Origin: Rudaea sp. 3F27F6
GTDB taxonomy: Bacteria > Pseudomonadota > Gammaproteobacteria > Xanthomonadales > Rhodanobacteraceae
NCBI RefSeq assembly: GCF_005503555.1
Contig: NZ_SCNG01000007.1
Location: 1-64,000 of the forward strand
Direction of reading: 5' to 3'
Length of the DNA: 64,000 bases
In this document: piece by piece, positions 1 through 64,000 of the stretch
How the letters are laid out: every line of letters starts with the position of its first letter
Position numbering within the stretch: position 1 is the first letter of the stretch
The notes under the pieces: model-generated
Told to the model about the DNA's origin: nothing
Seen by the model: the letters and a program-made list of their open reading frames with translations, nothing else
Database searches by the model: none
Program-made: the position numbers and the translations under genes

Positions 1-154
1 GTGGTGGCGCCGGCGGCTGCGGTGGGCAGGGAGGCGGCGGCTCCCCGGCGGGTCCTGCGGGACAGATGGCGCGGGCATTGGCCTGCGGCATAAATGCGAC
101 GCCTCCCATGACGGCGAGTCCTACCATCAACGTGATCCGTCTAACAATTCTCAT
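1..154 (-). CDS. Secreted proline-rich protein, N-terminal part only
   Basis: The frame starts with ATG at 154, preceded about ten bases upstream by AGGAG, and runs off the left window edge after 51 codons. Residues 1-27 look like a Sec signal peptide (MRIVRRITLMVGLAVMGG, then cleavage after A-N-A). The mature part seen so far is rich in Pro, Gly and Cys (a CPAGPAGEPPPPCPP stretch). The family cannot be named from this fragment. It may be a small exported or cell-surface protein. Confidence 0.6.
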   Translation of the reverse strand, partial: MRIVRRITLMVGLAVMGGVAFMPQANARAICPAGPAGEPPPPCPPQPPAPP

Positions 155-173
155 TTCTTCGTCTCCTGGAGAG

Positions 174-743
174 TAGAAATCGATTTGGCATCGCGTCTGC
201 GATGCCTCGCAAACATACACCCGTCATCGTGGGAATACGATTAGGCATTTGGCGCAATGATCAACGCGAATGTGGAGCCAGGCTGGCGACAAATAAAATC
301 GTGAAACGAATCACCATTTCGGCCGCACGAGTTCTCGAGCAGAATTTTTCGATTTTCACGAAATCCCAATAGCAACTGGTCAATCGATTTGACGGATATT
401 GGTGTCGTCATGCAGCGATCGAATATTCGCGCGCCGATTTTGCTTGTAAGAATATTCCTACATAAAAATCAGCAATCGGCCATCGAATCGGAGCGGCCCA
501 CTTCGCACACTCATTGTGCCCGTAGGCTAGTACTTGACTACTAGATCCCCGAGATCCCGGAATAAAGGAACGACGTCGGGCACAAATCAGCCCGCGACTC
601 TACCCTGAGCCGCGGGCTGTTTTTTCTCGGCCAGATGCGACGCAGGGGAGCCCTTCAAATTTCTTTCAGTCTAACTGCGAAGGCAATTCTCTTGCGGCTA
701 AGCCTGGCTTCAGACCCTTATCCACGGAAACAAGGAGAAGTGT
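174..743. other. Intergenic region, relatively AT-rich
   Basis: This 570-base gap lies between two divergent secreted-protein genes. Its left two thirds are clearly more AT-rich than the flanks. No convincing protein gene is present. The only structured element is the terminator-like hairpin at 588-625, reported separately. The ribosome site of the next gene (AAGGAG) lies just before 744. Confidence 0.6.
588..625 (+). terminator. Intrinsic terminator ahead of a secreted-protein gene
   Basis: A perfect 9-bp stem CAGCCCGCG/CGCGGGCTG (588-596 with 611-619) encloses a 14-base loop and is followed by six T. No gene ends upstream on this strand. The hairpin therefore closes either a short non-coding transcript or an attenuated leader of the gene at 744. 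A TTGACT hexamer at 537-542 is present, but no good -10 element follows it. Confidence 0.6.
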
Positions 744-1376
744 ATGTACGGTTCAAAGACGGCAAAGAAGAAATCTCTGGCTGCAGCGGCAGCCAAGTTT
801 GCTTTCTATGCAAGCGTGGCCTGCGCAAGCATGGGCATCAGTACGTTCGCCTCGGCTTGGAGCGTCAGTCCGGGAGGATCGACGGCATTTTCCGCTCCGG
901 TCACGCTGAGTATCAATGGGACTGCATTCTCGACATCCGGAGTCAATTGCACTCTGACTATGCTCGGCTCATTTGCCCCCAGCACCGGCGATTTGACGAT
1001 CACGTCGGCGGCGCTCAACTCTAATTGCCAGTACACGAATGGCTCGGCGACTGAAGGAGTCAAGGTAGATTCAACTCAATTTCCCATTGGTCCGATGCAT
1101 TTGAATTGGACCACTGAAGTTACGATTACCGAAAACTTCAACTTCAAATTCACTTTCTATCAAAAAGTGGGTTTCAGCCCGACTCCGGCTCCAGTAACGT
1201 GCACGTTCTATTCCAATCTTGCCTGGAACAATACGAGCAACATCAGCAGCTCGCCGCCATCGAACCAGGCCACTCCTGGCGGCTACGGCGAAGCCTATGA
1301 CGCCCTCGGGAACTACCATGACTGCTCCTTGAGCGGAACCTTTACGATCAGTCCTTCTCAGACCATCAACTATTGA
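744..1376 (+). CDS. Secreted protein, distantly PraB-like
   Basis: This 210-residue protein starts at an ATG with AAGGAG seven bases upstream. Residues 1-38 form a long, Lys-rich then Ala-rich signal peptide ending in F-A-S-A. The mature part is rich in Ser, Thr, Asn and Gly with a few paired Cys (NCTLTM, SNCQYTN, VTCTFY, HDCSLSGTF). This beta-rich layout recalls the PraA/PraB family of extracellular proteins linked to growth on alkanes, and the paralogue-like protein at 34566-35105. The similarity is by pattern only. It is a single gene between two terminators. Confidence 0.55.
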   Translation: MYGSKTAKKKSLAAAAAKFAFYASVACASMGISTFASAWSVSPGGSTAFSAPVTLSINGTAFSTSGVNCTLTMLGSFAPSTGDLTITSAALNSNCQYTNGSATEGVKVDSTQFPIGPMHLNWTTEVTITENFNFKFTFYQKVGFSPTPAPVTCTFYSNLAWNNTSNISSSPPSNQATPGGYGEAYDALGNYHDCSLSGTFTISPSQTINY

Positions 1377-1481
1377 AAGGGAATGCCGGATCGTTGACCG
1401 GGCTGTTTAGACTGCAGGGAATAGCAGACAACTCGATTCTCCGATTCAACCGGCAACGACTGATCGCTCAGAGGCAAACAA

Positions 1482-1516
1482 GCGGCCCGGCTCGATCGAA
1501 CCCGGGCCGCTCTTTT
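1482..1516. terminator. Bidirectional terminator between convergent genes
   Basis: The stem GCGGCCCGG/CCGGGCCGC (1482-1490 with 1502-1510) has an 11-base loop and is followed by TCTTTT on the + strand. Read on the - strand it is followed by TTGTTT. It sits between the convergent secreted-protein gene ending at 1376 and the M23 peptidase gene ending at 1593. Confidence 0.8.
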
Positions 1517-1592
1517 CATGGGGCCGAAACGACTTCCGAACCGTCAACGCGAAAAGGACTCCGCGGCGAGCGAATCCAGACTTCGAAAGAAC

Positions 1593-2231
1593 TCAACAGG
1601 GATTCGCGCGATATTCCAAGTCCTTCACGACGTGACTGCCTGGAATGCCGCAGAACTTCGGGTTCCGCTCTCGTTTGCCGTCGGCGTTGTCTTTGAGGAA
1701 TCCGCCTTCGTCGATCGCGGCATTCGTATCGGGAACGGCCACCTCGAAATGCACGTGCTTGAGCATGGCGCATCCGATGGCATCCTCGTCACCGATGTAT
1801 TGGCCTGCCTTCACTTTGTCGCCGACTTTGAGCCCGGCCTTCGCCGTCGTTGATTTGTAAGCAACGTGCGAATAGTTGGCCCATTCGCCATTCGGATGGG
1901 CAATCCACACGTAGTTGTTGTGGCAGAGATTGGCGGCTCTTCCGCTCTGCTGCTCGTTGAAGCCGTCTTGAATGGCCATCACGATGCCGTCGGCCGCCGC
2001 CACGACACGATACGGCTCTTTACCACCGATCGCATAGAGATCGATGCGGCCGCGCGGTCGATGCGTGGTGAAATCATCGAACACTTTTACCGACGTTCCG
2101 TCCGCGAACGGCAGTCGATATACGCCAGCGCTCGGACGCTCCAGCTCAACGATTTCCGCTCCACTCAAATTGGCGGAAGCAAAAATCAGAACTGACAGCC
2201 AAGCCACGTTCCGATGGGGAGCAGTAGTCAC
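1593..2231 (-). CDS. Exported M23-family (LytM-like) peptidase
   Basis: This is a probable peptidoglycan endopeptidase or related zinc metallopeptidase. After a short signal peptide (ending L-S-G-A) the protein carries an M23 core. Counting from the GTG start, the likely zinc or catalytic residues are His57 and Asp64 (THRPRGRIDLY), His122 (NYSHV) and His159/His161 (KHVHFEV), with the typical VVAAADGIV strand between them. I chose GTG at 2231 because GAGG lies about eight bases upstream and it opens directly into the signal peptide. An in-frame ATG at 2258 has no ribosome site and would add nine residues. The length of 212 residues suits a single-domain enzyme. Its precise substrate is unknown. 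Confidence 0.82.
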   Translation of the reverse strand: MTTAPHRNVAWLSVLIFASANLSGAEIVELERPSAGVYRLPFADGTSVKVFDDFTTHRPRGRIDLYAIGGKEPYRVVAAADGIVMAIQDGFNEQQSGRAANLCHNNYVWIAHPNGEWANYSHVAYKSTTAKAGLKVGDKVKAGQYIGDEDAIGCAMLKHVHFEVAVPDTNAAIDEGGFLKDNADGKRERNPKFCGIPGSHVVKDLEYRANPC

Positions 2232-2360
2232 GGGCTGATCCTCAATTAGAAGGAACATGATAGAGCAACCGGTTCGATGCCCGCTTCTATCAATCCTGCT
2301 CCTGCGGCATACGTCGGCGAAAGCACTAAGAGCGCGACGCTGAATCGATATCGTTGTCGA

Positions 2361-4712
2361 TCAACCCGGAGACGGCTGCAATCGCCCGTAAAGCCATCCC
2401 TGCCCATATCGTGCTCCTACACTGAGCAGCAGTTTGTGCTGGGCTTCGGTTTCGATTCCTTCAGCGATCACGCTGATGCCGTATTCGCGGATGCGTGCGA
2501 GCATGCCTGTGCAGACGTCGCGTATCATCGCGTCTTGCTCGATCGCTTTGACGAAACCCGCGTCGATCTTGATCGCGTCGACGCCGAGCTGACCGAGCAT
2601 CGCGAAATTCGAATAGCCGGTGCCGAAATCGTCAAGGAATACGCGAATGCCCTTGCGACGCAAGGACGCCAGCTCGCCGTGATAGTCGCCGCCGTGCGCG
2701 TGCTCCGTCAATTCCAAATGCAGATCGCTGACTTGCAAGCCGTGCTGGTGGACTGCGGCGAGAACGCGCTGGGCAAATCCGGGCTGTTTGAGCGATTGCA
2801 TGCTGATGTTGATCGAAACGGGCAGCACTCTCGACGAAGCGGCGCGGATTCCGCTAATCGTCGAGCAGACGTCGCTCAAAACCCAGTTGGTCAACGCGTC
2901 GATCGATCTGCTCGATTCGGCGAGCGGAATGAACTCGTCGGGGTTTATTTCGCCGAACTGCGGCGACTGCCAGCGCAGCAAGGCTTCGAACGAGACGGTC
3001 TCTCGCGTCACCATGTCGACGACAGGCTGGTAACGCAGAAAAAATTCTCCCTGCCCGAGCGCTCGGGTGAAGCTCGTCAGCAGTGCAAGACGCCGATGTT
3101 CTGCCGAAGCCGTCACGGCATCGTAGTGGGCGACGCGATTCTCGCCCTGCGAGTGCGCGATCGACACGGCCGATTCCGCATCGCGCAGCAACGCGTCGAA
3201 CGTGGCGCTGTGCGAGGCGCACGCAATGCCGATATCGAATGTGGAGACGATGCTCACTTCGCTGCCTCCGGCATCGACATGGTTCTCCCCTGCACTCATC
3301 GCGCGCGACAGGATGTCTGCGACCCGGTCGGCAGCCGTACTCGCCGCTTCGAGCGTCGGCGCAATCAATACGGCGAATGTGTCGCTGCTGACGCGCGCAA
3401 GGTTGCCTTCTCCTTCCAAGTCCGATTTGAGCCGCGTGGCCACGCTGCGCACCCACACATCGCGCAGCGCCACGCCCCACAGCTGGCCGATCTGATGCAG
3501 ACCGCTCAGGCGCATCAATACCAACGAGCCCGGCTCACCCTCCCCGTGCCCGGCGCGCTCATATGTTTCCTTCAAACCGTTGAGATTCGGCAGCCCGGTA
3601 TCCGCATCGCGCAAAGCGAGATCGCGGATTCGATCGCGCGAATCGTACAAGGCGCGCATCGTGCGCGAGGCACGCCAGCAGATGAGCAGGAACATCAGGA
3701 CGATCGACAGGCTTGCCAGAATCGGCGCGACGGTGAAATTGGGTGTCGGCAGCAGCCAGAGGCCGCCGAGGGCGAGCAGGAACGAGACGATGATCAGCAT
3801 CGCGCGCGGCCGCCCCCAAAGGACCGGATCGTTGTCCGTACGCTTTTGCATGGTAAGCATCGACGGATGCAGCGCAGCCACGCCGATCAGCACGGCGGCG
3901 ATTCGTCCGGGAGGAAACCAAACCTGCGACAGGCGCAGATGAAGTCTGCCGACCAGATCCAACTGAGAGGTGATGTCGGCTATCGGCATCAGCACGAATG
4001 CCGCAATCACCATGCTGAGGGCCACGTTCGCGCGGTCGCGGGTGAACGCAATCAACAGGGTCAGCGCGATCAACACCAGATCGAACACGGGAATGACGAC
4101 GCCGCTGAGCACCGTAAGGCGCGAAAGACCGGCGAGGTCGGACAAAGGTTGGCCGATATAGGTGTACATCACCACCGTCAGGCCGAGACAAATGGTGAGC
4201 GCGTCGACCCACAACTCGCGCTTGGGCGCGGCCGAGCGGTTCGACACCAGGATTCCCGCGGCGAGGAGATAGCAGCCCGTTCCGACGGCCGAATCGACAT
4301 GCCACCAGAACAGATCGGGCACATAGATACCGCGCAAGGGGACGAATATCGCCAGCCACGCGTAGCGGACCAGCAAGATCCACCAGATCGCACGCTGCGC
4401 CGGCCGGTACTTCCGCATCCCGTACAAGATGCATGCGGCCGCGAACAGGTATACCGCGCTGACTCCGGCGATGTAGAGGGCGTGACTCTGGGGGAGCCCC
4501 GACTTGTCGGCCGCGGTGGTCGAGATGTCCCAATAAGTGCCTTGGGGCGACAGCAGTTGCGAAACGGCGGCGATGGCGAGGAACAGGACGACCGCGATCA
4601 CAGCCGCGGCAATCATCTCGCGGCGCCAAGAAAGATCGCCGCCTTTTACGCTGGCATCCATCAGCCTGCGGGAGCGTTTCACAAGATTCACGGGCCTGTT
4701 CCTTACCGACAT
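2361..4712 (-). CDS. Membrane EAL phosphodiesterase with degenerate GGDEF domain
   Basis: This is a cyclic-di-GMP signalling protein of about 783 residues. The N-terminal ~345 residues hold about nine membrane segments, probably a sensor. A GGDEF-like domain follows (about 369-530), but its signature is SSDTF (near residue 442), so cyclase activity is not expected; it may bind GTP or act as a regulator. The C-terminal EAL domain (about 550-780) keeps the key motifs: FEALLRW, INISMQ, LELTE, FLDDFGTGYSN, IKIDAGF, AEGIET and GQGWLYG. Cyclic-di-GMP hydrolysis is therefore likely. The start is uncertain: ATG at 4712 or 4661; the frame stays open upstream to 4958. Confidence 0.85.
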   Translation of the reverse strand: MSVRNRPVNLVKRSRRLMDASVKGGDLSWRREMIAAAVIAVVLFLAIAAVSQLLSPQGTYWDISTTAADKSGLPQSHALYIAGVSAVYLFAAACILYGMRKYRPAQRAIWWILLVRYAWLAIFVPLRGIYVPDLFWWHVDSAVGTGCYLLAAGILVSNRSAAPKRELWVDALTICLGLTVVMYTYIGQPLSDLAGLSRLTVLSGVVIPVFDLVLIALTLLIAFTRDRANVALSMVIAAFVLMPIADITSQLDLVGRLHLRLSQVWFPPGRIAAVLIGVAALHPSMLTMQKRTDNDPVLWGRPRAMLIIVSFLLALGGLWLLPTPNFTVAPILASLSIVLMFLLICWRASRTMRALYDSRDRIRDLALRDADTGLPNLNGLKETYERAGHGEGEPGSLVLMRLSGLHQIGQLWGVALRDVWVRSVATRLKSDLEGEGNLARVSSDTFAVLIAPTLEAASTAADRVADILSRAMSAGENHVDAGGSEVSIVSTFDIGIACASHSATFDALLRDAESAVSIAHSQGENRVAHYDAVTASAEHRRLALLTSFTRALGQGEFFLRYQPVVDMVTRETVSFEALLRWQSPQFGEINPDEFIPLAESSRSIDALTNWVLSDVCSTISGIRAASSRVLPVSINISMQSLKQPGFAQRVLAAVHQHGLQVSDLHLELTEHAHGGDYHGELASLRRKGIRVFLDDFGTGYSNFAMLGQLGVDAIKIDAGFVKAIEQDAMIRDVCTGMLARIREYGISVIAEGIETEAQHKLLLSVGARYGQGWLYGRLQPSPG

Positions 4713-5150
4713 CCGTACCCGGCGATCCCTGTCTGCCAAACAGCGGCAAAGACTGCAGCGCCGGGAAATTCCGTTCGCGCCAGTATATTCCCGTTGGCAA
4801 GGAATGATACGCGGTCGGCACCTATCCGGCATACTTGTGAGAAGCCGCTTCACCAGCGGATACGACGCGTCGGATACGAACCTCGCCATCGACGCAGTGG
4901 ATCTCTGGGCCGAGAAAAACAAAGTAACGGAACCTGTGTTGGCAGCGCACAAGCGCAACCAATCGTCGGGTGCAGAGCAGCCCGATCTTCAGCACGCCGG
5001 CAAGGCCGCGTTCATCGATACGGGCCGCGCGCTGCCTATAATCGCGCGGGCTTCGAGTGGTTCGGGCCGCGAACATGCCCGCGCCGCTGGCCGCGCTTCG
5101 CCCGAGAACATGTGCCTGCACGGCACGACGGCGGACATCTGGAGACCGAA
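4713..5150. other. Divergent promoter region
   Basis: This 438-base region lies between the EAL phosphodiesterase gene (-) and the amidase gene (+). A perfect TATAAT is present on the + strand at 5037-5042, without a convincing -35 hexamer at the usual distance. It could drive the amidase gene. Open frames on both strands here have no ribosome site or recognisable product and are probably chance frames of GC-rich DNA. Confidence 0.4.
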
Positions 5151-5972
5151 TTGGAAGCGATTGCCCCAAACCTCGAAGGCGTGAATCGGTACTCCTTGGA
5201 ATCACCGTCGCGCAACGGCGCCGCCATCCACGGACGCTTGCGGCGCGCTTGCCGGCGTGCATGGCCGCTGCTCGCCTTGCTGCTCACCGCCTGCGCCAGC
5301 GCGCCGCAGCCGACGCACAATCCGCTCGCGACCTGGACGCCCTCGCCGAACTACAACGAGCGCAAGGCGATACTGATCGTTGTGCACTACACCGAGCAGG
5401 AATCGGTCGAGCACAGCCTGCGCACGCTGAGCAACGCGGACAGCAAGAATCCGGTCAGTTCGCATTATCTGATCGGCGCCGACGGCCGCATCTACCAGCT
5501 CGTCGACGACGGCGCACGCGCCTGGCACGCGGGCATCGGACGCTGGGGTACGATCACCGACGTGAACTCCGCATCGATCGGCATCGAACTGGACAACAAC
5601 GGCTCGACGCCGTTCGCCAGCGCGCAGATCGACAGCCTGCTGCGCCTGCTCGCCGACCTGACCGATCGCCTCAATATCCCGCGCACGCAAGTCGTCGGCC
5701 ACGAAGACATCGCGCCGACGCGCAAGAGCGACCCGGGCCCGCGTTTTCCGTGGAAACAATTGGCCGACGCCGGCTTCGGCCGCTGGCCGCGCGGCGATCT
5801 CGTCACGCCGCCCGCGCAATTCGATGCGTGGGCGGCGCTGGCCGTGATCGGTTATGCGCTCGACGACCGCAATGCCGCGGTGAAAGCATTCCATCATCAT
5901 TACCGCGGCATCGAAGGCAGCAAGCTCGACGACACCGATCGGCGCATTCTGTATGCGCTGACGCGCCGGTAA
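5151..5972 (+). CDS. amiD: Lipoprotein N-acetylmuramoyl-L-alanine amidase (AmiD-like)
   Basis: This enzyme cleaves the amide bond between N-acetylmuramic acid and the stem peptide during cell-wall turnover. An N-terminal hydrophobic stretch ends in a lipobox (LLTAC, Cys48), so it is a lipoprotein, probably in the outer membrane. The Amidase_2 domain shows VVHYTEQ, SSHYLIGADG, HAGIGRWG, SIGIELDNNG, VVGHEDIAPTRKSDPGPRFPW-type zinc and catalytic motifs. No ATG is usable. TTG at 5151 has GGAG six bases upstream and is my choice; GTG at 5181 is the alternative. The length (273) matches E. coli AmiD (276). It converges on purT with only seven bases between the stop codons. Confidence 0.85.
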   Translation: MEAIAPNLEGVNRYSLESPSRNGAAIHGRLRRACRRAWPLLALLLTACASAPQPTHNPLATWTPSPNYNERKAILIVVHYTEQESVEHSLRTLSNADSKNPVSSHYLIGADGRIYQLVDDGARAWHAGIGRWGTITDVNSASIGIELDNNGSTPFASAQIDSLLRLLADLTDRLNIPRTQVVGHEDIAPTRKSDPGPRFPWKQLADAGFGRWPRGDLVTPPAQFDAWAALAVIGYALDDRNAAVKAFHHHYRGIEGSKLDDTDRRILYALTRR

Positions 5973-5979
5973 CCGGCGA

Positions 5980-7197
5980 CTACACCTGCCGCGGCTTGAC
6001 CTTGCCGGCCGCAAGCTTCGCATTGCTCCGCGCCGTCTCGACGTCGGCCGCAAACGCCAGGGCGACGCCCATGCGGCGCTTGACGAAACTCTCAGGCTTG
6101 CCGAACAGGCGCAGATCGGTGCCCGGCACGGCGAGCGCATCGGCCACGCCGTCGAACGCGAGCGCCTTGGCGTCGACGCCGCCGTAGATCACGGCGGAGG
6201 CGCCGGGCGATTTCAACGCCGTGCTCACCGGCAGACCGAGGATCGCGCGCGCATGCAGCTCGAATTCGCTCTGCCACTGCGTGATCATCGTGACCATGCC
6301 GGTGTCGTGCGGGCGCGGGCTCACCTCGCTGAACCATACCTCGTCGCCTTTCACGAACAACTCGACGCCGAACACGCCCTGGCCGCCGAGATCGCCGGTC
6401 ACCTTCGCTGCGACTTCTTGCGCGCGCGCCAGCGCGCGCGGGGACATCGGCTGCGGCTGCCAGCTTTCCACGTAGTCGCCGGCGACCTGGACGTGGCCGA
6501 TCGGCGCGCAGAACTGGGTTTCGATCTCGCCGGCCCCATTGCATGCACGCACCGTGAGTAAGGTGATTTCGTAATCGAAGTCGATGAAACCCTCGACGAT
6601 CACGCGGCCGTGATTCACACGGCCACCGGCCAGCGCATAGTCCCACGCTTTCTTCACGTCGCCGGGCCCGTCGATCTTGCTTTGGCCCTTGCCGGACGAA
6701 CTCATTACCGGCTTGACGATGCACGGATAGCCGATGCCTCCGTCTATCGCGACCTGAAGTTCTTCGAGCGAATCGCAGAACTTGTACGGACTCGTCGGCA
6801 GGCCGAGCGTTTCCGCGGCAAGACGGCGAATGCCTTCGCGGTCCATCGTCAATCGCGCGGCACGCGCGGTCGGAATCACGCGTACCGTACCGGCTCGCTC
6901 GAGTTCTTCGAGCACCGGCGTCGCGATCGCTTCGATCTCCGGCACGACGATCTGCGGGCGCTCGGCTTCGATCAGCTCGCGCAGTTGCCGCGCATCGTCC
7001 ATCGCGATCGTATGCGCATGATGCGCGACCTGCTGGCCCGGCGCGTCGACATAACGATCGACTGCGATGGTCTCGACGCCGAGACGTTGCAGCGCGATCA
7101 GCACTTCCTTGCCGAGTTCGCCCGAGCCGAGCAGCATGACGCGCGTGGCGGCGGACGACAGCGGCGTGCCGAGTACGGTGGAGTCGCGTGACGGCAT
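5980..7197 (-). CDS. purT: Formate-dependent phosphoribosylglycinamide formyltransferase (PurT)
   Basis: PurT makes formyl-GAR from GAR, formate and ATP in purine synthesis, without using formyl-tetrahydrofolate. The 405-residue ATP-grasp protein shows the N-terminal Rossmann motif [12 protein letters not shown], the EIEAIAT segment, the ATP-grasp loop [13 protein letters not shown] and the metal-binding end [16 protein letters not shown]. The ATG at 7197 gives the usual length (E. coli 392). The frame continues upstream without any PurT-like sequence. It is monocistronic. Confidence 0.95.
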
Positions 7198-7714
7198 GAA
7201 TCTTTTTCCCGAATGGACAAGGCGGCCATTATCCCGCATCGCACGGACGATGCGCATTTCTGTCGCAGCTTGATCCGACATCCCGCCTCTTTCACTGCGC
7301 AATAAATCTGCGACGCGCCCTTCAGCATCGAATGAAGTGAGTGATGGGGATCGCCGAACGCCGTCCGACATGCAAGACAAGCGAGCTGCCGACGCATCGT
7401 TGCCAACCGAATCCGCGCCTGCTTCTCGATGCCATTTCGTGCGAGCCGCAGACGCGACCTACGCGATGAAACATGTTCGTCATCGACCTCGATGCACGAC
7501 GAAAACGTTTCGACGCCCTGCCGAAAGTCATGCTCCGCATGACTTCCGTCATAGCTGCAACCGATTTCCACTTTTGTGCATCGTATACACGATGACTTCC
7601 TGCAGATGCGGGTACCGCGCATGTGCGGAATCATCCATTCGCGATGCGCAGAACGCGTCGCGGAATGTCTTGTTGCGCCAAAACCATACGTTTCCCACGC
7701 CTTTCGGAGGACCC
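7198..7714. other. Intergenic region between purT and an exported-protein gene
   Basis: This 517-base divergent gap must contain the purT promoter and that of the gene at 7715. I see no convincing conserved protein, RNA gene or repeat. Open frames crossing it have atypical composition and no ribosome site. Confidence 0.5.
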
Positions 7715-8146
7715 ATGCCTGTACCTCGCTCACCACGTCATGTACAACTCGTTGCCGCCGTCGCGATCGCGATGCTCGCCTGCACCGCTTACGCCGAATC
7801 GTCCAGTCCGCGCGGACAATGGATCGGCAATACCCAGGTCGACGGCGAGCGCAGCAGCGATAAGACCACCTTGCAGCTCGGCGCGTCCGATACCGAGAAC
7901 ACCACCTTGCTGATCGACACCGGCAGAACCTGCAAGCTGCGCGACGGCAGCTATTCGGCGCAAGGCGAAGATGCCTGGGTGCTGCGCTTCAAACCGAACA
8001 ACGGTGACAGCGTCTGCGAGCGTCTGTCGCAGGGCGAGTTCACCCTGCGCAATGTCGGACCGCGCAAGCTCTCTGTGGAAGTGCGCTATCCCGACGGCAA
8101 AGGCGGCCAGCTTCAGCGCAGCGGCGTGCTCGCACGCTATCCGTAA
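7715..8146 (+). CDS. Small exported protein of unknown function
   Basis: This 143-residue protein starts at an ATG with GGAGG four bases upstream. Residues 1-26 form a clear Sec signal peptide ending A-Y-A. The mature domain is small and beta-rich, with RGQWIGNTQVDGERSSDKTTLQL near the front and two Cys (GRTCKL, DSVCERL) that could pair in the periplasm. I do not recognise the family. It lies 94 bases before a zinc peptidase gene, with a strong hairpin between. Confidence 0.6.
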   Translation: MPVPRSPRHVQLVAAVAIAMLACTAYAESSSPRGQWIGNTQVDGERSSDKTTLQLGASDTENTTLLIDTGRTCKLRDGSYSAQGEDAWVLRFKPNNGDSVCERLSQGEFTLRNVGPRKLSVEVRYPDGKGGQLQRSGVLARYP

Positions 8147-8185
8147 GCGCAGCGGCACGCACCGGTCCGCGCGACTCTTGCGGCG

Positions 8186-8218
8186 GCGATGCGCGACGGA
8201 GTAACGTTCGCGCATCGC
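8186..8218. other. Perfect intercistronic hairpin
   Basis: GCGATGCGCGA (8186-8196) and TCGCGCATCGC (8208-8218) form a perfect 11-bp stem with an 11-base loop, just before the ribosome site of the peptidase gene. No T run follows. It may be an mRNA-stabilising or transcript-end structure rather than a classical terminator. Confidence 0.55.
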
Positions 8219-8240
8219 GGCAGCCGGCAAGGAGACGTTT

Positions 8241-9155
8241 ATGGATTGGCAGAAAGGGCGTCAAAGCGACAACGTCGTCGAGGACGACGGTAGCGGAAGC
8301 GGCGGCGGCTATGGCGGAGGCGGCGGCGGAGGCCTCGGTTTCGGCGGCTTCCACATCGGCATCGGCGGCATCATTCTCATCGTCGTCGTCAGCTTGCTGT
8401 TCGGCAAGAATCCGCTCGATATCCTCTCCATGCTCAGCGGCGGCTCGATGCTCGATTCGGGCAGCCAGCAGGTCGCGCCGCCGCAGCGCAACCAGGTCGC
8501 CGACAGCAACGATCCGCAGAAAGCCTTCGTGCGCTCCGTGCTCGGCAGCACCGAAGACGTCTGGGGCCAATATTTCCAGGCCAGCGGACAGCGCTATCCG
8601 CAGCCCAAGCTCGTGCTCTATCACGGCCGCACGCAGACCGCGTGCGGCGTCGGCCAGGAAGCGATGGGACCGTTCTACTGCCCCGGCGACCGCCAGGTCT
8701 ATCTCGATCTGAATTTCTTCCAGGAGATGGATACGCGCTTCCACGCGCAGGGCGATTTCGCTCGCGCCTACGTGATCGCGCACGAGATCGGCCATCACGT
8801 GCAGAACCTGATCGGCATCATGGACAAGACCGAGCAGATGCGTCGCCAGGGCACGCCGATGGACGGCGCGACCGGTTTGTCGGTGCGCCAAGAATTGCAA
8901 GCAGACTGCTTCGCCGGCGTCTGGGCGAACCGTTCGCAGGCCCAGCTCAACTGGCTGCAGGCTGGCGACATCGACGCGGCGCTCAATGCGGCTTCCGCGG
9001 TCGGCGACGACACCCTGCAGAAGCAGGCGCGCGGCTACGCGGTGCCCGATTCGTTCACTCACGGCACCTCGGCCCAGCGCCAACGCTGGTTCAAGGCCGG
9101 TTTCGCTTCGGGCGACATCAATAGCTGCAACACCTTCAATACGCAGTCGCTGTAG
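8241..9155 (+). CDS. ypfJ: Neutral zinc metallopeptidase, YpfJ family
   Basis: This 304-residue protein belongs to the putative neutral zinc metallopeptidase family (PF04228). It has a Gly-rich N-terminus (residues 17-43), one membrane segment (about 38-54) and a catalytic HEIGH motif at 181-185. A downstream Glu (RQELQADCFAG) is the likely third ligand. The ATG follows AAGGAG. Cellular substrates are not established for the family. It is expected to be membrane-anchored with the peptidase domain outside the cytoplasm. Confidence 0.88.
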   Translation: MDWQKGRQSDNVVEDDGSGSGGGYGGGGGGGLGFGGFHIGIGGIILIVVVSLLFGKNPLDILSMLSGGSMLDSGSQQVAPPQRNQVADSNDPQKAFVRSVLGSTEDVWGQYFQASGQRYPQPKLVLYHGRTQTACGVGQEAMGPFYCPGDRQVYLDLNFFQEMDTRFHAQGDFARAYVIAHEIGHHVQNLIGIMDKTEQMRRQGTPMDGATGLSVRQELQADCFAGVWANRSQAQLNWLQAGDIDAALNAASAVGDDTLQKQARGYAVPDSFTHGTSAQRQRWFKAGFASGDINSCNTFNTQSL

Positions 9156-9174
9156 CTGCGCGGCTGCGCCGGGC

Positions 9175-9196
9175 GGACGCGCGATCTGGCGCGTCC
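9175..9196 (+). terminator. Probable terminator after ypfJ
   Basis: GGACGCGC (9175-9182) pairs with GCGCGTCC (9189-9196) around a 6-base loop. It is followed by CGCTTCTTCG, a weak pyrimidine-rich tail. It lies 20 bases past the ypfJ stop codon. Confidence 0.5.
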
Positions 9197-9325
9197 CGCT
9201 TCTTCGCTTTGCAAAGGTTTAACAAGGACTTTTCCCCGCTGCGATTTAATTGGCGCGGCTGACCGACGGACAGCTGCGCGAGCGCGATCAATCGCATCCC
9301 ACAAAACCTGCATGGACACACCGCG

Positions 9326-10144
9326 ATGAATTTCGATCCCAATCAGATTCACGGCCTCATTTCGACTTATCTCGTCCCGCTCGCCTGGAAGATTCTCGGC
9401 GCGATAGCCGTATGGATCATCGGCCGCTGGGTGATCCGTCTGATCGGCATCGCCCTCGCGCGCCTGCTCGACAGGCGCCAGATCGATTCGACGCTCTCGC
9501 GCTACACCGTCTCGGTCGCCGGCGGCCTGCTCACCCTGCTGCTCGCTATCGCGGTGCTGTCGGTGCTCGGCGTCGAAACCGCCTCGTTCGCCGCCCTGCT
9601 CGCCGCGGCCGGCGTCGCGATCGGCATGGCCTGGTCGGGCCTGCTTGCGAATTTCGCCGCCGGCGTGTTCCTGATCAGCCTGCGTCCGTTCAAGGTCGGC
9701 GACATGATCGCCGCGGGCGGCGTCACCGGCACGGTGCGCGAAATCGGCTTGTTCGGCACCACGCTCGACATGGGCGACAACGTCAAGGCGGTGATCGGCA
9801 ACAACAAGATTTTTGCCGACAACATCATCAACTACTCGGCCAACGCCTATCGCCGCGTCGACTTGACCGCCCTGCTCGCCAACGGCGTCGACGTCGAGGA
9901 CGCGAAATCGCGTCTGCGCGCCGCGGTGACGCAGATCAAGAACGTGCTCTCCACGCCCGCGCCCGACCTCGAGATTCTCGAACACACGCCGCTCGGCACG
10001 GTGCTGACCGTGCGGCCGTACTGCCACAACGACAATTACTGGCAGGTCTATTTCGACACCAACAAGGCGATCAACGACACCGCCAAGGCCGCCGGCTGGC
10101 CCGCACCGGAAACGCGCCAAGCGGTGCGTTCGATCACACCCTGA
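9326..10144 (+). CDS. mscS: Small-conductance mechanosensitive channel, MscS family
   Basis: MscS opens on membrane tension to release solutes during hypo-osmotic shock. The 272-residue protein has three membrane segments. The third is the Gly/Ala-packed pore helix (LLAAAGVAIGMAWSGLLANF, about 91-110), followed by the beta domain (RPFKVGDMI ... GTVREIGLFGT) and the cytoplasmic vestibule domain. The length is close to that of E. coli MscS (286). It is monocistronic, with a hairpin downstream. Confidence 0.92.
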   Translation: MNFDPNQIHGLISTYLVPLAWKILGAIAVWIIGRWVIRLIGIALARLLDRRQIDSTLSRYTVSVAGGLLTLLLAIAVLSVLGVETASFAALLAAAGVAIGMAWSGLLANFAAGVFLISLRPFKVGDMIAAGGVTGTVREIGLFGTTLDMGDNVKAVIGNNKIFADNIINYSANAYRRVDLTALLANGVDVEDAKSRLRAAVTQIKNVLSTPAPDLEILEHTPLGTVLTVRPYCHNDNYWQVYFDTNKAINDTAKAAGWPAPETRQAVRSITP

Positions 10145-10152
10145 CCTCAACG

Positions 10153-10178
10153 ACGGCGGCCGCATGCGCGGCCGCCGT
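10153..10178. terminator. Hairpin between convergent mscS and metal operon
   Basis: ACGGCGGCCGC (10153-10163) pairs perfectly with GCGGCCGCCGT (10168-10178) around the loop ATGC. There is only a weak T-rich tail (TTCCATTCC). It probably ends transcripts from both sides. Confidence 0.6.
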
Positions 10179-10202
10179 TCCATTCCGTCAGGCGAACCTT
10201 AG

Positions 10203-10583
10203 TCAGGCGATCCGCGGCAGCACAAACGCAAACGCCGCGCCGACTAGAAACGCCGACAACGCCAACGAATACAGCACCGCACCGGCACGACGCAGACGCG
10301 TACATGCGCGCGCCAGCACAGGATCGGCCGGGCACGGCATGCTGCGCGCACGCCAGATCGCCAGGCCGGCCAGCGCGAGCATCACCGCAGCGATGCCGAA
10401 CACAGCGGCCTTGTGCTCACTGAGCCAGACCAACTGCGGCACGGCACTGACCAGTCCGGCCAGCACTGCACCCGCACCGAGCGCCACCATCAATGCCGGC
10501 AATACGCAGCAGACCAAGGTGCCTGTGCTCGCGACCAGCGCGACGAAGGCGAGGCCCGCATTGCGCCGCAATGGCGCGTTCAC
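10203..10583 (-). CDS. MerT-like small membrane protein
   Basis: This 126-residue integral membrane protein has about four hydrophobic segments. The first contains a Cys-Cys pair (TGTLVCCVLPALM, Cys25-Cys26). A cytoplasmic loop carries two further Cys (Cys84 and Cys94). This layout matches MerT mercuric-ion transporters, which have a vicinal Cys pair in helix 1 and a Cys pair in a later loop. The start overlaps the stop of the upstream metal-binding protein gene by four bases, implying translational coupling. A role as metal-ion importer or exchanger is inferred; the ion could be mercury, copper or another soft metal. Confidence 0.6.
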   Translation of the reverse strand: MNAPLRRNAGLAFVALVASTGTLVCCVLPALMVALGAGAVLAGLVSAVPQLVWLSEHKAAVFGIAAVMLALAGLAIWRARSMPCPADPVLARACTRLRRAGAVLYSLALSAFLVGAAFAFVLPRIA

Positions 10584-10924
10584 GGCTTCGCCTCGACGCG
10601 GCGGCGAACTTCGTCAAGCGATTCGCTTTCGCGCCGCACCGCCTTCACCGTGTAGCCGGCATCGGTCAATGCCTTCTTGAGCTCGTCGTCGGCGATGTCG
10701 GTGCCGTCCTTGGTCGATAAGGCGACGAGCTTCTTCTCCAGGCTGACGACCACGTCGGTCGTCGCCGGGAACGCGCGCAGTTTCTTCTCGATGCCCTGCG
10801 CGCAGAACGCGCAGACGAGGCCGTTCACGTCCATCTCGATCGTCGCCGCGGCGACGGGCTGCGCCGTTGCGATGACCGCCGCGAATGCGGCGAAAGCGAA
10901 AAGTGTATTTTTACCGTTACGCAT
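10580..10924 (-). CDS. Periplasmic heavy-metal-binding protein (HMA, MerP-like)
   Basis: This 114-residue protein has a signal peptide (residues 1-26, ending PVAA) and one heavy-metal-associated domain with the metal-binding motif GLVCAFCAQGIEKKL (CxxC). I chose ATG at 10924 because CGGAGG sits seven bases upstream. An ATG six codons earlier has no site. Neighbours are a MerT-like membrane protein downstream and an outer-membrane-like protein upstream, so it probably shuttles a soft metal ion in the periplasm. No mercuric reductase is present. Confidence 0.78.
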   Translation of the reverse strand: MRNGKNTLFAFAAFAAVIATAQPVAAATIEMDVNGLVCAFCAQGIEKKLRAFPATTDVVVSLEKKLVALSTKDGTDIADDELKKALTDAGYTVKAVRRESESLDEVRRRVEAKP

Positions 10925-10954
10925 AAATCCTCCGGAATTCATTGGGATCAGACT

Positions 10955-11608
10955 TCAGAAATTGAACATCGCCATCAATTGCGGCTTGCCTTCGGCAGTC
11001 AGACCGGCCTCGACCCAGGCACCGCCCTTGAACAGGCGCACGAGCGCCGCCCACTCGACGCCGCGGCGCAGGCCGCCGGTGTAGTCGCGCGCCTGCACGA
11101 CGAACCAGGTCGCGAGGTCCTTGTAGTCGTGCTCGTAGGGCGCGAAGCCGAGTTGCAGGGTGTCGATGCGCTGCGAATACCTTTCGCTTTCGTGCAGGTC
11201 GCTCATCAGCGAGAAGTACACCTTGCGCGTCTCGTAGTCGGCCTGGAAGCCGGCATTGCGGTCGAGCACGCTGCCGCGGAAGCGGTTGCCGGTGGCGCTG
11301 CCGAGACCGCCCCAGACGAACACGTTGGCCTGTGCGTCGTCGAGGTTCCAGCGCTTGAGCAGATAGTTCGCGCGCAGCGTCCCGATGTCGCGACGGCCGC
11401 CGTCGATGTCGCTGTCGGTGCGCTGTACCGCCGCACCGAGCGAAAGCCAGTAGTAAGGCGCATAGAACGCCTGCACCTCACGCATGGTGCCTGCGCCGTA
11501 CTCGGCCATCACGGTGGTGCCGTCGGCGAACGCGATCGGCTTGGCCTGCGCGCTTTGTGCGAGCGCAAGCAGAATGCCGGCACCCGTGCCGGCGAGAAAT
11601 TTCAACAC
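10955..11608 (-). CDS. Exported beta-rich protein of a metal operon
   Basis: This 217-residue protein starts at GTG, with GAGGA about eight bases upstream. Residues 1-22 are a signal peptide (ALAQSAQA). The mature protein has alternating aromatic and hydrophobic strands (YYWLSLGAAVQ, ANVFVWGGLG, RKVYFSLMSD) and ends with the aromatic Phe typical of outer-membrane barrels (LMAMFNF). The family is not recognised. It is the second gene of the metal operon; a role in outer-membrane passage of metal is speculative. Confidence 0.6.
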   Translation of the reverse strand: MLKFLAGTGAGILLALAQSAQAKPIAFADGTTVMAEYGAGTMREVQAFYAPYYWLSLGAAVQRTDSDIDGGRRDIGTLRANYLLKRWNLDDAQANVFVWGGLGSATGNRFRGSVLDRNAGFQADYETRKVYFSLMSDLHESERYSQRIDTLQLGFAPYEHDYKDLATWFVVQARDYTGGLRRGVEWAALVRLFKGGAWVEAGLTAEGKPQLMAMFNF

Positions 11609-11686
11609 GATTCGATCCTCTTCAAATCCAGTGCGCAGACGCGCACATGCCGCACCTTCGGCGCGGCCGCTCAGAAATGGGCAGGA

Positions 11687-12025
11687 TCAGGCGATCGGAG
11701 GTCGGATCGGCGGGCCTTCGTCGCGCCCGACCACGGACGTGTCGGACGACGGCGCGTGCGCGTGTGCGGAATCGGAAGGAGCCAGGCCGGGAGCGCCCGG
11801 CGCGAGGAAGGCGGCCAGCCCGGCGAGGCAGGCCTGGACGCAGGCAGCCGGCGGGCAATCGCCGACGCAGCACGGCACCTTCTTTTCCGCGCCGCCGCCC
11901 TGCTGGGCCATCGCCTGCATGCAGTCGTCCGCCTGCGCGCGCGCGGAGATCGCCGCCAGCACGGGCAGCGGCCCCTGCAGGACGAGGCTCAGCGACAGCA
12001 GCAGTTTGAGGACGGTACGCAGCAT
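11687..12025 (-). CDS. Cys-rich exported protein, CopL-like layout
   Basis: This 112-residue protein has a signal peptide (MLRTVLKLLLSLSLVLQG, cut near L-A-A) and a Cys cluster (DDCMQAM, VPCCVGDCPPAACVQACLAG). A His/Ala/Pro-rich tail follows. Small Cys/Met/His-rich secreted proteins with an MPCC..DC..C..C layout, such as CopL, precede copper-resistance genes in Xanthomonas. The similarity is by pattern only. It is first in a four-gene operon with the outer-membrane-like, HMA and MerT-like genes and diverges from the gene at 12151. Confidence 0.55.
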   Translation of the reverse strand: MLRTVLKLLLSLSLVLQGPLPVLAAISARAQADDCMQAMAQQGGGAEKKVPCCVGDCPPAACVQACLAGLAAFLAPGAPGLAPSDSAHAHAPSSDTSVVGRDEGPPIRPPIA

Positions 12026-12150
12026 GAGATGACTCTACCCCTGCGAAGACCCGTGCGTCGAGGAAAAACTTACGTCCCGCCTCGATTGAAATGCGGGCGA
12101 TCGCGTCGGTGAGTTAACATCGCGCCATCCAAAACGACCGCTCCGACGCC

Positions 12151-13377
12151 ATGAAGATCTCTTTCCGCGCGGCCCTCGCGCTGCTCGTCATTTTCCTTGC
12201 CGCCTGCGCCGCTCCGGCGCCGAAATCGAAGCCCGACTCGCCGCTGATTCTGATCTCGATCGATGGCTTCCGCGCCGACTATCTCGACCGCGGCCTGACC
12301 CCGAACCTCTCGGCGCTGGCCGCCGACGGCGTGCGCGCGGAAGCGATGCGCCCGGCTTTCCCGAGCCTGACTTTTCCGAACCATTACACCCTGGTCACCG
12401 GCCTGTACCCGGATCATCACGGCATCGTCAACAACACCATGGTCGATCCCGTGCTCGGCAAGTTCAGCTACAAGAAAAGCGCCGAACTGAGCGGCCGCTG
12501 GTGGGACGGCGCCGAACCGCTATGGGTGACCGCCGGCCGTCAGGGCGTGCGCAGCGGAACGATGTTCTGGCCGGGCAGCGACGTCGAAATCCGCGGCGGC
12601 CGGCCGGACTACTTCCTGCCGTTCAACGGCAAGATGACGCCCGAGCAGCGCGTCGAGCAGGTGCTCGGCTGGCTCGACCTGCCCGCCGACCGGCGCCCCC
12701 GCTTCCTCACCCTGTACTTCGAACAGGTCGACCACGAAAGCCACGACCACGGCCCGAACTCGCCGGAAGCCGACGCCGCCCTGCGCACGATCGACTCGAC
12801 GATCGGCCGCCTCGTCGACGAACTGAAGAAGCGCAACCTGTATGCGAAGACCAACATGGTCATCGTCTCCGACCACGGCATGACCGCGGTTTCCGACCAG
12901 CGCAATGTGCTGCTCGACCGCCTCATCGACCTGACCCACGTCGACCTCGTCACCGCCGGCGTGCTGACTGGGCTCAATCCGAAGCCCGGCTACGAGGACG
13001 AAGTCGAAAAGGCTCTGCTCGCCGCGCACGATCACGTCCAGTGCTGGCGCAAGGGCGAGATCCCGGCGCGTCTGCATTACGGCACGAATCCGCGCATTCC
13101 GGCCATCGTCTGCGCCGCCGAGGACGGCTGGCAATTGCAGACCCAGTCCTTCCTCGACCGCCCCAACGCGCGCCACGGCGGCGGCGAGCACGGCTACGAC
13201 AACGCCGACCCGAACATGCGCGCGCTGTTCGTCGCCCACGGGCCGGCGTTCAAGCACGGCCTGGTCGTGGCCGAATTCGACAACGTCGACGTCTATCCGC
13301 TGTTGGCGCAGTTGCTCGGGGTCAGGCCCGAGCCGAACGACGGCAATGCCGCCACGGCCCGCGAGATGCTGCGCTGA
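12151..13377 (+). CDS. Ectonucleotide pyrophosphatase/phosphodiesterase lipoprotein
   Basis: This is a member of the alkaline-phosphatase superfamily NPP branch, which hydrolyses nucleotide and related phosphodiesters. The signal peptide ends in the lipobox LAAC (Cys19). Conserved metal and catalytic residues include Asp38 (ISIDGFRADY), the Thr nucleophile Thr74 (PSLTFPNHYTLVTG), a DHESHDHGP segment, VSDHGM and GGGEHGYDN. The length of 408 matches the bacterial NPP described in Xanthomonas. It is probably periplasmic or surface-anchored. It is monocistronic, and its end lies close to the promoter of the arginine operon. Confidence 0.9.
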   Translation: MKISFRAALALLVIFLAACAAPAPKSKPDSPLILISIDGFRADYLDRGLTPNLSALAADGVRAEAMRPAFPSLTFPNHYTLVTGLYPDHHGIVNNTMVDPVLGKFSYKKSAELSGRWWDGAEPLWVTAGRQGVRSGTMFWPGSDVEIRGGRPDYFLPFNGKMTPEQRVEQVLGWLDLPADRRPRFLTLYFEQVDHESHDHGPNSPEADAALRTIDSTIGRLVDELKKRNLYAKTNMVIVSDHGMTAVSDQRNVLLDRLIDLTHVDLVTAGVLTGLNPKPGYEDEVEKALLAAHDHVQCWRKGEIPARLHYGTNPRIPAIVCAAEDGWQLQTQSFLDRPNARHGGGEHGYDNADPNMRALFVAHGPAFKHGLVVAEFDNVDVYPLLAQLLGVRPEPNDGNAATAREMLR

Positions 13378-13385
13378 GATTCCTG

Positions 13386-13414
13386 TTGCGCCGCGGCATT
13401 TTTCCGTGCATGAT
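13386..13414 (+). promoter_or_regulatory. Probable sigma-70 promoter of the arginine operon
   Basis: TTGCGC (13386-13391), a 17-base spacer and CATGAT (13409-13414) form a moderate sigma-70 match just past the end of the upstream gene. Transcription would start near 13421, shortly before the leader reading frame at 13441. Confidence 0.5.
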
Positions 13415-13440
13415 TGGCCGTCCAAACGACAGTACCCCCG

Positions 13441-13545
13441 ATGAATCAGCTCTTCGCCACCGTTGAAATCCTGTCCAGCGCCGATATGGCCGCGGGCATG
13501 ACGTCGCGCGCGCGTCGACCGACCACGACCAACACGGCCGGGTAA
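13441..13545 (+). CDS. Candidate leader peptide of the arginine operon
   Basis: This 34-codon frame begins with ATG 20 bases past the predicted transcription start and ends with TAA at 13543-13545. Codons 23-26 are Arg-Ala-Arg-Arg (TSRARRP) and codons 28-32 are Thr-Thr-Thr-Asn-Thr. A terminator follows 33 bases later, and the first structural gene starts 195 bases downstream. This is the layout of an attenuation leader. No clear Shine-Dalgarno site precedes the ATG, which weakens the call. Arg control would fit the operon; the Thr run resembles thr leaders, so a threonine signal is the alternative. Confidence 0.45.
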   Translation: MNQLFATVEILSSADMAAGMTSRARRPTTTNTAG

Positions 13546-13577
13546 GCTGTCGCACGATTTTCATGTGATTCGACGAT

Positions 13578-13605
13578 AAAAACCCGGCTCCGTGCCGGGT
13601 TTTTT
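13578..13605 (+). terminator. Terminator of a putative attenuator, with competing antiterminator arm
   Basis: AAAAACCCGGC (13578-13588), a 5-base loop and GCCGGGTTTTT (13594-13604) form a strong intrinsic terminator inside the untranslated leader. The 3-prime arm GCCGGGT also occurs at the end of the leader frame (13537-13543). It could pair there with ACCCGGC (13582-13588), giving a mutually exclusive antiterminator. The A-rich 5-prime side also makes it a terminator on the other strand. Confidence 0.7.
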
Positions 13606-13740
13606 GTTTTTGGGTTTTTCACCGAGGCTTGCAGATGGCAATTCGACAGCACCTTGCGGCGATCCATCGCCGAAAGACAACCGGCCATCCGCAGCCGCAC
13701 TTTTCACAAAAAGCATTCTTCTTCGTAGAGCATTGACGAA

Positions 13741-14775
13741 ATGGCTATCCGACACTTTCTTACCACGCAGGATTGGACTCGCCCCGAACTCGACGCGCTG
13801 CTCGCACGCGCCGCCCAGTTCAAACAGCACAAGCTCGGCGACGAGCTGAAAGGCAAGGCGGTCGCCCTGCTGTTCTTCAACCCGTCGATGCGCACGCGCA
13901 CGAGCTTCGAGCTCGGCGCGTTCCAGCTCGGCGGCCATGCCGTCGTGCTGCAGCCCGGCAAGGACGCATGGCCGATCGAATTCGAACTCGGCACGGTGAT
14001 GGACGGCGAGACTGAAGAACACATCGCCGAAGTCGCGCGCGTGTTGTCCCGCTACGTCGATTTGATCGCCGTGCGTGCGTTCCCGAAATTCAAGGACTGG
14101 TCGATCGACCGCCAGGATCACGTGATCCATTCCTTCGCCAAGTACGCGACCGTGCCGGTGATCAACATGGAAACGATCACCCATCCGATGCAGGAACTCG
14201 CGCATATCCTCGCCCTGCAGCAGCACTTCGGCACCACGGATCTGCGCGGCAAGAAGTACGTGCTGACCTGGACCTACCATCCGAAGCCGCTCAATACGGC
14301 CGTGGCGAACTCCGCGCTGCAGATCGCCACGCGTTACGGCATGGACGTGACCCTGCTCTGCCCGACGCCCGAATACGCGCTCGACCAGCGCTATCTCGAT
14401 TTCGCCAAGCAGAACGTCGCCGAGAACGGCGGCAGCTTTGCAATCTCGCACGACGTCGATGCTACGTACAAAGGCGCCGACATCGTCTACGCGAAGAGCT
14501 GGGGCGCGCTGCCCTACTTCGGCAAGTGGGAAAACGAAAAGCCCATTCGCGACGCGCACCAGCATTTCATCGTCGACGAGCGCAAGATGGCGCTGACCAA
14601 CCACGGCGTGTTCAGCCACTGCCTGCCGCTGCGCCGCAACGTCAAGGCGACCGACGCGGTGATGGACTCGCCGGCCTGTATCGCGATCGACGAGGCCGAG
14701 AACCGGCTGCATGTGCAGAAGGCGGTGATGGCGACGCTGGCGCGCGGACAATCAGCAGTGAGCGGTGAGCGGTGA
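13741..14775 (+). CDS. argF': N-acetylornithine carbamoyltransferase
   Basis: This enzyme makes N-acetylcitrulline from N-acetylornithine and carbamoyl phosphate, replacing ordinary ornithine carbamoyltransferase. The 344 residues contain the carbamoyl-phosphate loop FFNPSMRTRTSFELG (47-60), HPMQELAHI (148-156) and HCLPLRRN (293-300). Glu92, which selects the acetylated substrate in the Xanthomonas enzyme, and Lys302, carboxylated there, are at the same positions. The insert WTYHPKPLN is also typical. It is first in the operon and 70 bases before argG. The last residues (AVSGER) are encoded by one arm of an inverted repeat. Confidence 0.95.
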   Translation: MAIRHFLTTQDWTRPELDALLARAAQFKQHKLGDELKGKAVALLFFNPSMRTRTSFELGAFQLGGHAVVLQPGKDAWPIEFELGTVMDGETEEHIAEVARVLSRYVDLIAVRAFPKFKDWSIDRQDHVIHSFAKYATVPVINMETITHPMQELAHILALQQHFGTTDLRGKKYVLTWTYHPKPLNTAVANSALQIATRYGMDVTLLCPTPEYALDQRYLDFAKQNVAENGGSFAISHDVDATYKGADIVYAKSWGALPYFGKWENEKPIRDAHQHFIVDERKMALTNHGVFSHCLPLRRNVKATDAVMDSPACIAIDEAENRLHVQKAVMATLARGQSAVSGER

Positions 14776-14883
14776 GCGGGAAACGGCGTCAGCTCCGCAC
14801 TGTCTCGATCTGATTCTTTCAACGATTTACTGGAAATGCATTCAATGACTAATCACTCCGACCGCTCACCGCTCACCGCTGAC
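14758..14883. repeat. Inverted repeat spanning the argF'/argG junction
   Basis: Two 22-base arms built from GTGAGCG-type units (14758-14779 and 14862-14883) are inverted copies with one mismatch and 82 bases between. The left arm covers the last codons and stop of argF'. The right arm lies inside the argG reading frame (Ser-Asp-Arg-Ser-Pro-Leu-Thr-Ala-Asp). In mRNA it would form a long stem enclosing the argG ribosome site. Confidence 0.85.
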
Positions 14884-16080
14884 CGTTCACAAAACCAAGA
14901 TATCGTCCTCGCCTTCTCCGGCGGCCTCGACACGAGCTTCTGCGTGCCGTACCTGCAAGAGCGCGGCTACCGCGTGCACACCGTGTTCGCCGATACCGGC
15001 GGCGTCGATGCGGAAGAACGCACCTTCATCGAAAACCGCGCGAAGGAACTCGGCGTCGCCAGCCACGTCACCGTCGACGGCGGACCGGCGATCTGGAACG
15101 GCTTCGTCAAACCGTTCGTGCAAGCGGGACAGGGCTATCAGGGCCAGTATCCGCTGCTCGTGTCCGACCGCTATCTGATCGTCGAGGCCGCGTTGAAGCG
15201 CTGCGACGAACTCGGCACCAAGTACATCGCGCACGGTTGCACCGGCATGGGCAACGATCAGGTGCGCTTCGACCTGACGATCAAGGCGCTCGGCGACTAC
15301 GTCATCGTCGCGCCGATCCGCGAAATCCAGAAAGAACACACGCACACGCGCGCCTACGAGCAGGACTATTTGGAGCAGCGCGGCTTCGGCGTGCGCGCCA
15401 AGCAGAAGAGCTACACGATCAACGAGAACCTGCTCGGCGTGACCATGTCGGGCGGCGAGATCGACCGCTGGGAAGCGCCCGGCGAAGGCGCGCGCGGCTG
15501 GAACGCACCGCGCAGCGAATGGCCGACCGCGCCGCTGCGCGCGACGATCGGCTTCACCGCAGGCGAAGCCGTGTCGCTCGACGGCGAAAAGCTCGCCGGC
15601 CACGAGATCCTCGCGCGGCTCAATCGCGAATTCGCCAAGTACGGCGTCGGCCGCGGCCTCTACACCGGCGACACCACGATCGGCCTCAAGGGCCGCATCA
15701 TCTTCGAAGCGCCCGGCCTGACCGCGCTGCTGACCGCGCATCGCGCGCTCGAAGAAGCAGTGCTGTCGAAACTGCAGAACCGCTTCAAGCCCGAAGTCGC
15801 GCGCGCCTGGGTCGAACTGGTCTATGAAGGTTTCTTCCACGATCCGCTCAAGGCCGACCTCGAAGCCTTCCTCGCGTCCTCGCAGACCAAGGTCAACGGC
15901 GAAGTGACATTGGAAACCAGCGGCGGCAGCGTCGGCGCGGTCGCGGTGAAATCGCCGCACATCCTCAATGCCAAGGGCGCGACCTATGCGCAGTCGGCCG
16001 ACTGGGGCGTGGAGGAAGCCGAGGGCTTTATCCGCCTCTATGGCATGAGTTCGACGTTGTGGGCCGAAGTGAACCGTTGA
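14845..16080 (+). CDS. argG: Argininosuccinate synthase
   Basis: ArgG joins citrulline and aspartate with ATP. The nucleotide loop [10 protein letters not shown] is at 22-31 instead of close to residue 10, because about 16 N-terminal residues derive from the inverted repeat. Other segments are [53 protein letters not shown] and [20 protein letters not shown] chose ATG at 14845, eight bases after TGGA; ATG at 14836 would add three residues. A stop at 16080 gives 411 residues. In this pathway deacetylation happens before ArgG acts, so the substrate is ordinary citrulline. Confidence 0.95.
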
Positions 16081-16087
16081 GACCGGA

Positions 16088-16537
16088 ATGAACGACACGA
16101 CCGCCCAATTGCGCATCAGCACAAACCGCGACGAGCTCGATCTCGCGTTGATCCACGACTTTCTTTCACGCGAGGCGTATTGGAGCCAAGGCATTCCGCT
16201 CGCAGTCGTGCAACGCGCGATAGAGAACTCGTTGTGCTTCGGCGGCTATCTTGAAGGCAAGCAAGTGGCGTTTGCGCGCGTCGTCAGCGACTACGCCACC
16301 TTCGGCTATCTCGCCGATGTATTCGTGATCGAATCCTGCCGCGGGCTCGGCTATGCGAAAGCAATCGTCGGCGCCGCGATGGACGAGCCGCGCCTGCAGG
16401 GTCTGCGGCGGATCATGTTGATGACGCGCGATGCGCACCCGCTCTACACGGGCTTTGGATTCACGCCCTTGTCCAAGCCCGGCAATGCGATGGAGATCAA
16501 TCGGCGGGATATCTATACGACGGCAGGTGCCCCATGA
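16088..16537 (+). CDS. GNAT-family N-acetyltransferase
   Basis: This 149-residue GNAT protein starts seven bases after argG and overlaps argE' by four bases. The acetyl-CoA fold is seen as GGYLEGKQVAFARVV, YLADVFVIESCRGLGYAKAI (motif A, with R-G-L-G-Y in place of RGxGxG/A) and LMTRDAHPLYTGFGF. It is embedded between argG and the acetylcitrulline deacetylase gene. Whether it has a role in arginine synthesis is unknown; the fused ArgB already has a synthase domain. The substrate cannot be told. Confidence 0.85.
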   Translation: MNDTTAQLRISTNRDELDLALIHDFLSREAYWSQGIPLAVVQRAIENSLCFGGYLEGKQVAFARVVSDYATFGYLADVFVIESCRGLGYAKAIVGAAMDEPRLQGLRRIMLMTRDAHPLYTGFGFTPLSKPGNAMEINRRDIYTTAGAP

Positions 16538-17655
16538 ACGCGTTGCTCGACAGCACCCTGCAACACCTGCGCGCCCTCGTCGCCTTCGACATGCGCAATC
16601 CTCCGCGCGAGATCGGCACGGGCGGCATTTTCGACTACCTGCGCGCGCATCTGCCGGGTTTCGACTGCACGGTCACCGACCACGGTGCCGGCGCGGTCAG
16701 CCTGTTCGCCGTGCGCGGCAAGCCGAAAGTGCTGTTCAACGTGCATCTCGACACCGTGCCCGATTCGCCGCACTGGACTGCGAGCCCGTTCGAGCTGCGC
16801 GTAAATGACACACATGCGGTCGGCCTCGGCGCCTGCGACATCAAGGGCGCGGCGGCGGCACTGCTGACCGCGGCGGCGCAGACGCAGGGCGATGCCGCTT
16901 ACCTGTTCACGACCGACGAGGAAGCAAACGATGCCCGGTGCATTGCTGCTTTTCTCTCCCGAATCGCGAATCCCGAATCGCGAATCCCGGCTTTTGAAAC
17001 CATCATCGTCGCCGAACCGACGCGCGGCGAAGCGGTGCTCGCCCATCGCGGCATCAGTTCAGTGCTGATGCGCTTCAAAGGCCGCGCCGGGCATGCCTCG
17101 GGCGGCAATGCCGCGGCGGACAGCGCGCTGCATCAAGCCATCCGCTGGGGTCAGCACGCGCTCGACTACGTCGAATCGCAGGCGCACCAGCGTTTCGGCG
17201 GCCTGACCGGGCTACGCTTCAACATCGGCCGCGTCGAAGGCGGCATCAAGGCCAACATGATCGCGCCGAGCGCCGAAGTGCGCTTCGGTTTTCGCCCGCT
17301 GCCGTCGATGGATATCGATACGTTGCTGGCGACATTTCGCTCGGGCTTCGACCCGCAGGCCGCCGAATTCCAGGAAACATTTCGCGGCCCTTCGCTGCCG
17401 TCGGGCGACGTCGCCCAGGCCGAAGCGCGCCGGCTCAAGGCGCGCGACTTCGCCGACGAGGTCGGCCTCACCATCGGCAACGCGGTCGACTTCTGGACCG
17501 AAGCCTCGCTGTTCTCCCAGGCCGGCTACAGCGCGATCGTCTGCGGTCCGGGCGATATCGCGCAGGCGCATACCGCGGACGAATTCGTCGAGCTGTCCCA
17601 GCTACTGCAAGTCACCGAAAGCTACATCCACATTCTGAAATCGCAGGCCCGTTGA
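16534..17655 (+). CDS. argE': N-acetyl-L-citrulline deacetylase (ArgE-type, M20 family)
   Basis: It removes acetate from N-acetylcitrulline to give citrulline. The 373-residue M20 metalloenzyme shows His71-Leu-Asp73 (NVHLDTVP), Asp102 (ACDIKGA), Glu129-Glu130 (TTDEEAN) and Glu161 (VAEPTRG), plus RAGHASGG of the dimerisation domain. Assignment as the citrulline form rests on pairing with acetylornithine carbamoyltransferase in the same operon. Residues 142-154 ([13 protein letters not shown]) are encoded by a tandem repeat unit, giving an insertion between the catalytic Glu and the next strand. It overlaps the GNAT gene by four bases, with one base before argB. Confidence 0.92.
16961..16988 (+). 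repeat. Tandem 14-base repeat inside argE' coding sequence
   Basis: GAATCGCGAATCCC occurs twice in direct succession (16961-16974 and 16975-16988) within the argE' frame. The motif belongs to the same family as the palindromic GGGATTCGAGATT repeats found at 50964-51032 and 57891-57972 between ribosomal-protein genes. Confidence 0.75.
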
Positions 17656-17656
17656 A

Positions 17657-19009
17657 ATGGATACCAACACGCAAACCCGCCAGACCATCGTGCGCCTGCT
17701 CTCGAGCATGGGCAGCGCGAAGGAGATCGACCAATACCTGCGCCGCTTCTCGCAGCTCGACGCCAAGCGTTTCGCCGTGGTCAAGGTTGGCGGCGCGGTG
17801 CTGCGCGACGATCTCGACAATCTCGTCTCCTCGCTCGCCTTCCTGCAGCAGGTCGGCCTGACGCCGATCGTGATCCACGGCGCCGGCCCGCAGCTCGACG
17901 CCGAAATGACCGCCGCCGGCATCGTCAAGCAGACCATCGACGGCCTGCGCGTCACCTCGCCCGAGGCACTCGCGATCGTGCGCCGCGTGTCGCAGTCGGA
18001 AAACCTCAAACTCGTCGAAGCGCTGCAGAAGATCGACGCGCGTGCGACCTCGATCATCGGCGGCGTGTTCGAAGCGAGCTATCTCGACCAGCCGAAGTAC
18101 GGCCTCGTCGGCAAGGTCGAGAAGGTCAACCTCGCTTCGATCGAAGCGAGCCTCAACGCGGGATCAATCCCGGTGATCGCCAGCCTCGGCGAAACCCCGG
18201 CCGGACAGATTCTCAATATCAACGCCGACTTCGCCGCGAACGAACTGATCAAGGCGCTGCAGCCCTACAAGATCGTGTTCCTGACCGGCACGGGCGGCCT
18301 GCTCGACGACGCCGGCAACGTGATCGACTCGATCAACCTCGCCACAGAATACGAACACCTCAGTGCGCAGCCATGGATCAACGGCGGCATGCGCGTGAAG
18401 ATCGAGCAGATCAAGGACCTGCTCGACAAGCTGCCGCTGACCTCGTCGGTATCGATCACCAAACCGGCAGAACTTGCCAAAGAGCTGTTCACGCACAAGG
18501 GCTCGGGCACCTATATTCGCCGCGGCGAGCGCGTGCTGCGCGTGACCTCATGGAACGAACTCGATCTCGGCCGCATGCGCGGCCTGATCGAATCGAGCTT
18601 CACGCCGCGCACGCTTGCACCGGACTACTTCGAACGCACGCACTTGCTGCGCGCCTACGTGAGCGAAAACTATCGCGCCGCTGTGATCCTTTTGCAGGGC
18701 GGCGAGCATGTCTATCTCGACAAGTTCGCCGTGCTCGACGAAGCCCAGGGCGAAGGCCTCGGCCGCGCGGTCTGGCAGGTGATGCGCGACGAGACGCCGG
18801 CGCTCTTCTGGCGCTCGCGCCACGGCAACGTCATCAACCATTTCTACTACGCGGAGTCCGACGGCTGCTGCAAACTGCCGAGCTTCAAGGCGTTCTGGTA
18901 CGGCATTGAGGACTTCGCCGAGATCGAGGCCTGCGTCGAGTTCTGCCGCGAGAAAAAGCCGACCTTGATGGACAGTTCACTAAGTGATGGAAAGAAACAA
19001 GCTGCGTGA
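17657..19009 (+). CDS. argB: Bifunctional N-acetylglutamate kinase/synthase
   Basis: The N-terminal kinase domain (about 1-290) shows [43 protein letters not shown] and LTGTGGLLD. The C-terminal domain (about 300-435) is a GNAT synthase domain ([52 protein letters not shown]). Such fusions, first described in Xanthomonas, make and phosphorylate N-acetylglutamate, explaining the absence of argA or argJ. The length of 450 fits. It starts one base after argE' and overlaps the next gene by four bases. Confidence 0.94.
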
Positions 19010-19485
19010 ATGACGAGTCGCCAGAGTTCGTCGAGCCGACCGCGGAGAATCGAAGAAATTTCGCAATCCGCTGGCTGACCGCGGGCTTGGTCTTGGCCCT
19101 TGCTTGCGTACTGGGGAAAATCGGCTTCGCGTCTCTGGGCTCTCTGCCGGATTGCGATCGTCTTCCTTACATTCGCATGATGATGGTCGCCTTCGTGGGA
19201 TTGCCTTTCATCCTTGGCGTGTATGTTTTCAGACTGGGCCGAAAGACATTGTCGACTCAGCGTTGGGTTCCGCCGACGCCGCCGATGTTCTTCCGCCAGC
19301 GCATCGGCAAGGGGCGCAAGGCGCGCTGGATAGCTTATTACCTGTTGGCCGCAGGCGTAGTGAATATGACTGCTCCGATTTGGGGCGGATACTTGCTCTA
19401 CCGTTCCGGACTATTTTCGCCACCCGCCAAAGAATCCGCGTGTGGCAGGTCTCAAATACCGCAAACGACAAAAGAATCATTTTGA
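19006..19485 (+). CDS. Small membrane protein of unknown function between argB and argC
   Basis: This 159-residue protein starts at GTG overlapping the argB stop by four bases and stops one base before argC, so it is translated as part of the operon. Three hydrophobic segments are visible (about 25-43, 58-75 and 110-130), separated by basic stretches ([27 protein letters not shown]). I do not recognise the family. Nothing in it suggests arginine metabolism; it may be a later insertion or a transporter accessory protein. Confidence 0.6.
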
Positions 19486-19486
19486 A

Positions 19487-20482
19487 ATGAGCGCAAAAAC
19501 TAAATCCGTCGGCATCGTCGGCGCACGCGGCCACACCGGCGCCGAACTGATCAAGCTGATCGCGCGGCATCCACATCTCGAACTCGCCTTCGTTTCTTCG
19601 CGCGAGCTCGACGGACAACGTCTGGCCGACCACAACGCCGACTATCGCGGCGAGCTGCGTTACGAGAATCTGTCGCACGAAGATGTCGCGTCGAAGCGTG
19701 CCGACGTCGTCGTGCTCGCCTTGCCGAACGGCAAGGCGGAAGGCGTGGTCAAGGCCATCGACGAGGCCAAGGCCGATCCCATCATCGTCGATCTCAGCGC
19801 CGACTACCGTTTCGACAGCACGTGGTACTACGGCTTGCCCGAGCTGACCCGCGACGCGTATCGCGGCCAGCGCCGGATCAGCAACCCGGGCTGTTACGCC
19901 ACCGCGATGCAGCTTGCGATCGCGCCGCTGAAAGATCTGCTCGCCGGGCCGCCCGCGTGTTTCGGCGTATCGGGCTACTCGGGCGCGGGCACGACGCCGT
20001 CGGACAAGAACAATCCCGAGAAACTGCGCGACAACCTGATGCCCTACTCGCTCGTCAATCATATGCACGAGCGCGAAGTCACCCGGCATCTCGACGTTCC
20101 GGTCGAATTCATGCCGCATGTCGCGCCGCATTTCCGTGGCATCACGATGACGGTGAACCTATGGCTCACCCAGGCGCAGACGCTCGAAGCGGTCAAGGCA
20201 CGCTATGTGGAAAAGTATAAAAACGAAGCGCTGATCGAAGTGATCGACGACGCGCCGTGGGTCAGCCATATCGCCAACCGGCACGGCGCGCAGATCGGCG
20301 GTTTCACCTTGGCGCCGGGCGGCAAGCGCATCGTCGTCGTCGCCACGCTCGACAACTTGCTCAAGGGTGCGGCGACTCAGGCGATGCAGAATCTCAACCT
20401 TGCGCTCGGCTACTCTGAGTTGGAAAGCGTTCCGCTTGGCTCCCTTCTCCACTCGGAAGAGAGTGCTCCGGCGAACGCGTGA
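19487..20482 (+). CDS. argC: N-acetyl-gamma-glutamyl-phosphate reductase
   Basis: ArgC reduces N-acetylglutamyl phosphate to the semialdehyde with NADPH. The 331-residue protein has the nucleotide motif [14 protein letters not shown] (8-21), VDLSADYRF and the catalytic Cys136 (SNPGCYATA). [12 protein letters not shown] and [17 protein letters not shown] are also seen. ATG at 19487 follows the previous stop by one base; the frame extends 15 codons upstream without ArgC-like sequence. The next gene, argH, is 111 bases on, behind a repeat. Confidence 0.95.
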
Positions 20483-20529
20483 GAAGTAGCCCTACAATCA
20501 TAAATAGCGTTTTCAAGCTGCAACGTCTT

Positions 20530-20574
20530 TCCCTCATCCGGCGCTGCGCGCCACCTTCTCCCGGTGGGAGAAGG
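20530..20574. repeat. REP-like palindromic element between argC and argH
   Basis: The element has two adjacent hairpins, GGCGC/GCGCC (20540-20552) and CCTTCTCCC/GGGAGAAGG (20554-20574, loop GGT), within the motif CCCTCATCCGGCGC. The CCCTCATCC...CTTCTCCC pattern is a common dispersed intergenic repeat in many GC-rich proteobacteria. It sits 20 bases before the argH start. Confidence 0.7.
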
Positions 20575-20593
20575 AAAGATAAAGAGCCTTTCT

Positions 20594-21898
20594 ATGTCTG
20601 ATTTGTTGTGGCAAAAACCCGGCGTCGAAACCGACGCGCGCATCATGCGATTCCTCGCCGGCGACGACGTCGTGCTCGACCGCGAATTCTTTCTCCATGA
20701 TATCGATGCGAGCCGCGCGCATGTCGAGGGCCTGGCGCGCATCGGCGTAGTCTCACAGGACGAGAGTGACGCCATCGCGCGTGAGCTGGCCGCGCTTGCT
20801 GCGGATTTCGAAAGCGGCGCCTTCGTCCTTGATGAAAAATACGAAGACGGCCACTCCGCGATCGAAGCGCGTCTGACCGAGCGTCTCGGCGATGCCGGCC
20901 GCAAGGTGCATACCGGGCGCAGCCGTAACGACCAGATCCTCGTCGCGACACGCCTCTGGCTCAAGGCCAAGCTGTCAGCACTACACGCCTTGTGCACCGA
21001 CGTCGCCAAGGTATGCCTCGCGCGCGCCGCGCAGGACGCGCTGCCGCTGCCGGGCTATACACATCTGCAGCGCGCCGTCGTCTCGTCGACCGCGATGTGG
21101 TATGCGGGCTATGCCGAGAGCTTTATCGACAATGCACGCCGCGCCCTCGACACCTTCGCCTGGATCGACGCCAATCCGCTCGGCACCGCTGCCGGCTACG
21201 GCGTGAATCTCAAGCTCGACCGCGAGCACACGACGCACGCGCTCGGTTTTGCGCGCATGCAGGTGTCGCCGATCTACGCGCAGCTCTCGCGTGGCAAGTT
21301 CGAGATGGCCGCGCTCGACGCGCTTGGCACCGCCCTGCTCGATCTACGCCGCCTCGCTTGGGACCTGTCGCTGTTCACCACGGCGGAATTCGGCTTCGTC
21401 CACCTGCCGCCCGAGTACACGACCGGCTCGTCGATCATGCCGAACAAGCGCAACCCCGACGTGGTCGAGCTGATGCGCGCCAGTTACGCCAGCGTCGCCG
21501 CGGGCCGCGCCGAGATCGAACAACTGCTGTCCCTACCGTCCGGCTACCAGCGCGACCTGCAGTTCTCCAAGGGCGGCCTCTATCACGGCTTCGCGCGCGG
21601 TCTCGCCGCCCTCGAACTGTTGCCCGACCTGCTCGCGCGCATGCAGTGGAACGCATCGGCGATGCGCGCGGCGATCGATCCGGCGATGTACGCGACCGAC
21701 GTCGCGATCGAGGCGGCCATCGCCGGCGTGCCGTTTCGCGAGGCATACAAGCAGGCCGCGGCTGCGGCGAACGAAGCCGGTCAGGGACGTACGCCGGAGC
21801 AGAGTCTCGCCGCGCGTGTTTCGCCGGGCGCGGGAACCGATTTGCGGCTCGACGAATTGCGCGTGCGGCTCGACGAATTGAACAAGGCGAACAGATAA
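20594..21898 (+). CDS. argH: Argininosuccinate lyase
   Basis: ArgH splits argininosuccinate into arginine and fumarate. The 434-residue protein shows [26 protein letters not shown], the His-containing [16 protein letters not shown] and the signature [12 protein letters not shown] (flexible catalytic loop with Ser). I prefer ATG at 20594. A GTG at 20564 lies inside the palindromic repeat and would add ten unconserved residues. It is the last arginine gene; 603 bases of repeats and a dead gene separate it from proB. Confidence 0.95.
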
Positions 21899-21903
21899 CA
21901 CAT

Positions 21904-21955
21904 CGTCATTCCAGCGGCTTTCAACAGCCCAAGGGCTGGTCAAGCTGGAATCCAG
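21904..21955. repeat. Palindromic repeat, 5-prime side of the GIY-YIG pseudogene
   Basis: CGTCATTCCAGC begins the element. TTCCAGC (21909-21915) pairs with GCTGGAA (21944-21950), with an inner stem CAGCCC/GGGCTG (21925-21938). It is the inverted form of the TTCCAGCTTGCGCTGGAA element found downstream at 22293-22319. Confidence 0.7.
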
Positions 21956-21969
21956 ATCTCGAATCCGAT

Positions 21970-22275
21970 ATGCAATCAAGAAACCCTGCGTCTACATCCT
22001 CGCCAGTGGTTGGAGTGGCACTTTAGGAGTGGCACTTTATACGTAGGCGTAACTCGGACTTGGTCAAACGCGTCTACGAACATAAAAACGATCTTGTCGA
22101 CGGATTCACCAAGAAGTATCAGGTCCATCTTCTTGTTTGGCACGAGCAGCATGCGACCATCGAATCAGCGATCGCTCGAGAAAAAGCCATCAAGGCTTGG
22201 AAGCGCGAATGGAAGATCCGACTGATCGAAGAGTCCAACTCGGGTTGGCGCGATTTGTACCCTGAGCTGGTTTGA
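21970..22275 (+). pseudogene. GIY-YIG nuclease family, broken
   Basis: The translation across frames gives a short UPF0213-type GIY-YIG protein: KKPCVYILASGW (the GIY half), LYVGVTR (the YIG half), then VKRVYEHKNDLVDGF, ESAIAREKAIKAWKREWK and GWRDLYPELV. The reading frame is broken by a 14-base tandem duplication (GGAGTGGCACTTTA at 22012-22025 and 22026-22039) and again near 22056, where a base is missing before the LVKR segment. The start may also be shifted. It is flanked by inverted TTCCAGC palindromes. Confidence 0.8.
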
Positions 22276-22522
22276 AATACGGAAGGCAAGAGCTGGATTC
22301 CAGCTTGCGCTGGAATGACGAGCTACACGAAGACGGCGAAAAATAAACTCATGAGCGAAAGGTTCTCCGAAGCTGATCGAGGAGTCCAGTTCGAATTAGC
22401 ACGATTTGTGCCCTGAGTTGGTTTGAAACACGAAAGGCAAGAGCTGGATTCCAGCTTGCGCTGGAATGACGAACTAAACGAAGACGGCGAAAAATAAACT
22501 CATGAGCGAAAGGTTCTCCGAA
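22222..22522 (+). repeat. 151-base tandem duplication covering the start of proB
   Basis: The segment 22222-22371 recurs at 22373-22522 (offset 151 bases). Each copy contains the 3-prime end of the GIY-YIG gene, the TTCCAGC palindrome, an AT-rich stretch and ATGAGCGAAAGGTTCTCCGA, the first codons of proB. Only the second copy continues into proB. The GIY-YIG tail part has about ten differences between copies, whereas the proB-proximal half has about two. Confidence 0.85.
22293..22319. repeat. Palindromic repeat, 3-prime side of the GIY-YIG pseudogene
   Basis: TTCCAGC (22298-22304) and GCTGGAA (22309-22315) form a hairpin with loop TTGC, followed by TGACG. An identical copy lies at 22444-22470 within the second unit of the 151-base duplication. 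With the element at 21904-21955 it brackets the pseudogene as an inverted pair. Confidence 0.75.
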
Positions 22523-23635
22523 CAAACGCTGCCCGTCTGGCGCCGCGCCGTCCTCAAAGTCGGCAGCAATCTGCTGACTGCGGGCGGCCGCGAGTTGTCG
22601 CCGCAGCATGCGCGAGGCTTGGCCGATTTCGTTGTTGCGTCACGCGCAGCCGGGCGGCAGGTCGTCATCGTTTCCTCGGGCGCTGTGGCCGCGGGACGGC
22701 CGCGTGTGAAGGAAGACCTCGGCGGCCTCGTCGCGCGTCAGGCGCTCGCCGCGCTCGGACAGACGCGCATGGTAGCGCTGTGGCAGGAACTGCTCGGCGC
22801 AACGCCGGTCGCCCAGGTACTGCTCGCCCACGACGACCTGCGCAATCGCCGCCGCTATCTCAATGCCCGTAACACACTGCTCGAACTGCTACGCCTCGAC
22901 GCCGTGCCGGTCATCAACGAGAACGACACGGTCGCGGTGGAAGAACTGAAGCTCGGCGACAACGACAACCTCGCGGCGATTGTCGCCGCCCTGGTCGATG
23001 CCGATCTGCTCCTGATCGCGAGCGACGTCGACGGCCTCTACGACGCGCACCCGCAGCTCAACCCGCAGGCGAAGCCGGTCGAAACGGTCGCGGCTGTCGT
23101 TCCGGAGATTCTCGCCATGGCGGGCGCCGCCGGCAGCGCTCATGGCACCGGCGGCATGCACACAAAACTCGAAGCGGCGGCGAAAGCCGCGAAGGCCGGC
23201 ATCACCACCGTGCTGTTCAACGGCACGAATGCGGAAACGGTGGCCCTGCTCGGCGCGGGCGCATTCCGCGGCACGCGCTTCGGCGCGGCGAGTTCACGTC
23301 TGGCCGCACGCAAGTACTGGCTGCGCCATGCGCCGGGCAGCGACGGCCGCCTGCGTGTCGATGACGGCGCGATGCGCGCTGTCGTCGCCGGCAAGTCGCT
23401 ACTGCCGGGAGGCATCGTCGCGGTCGACGGCGAGTTCGCGCGCGGCGACATCGTCGAGATCGTCTGCGACGGCAACGCCATTGCGCGCGGCCTGGTTCAG
23501 TACAATGCCGGCGAGGTACGGCGGCTGGCCGGAAAGCAGTCTCGCGATATCGAGGCGACGCTCGGCTTCAGCTACGGCGATACGGTGATGCGCCGCGACG
23601 ATCTGGTGATCTTGAGCGATGGAGTGACGGCATGA
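22502..23635 (+). CDS. proB: Glutamate 5-kinase
   Basis: ProB phosphorylates glutamate in the first step of proline synthesis. The 377-residue protein has an amino-acid kinase domain ([49 protein letters not shown] in parts, [12 protein letters not shown]) and a C-terminal PUA domain (about 280-370). A duplicated ATG and first six codons lie 151 bases upstream, a remnant of tandem duplication. The stop overlaps the proA start by four bases. Confidence 0.95.
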
Positions 23636-24933
23636 ATGCCGCAATCGAAACGGCGGGACAACTCGCGCAAACGGACATCCGCACGCTCGCGCTCGCAGCG
23701 CGCGATGCCGGCGCAGCCGTGGCGGCGTTGTCCAGCGCGGCGAAGCGCGACGTTCTGCACGCGATGGCCGCTGCGCTCGCAGCGCAGTCGAGCGCCATCC
23801 TCGCGGCGAATGCGCTCGACGTCGAAGCCGCGCAGGCCAAGGGCCTCGCCGCGGCAATGATCGACCGCCTGCGCCTCGACGATGCACGCGTTGCCGGCAT
23901 CGTCGCCGCAGTGCGCGAGATTGCCGACCTGCCCGACCCCGTCGGACAGGTCACGCGCCGCGAGCAGCGACCGAACGGCTTGGCGATCGAGCGGGTGCGC
24001 ATACCCCTCGGCCTTATCGCAATGATCTACGAGTCGCGCCCCAACGTGACCGCCGATGCGGCCGCGCTGTGCTTCCACGCCGGCAATGCCGTACTGCTGC
24101 GCGGCGGCTCGGAAGCCTGGCACAGTAACCGTGCAATCGCGGCCGCACTGCGCTCGGCGCTGCGCGCGCACGGCGTGGCCGAAGCGGTGATCACCCTCGT
24201 CGAAGATCTGCGCCGCGAGACGGTGATGGCCCTGCTGCAACTGACCGACATCGTCGACCTCGCAATACCGCGCGGCGGCGTCGGCCTGATCCGCTTCGTC
24301 GCCGAGCACGCGCGTGTGCCGGTGATTAAACATTATCAGGGTGTGTGCCATCTCTACGTCGATGCGGATGCCGACCCCGACCTCGCCCTGCGTCTGGCGA
24401 TCGACGGCAAGACGACGCGTCCCTCGGCCTGCAACGCGCTCGAAACGCTGCTCGTGCACAAGGATATCGCCGCATCTTTTCTGCCTCGCGTCGCGCGCGC
24501 CTTGACCGCGAAGAACGTCGAGCTGCGCGGTGACGATGCCAGCCGTAAACTTGTCGCGGAGATGAAACCGGCGAGCGAGGACGACTACGCCGCGGAATTC
24601 CTCGACCTGATTCTCGCCGTACGTGTGGTCGACGATCTCGACGCCGCGATCGCACACGTCAAGCGCTATGGCTCCGATCACACCGAAGTGATCGCGACGC
24701 GCAACGACGCAGCGGCGGAAAAATTCGTCGATGCGCTGCGCTCGGCGGTTGTGCTGGTCAACGCCTCGTCGCGCTTCTCCGACGGCGGCGAATTGGGCCT
24801 CGGCGCCGAGATCGGCATTTCGACCACGCGCCTGCATGCCTATGGCCCGATGGGCGCCGAATCGCTGACGATCGAGCGCTACGTCGTGCGCGGCAACGGC
24901 CAGGTGCGCCATGCTGAGTCGGAAAAAATTTGA
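23632..24933 (+). CDS. proA: Gamma-glutamyl phosphate reductase
   Basis: ProA reduces glutamyl phosphate to glutamate semialdehyde with NADPH, the second step of proline synthesis. The 433 residues include [41 protein letters not shown] and the catalytic-Cys segment [35 protein letters not shown] follows near the C-terminus. The four-base overlap with proB indicates coupled translation. Glutamate semialdehyde links this to the arginine genes upstream, as both pathways start from glutamate. Confidence 0.95.
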
Positions 24934-24957
24934 CGAGCCGCACGCGATGACCACGGA

Positions 24958-26004
24958 ATGAGTGACGTCATACGACTCGACGCCGGTGACCGCGTGCTGG
25001 TCGTCGCGCCGCATCCCGACGACGAATCGATCGCCAGCGGCGGCCTGCTGCTCGCCGCACGCGAGGCCGGCGCGGCGCGGCGCGTCGTCACGCTCACCGA
25101 TGGCGACAACAATCCCTGGCCGCAACGCTGGATCGAAAAGCGCTGGCGTATCGATGCGGTCGCGCGCGCACGCTGGGGTGCCCGGCGGCGCGCGGAGGCG
25201 CAGGCCGCGCTCGACCTGCTCGGCGTCGCTCCGGGCGAACGTGCCTTTCTCGGTCTTCCCGATACCGGCCTGACTTCGCTGCTGCTCGGCGACGCGGACA
25301 AACTTGTCGGTGCTCTGCGCAGGCAGATTGTCGATTTCCGGCCAAGTCACCTCGCCTTTCCGGCGCTGCGCGACCGCCATCCCGACCACAGCGCCGCGCA
25401 TATCGCCGCACGCATCGCCGCCAGCGCAACCGGCTCGGCGATGCGCCTGCTCGCGTATCGCGTGCACGGCGACGACGACGCCAGCGTGCCGTCTCTGATC
25501 GAACTGAACGAGTCGCAGCGCGAAGCCAAGCGACGCGCCATTGCGTCTCATCACTCCCAGGTCGCATTGAGCGGCAAGCGCTTTCTCGCCTTCGCCACGC
25601 CGACCGAATCCTACGGCGACGCAGCTGCTGCACCGCGGGCCGACCATCCCCTCGAAGCTACCTACCGAAGCGGCGAGATGTTGCGGCTGCGTGCACGCAA
25701 GCAAAAACTGCGCGGCGACCTGCAAGTATTGCTGCTGTTCGCCAATGCCGACGGTGACATTCGCGCCTGGCGACTTCCTTTCGATACGTCGGGCAGACGG
25801 CTGGACGTGCGCGAAACACGCGACGACCGCGTCGTCGCGACGGCCCAATGGCAGGACGACGGCGAAGCCTGGTCGATCGCGCTGGCGCTGCCCGATTCCC
25901 TGTCCCCGCACCTCGGCTTCGTCAAGCTCGGGCGCAGCCGTCCGGGCCTCGTCGTCTTCGATCGCTACGGTTGGCAGGCGATCCACCTGCCCGATCCGAC
26001 CTGA
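24958..26004 (+). CDS. PIG-L family deacetylase
   Basis: This 348-residue protein carries an N-terminal LmbE/PIG-L domain (1-210) with the zinc motif APHPDDE (His19, Asp21-Asp22) and the downstream RHPDHSAAH motif. Members remove acetyl groups from N-acetylglucosamine-type sugars and related amides. The C-terminal ~120 residues form an additional unrecognised domain (LLFANADGDIRAWRLPF ...). It begins 24 bases after proA and may be co-transcribed, but a link to proline synthesis is not evident. Confidence 0.82.
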   Translation: MSDVIRLDAGDRVLVVAPHPDDESIASGGLLLAAREAGAARRVVTLTDGDNNPWPQRWIEKRWRIDAVARARWGARRRAEAQAALDLLGVAPGERAFLGLPDTGLTSLLLGDADKLVGALRRQIVDFRPSHLAFPALRDRHPDHSAAHIAARIAASATGSAMRLLAYRVHGDDDASVPSLIELNESQREAKRRAIASHHSQVALSGKRFLAFATPTESYGDAAAAPRADHPLEATYRSGEMLRLRARKQKLRGDLQVLLLFANADGDIRAWRLPFDTSGRRLDVRETRDDRVVATAQWQDDGEAWSIALALPDSLSPHLGFVKLGRSRPGLVVFDRYGWQAIHLPDPT

Positions 26005-26177
26005 GCATTCGTCGCCGATCCGTTCATTGCGCATTTGGCTTCGCAGCAAGGCCTTCGATACGCGTCGGACTGCCGGTTTGTCGGCAAATTCTCACGCAAA
26101 TTTAGGAAAAAATTAACGCCACGAGGCGCTAACTGAATGCGGTTCCGGCACTTGCTGAATGGCAAACTGGACGGCGA

Positions 26178-26206
26178 TTGACAGGGGGAAAGTGCCTGTC
26201 ATTCTC
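26178..26206 (+). promoter_or_regulatory. Possible promoter of the DUF3761-type gene
   Basis: A perfect -35 hexamer TTGACA (26178-26183) is followed 16-17 bases later by a poor -10 (CATTCT or ATTCTC). It lies about 60 bases upstream of the gene at 26266. The -35 is convincing and the -10 is not. Confidence 0.35.
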
Positions 26207-26265
26207 TGCACCGCGCGATGCAGATATATCTCTCACGCGCACATCATCAATCAATGGAGACGGCA

Positions 26266-26868
26266 ATGAAAACGTTGTTGGGTTCGGTAGCAATCGGCTT
26301 AGGAGCGCTGCTGTGCCAGGGCGTCTACGCGCAGGACACCGCGGCTCACACCGCGCTGTGCAAAGACGGAACGTATTACGACGGCACCACGCACAAGGGA
26401 GCGTGCAAGGGCCATCAAGGCGTGAAGGAATGGTTGGACAAGACCGCTGCGAAGAGCGACGCCAAGGCCGCCACCGCACCCGCCGCCACGACAGCAGCCG
26501 ACGACACCGCGACCAAGAAGCATCACCGCAAGAAGGACGATGCGGCCGCGAGCAGCGCCGCACCCGCGGCAGCGACACCGGCAGCTCCCACGGCGGCGGC
26601 TCCTGCAGCGACGGTCCCCGCTGCCGCGACGGCAGCCACCGCAGCCAAGGAAGAAACCCACGCCAAGCACACGCCGCCGACTCCGGCCAAAGACCTCACC
26701 GCCAAACCCGGCGGCGGCCCGGGCCTCGTCTGGGTCAACAGCTCCTCGAAGACCTACCATTGCCAGGGCGACGAGTGGTACGGCAAAACCAAGGAAGGTT
26801 CGTACATGAGCGTCGCCGACGCCGAGAAGGCCGGCGCGCATGCGGCTCATGGCAAGGCTTGTCAGTAA
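26266..26868 (+). CDS. Exported Ala/Pro-rich protein with DUF3761-like domain
   Basis: This 200-residue protein has GGAG eight bases before ATG at 26266. After a signal peptide (ending V-Y-A, residue 22) it has an N-terminal DUF3761-like module (ALCKDGTYYDGTTHKGACKG, about 29-48). A low-complexity Ala/Thr/Pro linker with a basic patch (TKKHHRKKDD) spans about 70-140. The C-terminal module (GLVWVNSSSKTYHCQGDEWY) is often found alone in small secreted proteins. Cys pairs in both modules fit a periplasmic or secreted location. The function is unknown. Confidence 0.75.
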   Translation: MKTLLGSVAIGLGALLCQGVYAQDTAAHTALCKDGTYYDGTTHKGACKGHQGVKEWLDKTAAKSDAKAATAPAATTAADDTATKKHHRKKDDAAASSAAPAAATPAAPTAAAPAATVPAAATAATAAKEETHAKHTPPTPAKDLTAKPGGGPGLVWVNSSSKTYHCQGDEWYGKTKEGSYMSVADAEKAGAHAAHGKACQ

Positions 26869-26910
26869 GCAACACCTAACTGCGTACGCTTCATGTACGC
26901 GAAACGAAAA

Positions 26911-26937
26911 ACGCCCGGAATGTCCGGGCGTTTTTTT
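26911..26937 (+). terminator. Intrinsic terminator
   Basis: ACGCCCGGA (26911-26919) and TCCGGGCGT (26923-26931) form a 9-bp stem with a 3-base loop, followed by seven T. It ends the DUF3761-type gene. Confidence 0.9.
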
Positions 26938-27090
26938 ATGGGCATTACTCTGTTCTTCGTTGCGCCATTTCTTCGTAAAGTCGTTCTTGCCGCATGCGCA
27001 AGAAGAGTTTCTCAGACCCGCGCTTCGTACTTCGCAGGAACGGCAAATTGCTCTTACTAAAACTACACTGTCTGACGTTACGTCAAATTG

Positions 27091-28080
27091 TTACGGAAAC
27101 GCACAAGGATCCCATCCCTGCGGAGTCACGGCCGTCGAAGGATTGCTGAAGTTGTTCTGTACCGTCGTTTGCGCCCACTCATCTGCGGCAGTGATCTGTT
27201 CCGGCTTCAAGCCCACCGCGGCTGCAGCCAACTGTCGGTCGAGATCGACCACGCGAAACTGCTCGGCACCAAGCCGATACAGCTTGAGATAGCGGTAGTA
27301 CATTGCTTGGTCGCTGCCAAGGAGGCCGGCCAGCAATCCTTGCGCGCCCGGTTCGTAGGCGCTCTTTAACAAATTGACTACTCGCCAATCGCCCGCCGCA
27401 ATACCTGCATCGATCATCGACTGGGCCGAGCTGCGATAGCTCTGGATCGCGTCCGGCCGGTCGAGCATGCTGCGCGGGTCGTACGTCGGTCCGCGGCCCA
27501 GGTAACAAGCGCGCGCATCGACATCGCCGAGCTGAGCAGCTTGAGCCAGACTCGCCCCAAGGTCACCGAGCATACCGTCATCGACCCCGGCACATAGATC
27601 CTTTATTTTCTGCGCTTCGCGCTGACGCATTTCGACGCCGTCGAGCTGCATTTGATACGTTCTGAGCTGAGGCACACTCATGCCTTCGGTTTTTTGCGCA
27701 GTGACTCGATCGGTTGCCCCGGCAATCCTCCATAACAAGGTAGGTAAGCGACTGCAATTATTGAGATCGCGAAAAAGTCGAGACGCAGCGGCAGCATCGC
27801 CAGCATCCGCGCGCGCCTGCAAGTCTGCGAAAGTATCCTTCAGTGGAGTACCGGGCGGTGGCAACGACGTGCCTTTGTCGATGAATGTTGCAGAAGGCTT
27901 GGCTATTGCAAGCGGGAGTGACTTTTTTTCCGAAGCTTTGTCTTCCAGATGACGGGGAACGGCCGTGCCTGCATTGGCCAAGGCGACTCCTTTTTCCGAA
28001 ACACCAGCGCGCCACAAGAAAAAAGCAGCAGCCACCGCAATCAAGACAAAGCCGGACAGGAACAGATATTGGCGTTTCAT
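27091..28080 (-). CDS. Membrane-anchored or exported protein of unknown function
   Basis: This 329-residue protein has one N-terminal hydrophobic segment (MKRQYLFLSGFVLIAVAAAFFLW) and then a long soluble part. The mid-region has features of helical repeat proteins (FADLQARADAGDAAAASRLF, SLAQAAQLGDVDARACYLG), reminiscent of Sel1-like or TPR-like helices without a clean repeat. Cys residues (NNCSRL, DLCAG, RACYLG, DPCAF) may pair in the periplasm. The base composition is less GC-rich than in the arginine operon. No family recognised. Confidence 0.6.
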   Translation of the reverse strand: MKRQYLFLSGFVLIAVAAAFFLWRAGVSEKGVALANAGTAVPRHLEDKASEKKSLPLAIAKPSATFIDKGTSLPPPGTPLKDTFADLQARADAGDAAAASRLFRDLNNCSRLPTLLWRIAGATDRVTAQKTEGMSVPQLRTYQMQLDGVEMRQREAQKIKDLCAGVDDGMLGDLGASLAQAAQLGDVDARACYLGRGPTYDPRSMLDRPDAIQSYRSSAQSMIDAGIAAGDWRVVNLLKSAYEPGAQGLLAGLLGSDQAMYYRYLKLYRLGAEQFRVVDLDRQLAAAAVGLKPEQITAADEWAQTTVQNNFSNPSTAVTPQGWDPCAFP

Positions 28081-28177
28081 GAAGGCGTCGAGAGCTAGGT
28101 AAGTTGAAGGAACCTACAACACGTTTTTCTCGGTTGATTCAATGCGTCACGGACCGACTGTTCAACTCGCGTCGCTT

Positions 28178-29794
28178 TCAGGCGTCAGGACTAACGAAAG
28201 CTGGCATGCCTAACTCTGCGCGCAACGGATCGAGCAACGCACCATAGCGACGTGAACGCGCCGTATCGCGGCGAAGCGGTTCACGCACCTGCGCTGCACT
28301 CGGTGTGTACACACCACGTTCCGTCTTGTGGAATTCCAGGCATGCCGGCTCAAACGGAAGATCGCAGAAAGCCAGCAGATCACGAATCGCCGCATCCGGA
28401 TCGGACACGAGTCGCTCGTAACTGCTTTCATATACGTGCGTAGGGTGTAATTCATGCCAGTGCCGTACCGCGCGATCAAAATCGCGCCATGTCGAGGCAA
28501 GGTCGGGGAAGCTATGCGTGTACTGGTTCTTGGCGAATTGTTGGCGATAACAGGAAAAACACGTCTCCAACGGATCGCGACGAACGGCGACGATGCGCGC
28601 GCCGGGTAGCATCGCTCGGATCGCTCCAACGTACATCCAGTTGCCTGGCATCTTGTCGGTGAAACGCGGCCGCCCTTCGCGCCAACGTGCGGTACGCTCC
28701 AAGTAACTCTCGCCAAGCCGCCGCCAATCATCGCCGTCGGCATCACTTGCCCATTGTTCGAGCGGCTTGCCGCGGCGTCTCGATTCCCGAGTCAGCACTG
28801 AGGTCACGTCCGTGAGTTCGGCAGCGCCTTCCACTTGAGAATGCGAAGCCAGTACCTGCTCCACCAAGGTTGAACCGGACCGCGGCAAACTGACGATGAA
28901 AATCACTTCTCGACCGAAGTCGGAAGCCCGCGGTTCCACCAACGGCTGCATGAAGGCAGCGATCAGCGCATCGGTATGCGCAGCATGAGCCGACGCGTCC
29001 CAGCGCAGATGGCGGCGCGAAATACTATGTGCCCGGTTCAGTTCCGCCAACGCTTCCGCATAGCACTCGCGTTCGTCGAACGCCTTGGCCAAAGCCAGAC
29101 CGGTGGCGACCCGATCCTGATCGCTCGCTCGCGAATCCTTCAGCGCGCGCTTCATCGCCTCGATATCCGCATCCTTGAAGCGCACTGTCTTGATACTCGC
29201 CAAATTCCACCACGCCATGCCCGCATAAGGACGAACAGCGAGAGCAGTTCGACACTCGGCAATGGCCTCCTCCACTCGCCCAGCGGAAGTCAGCATGAAA
29301 CCAAGCATGGCGCGTGCGTCGGCCTGATCTTGAGACAGGTCGGCGGAACGCCGAAAGGCTGCCACGGCTTCGACGGTTCGCACGCGATACATCTGCGCGA
29401 CACCCAAGTGATACCACGCGCCGGTGAACGTGGGATCGAGCTCGCACGCGCGACTGAAACTGAAAACAGCTTCTTCGTACTCGTCGCAAGCCAGCAGCAC
29501 CGAGCCTAGATTGTCGTGAAGCAGCGCGTCTTCCGGCGACATTGCCGTGGCGCGGCGCATGGTCTCTACCGCCTCCAGGACTTCGCCGCGCAGATTCTGC
29601 ACTCCGGCGAACAAGCGCAATACTTCAGGATGGTCCGGATAGAGCGCCATCAAACCGACGATATGGCGATACGCGACCGCGGCATCGCCGAGTTCAAGCG
29701 CACGCAGAACCGACCGCGCACCAACGGTCGCATTAGGCGATAGGCCTTGCAGCCGCGAATTTTTATCCGAGCGAGGTTTTGCTAAACGTTGCAT
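28178..29794 (-). CDS. TPR-repeat sulfotransferase family protein
   Basis: The N-terminal half (about 25-265) holds five or six TPR units (for example DALLHDNLGSVLLACDEYEEA and TGAWYHLGVAQMYRVRTVEA in parts). The C-terminal half is a Sulfotransfer_3-type domain. It shows the PAPS 5-prime phosphosulfate loop LPRSGST (near residue 304), DKMPGNW and the 3-prime phosphate motif RRDPLETCFSCY. These proteins may move sulfate from PAPS to protein or carbohydrate acceptors; the acceptor is unknown. I chose ATG at 29794; a TTG three codons earlier is the longer option. The length is 538. Confidence 0.82.
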   Translation of the reverse strand: MQRLAKPRSDKNSRLQGLSPNATVGARSVLRALELGDAAVAYRHIVGLMALYPDHPEVLRLFAGVQNLRGEVLEAVETMRRATAMSPEDALLHDNLGSVLLACDEYEEAVFSFSRACELDPTFTGAWYHLGVAQMYRVRTVEAVAAFRRSADLSQDQADARAMLGFMLTSAGRVEEAIAECRTALAVRPYAGMAWWNLASIKTVRFKDADIEAMKRALKDSRASDQDRVATGLALAKAFDERECYAEALAELNRAHSISRRHLRWDASAHAAHTDALIAAFMQPLVEPRASDFGREVIFIVSLPRSGSTLVEQVLASHSQVEGAAELTDVTSVLTRESRRRGKPLEQWASDADGDDWRRLGESYLERTARWREGRPRFTDKMPGNWMYVGAIRAMLPGARIVAVRRDPLETCFSCYRQQFAKNQYTHSFPDLASTWRDFDRAVRHWHELHPTHVYESSYERLVSDPDAAIRDLLAFCDLPFEPACLEFHKTERGVYTPSAAQVREPLRRDTARSRRYGALLDPLRAELGMPAFVSPDA

Positions 29795-30146
29795 CGATAT
29801 CAAAGCACCAAGCTACGACGTACATACTTAGAAATCTTCTCAACTCTCTTACGCCAACTCTCGAAGAAAGACATCTTCTCCGCTGGTGAACAAGCCGGTT
29901 TCGAAACCGGCCCGAATGAAGTCACAGTGTTATTGGGCGCGAAATCGGATGTAGAGCGACGAACCCATATCGATAAACCTTCTCTTACGAAGTTAGGAGA
30001 AACCAAGGCCGGGGATCTCTCTCCGGCCTTGGAAATCCCTTCATTTCATATGAAGCCAGACTTCGATCAATTCGCGAAAATCGAAACACGGCGCAATTGC
30101 ATACTTTCTATGCTTACTGCAACCGAAAGTCCAGCAAGGCCGAAGA
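29795..30146. other. Intergenic region, AT-rich
   Basis: This 352-base gap separates two - strand genes. It contains the terminator at 30003-30032 and presumably the promoter of the sulfotransferase gene. A 137-codon + strand open frame crosses it but has no ribosome site and lies partly antisense to both neighbours, so it is not called. Confidence 0.5.
30003..30032 (-). terminator. Intrinsic terminator after the secreted-protein gene
   Basis: CCAAGGCCGG (30003-30012) pairs perfectly with CCGGCCTTGG (30023-30032) around a 10-base loop. On the - strand it is followed by TTTCTCC. It lies about 115 bases past the stop at 30147. Confidence 0.7.
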
Positions 30147-31076
30147 TCATTGATAAGGACGCACGAACCTCGCCGAAGCAATCTCGGAAGTGCCCGTCAT
30201 GATGACCGTGTTTTTACCAGCCGCAGAGGGCAAGCCGACCTTGAGATTCACGGCCCCCGACACGAGCGCATCAAGCAGCGGAGTGAGGATCGGCAGTCCG
30301 AAGGCGATATTGCCGCAGCCACTCGCCGCTGGTACGGCGAATGCGTTATCCACCATCGTATTGTCACTAACCTTCAGATAGTTGATGCCCGCCGCCTGAT
30401 CCACCCACACAAACTCCAGCGTGCCTTTATCGCCCGAAATAGGCTGATTCGGCGGCGGCGGATTCGTCGTCCAATTGATTAGAGTAATCGTGATCGGATT
30501 CTGTGCCGAGCCGATGTAGCAAGTGTCGCCGAGGAAGGGATTACTCAGCTTCGCACGTACGTTCAACTGTGCGATATAGGCCGTAGGGTCGTTGACCGGT
30601 GTGGCCAAAGCGTTGGAAAAAGTGGCCTGTACCGGAGCGGTCAATTCCAACGTCGCCGAGACGTCATTCACCGAGTTGACGATGCTCCAGAACGCTTGCC
30701 AGAGCGGGAACGGCCAATTTGGCGCAGGATTGGCAATACCAAGCAGACCACCCGGAACCTTCGACGGCGGCGAAGACAAGGTCGGCGCTCCGACCGCATC
30801 GACCAACTGCGACGGGCCCAGGTTCTTTACCGCTCCCTGCAGCACGACCGGCGGCGTGATCGGTAGCGCAGTACTGCCTATCGTCAGCGAACCGGACTCC
30901 GTGACGTTGTAGACGCAACCGGCACCGCGGCTGGCGACGATGGTCGGATCGTTGTAAGGGCAATACTGAAAATCCGCAAACGGGCTATTGGCCACCGATG
31001 CTGTTGCAGAAGAAGTGCAGACAGCAGCCGCCAAGGCTGTCAGGGCGAGGGTGAGAATTTGAACTGGCTTCAACAT
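30147..31076 (-). CDS. Secreted protein of unknown function
   Basis: This 309-residue protein starts with ATG after AGGAGT. The signal peptide covers residues 1-26 (ALAAAVCTSSATA). The mature protein looks like a beta-rich extracellular domain: DFQYCPYNDPTIVAS, GAGCVYNVTESGSLTIGS, PPVVLQGAVKNLG, GDKGTLEFVWVDQAAG and GLPSAAGKNTVIMTG. Four Cys are visible, including DTCYIG and SGCGNIA. I do not know the family. Its position just downstream of a TonB-dependent receptor and a PraB-like protein suggests the same physiological setting, perhaps handling a hydrophobic compound at the cell surface. Confidence 0.6.
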   Translation of the reverse strand: MLKPVQILTLALTALAAAVCTSSATASVANSPFADFQYCPYNDPTIVASRGAGCVYNVTESGSLTIGSTALPITPPVVLQGAVKNLGPSQLVDAVGAPTLSSPPSKVPGGLLGIANPAPNWPFPLWQAFWSIVNSVNDVSATLELTAPVQATFSNALATPVNDPTAYIAQLNVRAKLSNPFLGDTCYIGSAQNPITITLINWTTNPPPPNQPISGDKGTLEFVWVDQAAGINYLKVSDNTMVDNAFAVPAASGCGNIAFGLPILTPLLDALVSGAVNLKVGLPSAAGKNTVIMTGTSEIASARFVRPYQ

Positions 31077-31357
31077 AAATACTCCTGATCACGTGAAGGA
31101 CGGTACTGGAAAGAAGTTGCGTGCCTTTATGGTGCGACCCTAGAGAAGGCAAGAACGACCTGCGGCGCATCCTGCGCAAGCTGCATCCGCATAGTCGGAA
31201 GAACAGGCCGTTCCGATCGGCTCTTCCGGCAAATACCCCTGCCGTCGATCCCACGCTGCATGTAGGAATCCGGCACTTTGCACGTTCAATCTCACGCAAG
31301 AGAAATCGAACTGCCGGATTCCCTCTCCCGCTGGACGACGTATATCTCCCGCATCTA

Positions 31358-34300
31358 TCAATAAAATCCCTTGCGCAAACTCAAACCAATGATCCGCGGG
31401 TCCTGGATAAACACGTTCGAGGTCAGCCCCGTGTCGTCGCTGTTGAGGAAGGTGCCGGTGATGGCCTTGCCGTTGAGCGCGTTCTTCACATAAAGCTGCA
31501 CGGTCAAATCGGACTCTGGCTGATACCAAGTCGCCGACACGTTGACGTTGCCCCAGTCGTGCAGGCGGTCGATCTTGTCCTGATAGATACGCGCCCAACT
31601 TTCGCCTTGGTAGTACATGTCCGCACGCAACGTCAGGTTGCTGTGATCGAAGAAGAACGTGTACTGAGGGCTGATGCTCAACGTGATGTGCGGTGCATTC
31701 GGCAGGCTGTTTCCGCCAACATTCGCCGCAAAACCTTGACCGCCGTTCGGCGCATCGACCAGCGGATCATAGGGAACGCCACCGAGGAAACGCAGATTCG
31801 GACTACCCGGTCCGAAACCGGGGTTGAACGGGTTCTTGCCGCACAAGCCGAACAACAGGCTAGGCCGTGTAGCAGTGAACTGCAGAAGTTTCGCCACGAT
31901 TGCTGCCGGCGCGATGCAGTTCGATGCCTGTTGCATCCAAGGCCGCACAAGCACCCAATCTGGATTGCCTTGAGTGCGATTCATCGGATCGATCGAGTAC
32001 TGATTGGGACCGACACGGGTGCCCAGCAGACCTAGTGCGCCGCTGAGCTGAAATTCACGCACCGGCTTCCAGGCCACCTCCAGCTCGGCCCCCCATGTCT
32101 TGGCGTCGAAATTCTCGTTGAGCGTCGCACGGTCCTCAATCTGCGACACCTGGTAGTTCTTGTAGTCGTTGTAGAACAACGCAGCGTTCACAGTCAGCTT
32201 GCCGCCGGCAAGCACATTCTTGGTACCGAGCTCGAACGCGTTGACGAACTCAGGCTTATAACGCGGATCGCGCTGGGCAAAGTAAAGGTACTGAGGATCG
32301 GCTCCGACGCCCGGCGAATTGGTACCGCCAGCCTTGTAGCCACGGGAATACGAGGCATACACCAAGGTGCTGTCGGTGAACGAAGTCTGCGGCGTCCAGT
32401 TCAGCACCAGACGACCCGTCGGCTCGGTCCAGCTCTGGTGGATATCGGGCAGCGCCGGATAGCCGCTATTGACGGTGCCGCCGCCGGCAAACCCTGTGGT
32501 CAGCAAAGCCTGGCTCGGGATCGGCGTAGTGGTCTTACGATCGTCGGTGACGCGCAAACCCGCTGTTAGTTTCAACGTGTCGGTAAACTGCCAATAAGCT
32601 TCGCCAAACAAGGCAACCGAACGCGTATCAGCCACATTCCAGCTGCGGAAATAGTTGTGGCCCTGGCCGTTAAGCTGACCGATAGGATTGGGATCGATAT
32701 AGATACAGCCCCTACCTGCGACCGGTTCGGGCTGACCTGGGCTGCACGTTATAGGGGTCGATCCTATGCTGGAGCGGTTGTAATAACTTTGCGAAAGCAG
32801 GGTAAAAATATTGTTGAACGCGTAGTAATTTTCGTTGATCTCGTAGTAGAGATAATTCGCCCCGACACTAAAATTGAAAGGACCGTCGTACGAAGACTGC
32901 AAACGAAACTCTTGAGACCATTGTTTGCTGTATGCCGTATTCAAATCCACCATTAACTGACGATTGGAACAACCCAGCTGAGGGTCACAGTAAACACCAT
33001 TCGGCAAAATGTTATAGGCCGGCACAGCAGGGTTGAGAGTCGCCAATACATTATCAGTCGCATTGAAGATCGGATTCGACTGGAAGCGCGCATAATCTTG
33101 AGTGGAGTAATAGCTATCGCGCGTAAACAAGGTTTGTGAAACGAACTTCAACCCCTTTCCCACTTCCGCATCGAAATTGAACTGAACGATATCGTTCTTC
33201 GCACGAAACTGGGGATCGTAGGTTGTCGCAATCTTGCGCAAATCCTTTGACTGGGTCAGCCCCTGGAAAGGATCAGTACCGGGAGTGATGGCATACGCGA
33301 TGGTGCCATTGGGATTGGCACCAGTCTGGCCCACGGCGGTCGACGCGGCCAAGATCCACGGCAAGCCGCTGCCGTTCGGAACGCCATAGGCGCTGTCGCC
33401 GTACAAAGATCCATCGAGACAACCTCGATTCAAATGTGCCGAATCAACTTTCGACGTGGCGACTCCATTTACCGACGTCGTGCCCGTGTCGGTGTGGCAC
33501 AGCTGCTTGCCAGTACGCGCGCGATTGTCATGTTCGTAGAAATGCTCCCAAACCAAGCTCGCGTTGACCGAATCGTTCGGTTTCCAGGCAAGGCTGGCAC
33601 GGGTCGAGAACAAATTACGTCCGTCGACGTTCTGACCGGTGACGGTGTTTTCGATATAACCGCTGCGGTCCGTCCAAGCACCAGCGGCTCGAAAGGCCAG
33701 CGTGTCGGAAATCGGTAGATTAACCATGCCGCTGAAGCGCTTGCTGTCGTAGTTGCCGACCTCCGGCTTGATCCACGCCTCGAAACCGTCGAAATTGGGC
33801 AGGTTCGGGATCATATTGACCACGCCCGCAGTCGCGTTGCGACCAAACAGTGTCCCTTGAGGCCCACGCAGCACTTCGACATTGCTGACGTCAAAATACT
33901 CTTGTTCAAATAGGCGATTGCGAATCATCGGCGAAGAATTGAAGCTGACCGCGACGGCCGGGTCCGTCGTCACCGACAACGCCTGCGTGCCTATGCCGCG
34001 GATCTGAAAGTTGTACATCGCGAAGTTGGTTTTGGTGAAGCTCACGTTCGGCGTCGCCGTAACCAGATCCCCGCCGGTTTCGATCTTGCGATTGATCAGA
34101 TCTTCGCCACTAAAGGCGGTGATCGCGATCGGCACCTTCTGAATGTTTTCTTCTTTTTTCTGCGCGGTAACGACAATCGTGGCGAGTTCTGAACTGTTGT
34201 TCGCTGCTGCAGAAGACTTCTGCGCTGCCGTACGCTGCGGCGCGGCCTGCTGAGGGTCGGCGACCGCGTCTGCATCGTCGGCGCCAGTTCCAGCGTGTGC

Positions 34301-34387
34301 GGCCACAGCGGCGAATAGCGCCAGCGCGAGCGGGGTTGGAGACAGCCGACGCGGCCAGTTCGTCGGAAATCTTCTGTGCATGGACAT
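31358..34387 (-). CDS. TonB-dependent outer-membrane receptor
   Basis: This 1009-residue receptor imports a ligand through the outer membrane using TonB energy. It has a signal region (LALALFAAVAAHAG), a Gln/Ala-rich linker, then the plug (ELATIVVTAQKKEENIQKVP, about 70-200, with IRGIGTQ and VEVLRGPQGTLFGRNATAG). The 22-strand-type barrel ends in an aromatic residue (SLRKGFY). GGAGGG precedes the ATG. It belongs to the broad receptor type with IVVTAQK/RE plug signatures, common in Xanthomonads and Sphingomonads; the ligand is not predictable. No siderophore or SusD-like genes adjoin. Confidence 0.92.
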   Translation of the reverse strand: MSMHRRFPTNWPRRLSPTPLALALFAAVAAHAGTGADDADAVADPQQAAPQRTAAQKSSAAANNSSELATIVVTAQKKEENIQKVPIAITAFSGEDLINRKIETGGDLVTATPNVSFTKTNFAMYNFQIRGIGTQALSVTTDPAVAVSFNSSPMIRNRLFEQEYFDVSNVEVLRGPQGTLFGRNATAGVVNMIPNLPNFDGFEAWIKPEVGNYDSKRFSGMVNLPISDTLAFRAAGAWTDRSGYIENTVTGQNVDGRNLFSTRASLAWKPNDSVNASLVWEHFYEHDNRARTGKQLCHTDTGTTSVNGVATSKVDSAHLNRGCLDGSLYGDSAYGVPNGSGLPWILAASTAVGQTGANPNGTIAYAITPGTDPFQGLTQSKDLRKIATTYDPQFRAKNDIVQFNFDAEVGKGLKFVSQTLFTRDSYYSTQDYARFQSNPIFNATDNVLATLNPAVPAYNILPNGVYCDPQLGCSNRQLMVDLNTAYSKQWSQEFRLQSSYDGPFNFSVGANYLYYEINENYYAFNNIFTLLSQSYYNRSSIGSTPITCSPGQPEPVAGRGCIYIDPNPIGQLNGQGHNYFRSWNVADTRSVALFGEAYWQFTDTLKLTAGLRVTDDRKTTTPIPSQALLTTGFAGGGTVNSGYPALPDIHQSWTEPTGRLVLNWTPQTSFTDSTLVYASYSRGYKAGGTNSPGVGADPQYLYFAQRDPRYKPEFVNAFELGTKNVLAGGKLTVNAALFYNDYKNYQVSQIEDRATLNENFDAKTWGAELEVAWKPVREFQLSGALGLLGTRVGPNQYSIDPMNRTQGNPDWVLVRPWMQQASNCIAPAAIVAKLLQFTATRPSLLFGLCGKNPFNPGFGPGSPNLRFLGGVPYDPLVDAPNGGQGFAANVGGNSLPNAPHITLSISPQYTFFFDHSNLTLRADMYYQGESWARIYQDKIDRLHDWGNVNVSATWYQPESDLTVQLYVKNALNGKAITGTFLNSDDTGLTSNVFIQDPRIIGLSLRKGFY

Positions 34388-34486
34388 TTACTTATTCCCT
34401 CCCAAATATGCGTTATCAAGGCAGCAGAAATTTAGCAAAGACATAAATTTGCCAATTACTATCTAACCATCAACCCGTAAGAAAAT

Positions 34487-34511
34487 AAGGAGGGCAAGTA
34501 TCGCCCTCCTT
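34487..34511 (-). terminator. Terminator after the PraB-like gene
   Basis: AAGGAGGGC (34487-34495) and GCCCTCCTT (34503-34511) form a perfect 9-bp stem with a 7-base loop. On the - strand it is followed by ATTTTCTT. It separates the PraB-like gene from the receptor gene, so these are probably separate transcripts. Confidence 0.75.
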
Positions 34512-34565
34512 TAGGACTCAGGGTTATTTCGCTCAAGAATTTCTTTTGATATTTCGACGCTAAAA

Positions 34566-35105
34566 TCAGGGAGCCGTCACCTTCGGACTGGAAGACAAAG
34601 ACGGGTTCGAGCCCACCGCACACTGGCCGCCGTTTGAAGCAGACAAATTGCTGGTAAAGGTGAACGAACCATTGCTGTTATCCATGGTTCCCGACACGGT
34701 GCCCGTACAGACAACGTTGTTGAGATATGGGATCTTGATCCAGACATTGCTGATCGTCACGCTGTACTGAGTGCCACCAATAGAAACGGCCGTGCTTACG
34801 TGCCAGCTACTATATGGCTGCGAGGAATCATGATTTGAACCAGCCACATTGACAGTTACTGCCGAGCAGGCAGAAGAGCCATTGATGGTCACGCTATCGA
34901 CTTCCGCGGTGCTTCCGCCGGAATTCAACGTCAGATGAAAATCGACGCTGCAAGGCAGCGAAAGACCACCGTAGGAAGCATATGTGCCGCCCGTGTAGTC
35001 GGTGGTGGTCCCACCTCCTGCAATCGAGTAGGCAAACGACGAAGAAGCAACGACCATACCTGCAACAGCGAACATCGCTTTAAGACTTGTCTTTGCAAAT
35101 TTCAT
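34566..35105 (-). CDS. PraB-like secreted protein
   Basis: This 179-residue protein starts at ATG with AAGGAG upstream. It has a signal peptide ending S-S-F-A (residue 25). The beta-rich mature domain has LPCSVDFHLTLNSGGSTAEV, VTINGSSACSAV, NVVCTGTVSGTM and GGQCAVGS. This Cys and Gly/Ser/Thr pattern resembles PraB, described in Pseudomonas as an extracellular protein promoting alkane oxidation. The assignment is by recollected family features. The neighbouring receptor and monooxygenase operon make a role with hydrophobic substrates plausible. A distant relative is at 744-1376. Confidence 0.65.
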   Translation of the reverse strand: MKFAKTSLKAMFAVAGMVVASSSFAYSIAGGGTTTDYTGGTYASYGGLSLPCSVDFHLTLNSGGSTAEVDSVTINGSSACSAVTVNVAGSNHDSSQPYSSWHVSTAVSIGGTQYSVTISNVWIKIPYLNNVVCTGTVSGTMDNSNGSFTFTSNLSASNGGQCAVGSNPSLSSSPKVTAP

Positions 35106-35281
35106 TGCATTACTCCTTTGGAGACGTGGATTGATATTGAGCGCAAGACACAGTGCGCCCGACTGTCGCCACGAAACGCATGGCGGCGCTTAGCGAGGCC
35201 GCTTCCCCTTTTTGAGCTTTTGCGACCAAGGATTCGTTGCGGCGGCGCGCCGGAGCGTGCCGCCTTGAATGTTTTGTAGGT

Positions 35282-36073
35282 TCATGTTCTCCCCTGCGCA
35301 GCGACGGGCTGGGCGAGCAAGTCGAATACGCTGCCCGTGCTGCCGAATTTCGTAGGACTCAATGCGGGCACCAGCCCCGCATCGTCCGCGAGCGCCATGA
35401 CGCGCTCGATCGCGTCCGCATGCGCACTCTGTCCGAACGGCGTCGTGAGCATCGGCGAGACGATGGCAATCAGGCGCGCGAGTAGGCGCGTATCCGTGAC
35501 TTCCTCGCCCACGCACAGAGCGGCGATCAGCTGATCGAGGTTCTGGCTGGCCAGCACACCAGAAAGCGCCTTCAAGCTGAACTGCAGACGCACGCCGAGT
35601 TCGTGCCGCGGGACTTGTGGCAGCGCGCGCTCGAAGGCAGCGAAGAAGCACTCGTAGACTTCGCGGTAGTGCGCACCGAGATAGTCGCGGATGAAAGGAG
35701 AGGGATCGCTGTAGATGCGTCCGAGCAGGCGCATCGAGAGCGGACCGTCGTCGCGCGCGAGGCGCAGCGCCGGCACGAACAGCACGGCGAGGACGAGGGA
35801 TACGTCCATTCCGTTTTCGCCATAGACACGCTCACATGCGGCGAGCAGGCTCCGGCGTTCTTCGTTGAGGCGGTCCAGGCGACTGGAAAGGAGCTCCTTC
35901 AGCAGCGCTTCCTTGGTGCCGAAGTAGTAGTTGACCGCGGCAAGGTTGGCTTCGGCCTGCGCCGTGATCTGGCGCATCGACATGGCCTCGTAGCCATACT
36001 CGACGAACAGCGTTTCTGCCGCTTGCAGCAGACGCGCTTTCGTACCGATCGAATTGACTTGCCGACCGATCAT
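35282..36073 (-). CDS. TetR-family transcriptional regulator (paralogue 1)
   Basis: This 263-residue regulator has an N-terminal helix-turn-helix (GTKARLLQAAETLFVEYGYE ... MRQITAQAEANLAAVNYYF, about 8-55). The C-terminal ligand domain is of the TetR type that shares SDPSPFIRDYLGAHYREVY and PQVPRHELGVRLQFSLKALSG with the paralogue at 41824-42609. ATG at 36073 matches the start of that paralogue; the frame stays open 25 codons upstream. A candidate promoter lies at 36151-36179. With its paralogue it brackets the monooxygenase operon. Confidence 0.88.
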   Translation of the reverse strand: MIGRQVNSIGTKARLLQAAETLFVEYGYEAMSMRQITAQAEANLAAVNYYFGTKEALLKELLSSRLDRLNEERRSLLAACERVYGENGMDVSLVLAVLFVPALRLARDDGPLSMRLLGRIYSDPSPFIRDYLGAHYREVYECFFAAFERALPQVPRHELGVRLQFSLKALSGVLASQNLDQLIAALCVGEEVTDTRLLARLIAIVSPMLTTPFGQSAHADAIERVMALADDAGLVPALSPTKFGSTGSVFDLLAQPVAAQGRT

Positions 36074-36150
36074 CAGGGAGATCCCTATTGGCGGAACGTG
36101 CAGTTTCGATGCTTGGCCCGCCCTGGAACTCGGCTGGCCAGACCCCAATT

Positions 36151-36179
36151 CTTACAAAAGTTTCATAAAGCAATTTCAA
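36151..36179 (-). promoter_or_regulatory. Probable promoter of the first TetR gene
   Basis: On the - strand, TTGAAA (36179-36174) is followed after a 17-base spacer by TGTAAG (36156-36151), a moderate sigma-70 match about 80 bases upstream of the TetR start. Farther upstream, GGTGCAC occurs twice at a 12-base interval (36226-36232 and 36238-36244), a possible operator. Confidence 0.4.
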
Positions 36180-36356
36180 ACGAGCGATTGATATATTAGT
36201 TAGGGAAGCGTGCAGATCAAGCTGCGGTGCACCAATCGGTGCACGGGGCCGCGAAACTCGCTCGGATGCTCGAGATTTCTCGGTCTTTCGGCAGCGCGAA
36301 CCGCTACGCGCGCAACGGGTGCGCGGCATTTCAGAGATTTTCGGTACGCAGCAGAA

Positions 36357-37367
36357 CTACGCTTTCGCCTGTCGGCGCAGCTCCGACGGCGTCTTGTCAA
36401 ACCAGCGTTTGCAGCATCGCGTCAGCGCCGACTGCTCCGACAGACCGAGCAAGGTCGCGACCTGCGTCAGCGACAATTCGGTCGAGCTGAGATAGCGCAA
36501 CGCCGCCTCCTGGCGTACGCGGTCGCGAATCGATTCGAATGCGGCGCCTTCGGCGACGAGGCGGCGCTGCAAGGTGCGCGGATGCATCGCGAGAAGACTC
36601 GCAACGCTGGCGATTTCGGACTGCTGCGTGCCCAAGCTCTTCGACAGAATCAGCCGCACGCGCGCGGACAATGTGTGCTCGCGATCGGCGAAATTGCTCT
36701 CGAGATAATTCACTGCGAGCGCGCGCAGAGTTTCGTTGAACTCGGGCAGCGGCTCGTCGAGAAAACTCGTCGGCACGCGCAGCGCCGCGTACGCCGCCGC
36801 GAATCGCACCGGTGCGCCGAAGAAGCGTGCATAAGCGGATGCCGGGGCCAGCGGCTCGTGCGGCAGAAACACTCTTTCGAGCGGATAGCCGCCGCCGAAC
36901 GGCAGGCCGATGATGCGATGAGTGAGGCCGATCGCGAGATCGATGGACTGCCGGCAATTCACCATGCGCGACTCGAGAAAGTCGAAGCGCAGCTCGGCGC
37001 GATGGCGATTCGTGGCGTCGGCCTGCAAGGTGAAAGCGATGCCGGTGCCCTGCACGAAGATGAAGCGCGACGCGCTCGCCGCGGCCTCGCGCACGGTATG
37101 CGCATGCTGGATCGCAATCGCGAGCGGCCCGAGTGTCGAGACGTCCTGGAACTGCGCGAGGCGCAGGCCAAAATCCGGGCACTGCAACAAGCGCGCGCTG
37201 TCTTCGAGCAGCTCGATGCCCGAGCGCGACGGGATCAACGCATCCTCGTTGGCCAGCGCGCGCGCGCTCAGGCGATGCCGCCGCAGCAGCGCGTTCGGAT
37301 CGGCGCCGAGTTCGCGCACCAGGTCGGAAAACCCGCGCAAAGCACCCGCTCGCGTCATCGTCGTCAT
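36357..37367 (-). CDS. AraC-family regulator with Arabinose_bd-type domain (VirS-like)
   Basis: This 336-residue regulator has an N-terminal effector domain of the Arabinose_bd type (about 1-190; LVRELGADPNALLRRH, STLGPLAIAIQHAHTVREA) and a C-terminal AraC DNA-binding domain. That domain ends with VASLLAMHPRTLQRRLVAEG and LSLTQVATLLGLSEQSALTR. It is transcribed away from the flavin monooxygenase operon across about 100 bases, the same arrangement as virS/mymA in mycobacteria. It probably activates that operon. The start is ATG at 37367 or 37358; upstream codons lack conservation. Confidence 0.88.
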   Translation of the reverse strand: MTTMTRAGALRGFSDLVRELGADPNALLRRHRLSARALANEDALIPSRSGIELLEDSARLLQCPDFGLRLAQFQDVSTLGPLAIAIQHAHTVREAAASASRFIFVQGTGIAFTLQADATNRHRAELRFDFLESRMVNCRQSIDLAIGLTHRIIGLPFGGGYPLERVFLPHEPLAPASAYARFFGAPVRFAAAYAALRVPTSFLDEPLPEFNETLRALAVNYLESNFADREHTLSARVRLILSKSLGTQQSEIASVASLLAMHPRTLQRRLVAEGAAFESIRDRVRQEAALRYLSSTELSLTQVATLLGLSEQSALTRCCKRWFDKTPSELRRQAKA

Positions 37368-37468
37368 GTCGCGCAGTGTCAAATCATTGTCGTCCAAGGT
37401 CAAGAAACACAGACGCGCGCGGCGCACGCTAGGCACACTGCAAACAGATCGAATCGAGGAAAGGCGGC

Positions 37469-38968
37469 ATGCCGATCGAACATCTGGACGTACTCATCGT
37501 CGGCGCCGGTCTGTCGGGCATCGGCGCGGCCTACCATCTGCAGAGCCGCCTTGGAGACAAGCGTTATGCGATTCTCGAAAGCCGCACCGAACTCGGTGGC
37601 ACCTGGAGCTTGTTCCAGTATCCGGGCATCCGTTCGGATTCCGACATGTATACCTTCGGCTATTCGTTCCGCCCGTGGACGGCGGAGAAGTCGATTTCCG
37701 ATGGCGCTTCGATACTCAAGTATCTTCGCGAAACCGCAGCCGAGTACGGCATCGACCGGCATATCCGCTACGGGCAGCGCGTGACGGCAGCGGCGTGGTC
37801 TTCGACCGAGGCGAGCTGGCTCGTCGACGTCGAAGAAGGCGCGGACAAACAACGGCGCCAATATCGCTGCCGTTTTCTCTATCTCTGCTGCGGCTACTAC
37901 GACTACGAGAAAGGCCATGCGCCGGCGTTTCCCGGACAGGAAAATTTCCGCGGCACGATCGTGCATCCGCAGCAGTGGCCGCGCGATCACGACCACGCCG
38001 GTCAGCGCGTGGTCGTGATCGGCAGCGGCGCCACCGCAGTGACGCTCGTGCCGGCCATGGCCGGCACCGCCGAACATGTAACGATGTTGCAGCGCTCGCC
38101 GACCTACATCACCAGCCTGCCGGCGAGAGACAAGATCGCGACCTGGCTGCGCAAACGTCTGCCGCTGCGCACGGCCTATCGTCTCGCGCGCGCGAAGAAC
38201 GTCGCCCTTACGATGACTTTCTTCGGGCTCGCACGCGGTACGCCGGAATTCTTCAAGCGCCTGATCCGCGCCGCGCAGAAAAAATTCCTGCCTACGGATT
38301 TCGCCTTCGACACGCACCTCAATCCGCGCTATCAGCCCTGGGACCAGCGCCTTTGCCTCGTACCCGACGGCGATCTGTTCAAAGCGATCCGCGCGGGCAA
38401 AGCGTCGATCGTCACCGACGGCATCGAGTCCTTCGTCGAGGACGGAGTCCGCCTGCAATCCGGCCGGCATCTGCAGGCCGATCTAATCGTCACCGCCACG
38501 GGGCTCAAGCTGCAGGCGTTCGGCGGCGCGCGCATCAGCGTCGATGGCAAGCCTGTCGATCTCGGCAAGTCGCACACCTACAACGGCGTCATGTTGCGCG
38601 ACGTGCCGAATCTCGCCTTCTGCGTCGGCTACACCAATGCCTCGTGGACCTTGCGCGCCGACCTGTCCTCGCTGTTCGTCTGTCGGTTGCTCGCGCATAT
38701 GGATCGGCGCGGCTATGCCAAGGTCGTGGCGCAGACCGACGATGCCAGTCTCGAACCGTCGCTGCCGCTGCTCAATTTCACCTCGGGCTACGTGCGCCGC
38801 TCGATCGACGAATTCCCGCAGCAAGGGCCGCGATCGCCGTGGCGGCTGCGGCAGAACTATCTCGTCGATCTGCTCAATCTGAAATTCCGGCCGATCGCCG
38901 ACGGCACATTGAGATTCTCGCACGTCGCGCAGACAACCGTCGGCGAACCCGGCAAGGCAACGGCATGA
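37469..38968 (+). CDS. Flavin-containing (Baeyer-Villiger-type) monooxygenase, MymA-like
   Basis: This 499-residue FAD/NADPH monooxygenase has the FAD motif VGAGLSGIG (11-19), the type I Baeyer-Villiger fingerprint FRGTIVHPQQWP (160-171) and the NADPH motif GSGATA (185-190). GAGGAAAGG precedes the ATG. It is the first gene of an operon with a short-chain dehydrogenase (4-base overlap), a PF10118 protein and an alpha/beta hydrolase. This is close in order to the mycobacterial mymA operon and related clusters that oxidise alcohols, ketones or aldehydes and process esters. The true substrate is unknown. Confidence 0.88.
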   Translation: MPIEHLDVLIVGAGLSGIGAAYHLQSRLGDKRYAILESRTELGGTWSLFQYPGIRSDSDMYTFGYSFRPWTAEKSISDGASILKYLRETAAEYGIDRHIRYGQRVTAAAWSSTEASWLVDVEEGADKQRRQYRCRFLYLCCGYYDYEKGHAPAFPGQENFRGTIVHPQQWPRDHDHAGQRVVVIGSGATAVTLVPAMAGTAEHVTMLQRSPTYITSLPARDKIATWLRKRLPLRTAYRLARAKNVALTMTFFGLARGTPEFFKRLIRAAQKKFLPTDFAFDTHLNPRYQPWDQRLCLVPDGDLFKAIRAGKASIVTDGIESFVEDGVRLQSGRHLQADLIVTATGLKLQAFGGARISVDGKPVDLGKSHTYNGVMLRDVPNLAFCVGYTNASWTLRADLSSLFVCRLLAHMDRRGYAKVVAQTDDASLEPSLPLLNFTSGYVRRSIDEFPQQGPRSPWRLRQNYLVDLLNLKFRPIADGTLRFSHVAQTTVGEPGKATA

Positions 38969-39843
38969 AAAACTTTACCGACAAAGTCGCAGCGATCACC
39001 GGCGCCGCTTCGGGTCTCGGTCGCGAACTCGCGATCGCGCTCGCTGGACGCGGCTGCCATCTGAGCCTCGCCGATCTCGACGAAACCGGCCTCGCCCAGA
39101 CTCAAGCCCTCGCGCGGCAGGCAAACGCCGCAGTGCGCATCGGCACGCGCAAGCTCGACGTCGCCGACCGCAGCGCGGTCTTCGCCTGGGCCGACGCCGC
39201 GGCGCAGGAGCACGGCAAGGTCAATCTCATTTTCAACAACGCCGGCGTCGGTCTCGCAGCCACGGTCGAGGCGATGTCGATGACGGATTTCACCTGGCTG
39301 ATGAATATCAATTTCTGGGGCGTCGTGCACGGCACCCAGGCTTTTCTGCCGCATCTCAAAGCGAGCGGCGACGGCCACGTCGTCAACGTGTCGAGCCTGT
39401 TCGGCCTGCTCGCCTCGCCCGGCGCTTCGGCATACCACGCGGCCAAGTTCGCCGTGCGCGGCTATACCGAATCGCTGCGCCAGGAACTCGATCTGATGCG
39501 TTGCGGCGTGTCGGCCACGTGCGTGCATCCGGGCGGAATCAAGACCGCGATCGCGAAGAATTCGCGCGTCGATGCGAGCATCGCCGCACTCGGCGTCGAT
39601 CCGCTTACCTCGTCGCGGGAGTTCGAGAAACACCTCGTCACTGCGGCCGACAAGGCGGCAGCGATCGTTCTCGACGCAGTGTCGCGCAATCGTCGACGCG
39701 TACTCGTCGGCCGCGACGCAGTCGTGCTCGACAAGATCCAGCGGCTATTCCCTTCAGGCTACGCCGCACTCATCGAAACCATTCACAGGCGCACGCACAA
39801 GACCAATGCCGCGGCGCCGGCACGGGCGGAGGAAAGCGCATGA
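38965..39843 (+). CDS. Short-chain dehydrogenase/reductase (SadH-like)
   Basis: This 292-residue classical SDR has TGAASGLG (12-19), NNAGVG (91-96) and the catalytic Ser143/144, Tyr157 and Lys161 (SAYHAAKFAV). The ~60-residue C-terminal extension (LVTAADKAAAIVLDAVSRNR, basic tail) resembles the acyl-alcohol/ketone dehydrogenases of mymA-type operons. It overlaps both neighbours by four bases (ATGA), so translation is coupled. It may oxidise an alcohol to the ketone used by the monooxygenase. Confidence 0.88.
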   Translation: MKNFTDKVAAITGAASGLGRELAIALAGRGCHLSLADLDETGLAQTQALARQANAAVRIGTRKLDVADRSAVFAWADAAAQEHGKVNLIFNNAGVGLAATVEAMSMTDFTWLMNINFWGVVHGTQAFLPHLKASGDGHVVNVSSLFGLLASPGASAYHAAKFAVRGYTESLRQELDLMRCGVSATCVHPGGIKTAIAKNSRVDASIAALGVDPLTSSREFEKHLVTAADKAAAIVLDAVSRNRRRVLVGRDAVVLDKIQRLFPSGYAALIETIHRRTHKTNAAAPARAEESA

Positions 39844-40724
39844 ACAAGCCACTCGGACAACACGAAACGATCATTCCGCGCGAGCATCTGGATTTCGGCC
39901 TCGACGAAACGATCCCGAAATACTGGTTCCGCAGCGACGCTTACAAGACGCGCGTCTTCGATGCGGTGCAGTCCGGCTTTCCCGACGGCGAACGCTACTT
40001 CATCACCAGCGTACGCGCCTTCCGCGACCGTATCGCCGATCCCGCGCTGCTGCAGGAAGTACGCGATTTCATGCGCCAGGAAGGCCAGCACGGCCTCGCG
40101 CATACGCGCTACAACAGCATGCTCGAACGCCAGGGCATGCCAATGGGCGAGATCCTCAAGGAAGGCAAGGACGAGTTCGACCGCTGGACGAACAACTATT
40201 CCGCCGAGTTCAACGTCGCGCATACCGCGGCGCTTGAACATTTCACTGCGACGATGGCGTTCGCCTATTTCGCCAAGGCGAGCGTGATGGAAGGCGCCGA
40301 CCACCGCATCAAGGCGCTGTTTGCCTGGCATGCGATCGAAGAGATGGAACACAAGTCGGTCGCCTTCGACGTGATGGAAAAAACCGCCAAGGTCGGTTAC
40401 TTCAAGCGCGCACTCGCGATGCTGCTCGCGATGAAGAATATGATCCGCTACACCTATCGCTACACCGATCGCATGCTCGCCGCCGACGGTTTCACGCGCG
40501 CGCAACGCATCGCATTGCACATCCGCAATTTCCTTTGGCTGCACGGTCCGCGCAAAGGCATCTACGGCTCGCTCACGGGCAAGCTCTTCGTCTACTTCAA
40601 GCCCGGCTTCCATCCGACGCAGGAGCCGACCATCCACAATTACCGCAACTGGCTCGAAACCTGGGATCGCACGCACGATCCGTTTGCCGCCTGCGACGCG
40701 CTCTGCGCCGCGGCGTACCGTTGA
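39840..40724 (+). CDS. PF10118 'metal-dependent hydrolase' protein, possible diiron fold
   Basis: This 294-residue protein belongs to the family annotated as predicted metal-dependent hydrolases. It shows two ExxH-type motifs in helical segments (RQEGQHGLAHTRYN, about 77-90; HAIEEMEHKSVAFD, about 167-180) and an added Glu-His (AALEHFTATMAF). This is the arrangement expected of a ferritin-like diiron site. It overlaps the dehydrogenase gene by four bases and precedes the hydrolase gene by ten. Diiron oxidase activity is my inference; the biochemical function is unproven. Confidence 0.75.
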   Translation: MNKPLGQHETIIPREHLDFGLDETIPKYWFRSDAYKTRVFDAVQSGFPDGERYFITSVRAFRDRIADPALLQEVRDFMRQEGQHGLAHTRYNSMLERQGMPMGEILKEGKDEFDRWTNNYSAEFNVAHTAALEHFTATMAFAYFAKASVMEGADHRIKALFAWHAIEEMEHKSVAFDVMEKTAKVGYFKRALAMLLAMKNMIRYTYRYTDRMLAADGFTRAQRIALHIRNFLWLHGPRKGIYGSLTGKLFVYFKPGFHPTQEPTIHNYRNWLETWDRTHDPFAACDALCAAAYR

Positions 40725-40734
40725 AGTCCGCGCC

Positions 40735-41718
40735 ATGATCGCGCTGCTCTATGGCATTGTCATCGTCCTGATCGCATCGATCGTCGCGCTGGCGTTGTAC
40801 GCTGCCTTCGTTGCCCGGCGAGTGGAAGCGATCGTTCCGCCGCTCGGCAATTTTCTCGAAATCGGCAACGCGCGCCTGCACTACGTCGATCGCGGCAGCG
40901 GCCCGGTCGTCGTGCTCATGCACGGCCTCGGCGGAAACCTGCGCAACTTCCATGCCTTGATCGATCGGCTTGTCGAGGGCCATCGCGTGATCGCGGTGGA
41001 TCGTCCGGGCTGCGGCTACTCGACAATGGCATCGGGCGCGCAACCCAACCTGTTCGAGCAGGCGGCCATTGTCGTCGCCTTTATGCGCGCTCTGAATTTA
41101 CAGCGCCCGCTTCTGGTCGGACATTCGCTCGGTGGCGCGCTTGCGTTGGCGCTCGCCCTCGACCATCCGGACAGCATCCGCGCTTTGGTGTTGATCTCTC
41201 CAGCCAGCCACGAGGTCCACGACGTCCCGGCCGCGTTCAAGGGTCTGGAGATCGACTCGCCGCTGCTGCGCCGGGCGATCGCCTGGACTCTCGCCGCCCC
41301 GCTCGGCCAGCTCGGCCACGAGGCGACGCTCAGGGCCGTGTTCGCGCCGGAGCGACCCACGGCGGACTTCGACACGGTCGGCGGCGGCGCACTCGGTGCG
41401 CGCCCCGGTAACTTTATCGCGGCCTCGACCGATATGGTGGCGCTGCCCGGCGCACTCGCGGTGATGACTCCGCACTACCCGTCGTTGTCCCTGCCGCTCG
41501 ATGTCGTCTTCGGCAGAAGCGATCCCATTTGCCCCGTCGCCGTGCACGGCAAACCGCTGGCCGACGCGGTGCCGGGCGCCGAGCTGCATCTGCTGCCCGG
41601 CGGCCATATGATCCCGATAACGCAGGCCGACGCGGTCGCGCGATTGATCGCAACTGCCGCCGCGGCCGGGTCCGCCAGGCCCGAAACCTTGGAAAACCCT
41701 GCCCTACGGACGGCTTAA
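40735..41718 (+). CDS. Alpha/beta hydrolase with N-terminal membrane anchor
   Basis: This 327-residue protein has one membrane segment (3-25) followed by an alpha/beta hydrolase fold. It shows the oxyanion region VLMHGLGGNLRNF, the nucleophile Ser131 (VGHSLGGALAL), a likely acid in VVFGRSDPICP and a catalytic His in LPGGHMIPI. It could cleave the ester made by the Baeyer-Villiger monooxygenase. It is last in the operon. A GCCGC/GCGGC hairpin follows the stop (41722-41737). Confidence 0.82.
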   Translation: MIALLYGIVIVLIASIVALALYAAFVARRVEAIVPPLGNFLEIGNARLHYVDRGSGPVVVLMHGLGGNLRNFHALIDRLVEGHRVIAVDRPGCGYSTMASGAQPNLFEQAAIVVAFMRALNLQRPLLVGHSLGGALALALALDHPDSIRALVLISPASHEVHDVPAAFKGLEIDSPLLRRAIAWTLAAPLGQLGHEATLRAVFAPERPTADFDTVGGGALGARPGNFIAASTDMVALPGALAVMTPHYPSLSLPLDVVFGRSDPICPVAVHGKPLADAVPGAELHLLPGGHMIPITQADAVARLIATAAAAGSARPETLENPALRTA

Positions 41719-41823
41719 CCGCCGCTCTCGGGCGGCTCAAAACCGCCAGTCCGTACGGGGACACGCGCGGGCGGCTGCGGTAGACTTGGTTCACGTGGAC
41801 AAGATTTAGGGGCGTTTTCGTCG

Positions 41824-42609
41824 ATGGCCAGACAGTCCATCCGTTCGGGTGGCACAAAACAGCGCCTGTTGGAGGCAGCGGAATTGTTGTTCATCGAATA
41901 CGGATTCGATGCGATGTCGCTGCGCCAAATCACGATGGAAGCCGGCGCGAATCTCGCCGCGGTGAACTATCACTTCGGCACCAAGGAAGCCCTGGTGCAC
42001 GAGCTTCTGTCGAGCCGCCTCGACCGCCTTAACGAAGAACGCCTGCAGTTGCTTTCCGACTGCGAACAGCGCAGCGAAGGGCGACCGCTCGATGTGTCCC
42101 TCGTACTCAGCGTGCTGTTCGTGCCGGGCCTGCGGCTTACCCGCAACAACGTCGGCGGCCCGACGTTCATGCGTCTGCTCGGCCGCGTCTACAGCGATCC
42201 GTCGCCGTTTATTCGCGACTATCTCGTCGACCACTACAAGCCGATCTACGGCCGTTTCTTCGAAGCATTTGCACGCTCGCTGCCGCAGGTGCCGCGCCAT
42301 GAACTCGGCATGCGCCTGCAGTTCAGCCTCAAGGCGCTTTCCGGCATGCTCGCGAGCGAAAACATCGACGAGCTGGTTTCCGCGATCTGCATCGGCGAAG
42401 AAATCAGCGACACGCTGATGCTCGCCCGCCTGATCGCTTTCATCTCCCCGGTGCTGACGACACCGTTCGGACAGACGCAGGAAATCACCTCGGTCAAGCA
42501 CGTGATGGATCTCGCCGATGCTGCCGCCGCGGTCGTCGATGCGCGCACGCAAACACGAGCGAGCAATCGACACGGTGCACGGAAACCGAATTCCGGCCTG
42601 ACGTCCTGA
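41824..42609 (+). CDS. TetR-family transcriptional regulator (paralogue 2)
   Basis: This 261-residue regulator has the helix-turn-helix GTKQRLLEAAELLFIEYGFD ... LRQITMEAGANLAAVNYHF. It is alignable along almost its whole length with the protein at 35282-36073 (for example KEALxxELLSSRLDRLNEER and SDPSPFIRDYL). No clear Shine-Dalgarno precedes the ATG. It may control the operon just upstream, the lipase downstream, or both. The pair probably arose by duplication on either side of the monooxygenase operon. Confidence 0.88.
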   Translation: MARQSIRSGGTKQRLLEAAELLFIEYGFDAMSLRQITMEAGANLAAVNYHFGTKEALVHELLSSRLDRLNEERLQLLSDCEQRSEGRPLDVSLVLSVLFVPGLRLTRNNVGGPTFMRLLGRVYSDPSPFIRDYLVDHYKPIYGRFFEAFARSLPQVPRHELGMRLQFSLKALSGMLASENIDELVSAICIGEEISDTLMLARLIAFISPVLTTPFGQTQEITSVKHVMDLADAAAAVVDARTQTRASNRHGARKPNSGLTS

Positions 42610-42983
42610 CGGGCGACACCGGAAACCTTCGCGGAAACTCAGCCGCGAAATTTGCTGAGCACACCCAACTCTGTAGCGCAGACGTCCGCTGCGCCCCTGC
42701 CCTTCACCGTGGGCGTTTCATCGTGCGCACCTAAAGCCATGCGCCGTGCGGCCTGCGCATTGTCATTTACAGTCTGTTGCGTATGCAAATGCGTAGACCG
42801 ATTCGCCCCCCTATACTCCTGCCGCCCGTTCCGCTGCGACCGCCGAGCATGAGGCACTTCCTAGACCCGCTTCGACATATGTGCAACGACCGCCGGCATG
42901 GGCGGCGAACGAGGGCCGCCGCGGCGACCGCACGTTCGACGTAGTACCCCTTCCCGCAAGGCAAACTACCAAGGAGTCGTGTG
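42610..42983. other. Upstream region of the secretory lipase gene
   Basis: This region of about 370 bases has no convincing gene. A weak promoter match is TTGTCA (42760-42765) with TATGCA (42782-42787, 16-base spacer). The lipase ribosome site AAGGAG is at 42971-42976. Nothing else structured was seen. Confidence 0.4.
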
Positions 42984-44378
42984 ATGAAGAGAAGCATCAA
43001 AGCATGGGCGCTGACTTTCGCTTTCATAATCGGATTGACCGGTTCGGCCTACGCGCAGGTATCCGTTTTGCCGCCCGACCAGGATCCGTGGTACACGCCA
43101 CCCGCAGGCTACGAATCGCTGCCGAACGGCGGATTCATCCGCGACCGCCAGATCAACGCGATGTATCTGGCGCCGCTGTACTCGACCGACGTGCTCACCT
43201 GGCTCGGCACTGAGGCGCAGAAATTCGCCCCGTACATCACGATCCTGCAGAACCTCAAGATCAATGCGTACCAAGTTCTGTACAAATCGGTCGACAGCCA
43301 TAACCAGCCGACGACCGGCGTGGCGACGATTCTCGTGCCGCAGGGCCCGTGGCAAGGCAACGGTACCCGGCCGCTGATTTCGTACGGTGTCGAAGAAGAC
43401 TCTCCGCACATTCGCTGTGCGCCTTCCTATCAGGCACGGACCGGCTTGTTGAACGGCCAGTTGGCCGCCTCGCAGTTCGCGATCGCGCTGGCCCTGCCGG
43501 CACTGGCGTACGGCTACGCTCTCGTAGTTCCGGACTACGAAGGACCGCAGTCGCAATGGATAGCCGGCCCGCAGGCAGGACACTCCACGCTCGACGCCAT
43601 CCGCGCCACGCTCGCCTACGCACCGGCCGGACTGAACGCAGGCACGCAGGTCGGGATCATGGGCTATTCGGGCGGCGGCAGTTCATCCGGCTGGGCGACC
43701 GCGCTGGCCGCGAGTTACGCGCCGGAGTTGAACATCGTCGGCGCGACGATCGGCGCGGGCTCCAACAACGACGTTGCGCAAATGTATACCAACAACGACG
43801 GCAAGATCACCGACGGCCTCATCGTCATGGCGATCAACGGCCTAGCCCGTGCGTTCCCCGAGTCGGGCATCAACGACTACATGAACGTGTTCGGCAAAGC
43901 GCTCGTGGCCAGCGCGAGCACCTCGTGCACAATCGACGGCGTCATCAAGTATGCGTTCGCCGGACCTTTGGAGAATTACACGATCGCGCCGTGGGTAACG
44001 GTGCCGCAGTCCGCGCCCGGCAAGTACATTTTCGGAATCAATAGTCTGGTCAATCAGGGCTACTCGCCGAACTTCCCGGTGCTCATCTACAACGATTCGT
44101 TCGACGAACTCGTGCCGCCGAAAGCGAGCAACGATCTCGCCAAGCAATGGTGCGCGGCCGGCGCCAATGTGCAGATCATGCGCACGGCGACACCGACGCC
44201 GTTCGTTGCCCTCGTGCACGTCGCCGGCGCGATCGAAGGCGTTCTGCCGGCCTACAACTTCCTGACCAATCGTTTCAACGGCGCCGCCTCGCGCAACGAC
44301 TGCAGCAACCAGTCCGCCTGGAGCACCGATTTGTCGCTGTTCCTGAAACTGCCCTATCACCCGTTCGATACGCAATGA
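42984..44378 (+). CDS. Secreted lipase, LIP (PF03583) family
   Basis: This 464-residue enzyme has a signal peptide ending A-Y-A (residue 24) and a LIP-type alpha/beta hydrolase domain. It has the nucleophile Ser229 in IMGYSGGGSSSGWA, the upstream motif VVPDYEGPQSQW, an acid in YNDSFDELVPP and a probable His in LVHVAGAIEG. Related enzymes are secreted lipases of Candida and actinobacteria. ATG at 42984 is seven bases from GGAG; a GTG one codon before is also possible. It probably releases fatty acids outside the cell, fitting the lipid-oriented neighbourhood. Confidence 0.85.
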   Translation: MKRSIKAWALTFAFIIGLTGSAYAQVSVLPPDQDPWYTPPAGYESLPNGGFIRDRQINAMYLAPLYSTDVLTWLGTEAQKFAPYITILQNLKINAYQVLYKSVDSHNQPTTGVATILVPQGPWQGNGTRPLISYGVEEDSPHIRCAPSYQARTGLLNGQLAASQFAIALALPALAYGYALVVPDYEGPQSQWIAGPQAGHSTLDAIRATLAYAPAGLNAGTQVGIMGYSGGGSSSGWATALAASYAPELNIVGATIGAGSNNDVAQMYTNNDGKITDGLIVMAINGLARAFPESGINDYMNVFGKALVASASTSCTIDGVIKYAFAGPLENYTIAPWVTVPQSAPGKYIFGINSLVNQGYSPNFPVLIYNDSFDELVPPKASNDLAKQWCAAGANVQIMRTATPTPFVALVHVAGAIEGVLPAYNFLTNRFNGAASRNDCSNQSAWSTDLSLFLKLPYHPFDTQ

Positions 44379-44386
44379 TGCCGACG

Positions 44387-44414
44387 GCGGGGCCGCGATT
44401 CGTCGCGGCCCCGC
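44387..44414. terminator. Strong UUCG hairpin between convergent genes
   Basis: GCGGGGCCGCGA (44387-44398) and TCGCGGCCCCGC (44403-44414) form a perfect 12-bp stem with a TTCG tetraloop. There is no long T run. It lies between the lipase stop and the end of the molybdenum enzyme operon and probably limits transcription in both directions. Confidence 0.7.
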
Positions 44415-44447
44415 GCACTTTCACACATCAGCTTCGGGGCACGCGCA

Positions 44448-44996
44448 TCAAACGTCGTTGCTGGTCAGCCCGGGCGTGGACAGCACGAGCGCCTTGACCG
44501 CTTCGTAGTAGCGCACGTAGCCGGTGCAGCGGCACAGATGCGGTTCGAGTGCGGCCGAGATCGTTTCTTCGACCTTCGCTTTTGCGACCGGCTGTTTCTT
44601 CAGGCGCTCGACGAGCACGGTCGCGGCGTTGACGAAACCGGGCGTGCAATAGCCACACTGAAAACTGTAGTGTTCGAGGAAAGCCTGCTGCACGAGCGAA
44701 GGCGCGGTCACGTCGCCTTTCGCGTTGCACTGCGCATGCCCTTCGACCGTGCGCACCGCCTTGCCGTCGAAGAAATGCGCGCCAGTGATGCAGGTGCGCA
44801 CTTCCTGCGAACCCTCGGCCGTGTCGAGGATCAACGTGCAGGCATGGCAAAGACCGAGTCCGCAACAAAGCCGCGATCCGGTGAGACCGAGGTATTCGTG
44901 AAGGAAATCGATCATCATCAATCCGTCCGGCACGTCGATCGGGCCGACTTTGCGGCCGTTGACGGTCAGACTCAACGAGCGCATCGGCAGGCTCAT
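44448..44996 (-). CDS. [2Fe-2S] subunit of a molybdenum hydroxylase
   Basis: This 182-residue electron-transfer subunit binds two [2Fe-2S] clusters. A plant-type cluster uses Cys45, Cys50, Cys53 and Cys69 (LCCGLGLCHAC). The second is bound by Cys114, Cys117, Cys155 and Cys157 (CGYCTPGF, HLCRCTGY). The ATG overlaps the stop of the large-subunit gene by four bases. It lacks a signal peptide and presumably travels with the Tat-exported large subunit, as in IorAB-type enzymes. Confidence 0.92.
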   Translation of the reverse strand: MSLPMRSLSLTVNGRKVGPIDVPDGLMMIDFLHEYLGLTGSRLCCGLGLCHACTLILDTAEGSQEVRTCITGAHFFDGKAVRTVEGHAQCNAKGDVTAPSLVQQAFLEHYSFQCGYCTPGFVNAATVLVERLKKQPVAKAKVEETISAALEPHLCRCTGYVRYYEAVKALVLSTPGLTSNDV

Positions 44997-47809
44997 GCCA
45001 GGACCCCGCGAATTTTCTCCGGCGTCACCGGCAGTTCGCTGAAGCGATGGCCGGTCGCATGCGCGATGCCGTTCACGAGTGCAGCGACGATCGGAATCAT
45101 CACCACTTCGGCAATGCCCTTCGGCGCATCGTTCGCCGATAGCGGCGGCAGGATCTCCGCCGTCTGCGTCCACACGGCGACATCGCTCGCGCGCGGCAGA
45201 CGATAGCGGTTGAAGTTCCAGCTGCCGTTGCCCGGGCCATCTTCATAAAGCGGCAGATATTCGTGCAGCGCGTGGCCGATGCCCATTGCGAGACCGCCCT
45301 GCAATTGGCCCGACACGAGCTGCGGCACGATCGGTACGCCGCACTCCATGATCGAATGATGCGCCAGCAGCTCGACCTTGCCGCTGGCGATTTCGACCGC
45401 GACCTCAACGAGCGTGCCGATCGCGCTGTAGCGGGTGACGATCGGGTTGTTGCGCTGGGCCGGCGGGTACTCGACCGCTCTGCGTTCGAGCAGATGGAAA
45501 CCGTTCGGTGTCTTCATCATCGCCTTCTTCGCCGCCGGTGCACCGGCACCGTAGCGCAGGGCAAGACCGTCGATCGGCGCGCGCACGCGCTGGCCCGCGA
45601 TGTCCCATTCGGACTCGGCCCATTGCCAACGGTTGAACACATGCACGACCGTACCGGTCACGCCGCCCTGCGCGTGCGCCTTCTTCGCCAGCTCGGCGAG
45701 CGCGAGCGGCCGCATGCCGGCACAGCTCAGCTTGCCATCGACCCAACGCGCATCCTCGGACCGCAGCGACGGCCGCGAAGCACGGCCGCCGCCCCACAAC
45801 GCCAGCGCCGCGGGCCACAGGCCGTGCTCGAAGATCAGGCGCGCCGCCGCGTCGGTGGCGTGCGAGTAGTAATAGGCGGAATTGCTCGCATCGGACGGCG
45901 AACAATACAGCGGGGTCCAACGCGGATTCGTCGCTGCGCGGTCGCTATCGGCCTCGTTCAGCGCGTGCGCATCACCGCTACTGACCATCGGCAGATCGGT
46001 CCAGTCGGTGACCGAGAAATTCGCTGCATCGGCCGGGCGCCCGAGCCGGCGCGCACAGACGACCGCCTGCGAGGTCGACATGCCGGTGCCGATCTCGGTG
46101 CCAACATGCCAGAGCGCGATGCGCCCGTCTGGCGCGATTTCGACGCGCGCGAACGCGGATTGCGCGCCGGTGCCGAAACTCTTTTGCGCGCAGCCGAAGC
46201 CGACGCCATAGCGCCAGCCCGGACGCGTCGCCTCGTACTCTTTCTTGCGTTCGGCGCGGCGCATCCACAGTGGGTGCACGCGCGCTTTCTCGAGTACTTC
46301 GCCGGCGCGCATCGCGTCGGTCGGGATCGCGCCCTGCGCATTCTTCATCCCGCCCTGAAGCACGTTGCGCAGGCGGAATTCGATCGGATCGAGTCCGAGT
46401 TCGGCGGCGATCGCGTCCATCGCCATATCCGTCGCGGCCATGCTCTGCAGACCGCCGAAACCACGCGCGGAACCGGCGTCGATCGCATGCGAGGCAATTG
46501 CCACCGCGGCCAGATCGCTCTTCGGAAAATAATAGATCGACTGCGCCTCGGCCGCGGCGGCCTTCAACACCGCCGGCGTGAGGTTGCAGCGGCCGCCCCC
46601 GTTCGCCTCGAACGTGCCCTGGAACGATTGCAGCAGGCCGCTCTTGCGGTCGACCGCGATACGGTAGCGCATGCGGAATGCGTGGCGCTTGAGCGAGGTC
46701 TGGAAGTGTTCGTAGCGGTCGTTGGCCAGGCGCACTGGACGGCCGTCTCCATAGAGCGCTGCGACGATGCCGTAGAACGGAAAGTTGCTGCGGATTTTCG
46801 AACCGAAGCCGACCGTCGAGCACGGATGCAGGAACAGCTTGTCGATCTTCATCGCGGCTTTCGCCAGCATCTCGCCAGCGCTGTCGAGGACTTCGTGCGG
46901 CGATTGCGCCGGCACGACCAGATGCAACGCGCGATTCGCCGCGTCGTACCAGCCGTTCGCGTTGTCGGCCTCGAACGCCGATGTATCGATCGATTGCGTC
47001 GCGTACTCGCGCTCGTGCACGAACCACTCGGCCGGCGGCCAGTCGAGTTCGGCGCCGATGTGCGCGGCGTGGTCCATGCCGGCCTGTTCGAGCTTGCCCT
47101 TGGCGTTCGCCTCGGGCCAGACCGGATCGTGCTTGCGATAGCCGGCCGGAAAAATCGGCATGTCCTTCAGGCTCGAATAGATATCGTCCGCATACGGCGT
47201 CTCGCCGCCGACGCGCACGAAACGGAATGTGGACCACGGATCGCGCGCGATCGGGCCGGTGATCTCGCCGTAGCGGATCGTGTCCTCGCGCAGCCTGAGT
47301 TTGTTCTTGGCGAAACGGAAACGCGCGAAATCGCGGTAGATCAGGATCGCCACGGCATGGCCGAGATAAGCCGCCGTCTTGCCGCGCGGCAGCAGCATGT
47401 CTTCGCCGTAGAACTTCGGAAACGCCAGGCCGTCGCGCGCGATGTCTTCGGCGGTGACGACGCGGTCGGGTTTCAGCTCGTCCCCGAGCGCGGAAAGATC
47501 GAAACCCTGATAGGCGCGGTCTGCCTTCGTCGTGCGCAGCACGAAAGCATGCCCCTGCTGCTGCGGCCAGTGCGGCATGTCGCGGGCACGGATGTCGCGG
47601 GCGAAAATCTTCGCACCGGTCGCCTTGGCGAGACCGTCGATGCGGAATTTCGCAGTACCATCCGCGCCATTCCAAGCGAGCGGCGTCAGCAACCGTTCTT
47701 CGAACAGCGCAGCGAAGGCCGGGCTGCCGAGCGGCGCGAGATAGACGCTGACTCCGGCGAGGACCGAAGCCTTGAGGAAGCCACGCCGTTCGGCGTCGAA
47801 GTTCCGCAT
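44993..47809 (-). CDS. Tat-exported molybdopterin subunit, xanthine dehydrogenase family
   Basis: This 938-residue large subunit of a two-subunit aldehyde or N-heterocycle oxidoreductase has a Tat signal at the N-terminus (ERRGFLKASVLAGV, Arg8-Arg9, cut near A-F-A). Molybdopterin-domain motifs follow, including GSARGFGGLQSMAATDMAMD, VEIAPDGRIALWHVGTEIGTGMSTSQAV and SGQLQGGLAMGIGHALHEYL. A likely catalytic Glu lies near the C-terminus. There is no FAD subunit, no cytochrome c gene and no XdhC-like chaperone beside it. The electron acceptor is therefore unknown, and the substrate cannot be told. Confidence 0.88.
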   Translation of the reverse strand: MRNFDAERRGFLKASVLAGVSVYLAPLGSPAFAALFEERLLTPLAWNGADGTAKFRIDGLAKATGAKIFARDIRARDMPHWPQQQGHAFVLRTTKADRAYQGFDLSALGDELKPDRVVTAEDIARDGLAFPKFYGEDMLLPRGKTAAYLGHAVAILIYRDFARFRFAKNKLRLREDTIRYGEITGPIARDPWSTFRFVRVGGETPYADDIYSSLKDMPIFPAGYRKHDPVWPEANAKGKLEQAGMDHAAHIGAELDWPPAEWFVHEREYATQSIDTSAFEADNANGWYDAANRALHLVVPAQSPHEVLDSAGEMLAKAAMKIDKLFLHPCSTVGFGSKIRSNFPFYGIVAALYGDGRPVRLANDRYEHFQTSLKRHAFRMRYRIAVDRKSGLLQSFQGTFEANGGGRCNLTPAVLKAAAAEAQSIYYFPKSDLAAVAIASHAIDAGSARGFGGLQSMAATDMAMDAIAAELGLDPIEFRLRNVLQGGMKNAQGAIPTDAMRAGEVLEKARVHPLWMRRAERKKEYEATRPGWRYGVGFGCAQKSFGTGAQSAFARVEIAPDGRIALWHVGTEIGTGMSTSQAVVCARRLGRPADAANFSVTDWTDLPMVSSGDAHALNEADSDRAATNPRWTPLYCSPSDASNSAYYYSHATDAAARLIFEHGLWPAALALWGGGRASRPSLRSEDARWVDGKLSCAGMRPLALAELAKKAHAQGGVTGTVVHVFNRWQWAESEWDIAGQRVRAPIDGLALRYGAGAPAAKKAMMKTPNGFHLLERRAVEYPPAQRNNPIVTRYSAIGTLVEVAVEIASGKVELLAHHSIMECGVPIVPQLVSGQLQGGLAMGIGHALHEYLPLYEDGPGNGSWNFNRYRLPRASDVAVWTQTAEILPPLSANDAPKGIAEVVMIPIVAALVNGIAHATGHRFSELPVTPEKIRGVLA

Positions 47810-47981
47810 GCCCTACCCCGACAATCTAATGTCTTCGCGTTTCCGCCCCACGACGCGGAAGCCACACCCGGAAGCTCCACGCTAACCGATGGGATCGCCG
47901 GATTTATGACACGCCGGCACAGTTCACCGCATGGCGGCGAAATCAGCGCCGGCAATCATGTTGAAGCCGTTCCCGCAGCGG

Positions 47982-48281
47982 CTATTTCGCTGCGTTCGCG
48001 CAGAACTTGTCGAAGGCTTCCGCGCTGTTGTCGAAGGCCTTCTCTTTCGCCAGTTCCCACGGTCGCTCGCATTTGTTCGTCGCGGCGCACCAGGTATAGC
48101 CTGCGGACGGAATGCAGCCGTGAGCGTCGCGATCCGAACCGGGCGGCTGCGACGGCGGTGCCGGCAGCAGCGCCGGTGAGGCCTTTTCGGCCTGCGTCGG
48201 TTTCGCGGCATCCGGACTGGACTGTGAGCAGGCCGCGAGCGCGGCGATCAACAACAAGCCTGCGAGAGATCTGCGGTACAT
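47982..48281 (-). CDS. Small lipoprotein of unknown function
   Basis: This 99-residue protein starts at ATG after AGGAG. The signal ends in a lipobox (ALAACS, Cys18). A Pro/Ala-rich linker leads to a C-terminal module GCIPSAGYTWCAATNKCERPW ending with FCANAAK. Its Cys (four in the module) probably pair; similar short Cys modules are found in other exported proteins. It is next to class II DAHP synthase, with nine bases between the stop at 48291 and this start, so it may be co-transcribed. Confidence 0.68.
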   Translation of the reverse strand: MYRRSLAGLLLIAALAACSQSSPDAAKPTQAEKASPALLPAPPSQPPGSDRDAHGCIPSAGYTWCAATNKCERPWELAKEKAFDNSAEAFDKFCANAAK

Positions 48282-48290
48282 CTGCGTCTC

Positions 48291-49673
48291 CTACCGGGGT
48301 GAGTGTGCGCCGCCACGCTTGCGCACGATCAGCATTGCGATTTCGAGCGACTGCTCGTAGTTCAAGCGCGGGTCGACAGTGGACTTGTAGGCGCGTGCGA
48401 GATCGGTTTCGGTCAGGTCGCGCGCACCGCCGAGACACTCGGTGACGTTCTCGCCGGTCAGTTCCAGATGCACGCCGCCGAGCCGCGTGCCGCAAGCGGC
48501 GTGGATATCGAAAGCATGATCGAGTTCGGCACGGATGTTCTCGAAGCGCCGGGTCTTCACTCCGCTCGGCAAGGTTTCGCCGTTGCCGTGCATCGGATCG
48601 CAGCACCAGAGCACACGCTTGCCTTCGGCTTTGACCGCCTTGAGATGCTGCGGCAGTTCGGCTTCGACCTTGGCCGCACCCATGCGTGTGATCAAGGTCA
48701 GGCGGCCCGGTTCGTTGTGCGGATCGAGCGCGTCGATGGTACGCAGCAGTTGGTCCGGCTTCACGCCGGGACCGACTTTCAGGCCCATCGGGTTGCGGAT
48801 ACCGCGGCAATATTCGACGTGCGCGCCGTCGAGCTGGGCGGTGCGCATGCCGATCCACGGGAAATGCGTCGACAGGTTGAACCAGCCCGGGTTGCGCGGC
48901 ACCTGCCGCGTCTGCGCCGCCTCGTAGTGCAAGAGCAATGCTTCGTGCGAGGTATAGAAATCCACTTTCTGATACGACGGCGACTCACCGGCGAGTGTCT
49001 CCATGAAACGCACCGACTCGCCGATCGACTCGACCATGCGCTGGTACTCGTCCTGCAGCGGAGAGTGTTTGACCCAGGCAAGATCCCAATACTCGGGGTG
49101 ATGCAGATCGGCAAAGCCGCCGTCAATCAGCGCGCGCACGAAGTTCATGGTCAACGCGGAGCGCGAATGCGCATCGATCAGGCGCATCGGATTCGGCTCG
49201 CGCGCGACCGCGGTGAACTCCGGACCGTTGACGATATCGCCGCGATAGCACGGCAAGGTCACGCCGTCGCGCGTTTCAGTGTCGGCGGAACGCGGTTTGG
49301 CGTATTGGCCGGCAAAGCGGCCGACGCGCACGACCGGCAGTTTCAGTCCGTGCACGAGCACGAGGCTCATCTGCAGCAGGACCTTCAATCGATTCGAGAT
49401 GATCGGCGAGGTGCAGTCGGCGAAGCTCTCGGCACAATCTCCGCCCTGCAGCAGGAAGCCTCGCCCTTCGCTCGCTTCGGCCAGTTTGCGCTTGAGCGCG
49501 AGCACCTCCCACGACGTGACCAGCGGCGGCAGTTCGCGCAATTGGCCGACGGCGCGATCGAGCGCGGCTGCGTCGGCGTAGGCCGGCTGCTGCACGGCGG
49601 TACGTGCCTGCCACGACGACGGCTTCCAATCGTCCGGCTGGGGTGTTGTTGCTTCGCGGATTGTCGCCGCCAT
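48291..49673 (-). CDS. aroG: Class II 3-deoxy-7-phosphoheptulonate (DAHP) synthase
   Basis: This enzyme joins phosphoenolpyruvate and erythrose 4-phosphate as the first step of aromatic amino acid synthesis. The 460-residue type II enzyme shows LLQGGDCAESFADC (metal-binding Cys), RVGRFAGQYAKPRS, NFVRALIDGGFADLHHP, GMRTAQLDGAHVEYCRGIRN, RMGAAKVE, WCCDPMHGNGE and GGVHLELTGENVTEC. The start could be ATG at 49673 or 49709; neither has a clear ribosome site. Confidence 0.93.
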   Translation of the reverse strand: MAATIREATTPQPDDWKPSSWQARTAVQQPAYADAAALDRAVGQLRELPPLVTSWEVLALKRKLAEASEGRGFLLQGGDCAESFADCTSPIISNRLKVLLQMSLVLVHGLKLPVVRVGRFAGQYAKPRSADTETRDGVTLPCYRGDIVNGPEFTAVAREPNPMRLIDAHSRSALTMNFVRALIDGGFADLHHPEYWDLAWVKHSPLQDEYQRMVESIGESVRFMETLAGESPSYQKVDFYTSHEALLLHYEAAQTRQVPRNPGWFNLSTHFPWIGMRTAQLDGAHVEYCRGIRNPMGLKVGPGVKPDQLLRTIDALDPHNEPGRLTLITRMGAAKVEAELPQHLKAVKAEGKRVLWCCDPMHGNGETLPSGVKTRRFENIRAELDHAFDIHAACGTRLGGVHLELTGENVTECLGGARDLTETDLARAYKSTVDPRLNYEQSLEIAMLIVRKRGGAHSPR

Positions 49674-49827
49674 GGTTCTGTCGCCGATCGAGGAGGGGCT
49701 GAGCATCATGCCAGATCGGACGGCAGAACTTTAGCGGACCGCCGTAGCGGTGGCGGTGATAGCGTCACCGGAGCTGCTTGCCCAACCCGACAACTAGCCG
49801 CGACGAACGCCGCGGCTTGCCCGGAAC

Positions 49828-50340
49828 TTAGCGCTTGCGGAATCCCGCCCACACGGCGCCGGCGCCGAGGGCGACGAACGAAACCAGGGTCCAGAACGGC
49901 ATGGCGAAGCCGAGGAAGGTCCAGTTGATCTCGGCGCAGTCGGCGTGGCCGGTAAACGCCTGCTGGATCGTCTTGCTCCAGGCGTATTTCAACGAATAGT
50001 TCTGCACCCAGTAGTTCCAGCCCGGCGCGCATCCGGCGAGCGGATTCGGCGGCTGCTGCTGCACCCACAAATGGTAGCCCGCGATGGCAATGCCGGCGCA
50101 AGCACCGAGCAGCACCAGCAAGGCGTAGTTACGACGCCCCGTAGCTTTCGGATTGTGCAGAGCGCCGATCAGGAAGAAGACGCCCATGGCGATGACCGCG
50201 ATGCGCTGGAAGATGCACAGCGGGCAAGGCTCGATGCCGAGGTCGAACTGCACGTAGTAAGCGTAGCCGAGCAGAGCCGCGCAGACGATGAATCCGGCGA
50301 AGTACTGGGCTCGGTAGGACCAGGCGAAAGGATTGAGCAT
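49828..50340 (-). CDS. dsbB: Disulfide bond formation protein DsbB
   Basis: DsbB reoxidises periplasmic DsbA and passes electrons to quinone. The 170-residue inner-membrane protein has four membrane segments. Its periplasmic Cys pairs are EPCPLCIFQRI (CPLC, near residues 38-41) and AGCAPGW with GHADCAEI. ATG at 50340 is chosen because it precedes the first membrane segment and gives the usual length. The open frame continues upstream through the rplQ terminator and is not coding there. Confidence 0.93.
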   Translation of the reverse strand: MLNPFAWSYRAQYFAGFIVCAALLGYAYYVQFDLGIEPCPLCIFQRIAVIAMGVFFLIGALHNPKATGRRNYALLVLLGACAGIAIAGYHLWVQQQPPNPLAGCAPGWNYWVQNYSLKYAWSKTIQQAFTGHADCAEINWTFLGFAMPFWTLVSFVALGAGAVWAGFRKR

Positions 50341-50403
50341 GGACGACTCCGGAATGATGTCCCTCGAAAGACCGCCAGCGTCCCGCGATGTTCCGCTGAC
50401 CAT

Positions 50404-50436
50404 AAAAAAAGCCCCGACGCGGACGCCGGGGCTTTT
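50404..50436. terminator. Terminator of the ribosomal-protein/alpha operon
   Basis: AAAAGCCCCG (50407-50416) pairs with CGGGGCTTTT (50427-50436), loop ACGCGGACGC. On the - strand the stem is followed by seven T. It lies 23 bases after rplQ. Confidence 0.9.
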
Positions 50437-50458
50437 CGTATTTTCGTTGCCGTGGTGC

Positions 50459-50845
50459 TTATTCTTCGGTCGCGGCCGCATCCGCGCGCGGGCGGTCGAC
50501 CAGTTCGACGTAGGCCATCGGCGCGTTGTCGCCGACGCGGTTGCCGCACTTGAGGATGCGCGTATAGCCGCCCTTGCGCTCGCGGTAACGCGGGCCGAGT
50601 TCGACGAAGAGCTTGCCGACGGCGACCTTGTCGCGCAGACGCGCGAACGCGAGGCGGCGGTTGGCGACGCTGTCGACCTTGGCCAGCGTGATCAGCGGCT
50701 CGGCGACGCGGCGCAGTTCCTTGGCCTTCGGCAGCGTGGTCTTGATCAGCTCGTGCTTGATGATCGACGCGGCCATGTTCTTGAACATCGCTTCGCGATG
50801 CGAGCTGGTGCGATTGAGCTTGCGGCCCGATTTCATGTGACGCAT
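50459..50845 (-). CDS. rplQ: Large-subunit ribosomal protein L17
   Basis: This 128-residue protein has the conserved N-terminus [20 protein letters not shown] and the ITLAK / [11 protein letters not shown] region. It is the last gene of the alpha operon, followed by a strong terminator. It is separated from rpoA by 198 bases that contain a palindromic repeat, which is unusually long for this junction. Confidence 0.97.
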
Positions 50846-50963
50846 AAATTTTTCCTCTGTCTGTTGTTATGGAAACTCGCCGATCTACGATCGAGCTCCG
50901 CGGATTAAACCGCTTGTTATGTATATCGTTTCGGCTTAGCGGCGCCGAATACCGCTTTACAGG

Positions 50964-51032
50964 GATTCGAGATCCGGATTCGTGATTCGCAGAGCGAGGC
51001 CCTTCCAAATCTCGAATCGCAAATCCCGAATC
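50964..51032. repeat. Palindromic GATTCGAGAT repeat between rpoA and rplQ
   Basis: GATTCGAGAT (50964-50973) is inverted at ATCTCGAATC (51009-51018), with further GGATTCG and CCCGAATC pieces on each side. It belongs to the same family as the repeat at 57891-57972 and the coding insertion at 16961-16988. Confidence 0.75.
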
Positions 51033-51043
51033 TCCGTCTTACA

Positions 51044-52042
51044 TCAATTCATCTGCATACCGTGCTGCAGGCCCGACGGCGGCCAATTCTCGAGCTTCAT
51101 GCCGAGCGAGAGGCCGCGCGTGAACAGTACGTCCTTGATCTCGGTCAGCGACTTCTTGCCGAGGTTCGGCGTCTTCAGCAGCTCGACTTCGGTGCGCTGC
51201 ACGAGGTCGCCGATGTAGTAGATGCTCTCGGCCTTCAGGCAGTTCGCCGAACGCACGGTGAGTTCGAGATCGTCGATCGGACGCAGCAGCACCGGATCGA
51301 CGCCGGCCTTGTCGGTCTTCGCTTCGGCGGTCTCGCGGCGGGTGAAGTCGCCGAAGATCGTGAGCTGGTCGAGCAGCGTTTCCGCGGCCTTGCGCACGGC
51401 TTCTTCCGCTTCGACCGTACCGTTGGTCTCGATGTCGAGCACGAGCTTGTCGAGGTCGGTGCGCTGTTCAACGCGCGCGCTGTCGACTTCGTACGCCACG
51501 CGGCGGACCGGGCAGAACGACGCGTCGAGCTGCAGGCGGCCGATCGGACGGCTTTCATCGTCAGGACGGCGGCGCGAGGTGGCCGGCTGGTAGCCGATGC
51601 CGCGCGCGACCTTCAGGCGCATGTTCAGCGCGATGTCCTTGGTCAGATGGCAGATCACGTGTTCGGGATTGACGATCTCGACGTTGTGGTCGACCTTGAT
51701 GTCGGCGGCCGTGACCACGCCCTTGCCCTTCTTCGCGAGGGTCAGAGTGGTTTCGTCGAGGTTGTGCAGGCGCAGGGCGACGTCCTTGAGGTTGAGCAGG
51801 ACTTCGATCACGTCTTCCTGCAGACCTTCGAGCGTCGTGTATTCGTGCAGCACGCCGTCAATTTCGACTTCGACGATCGCGGCGCCAGGAATGGACGACA
51901 GTAGAACGCGACGCAGCGCGTTACCGAGCGTATGGCCGAAGCCCCGCTCCAGAGGTTCGACCGAAACCTTGGCGCGGTTTGCGCCAAGTTGTTCTACATG
52001 CAGGCCGCGCGGGCGCAGGATGGTAGTAGGCGAATTTGCCAT
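51044..52042 (-). CDS. rpoA: RNA polymerase alpha subunit
   Basis: This 332-residue subunit has the N-terminal assembly domain ([28 protein letters not shown]) and the C-terminal domain ([41 protein letters not shown] in parts). That domain binds UP elements and activators. It sits between rpsD and rplQ, as in the E. coli alpha operon. Confidence 0.98.
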
Positions 52043-52158
52043 GAACTACGCTCTCCGTAAGGTGTGAGGGAATGCGACTATGTTTGTGCAAAATGCGGTG
52101 CTTTCAAGCTCACCGCAGAGCGTGCCGGGATGCCCCCGGCGCGCTGTGATAACGTCAA

Positions 52159-52791
52159 TTACTTCGAGTACAACTCGACGATCAGCGACTCGTTGATGTC
52201 GCTCGGCAGGTCCGAACGCTCCGGCAGCGCCTTGAGCGTACCGGCGAACTTGTTCGCGTCGACTTCGAGCCAGCCCGGAGCGAGATCCATTTCCTGCGAC
52301 AGGGTCAGCGCTTCCTTGATGCGCAACTGGCTGCGCGACTTCTCGGTGACCGTGATCTGGTCGCCCGCCTTGACCGCGTAGGACGGCAGGTTGACCTTCT
52401 TGCCGTTGACTTCGATCGACTTGTGCGCAACCAACTGGCGCGCCTGGGCGCGCGTCACCGCGAAACCCATGCGATAGACGATGTTGTCGAGACGCGCTTC
52501 GAGCGCGCGCAACAGGTTCTCGCCGGTGTTGCCCTTGGTCTTCGAAGCCTTGACGTAGTAGTTGCTGAACTGACGCTCGAGCAGACCGTAAATGCGCTTG
52601 ACCTTCTGCTTCTCGCGCAGCTGCACCGCGTAGTCCGACAGACGCGACTTCTTCGCGCCGCCGGCGCCGTGCTGGCCGGGCTTCTGCTCGAGCTTGCACT
52701 TCGAGTCGAGGGCGCGCGCAGCGCTCTTGAGACTGAGGTCGGCGCCTTCGCGGCGCGCGAGCTTACAGGTGGGACCGATATAACGTGCCAT
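52159..52791 (-). CDS. rpsD: Small-subunit ribosomal protein S4
   Basis: This 210-residue protein ([19 protein letters not shown] ...) has the S4 RNA-binding region ([20 protein letters not shown]). In E. coli, S4 is the translational repressor of the alpha operon. It is followed by rpoA after 116 bases. Confidence 0.98.
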
Positions 52792-52877
52792 GAAATTCTT
52801 CTCTTCTTTGCGAGTCCGGCCACACGTGGCCGATTCTGTGATTTTAGCGATCGGTCGATCGCATCAGACTCTGGTGG

Positions 52878-53270
52878 TTAGACGCGGCGCTTCTTGGGAG
52901 GACGGCAGCCGTTGTGCGGGATCGGAGTGACGTCGATGATGTTGGTCACCTTCACGCCGATGTTGTTAAGCGAACGCACGGCCGATTCGCGACCCGGGCC
53001 CGGGCCCTTGATGCGCACTTCAGCCGTCTTCACGCCGTATTCCTGCGCGACGCGGCCGGCCTTCTCCGCCGCAACCTGGGCGGCGAACGGGGTCGACTTG
53101 CGCGAACCGCGGAAACCCGCGCCGCCCGCGGTCGCCCACGACAGCGCGTTGCCCTGGCGATCGGTGATCGTCACGACGGTGTTGTTGAACGAAGCCTGCA
53201 CGTGGACGATCGCGTCGGTGACGACGCGCTTGGCTTTCTTCTTGGTCTTGGAAGCGACCGGCTTATTCAT
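52878..53270 (-). CDS. rpsK: Small-subunit ribosomal protein S11
   Basis: This 130-residue protein shows [40 protein letters not shown] and the C-terminus [18 protein letters not shown]. It begins 17 bases after rpsM. Confidence 0.98.
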
Positions 53271-53287
53271 GAGTCAAGGTTTCCTGA

Positions 53288-53647
53288 TTAATTCTTCTTG
53301 ATCGCGCGGCGCGGACCCTTGCGCGTACGCGCATTGGTACGCGTGCGCTGACCGCGCACGGGCAGGCCGCGACGATGGCGCAGGCCACGGTACGTACCGA
53401 GGTCCATCAGGCGCTTGATACTCATGCCGACTTCGCGGCGCAGGTCGCCTTCGACCACGAACTTGCCGACTTCGGCACGGAGCTTCTCGACCTCGGCCTC
53501 GGTCAGCGACTTGATCTTGGTCGCCGGATTCACGCCGGCGGACACACAGATCTGCTTCGACCGCGTGCGGCCGACACCGTAAATGCTTTGCAGTCCGATC
53601 ACGACGTGCTTCTGGACCGGCAGGTTGACACCCGCAATACGCGCCAT
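53288..53647 (-). CDS. rpsM: Small-subunit ribosomal protein S13
   Basis: This 119-residue protein shows [34 protein letters not shown] and the basic tail [20 protein letters not shown]. It is the first gene of the alpha operon. No rpmJ lies between it and secY; a possible internal promoter does. Confidence 0.98.
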
Positions 53648-53836
53648 CTTTATATCTCCAAAACGGGTCAGAGCGCCCTCGGGCGCAGTGAACTGGTAAT
53701 TCTAACTGGTTTTTCACTTTACCGGAAGCCCAACCGGCCGCCGATATTGAACTTTTTGACTTTCTTGCCGAGAAACTGCGCGTCGGGGACCGGTATTTGG
53801 GCTCATTCCAACCCAGAACTCGTCCCCCGCCGACAC
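53648..53836 (-). promoter_or_regulatory. secY-rpsM junction with possible internal promoter
   Basis: These 189 bases hold no rpmJ gene. On the - strand TTCCGG (53726-53721), a 17-base spacer and TAGAAT (53703-53698) form a possible promoter with a good -10. A GCGCC/GGCGC hairpin (53672-53685) follows in the leader of rpsM. This could give the alpha operon its own transcript and a target for S4 control. Confidence 0.4.
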
Positions 53837-55183
53837 TTATCGCGCCGGACTTCCGCCGCGACCGTAACCCTTCAAATTCGCCTTCTTGAGCAGGCTTTCG
53901 TACTGATGCGAGACCAGGTGCGCCTGCACCTGCGCGGTGAAATCCATGACCACGACGACTACGATCAGCAGCGAGGTACCGCCGAAATAGAACGGCACAT
54001 GGAAATACTGCTGCAGGAACGTCGGCACGACGCAGACCAGCACGAGGTAAAGGGCACCCGCTCCGGTCAGGCGCGTCAGCACGCCGTCGATGTACTCCGC
54101 CGTCGACTTGCCCGGGCGAATACCCGGGATCAAGGCACCGGACTTCTTCAGGTTCTCGGCCGTCTCGTTCGAGTTGAACACGAGCGCGGTGTAGAAGAAC
54201 GCGAAGACGATGATCAGGATTGCATACAGAATCTCGTACAGCGGCTCGCCAGGAGCGATCGCCGCGGTCACTTGCTGCAGCCAGCGAATGTCGGCGCCGT
54301 TGCTGAACCACGACGAGGCCGTCGCTGGGAACATGATCAGGGACGAGGCGAAGATCGCCGGAATCACGCCCGACATGTTCAGCTTGAGCGGCAGGTGCGA
54401 CGACTGATTCATGTACGCCTGACTACCACCTTGCCTACGTGCGTAATTCACCGTGATTCGACGCTGGCCGCGCTCGACGAAGACGACGAAGGCTGTCACC
54501 GCAACCACGATCAGCAGCACGAGCAGCACCTTGACGAAGTTCAGCTCACCGTTCTGCGCCATCTGCAAGGTGTGATAAGTCGCACCCGGCAGACCGGCCA
54601 CAATGCCGGCGAAGATCAGCATCGAAATGCCGTTGCCGATGCCACGCTCGGTGATCTGCTCGCCCAGCCACATCAGGAACAACGTGCCCGAGGTCAACGC
54701 GATCATCGAGGTGAAAATAAACCCGATGCCCGGCGCATAGACGACCGGCTGACCGTTCGTGGTCTGATGCATCAGCCAGCTCGAAATGCCGAACGACTGC
54801 ACGGCTGCGAGCACTACGGTGAAATAGCGCGTCCATTGGGTCAGCTTGCGCCGGCCGGACTCGCCTTCCTTGCGCAGCGACTGCAATGACGGCACCACCT
54901 GCGCAACCATCTGCACGATGATCGACGCCGAGATGTACGGCACCACGCCGAGGGCGAAGATCGAGAAGCGCGCGAGCGCGCCGCCCGAGAACATGTTGGC
55001 GAGGTCGATCAGGCCGCCGCCGCCGCCGAGCAGCGAGGTCATCGCCGCCGACTTCACGCCCGGGACCGGAATGAACGAGCCCAGTCGATAAACAATGAGC
55101 GCGCCGATCAAAAACAGGACGCGCTGCTTGAGCTCGGTCAATTTGCCGAGGCCTGCGAGCATGCTGGCTTGGGAAGCCGCCAT
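53837..55183 (-). CDS. secY: Protein translocase subunit SecY
   Basis: This 448-residue, ten-helix channel subunit exports proteins with SecE, SecG and SecA. Conserved parts are [44 protein letters not shown] (in parts), [17 protein letters not shown] and [13 protein letters not shown]. It follows rplO by ten bases, as in spc operons. Confidence 0.98.
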
Positions 55184-55193
55184 TGTCGCTCCG

Positions 55194-55628
55194 TTACTCT
55201 ACGCTGCCGCCAGCCGCAAGGATCGCCGCCTTGGCGCCTGCGGTCACGGCCACACCCTTGAGCTTCACCGCACGCTTCAGCTCGCCCTTTTTGACGATCT
55301 TCGCACGCTCGGCACGCGTCTCGACGAGACCGGCGGCCTTGAGCGTGTCAAAGTCGATCACGTCGGCCTTGACTGCGTCGAGCTTGTACAGCAGCACTTC
55401 GGACACTTCGTGCGCGATACGCGAACGGAAGCCGACCTTCGGCAGACGACGCTGCATCGGCATCTGGCCGCCTTCGAAGCCCGGCTTGACCTTGCCTTTG
55501 CCGGTACGCGCGAACTGACCCTTGTGGCCGCGGCCCGCGGTCTTGCCGAGGCCCGAACCGATGCCGCGACCGACGCGAACACGCTTCGTGCGTGAGCCCT
55601 TGGCTGGTTTGAGATTGTTGAGACGCAT
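55194..55628 (-). CDS. rplO: Large-subunit ribosomal protein L15
   Basis: This 144-residue protein starts at [13 protein letters not shown] and shows [19 protein letters not shown] and [20 protein letters not shown] at 55628 is the conventional start; the frame has another possible start five codons upstream. Confidence 0.97.
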
Positions 55629-55730
55629 TGTTCGATGCTCCAAATATTTCGTAGGGATCCGATTCCTCGGACCCGTTGCGATTCACTCGCGGTCGCAGCC
55701 GGCCCGTTCGGATCGGCGCGCCCCTATACC

Positions 55731-55937
55731 TCAGGCATTCTCTTCGATGCGAACGAGGTAGTTGATCTTGTTGACCAGACCGCGAACCTGCGGCGAGTCT
55801 TTCAGTTCACGCACGTCGTTGAGCTTGTTCAGACCGAGCGCCTTGACGCTCAGACGATGCTGCCACTTGCAACTGTTCATGCTCTTGTACAGGCGCACCT
55901 TGATCGTGCCGGTCTTGTTTTCTTTAGCCTTGGCCAT
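55731..55937 (-). CDS. rpmD: Large-subunit ribosomal protein L30
   Basis: This 68-residue protein contains the L30 core ([20 protein letters not shown] ... [20 protein letters not shown]). Its start overlaps the rpsE stop by 14 bases, so translation is probably coupled. About 100 bases separate it from rplO. Confidence 0.96.
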
Positions 55938-56439
55938 AACCGCCTACCTCTTCGACTTTCTTGCCGCGCTTGGCGGCGATACGCTCAGGCGTCGCCATTG
56001 CTTCCAAGCCCTTGATCGTGGCGCGCACGAGATTGATCGGATTGCGCGAACCCTGCGCCTTCGCCAGCACGTTCTTCACGCCGACCACTTCGAGCACCGC
56101 GCGCATCGCACCGCCGGCGATCACGCCGGTACCTTCGGACGCCGGCTGCATGTAGACCTTCGCCGCGCCGTGGTTCGCTTTGACCGCGTGCCAGAGCGTG
56201 CCGTTGTTGAGCTTGACCTGGGTCATGCCGCGGCGTGCGCGCTCCATCGCCTTCGAGATCGCGACCGGCACTTCGCGTGCCTTGCCGTAACCGAAACCGA
56301 CCTTGCCGTCGCCGTCGCCGACCACGGTCAGCGCGGTGAAGCTCATCTGCCGACCGCCTTTGACCGTCTTGGACACGCGGTTGACGGCGATAAGCTTCTC
56401 GAGCATGCCGTCGCTGTTTTCACGTTCATTCGTTGACAT
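55924..56439 (-). CDS. rpsE: Small-subunit ribosomal protein S5
   Basis: This 171-residue protein has the double-stranded RNA-binding part ([19 protein letters not shown]) and [18 protein letters not shown], both typical of S5. It lies between rplR and rpmD. Confidence 0.98.
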
Positions 56440-56525
56440 TACTTTTCACCTTGTGCCGCCCATGCTGCAGCGGACTTTTGCTTGCGGCGAAGCCGCTTAG
56501 AATTGTAAAGAAGTATGGTTGCAAA

Positions 56526-56885
56526 TCAGAACTTGAGCCCGGCCTCGCGCGCCGCATCCGCCAGCGCGGCGATGCGACCGTGATAACGGAAGCCCGAGCG
56601 GTCGAACGCGACGTTCTCGATGCCGGCAGCCTTCGCCTTCTCGGCGACAGCCTTGCCGACGGCCGCAGCGGCGGCCTTGTTCTTGGTGCCCTTGAGATCG
56701 CCCTTGATCGCCGACTGCACGGTCGAAGCGGCGGCCAGCACCTTGCTGCCGTCGGCCGAGATGACCTGAGCATAGATGTGCTGATCGCTGCGATGCACGG
56801 TCAGACGCGGCACGGCGAGCTTGCGGATGTGGCTGCGCGTAGCTTTCGCACGGCGCAGACGGGATTCGTTTTTTTCGTTCGACAT
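56526..56885 (-). CDS. rplR: Large-subunit ribosomal protein L18
   Basis: This 119-residue protein shows [20 protein letters not shown] and the C-terminal [20 protein letters not shown] signature. It binds 5S rRNA. It follows rplF by 31 bases. Confidence 0.98.
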
Positions 56886-56916
56886 AGTCTCGTCTCCGGA
56901 TAGCTGAAGCGCCTAC

Positions 56917-57444
56917 TTAGGCCTTCTTGGCTTCCTTGATGGTGATCTTCTCGCCGGCGTAACGCACACCCTTACCCTTGTACGGCTCGGGTGGACGGAA
57001 CGCGCGGATCTTCGCTGCCGTCTCACCGACGCGCTGCTTGTCGGCACCGGCGATCAGCACTTCGGTCTGCGTCGGCGCGGTGATCGTGATGCCTTCCGGC
57101 GCCTTGAACAGAATCGGGTGCGAGAAGCCGAGCGAAAGGTTCAGGTCCTTGCCCTGCAGCGCGGCGCGGTAACCGACGCCGACGAGTTCGAGCTTGCGCT
57201 CGTAGCCTTCGCTGACGCCCTTGACCATGTTCGCCAGCACGGCGCGTGCCGTACCTGCAAACTTGGTCGTCTCCACATCCTTCGATGCAAGCAGCACTTC
57301 ACTACCGTCGATCTTGATTTCGACGCCTGCGGGCATGGCGAACGACAGGGTGCCCTTCGGGCCCTTCACCGTCACGGCCTCGTTGGCGACCTTGAGCTCG
57401 ACGCCTTTCGGCAGCGCAATCGGCTTTTTAGCGACTCTTGACAT
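56917..57444 (-). CDS. rplF: Large-subunit ribosomal protein L6
   Basis: This 175-residue protein begins [17 protein letters not shown] and contains the signature [16 protein letters not shown] near its C-terminus. GGAG precedes ATG at 57444; upstream open sequence is not conserved. Confidence 0.98.
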
Positions 57445-57457
57445 GATGATTCTCCGA

Positions 57458-57856
57458 TTACGCCACGGTACCGATGACTTCGCCGCCGACGCCCTGAGCG
57501 CGCGCCTGCGCATCGGTCATGATGCCGGCCGGCGTGGTGACGATGGCGATGCCGAGGCCGCCCATCACTTTCGGCAGCGCGTCCTTGCCGCGGTAGACGC
57601 GCAGGCCCGAACGGCTGACGCGGCTGATCGATTCGATCGCCGGCTTGCCTTCGAAGTACTTCAGCGCGATCTCGAGCTCGGCCTTGTTGTTGGCCAGTTT
57701 GTTGACCTGAAAGTCGCGCACGTAGCCCTCGTCCTTCAGCACTTTGGCGATGGCTTGTTTGGTTTTGGATGCCGGCATGCGCACCGTCGGCTTCGCGGTC
57801 GCTTGCGCGTTGCGAATGCGGGTGAACATATCGGCGATGGGATCAGTCATGCTCAT
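57458..57856 (-). CDS. rpsH: Small-subunit ribosomal protein S8
   Basis: This 132-residue protein begins [18 protein letters not shown] and ends with [20 protein letters not shown]. In E. coli it represses the spc operon. The gap before it, after rpsN, contains a long palindromic repeat. Confidence 0.98.
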
Positions 57857-57890
57857 GTTTCTAGTTCCTTAGCATCGATATCCGTTCTAA

Positions 57891-57972
57891 AAACGGGATT
57901 CGAGATTGGGGATTTGAGACTTGGAAGAGCGGGCTTTGCGAATCCCGACTCTTCAATCTCGAATCCCGGTTT
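57891..57972. repeat. Palindromic GGGATTCGAGATT repeat between rpsN and rpsH
   Basis: GGGATTCGAGATT (57895-57907) is exactly inverted at 57955-57967, and pairing extends outward to 57891 and 57972 with one bulge. An inner GAAGAG/CTCTTC pair shortens the loop. It is the best-preserved copy of the family also seen at 50964-51032 and 16961-16988. Confidence 0.85.
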
Positions 57973-57973
57973 A

Positions 57974-58279
57974 TTACCAGGATGCCTTACGCAGACCCGG
58001 GACGTCGCCGCGCATCGTCGCTTCGCGCAGCTTGTGGCGGCCGAGCGAGAACTTGCGGTAGACGCCGCGCGGACGGCCGGTCAGCTCGCAGCGGTTGCGC
58101 TGGCGCGAGGGGCTGGCGTCGCGCGGCAGCTTCTGCAGCTTGGTCTGCGCGGCCATCTTTTCCTCGTACGAAGACTTGGGCGAAAGCACGATCGCTTTCA
58201 GCTCAGCGCGCTTCGTCGCGTACTTCTTCACGATTTTCGCGCGCTTCTTCTCGCGCTCCACCATGCTGGTCTTTGCCAT
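57974..58279 (-). CDS. rpsN: Small-subunit ribosomal protein S14 (zinc-independent form)
   Basis: This 101-residue protein begins [20 protein letters not shown] and ends with [20 protein letters not shown]. It lacks the CxxC pairs of the zinc form. The ATG at 58279 is the conventional start. Confidence 0.98.
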
Positions 58280-58298
58280 TGTCGTATCTCTTTGAGAA

Positions 58299-58838
58299 TT
58301 AGTTGCGGAACGGGAAGCTGAAGGCTTCGAGCAGCGCCTTGGCTTCGGCATCCGTCTTCGCCGTCGTCGTGATCGCGATATCCATGCCGCGCATCGCGTC
58401 GACCTGGTCGAAATCGATTTCCGGGAAGATGATCTGTTCCTTGATGCCCATGTTGTAGTTGCCACGGCCGTCGAAAGCACGGCCCGACACGCCACGGAAG
58501 TCGCGCACGCGCGGCAGCGCAACCGTGACCAGGCGATCGAGGAACTCGTACATCTTCGCGCGGCGCAGGGTGACCTTGCAGCCGATCGGCCAGCCGTCGC
58601 GAATCTTGAACGTCGCGATCGACTTGCGCGACAGCGTCGCCACGGCCTTCTGGCCGGCGATCTTGTTCATGTCGGCGAGCGCGTTTTCGAGCACCTTCTT
58701 GTTCGCCGCCGCTTCACCCACGCCCATGTTCAGCGTGATCTTGGTGATCTTCGGCACTTCCATCACGTTCTTGTAGCCGAACTTTTCTGTCAGCTTCGGA
58801 ATGACGGTGTCTTTGTAATATTTTTCCAAACGGGTCAT
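58299..58838 (-). CDS. rplE: Large-subunit ribosomal protein L5
   Basis: This 179-residue protein begins [19 protein letters not shown] at 58838 has GGAG eight bases upstream and gives the usual length; an ATG two codons earlier is too close to the site. L5 contacts 5S rRNA. Signature segments are [10 protein letters not shown] and [17 protein letters not shown]. Confidence 0.98.
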
Positions 58839-58850
58839 GGCCATGGCTCC

Positions 58851-59162
58851 TTATACGTCCGCCTGTTCGCCGGTCTTGAACATGCGCACCTTGCGCCCAT
58901 CGGCCAGCGTCTTGAAACCGACGCGACCGCCCTTGCCCGTGGCGTCGTTGAACAACGCAACGTTGGACAGGTGGATCGGGGCTTCGCGCTCGACGATGCC
59001 GCCCGGCTGGTTGGCCTGCGGATTCGGCTTGGTGTGACGCTTGACCAGGTTGATGTTCGCGACGACCACGCGGTCTTCGGCGACGCGCAGCACTTCGCCG
59101 CGCTGGCCCTTGTATTTGCCGGTGATCACGATGACTTGATCACCTTTGCGAATTCTGTTCAT
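58851..59162 (-). CDS. rplX: Large-subunit ribosomal protein L24
   Basis: This 103-residue protein has an N-terminal KOW motif ([20 protein letters not shown]) and [20 protein letters not shown]. It lies between rplN and rplE. Confidence 0.98.
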
Positions 59163-59198
59163 GACTAATTCCGAAAAAGTGTATTTATACGTACGTGC

Positions 59199-59567
59199 TT
59201 ACAGCACTTCCGGCGCAAGCGAAACGATCTTCATGAAGCGCTCGCTGCGCAGCTCGCGCGTGACCGGCCCGAAGATGCGCGTGCCGATCGGCTCGAGCTT
59301 GTTGTTGAGCAGCACGGCAGCGTTGCCGTCGAAGCGGATCAGCGAACCGTCCGGGCGACGAACGCCCTTGCGCGTACGCACGACGACCGCGTCGTAAACC
59401 TCGCCTTTCTTGACCTTGCCGCGCGGAATCGCATCGCGGATCGACACCTTGATGATGTCGCCGATGCCCGCGTAGCGGCGCTTGGAACCGCCGAGCACCT
59501 TGATGCAGAACAGCAGCTTGGCGCCGCTGTTGTCGGCCGCGGTCAACGTGGATTGCATCTGGATCAT
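59199..59567 (-). CDS. rplN: Large-subunit ribosomal protein L14
   Basis: This 122-residue protein begins [19 protein letters not shown] and shows [20 protein letters not shown] and [18 protein letters not shown]. It is first in the spc segment after rpsQ. Confidence 0.98.
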
Positions 59568-59591
59568 GTTCTACTCCTCAAATCCCACGTG

Positions 59592-59867
59592 TTACTGCGC
59601 GGCGCGCGTCAGCACTTGCACGACGCGCCAGTTCTTGGTCTTCGACAGCGGGCGCGTCTCGACGATGCGCACGACGTCGCCTTCCTTGCACTCGCCGTTC
59701 TCGTCGTGTGCGTGCACCTTGGTCGAGCGGCGCACGATCTTGCCGTACAGCGGATGCTGCACCTGGCGCTCGAGCAGGACGGTGACCGTCTTCTGCATCT
59801 TGTTGCTGATCACACGACCTTCGATCGTGCGCTGGGCCTTCTCGGCCTTGTTCGTCTGTTCGCTCAT
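59592..59867 (-). CDS. rpsQ: Small-subunit ribosomal protein S17
   Basis: This 91-residue protein shows [20 protein letters not shown] and [20 protein letters not shown]. It follows rpmC by ten bases and ends the S10-type segment. Confidence 0.98.
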
Positions 59868-59877
59868 GGCCTGGCCC

Positions 59878-60072
59878 TTACTTCGCCGCCGACTTTTCAG
59901 TCAGCAACGTTTTGATTTGCGCGATCTCGGAGCGCACGCGCTTGAAATGATGCGTCTGGGTCTGCTGCCCGGCGCTCTTCTGCATGCGCAAGTTGAACTG
60001 CTCGCGACGCAGCTCGAGGAGCTGGTCGTTGAGTTCCTGCGCGTTCTGCTTGCGGAGGTCTTGGATACTCAT
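59878..60072 (-). CDS. rpmC: Large-subunit ribosomal protein L29
   Basis: This 64-residue helical-hairpin protein begins [18 protein letters not shown] and has [19 protein letters not shown]. Its ATG overlaps the rplP stop; a GTG one codon upstream is also open. Confidence 0.97.
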
Positions 60073-60485
60073 CACATCACCGTACGATTCACGAATTGGG
60101 TCTGCACCGACAGCTTGGCGGCGGCGAGGCGGAAGGCTTCGCGCGCTTCGACTTCGCTGATGCCCTCCAGTTCATAGAGCATGCGACCGGGCTGCACGAC
60201 GGCGACCCAATACTCGACGTTGCCCTTACCGTTACCCATACGCACTTCGATGGGCTTCTTGGTGATCGGCTTGTCGGGATACACGCGGATCCACAGCTTG
60301 CCGCCGCGCTTGACGAAGCGCGTCACGCAGCGGCGCGCGGCTTCGATCTGGCGGCTGGTCAGGTGGCCGTGCGTGGTCGCCTTGAGGCCGTACTCGCCGA
60401 AGCTCACCTTGTTCGCGACAAAGGAGATACCGCGGTTGCGGCCCTTGTGCGTCTTGCGGTACTTGGTACGTTTTGGCTGAAGCAT
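60072..60485 (-). CDS. rplP: Large-subunit ribosomal protein L16
   Basis: This 137-residue protein begins [19 protein letters not shown] and shows [20 protein letters not shown] and [15 protein letters not shown]. It overlaps rpmC. Confidence 0.98.
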
Positions 60486-60501
60486 GACTTAGGTTTCCTG
60501 A

Positions 60502-61266
60502 TTACTTGTCGCGCGGAGCACGCGGTTCACGGTCACCGCGCGGCTCACGCTCGGAACGATCGCGACGATCGCCGCGGTCACCACGCGGAGCGCCTTCGCG
60601 CGCTTCCTCTTTGCCGGCTTCCGCTGCGTGGGTGGCCAGGTCGAACACCTCGCCCTTGTAGATCCACACCTTGATGCCGATGATGCCGTAGGTTGTCTTC
60701 GCCTGGGCGAAGCCGTAGTCGATGTCGGCGCGCAGCGTATGCAGCGGCACGCGGCCTTCGCGGTACCACTCCGAACGCGCGATTTCCGCACCGTTGAGGC
60801 GGCCGCCGACGTTGATCTTGATGCCGAGGGCGCCGAGGCGCATGGCGTTGCCGACGGCGCGCTTCATCGCACGGCGGAACATGATGCGGCGCCCGAGCTG
60901 CTGAGCGATCGACTCGGCGACGAGCTGCGCGTCGAGCTCGGGCTTGCGCACTTCGCTGACGTTGATGTGGGCGGGAACGCCCATCACCTTCGACACGTCG
61001 CGGCGCAGCTTCTCGATGTCCTCACCCTTCTTGCCGATGACGACGCCGGGACGCGCGGTGTGGATCGTGATGCGCGCGGTCTTCGCCGGACGCTCGATCG
61101 CGATCTTCGACACGCCCGCCTGAGCGAGCTTGGAACGCAGCATTTCGCGAACCTTCAAGTCGGCCGCGAGGTACTGCGCGTATTCGCGCTTGTTCGCGTA
61201 CCACTTGGAGTTCCAATCCTTGGAAATGCCGAGGCGAATACCGGTTGGATGAACTTTGTGACCCAT
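60502..61266 (-). CDS. rpsC: Small-subunit ribosomal protein S3 with Arg/Asp-rich tail
   Basis: This 254-residue protein begins [20 protein letters not shown], with a KH domain ([17 protein letters not shown]) and the C-terminal S3 domain ([20 protein letters not shown]). The last ~35 residues form a charged low-complexity tail of RGDR/REPR-type repeats ([20 protein letters not shown]), somewhat longer than in the E. coli protein (233). Confidence 0.98.
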
Positions 61267-61275
61267 GATTTTTCC

Positions 61276-61611
61276 TTAGCTCCCGACGACCACGGTGATG
61301 TGGCTCGTGCGCTTGATGATGCGCGAGCCGCGGCCCTTAGCGCGTGCATGCATGCGCTTGAGCTGCGGGCCGTCGTCCACGGTGATCGTGGCGACTTTCA
61401 GTTCGTCGACGTCGGCGCCGAGATTGTTCTCTGCGTTGGCGACGGCGGAGAGCAGCACCTTCTTGATCAGGTGCGCCGCCTTTTTGTCGCTGAACTGCAG
61501 CAGGCTCGTTGCACGTCCGACCGGCAGGCCGCGCACCTGATCGGCGACCAGTCGCACCTTCAGCGAGGAAATGCGCGCACCGCGCAGGATGGCTTTCGCT
61601 TGAGTAGTCAT
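61276..61611 (-). CDS. rplV: Large-subunit ribosomal protein L22
   Basis: This 111-residue protein shows [20 protein letters not shown] and the C-terminal [20 protein letters not shown] loop that lines the exit tunnel. It starts nine bases after rpsS ends. Confidence 0.98.
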
Positions 61612-61620
61612 CTCGTCACC

Positions 61621-61905
61621 TTACTTCTTGGCTTCGGCGGCTTTCTTGTCGCCGGAGTGACCCTTGAAGGTGCGCGTCGCGGCGAACTCGCCGAGCTTGT
61701 GCCCGACCATGTTCTCGTTGACCAGCACCGGCACATGGGCCTTGCCGTTGTGCACGGCGATGGTGTAACCCACCATCTCCGGCAAAATCATGGAGCGACG
61801 CGACCAGGTCTTGATCGGACGCTTGGTATTGGAGCCCGACGCCGCTTCCACCTTTTTCAGGAGGTGCAGATCGACGAACGGACCTTTTTTCAGTGAACGT
61901 GCCAT
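61621..61905 (-). CDS. rpsS: Small-subunit ribosomal protein S19
   Basis: This 94-residue protein begins [20 protein letters not shown] and shows [20 protein letters not shown] and [16 protein letters not shown]. It lies between rplB and rplV. Confidence 0.98.
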
Positions 61906-61925
61906 TGTTGTCTAGTCCTGTTCTA

Positions 61926-62753
61926 TCAACCGCGACGATCGCGCACGATGAATTGGGTGGTGCGCTTGTTCTTACGCGTCTTGTAGCCCTTGGCCGGCTG
62001 GCCCCACGGCGACACCGGATGCGGATTACCCTGGCCGGCTTTCGCCTCACCACCGCCGTGCGGATGGTCGACCGGGTTCATCGCCGCACCGCGGACGGTC
62101 GGACGCACGCCGCGCCAACGCTTCGCACCGGCTTTGCCGAGCTTGCGCAGGTTGTGTTCGGAGTTGCCGACTTCGCCGATCGTGGCGATGCAGTCGACAG
62201 GCACCTTGCGCATTTCACCCGAACGCAGACGCAGCGTCGCATAACCGGCTTCGCGCGCGATCAGCTGCACCGAGGCGCCGGCGCTGCGCGCAAGCTGCGC
62301 GCCCTTGCCCGGCTTCATCTCGACGCAATGCACGGTCGAACCGATCGGGATATTGCGCAGCGGCAGCGAGTTGCCTGCCTTGATCGGCGCATCGCGGCCG
62401 GCCATGAGCTGGTCGCCCACCGCCACGCCCTTCGGCGCGATGATGTAGCGACGCTCGCCGTCGACGTAGAGCAGCAGGGCGATGTTCGCCGTGCGGTTCG
62501 GATCGTATTCGAGACGCTCGACGCGGCAGGCGATGCCTTCCTTGTCACGCTTGAAATCGATGACGCGGTAGTGCTGCTTGGAGCCGCCGCCCTTGTGACG
62601 CGTCGTGATGCGGCCGTAATGGTTGCGGCCACCGGTCTTCGACTGCGGTTCGGTCAGCGGTGCGTACGGATCGCCTTTGTACAGCCCCGGCGTCGACACG
62701 CGCACCATCGCGCGGCGTCCCGGAGAAGTTGGCTTCAGTGTAATCAGTGCCAT
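61926..62753 (-). CDS. rplB: Large-subunit ribosomal protein L2
   Basis: This 275-residue protein shows [33 protein letters not shown] and the peptidyl-transferase-proximal segment [20 protein letters not shown]. The length equals the usual bacterial L2. Confidence 0.98.
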
Positions 62754-62794
62754 TGTTCTGGTTCCGATAAATTCTTGGAGCGCGGCTTAGTGAA

Positions 62795-63100
62795 TCAAGC
62801 CTTCGCGGTGACGTCGATCGTCTGGCCGTCGGTCAGACGGACGTAAGCCTTGCGCCAGCCGTTGCGCGAACCCGCGCGCTGACGGAACGACTTGACCTTA
62901 CCTTTCACGTTCACGATGTTGACCGACTCGACCTTGACGCTGAACAGCGCTTCGACCGCATCCTTGACGATCTTCTTGTCGGCGTCCGCAGAGATCTCGA
63001 ACACGTACTGGTTGTGCTCCTGCGCGCGCGCACTCTTTTCCGAGATGTGCGGTGCGCGGATCACGCTGTACAGCTTTTCGTTCTTGATTTCGGTGCTCAT
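62795..63100 (-). CDS. rplW: Large-subunit ribosomal protein L23
   Basis: This 101-residue protein begins [20 protein letters not shown] and shows [23 protein letters not shown] at 63100 overlaps the rplD stop by four bases and is preceded by GAGGAG. Confidence 0.97.
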
Positions 63101-63693
63101 GCCAGCCACTCCTCGATCTTCTTGACCGAGTCGACGGTCATCACAACATGCTGCGCATCGACCAGGGTGACCGGGTCCATCGCGGCGACATCGACCACGG
63201 CGACCTTGTGCAGGTTGCGCGCGGACAGGAACAGATTCTGATTGACGTCTTCGGTCACGATCAGGGTGCGGCCGGTGTGGTCCTTCAGCTTGGCGGCGAG
63301 CGCCTTGGTGCTGACCTTGTCCACGCCGAACGACTCGACGACCTGCAGACGACCCTGACGGTTGAGCTCAGACAGGATCGCCTGGATCGCACCGCGGTAC
63401 ATCTTCTTGTTGACCTTCTGCGAGAAATCGCGCGGCTTTGCCGCGAACGCGCGACCACCGCCGACGAAGATCGGGGCGCGGTAGTCGCCGTGACGCGCGC
63501 CGCCGCCCTTCTGCTTCTTGAACTTTTTCGTCGTGCCCGAGAGTTCCGAGCGCGTCAACTGCGCCTTGGTGCCCGCGCGACCGGCGTTGCGATAAGCAAC
63601 GACGACCTGATGCACGAGGCCTTCGGAATATTCGCGACCGAACACGGTGTCGGAAACCGACAGCGGCTTGGCGCCTTGTACTTGCAGTTCCAT
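63097..63693 (-). CDS. rplD: Large-subunit ribosomal protein L4
   Basis: This 198-residue protein begins [19 protein letters not shown]. It contains the tunnel-loop region [20 protein letters not shown] and the C-terminal part with [18 protein letters not shown] precedes ATG at 63693. In E. coli L4 controls the S10 operon. Confidence 0.97.
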
Positions 63694-63704
63694 TTCTATG
63701 CTCC

Positions 63705-64000
63705 TCAAGCCTTGGCAGCGGGGCTGACGATCACGTTGCCGCCCGGCGCACCCGGCACCGCGCCGCGCACGGCGATCAGGTGCTTCTCGGCGTCGATCTT
63801 CACGACTTCGAGATTCATCATCGACTGGCGCGTCGCACCCATGTGACCGGACATCTTCTTGCCCGGGAACACGCGACCCGGAGTCTGGCGCTGACCGATC
63901 GAGCCCGGTGCGCGATGCGACAGCGAGTTACCGTGCGTGGCGTCGCCCATCGTGAAGTTCCAGCGCTTGATCGTGCCCTGGAAGCCTTTACCCTTGGTCA
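63705..64000 (-). CDS. rplC: Large-subunit ribosomal protein L3, C-terminal part
   Basis: The frame enters from the right window edge and ends at 63705. It shows [48 protein letters not shown] in parts and [15 protein letters not shown], all typical of bacterial L3. About half of the protein lies outside the window. Confidence 0.97.

Follow-up and report, generated by a model that had tools for sequence, protein, structure and literature searches.

The usual teaching is that ArgR controls bacterial arginine synthesis. What, then, governs an arginine operon that is preceded by a short reading frame with several Arg codons and by a strong terminator? Such a locus lies in the window analyzed here, a 64-kb stretch of Rudaea sp. 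3F27F6 DNA (NZ_SCNG01000007.1), whose positions serve as coordinates throughout. An earlier note on this DNA had proposed the region as a candidate attenuator controlled through Arg codons. The observation behind that proposal, comprising a leader frame, a terminator and a copy of one terminator arm, is real, and comparison with relatives supports the interpretation.

The ArgR family PF02863 was not found in the host genome. Across the host's order, whose families are coded f1–f12, PF02863 was detected in 8 of 200 sampled genomes, all eight belonging to f12, by a search that recovered it in E. coli and seven other positive controls. Two f12 loci were inspected; no leader was found in either, and they carry a distant carbamoyltransferase (40–41% identity) behind an apparent argD.

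Layout of the leader and operon

All features of the locus lie on the forward strand. A −35 element, TTGCGC (13386–13391), is followed after a 17-nt spacer by a −10 element, CATGAT (13409–13414). The promoter claimed in the note thus exists as a promoter-like pair, but a consensus promoter scan did not list it. Transcription would start near 13421, ~7 nt past the −10 element, giving a 5′ UTR of ~20 nt. The leader frame (13441–13545) comprises 34 codons and a stop, and its translation is MNQLFATVEILSSADMAAGMTSRARRPTTTNTAG. The three Arg codons noted previously are present, exactly at positions 23, 25, and 26 (13507–13518; CGC from 13507, CGT from 13513, and CGA from 13516), and are putatively regulatory. 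The stop codon TAA (13543–13545) overlaps the heptamer GCCGGGT (13537–13543), hereafter A2, the 5′ arm of a candidate antiterminator. As the note had pointed out, this heptamer is duplicated: it recurs from 13594 in the 3′ arm of the terminator (T3, 13594–13605 together with the T run). The 5′ arm of the terminator (T5, 13578–13588) would be common to both structures, and an apical hairpin at 13549–13574 is predicted within the antiterminator when the RNA is folded with a ribosome placed at CGA. The predicted intrinsic terminator before the first structural gene (13578–13605; hairpin 13578–13604 with 11 pairs and a 5-base loop, T tail) is as strong as had been claimed, ranking first of the 15 listed in a 10-kb scan, for which shuffles give 9.0. 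The leader fold as a whole is not unusually stable (z −0.20).

The first operon gene (13741–14775) encodes what we take to be an N-acetylornithine carbamoyltransferase (AOTCase), and the remaining genes (14836–24933) are presumably argG, a GNAT gene, argE, a NAGS-NAGK fusion (argB), argC, argH, proB, and proA. Within the operon, argG is separated from argE by the presumed GNAT-like acetyltransferase gene (16088–16537). Further features were noticed in the gap between terminator and AOTCase. The segment 13635–13697 contains a near-copy of the gene start (ATGGCAATTCGACAG vs. ATGGCTATCCGACAC) and two palindromic repeats (at 13657 and 13682), and the gap is ~100 nt shorter in two near relatives (L004, L031) than in the window. 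Elements resembling those at 13635–13697 were seen by eye in Dokdonella loci.

The leader peptide is under frame-specific selection

To compare leaders among close relatives, 110 AOTCase loci were assembled, namely 30 from 147 family genomes (window included) and the best 80 of 488 relatives; the two sets partly share genomes, and same-genome duplicates are counted in the 110. A leader frame lies directly upstream of AOTCase in 110/110 loci, representing 98 distinct leaders; the frame and its Arg codons, whose loss in relatives would have spoken against an attenuator, thus persist. The search used a loose anchor, as a stricter one missed two leaders (L078, L081) through residue changes. One identical leader sequence is shared by a same-genus genome (L003, genome G008) and Rudaea cellulosilytica DSM 22992 (L032), whose AOTCases are 93% identical to that of the window.

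Conservation centers on a core at codons 12–27 (SSADMAAGMTSRARRP, 13474–13521) with the consensus S/T-S/A-A-x-M-A-A/S-G-M-T-S-R-A-R-R-P; in 98/98 distinct leaders no change is seen at Ser 22, Arg 23, Arg 26, or two Ala. Among 51 representatives, pN/pS of the core is 0.33–0.35 in the leader frame, compared with 1.2 and 2.5 when it is read in the two alternative frames, and falls to 0.05–0.06 in frame for TSRARRP; the flanks are relaxed, with 1.25–1.29 for the preceding seven codons and ~0.8 for the tail. On account of this frame-specific purifying selection, we take it that the frame is translated and that selection acts on its peptide. No Pfam or NCBIfam family matched the window leader at E up to 1. 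The stop lies 16 codons past the core Gly in 89/98 leaders. In another 7/98 the frame ends nine bases earlier, and the A2 copy is kept, as GCTGGGT in six and GCTGGGC in one.

The note was right that a clear ribosome site is lacking. A near-leaderless mRNA would explain this: a loosely defined −35/−10 pair, found by a looser search without shuffle control, precedes 91/98 leader starts, and the distance from −10 to start codon is 7–10 nt in 63 of these 91. Transcripts of many species are therefore probably leaderless or nearly so.

Arg codon 26 is almost always CGA

Codon choice at the Arg positions is uneven. Codon 26 reads CGA in 97/98 distinct leaders, and Arg 23 and 25 are CGT or CGC, except for one His (at position 23, 50 leaders have CGT and 48 CGC). 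CGA is rare elsewhere: eleven genes of the window use it for 7 of their 279 Arg codons, and the 110 AOTCase genes for 23 of 2182. The host genome gave 48 tRNA matches, in which the tRNA-Arg anticodons are ACG, CCG, TCT, and CCT, and none is TCG; CGA should therefore be read by the ACG tRNA. Reading of CGA by this tRNA is slow wobble reading. The rare codon CGA thus appears to be selected as a sensor. A run of Thr codons, which the note had listed as a difficulty, turned out to be incidental: codons 28–30 are not conserved. Their variation among leaders also led us to reject the Thr run as a candidate sensor.

Covariation supports an antiterminator sharing the terminator 5′ arm

The note had proposed that the two competing stems be compared across relatives. 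Both persist, and the antiterminator copy and the terminator arms covary. RNAalifold on a MAFFT alignment reported two-sided changes for only 1/16 pairs, because the alignment had shifted the terminator arms by a single base, and pairing was therefore scored on anchored arms. A2 starts a median of 21 nt past the first base of the CGA codon. When counted in the best of several registers, A2 and T5 form seven Watson–Crick pairs in 74/98 leaders, six plus one GU in 14, and fewer in 10; in one fixed register, seven Watson–Crick pairs are found in 67/98 and seven standard pairs in 82/98. An exact 7-base complement of T5 occurs at 0 of 22,932 upstream control positions, and the Watson–Crick share of A2:T5 is 0.953, compared with a mean of 0.89 and a maximum of 0.913 in 2000 row shuffles. 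The variable site agrees across A2, T5, and T3, reading T-A-T in 58 leaders and C-G-C in 38; the exceptions, with T-G-C, are two leaders (L098, L099) that keep a GU pair. On the 51-row AOTCase tree the A2 state requires two changes, of which one separates the Rhodanobacteraceae side from all others and the second falls in Luteimonas. Covariation thus supports, at the level of sequence, an antiterminator that shares the terminator 5′ arm.

A third element is variable. The position of the protector 5′ strand (codons 27–30, 13519–13530) is weak in the window, and in this respect the note was correct in missing a convincing protector stem, but many relatives do have a covarying one. In the 60 CTGGG-type leaders, CCG(G/T)..CCC at codons 27–31 can pair with GGGT.A(C/A)CGG at and after A2, with a variable pair that is G-C in 49, T-A in seven, and other in four; in L098 the protector reaches nine consecutive pairs. 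The 38 CCGGG-type leaders, to which the window belongs, are without a covarying version, and some of them have another protector, e.g., CCGGAA/TTCCGG. Two f4 leaders (L114, L115) end right after RARRPG; by eye, their pairing seems shifted to the register GGGTTTC/GAAGCCC, with an ACCCGG/CCGGGT protector.

Folding of truncated RNAs gave median A2:T5 pairing of 0.19 in the free RNA, 0.72 with a ribosome at CGA, and 0.00 with a ribosome at the stop. At the level of individual leaders, a ribosome at CGA raised A2:T5 pairing by >0.1 in 36/98 and lowered it in 13. In the window, pairing is already 0.96 in the free RNA (0.98 with the ribosome at CGA), and its off state must therefore rest on a ribosome covering A2. 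Equilibrium folds of the full-length RNA favor the terminator whatever the ribosome state, with median pairing of 0.996–0.999 (0.998 without a ribosome, 0.996 when one is placed at CGA); antitermination would therefore have to be kinetic.

Distribution across the order

A nucleotide pattern encoding MTSRARR, with CGA as its last codon, has a single exact match per genome in 113/250 genomes of the order, including 52/52 in f1, 53/53 in f2, 3/3 in f3, and 5/10 in f4, with 0/132 in f5–f12. For 30 loci fetched by the leader pattern alone, AOTCase lies 77–194 nt downstream in 30/30. Class-wide, the pattern was found in 5/369 genomes, all f1 or f2, and in 0/364 class genomes outside the order. Of the five f4 genomes lacking the pattern, three encode MTSRARR all the same, with CGT, and the other two (G195, G213) offered no upstream sequence to read; within f4 the core M-T-S-R-A-R-R is kept, and the following residue is P, C, R, or T. 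In the host genome, the leader matches exactly only at the window site; with up to two mismatches, 70 matches compared with 45 for a reversed control are not informative.

Other families place other peptides before AOTCase (f5, f7, f8, f9, f10, and f11; e.g., NPRRRRV, ALRRRRRL, IRRLRRP, and VVRRRRP). A strong terminator is present in 46/69 f5–f11 loci, and all 46 have a frame with RR. Leaders with at least four Arg were found in 37 of these 46, compared with 6.4% of shuffles. Likewise, 27/46 have an A2 copy of seven or more bases, compared with 1.5% of shuffles; the other 19 have no seven-base copy. As A2 is read in different frames here (RAG*, GWVA), it is kept as RNA. The 23/69 loci without a strong terminator were excluded from the shuffles, and some of them (L162, L208, L213, L222, L263) nonetheless show an Arg-rich leader. 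No strong terminator was found upstream of AOTCase in the f6 genome and in 17/26 f10 loci (e.g., L160, L167). In 43 f5–f11 leaders, picked by eye from the 69 loci for a clear Arg run, 76 of 233 Arg codons are CGA; the gene baseline for CGA comes from the window and the 110 AOTCase loci, not from f5–f11 genomes. At one f8 locus (L162, genome G153), promoter region, Arg-rich leader, and switch start are seen as two tandem copies flanking an N, which may reflect the assembly.

A probable ribosome-mediated attenuator responding to Arg-tRNA supply

These findings are best read as a trp/his-type transcription attenuator in which the ribosome probably senses the supply of Arg-tRNA. Comparison of the leaders provides its parts, namely a frame selected as coding sequence, its Arg and CGA codons, and the covarying A2, T5, T3, and protector strands; from these we infer the stalling site, the arginine response, and the amount of readthrough. 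Translation of the leader RNA would accompany its transcription. Under arginine shortage, the ribosome would stop at the Arg codons, most likely at the slow CGA codon 26, where it would cover the protector strand and leave A2 free. A2 could then pair with T5 before T3 is made, the terminator would fail, and polymerase would continue into AOTCase and the genes behind it. With ample arginine, the ribosome would reach the stop codon within A2 and cover it, such that T5 would pair with T3 and transcription would terminate. Without translation, the protector, in relatives having one, would hold A2, likewise resulting in termination.

A possible contribution of the nascent peptide

Codon stalling would not need a conserved peptide, and GMTSRARR, frozen in four families, is more than it requires. 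The nascent GMTSRARR might itself stall or slow the ribosome as an arrest peptide, perhaps with arginine, ornithine, or another tunnel ligand, so that the switch would read the peptide and not only Arg-tRNA charging. We regard this as possible rather than probable; it can add to the attenuator described above instead of replacing it. Conservation spans ~15 residues and ends at RR(P), the predicted stall, with free flanks, and thus lies in the chain just upstream of the presumed stall position, where an arrest peptide would be expected to show it. Synonymous sites vary, hence conservation is not just that of the RNA, and f4 keeps M-T-S-R-A-R-R while the next residue varies. Conversely, f5–f11 keep unrelated Arg runs and therefore seem to need no special peptide, and fixation of CGA points to decoding. 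In short, peptide constraint in f1–f4 stops at the predicted stall, and f5–f11 keep little besides Arg. A control for peptide conservation was sought in 30 hisG loci, among which no usable His-run leader was found.

In the families with frozen GMTSRARR, both elements could be combined in a hybrid sensor, in which an arrest peptide holds the ribosome at CGA, such that small falls in charging of Arg-tRNA(ACG) flip the terminator, or in which free arginine acts on the nascent chain to the same end; we offer these two versions jointly as a tentative idea. Such a sensor might, speculatively, represent an Arg-codon attenuator evolving a peptide-dependent stall in a lineage without ArgR.

Relation to Xoo5 and remaining alternatives

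The Rfam family RF02242 (Xoo5) matches the leader in 9/13 loci given, at 53–147 bits, and fails in four; the window scores 18.3 bits, below the 50-bit gathering cut-off. By position and sequence, the Xanthomonas leader RNA is Xoo5. Other sub-threshold Rfam matches on the window, e.g., rnk_pseudo (29.9 bits, cut-off 55, E 0.0028), were rejected as terminator-driven chance. According to its original report, Xoo5 is an sRNA cloned from Xanthomonas oryzae, 124 nt long with its 5′ end mapped by RACE (PMC3039613). The RF02242 model is likewise 124 long and stops before the terminator, unlike the full leader; the AUG begins at base 3 of the model, which would place the 5′ end 2 nt before the start codon. 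Together with the −10 spacing of 7–10 nt, this end suggests a near-leaderless mRNA. RNA terminated at the hairpin is predicted to be ~158 nt in one locus (L042), compared with the cloned 3′ end at 124 nt, and the mapped end therefore misfits termination at the hairpin without trimming.

The Xoo5 report treats the RNA as an sRNA, and the words arginine, leader, and terminator are absent from its main text (PMC3039613). Could Xoo5 act in trans, with the arginine operon merely downstream? Rfam lists RF02242 as an sRNA, and the report describes Northern bands of ~130 and ~100 nt that depend on growth stage, both being present early and only the short one later (PMC3039613). The same report, however, describes Xoo5 as Hfq-independent and seven Xanthomonas sRNA deletion mutants, which may or may not include one of Xoo5, as having no obvious phenotype (PMC3039613). 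Frame-specific protein selection and the presence of AOTCase 77–194 nt downstream in 30/30 pattern-fetched loci further argue against this idea, which we consider very improbable.

Equally improbable is a microprotein that would act in trans after release, as reported for peTrpL (PMC7298713), which would fit the conserved core; the ends of the peptide are not conserved, however, its stop position is tied to A2, and each of the 113 matching genomes has one exact copy. A constitutive leader terminator without amino-acid control, e.g., for fixed-ratio readthrough, would suit a strong terminator that wins at equilibrium and a window without a good protector, but it leaves the Arg and CGA codons and the A2 copy tracking T5 unexplained and is most unlikely.

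Comparison with known systems

Among the closest known systems is orf34/SpeFL of Salmonella speF, a 34-residue leader whose consecutive Arg codons mediate arginine control, with pausing at Arg vs. pausing at the stop (PMC6386406). Unlike the leader described here, it acts on ornithine decarboxylase via Rho, masking of the RBS, and RNase G, and involves no intrinsic arginine-operon terminator (PMC6386406). The window leader is without the SpeFL Pfam domain DUF2618 (PF10940) at E up to 1. Pseudomonas carA, an arginine/pyrimidine gene, likewise has a leader peptide and may be subject to attenuation, but arginine is said to act transcriptionally there, attenuation is tied to pyrimidines, and a start codon of the leader was not found in P. 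syringae (PMC4997734). In full-text searches confined to open PMC papers, no paper among those listed describes attenuation by arginine upstream of this order's arginine operon.

Much of the order, including many plant-associated species, seems to run arginine synthesis by ribosome stalling, and the Rfam sRNA Xoo5 would gain a concrete function. Arginine would join Trp, His, Leu, Ile/Val, and Thr as an amino acid with its own attenuator, and a single operon would allow free Arg-run leaders to be compared directly with a frozen peptide leader. The trp, his, leu, ilv, and thr leaders combine a frame rich in codons for the end product with alternative protector, antiterminator, and terminator structures and a stop codon near the antiterminator arm. 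The leader described here resembles them in its Arg-codon frame, its alternative stems, and the position of its stop near the antiterminator arm. It differs in that arginine would be sensed, in that four families have frozen more of the peptide than its sensor codons, and in that its transcript is probably leaderless in many species.
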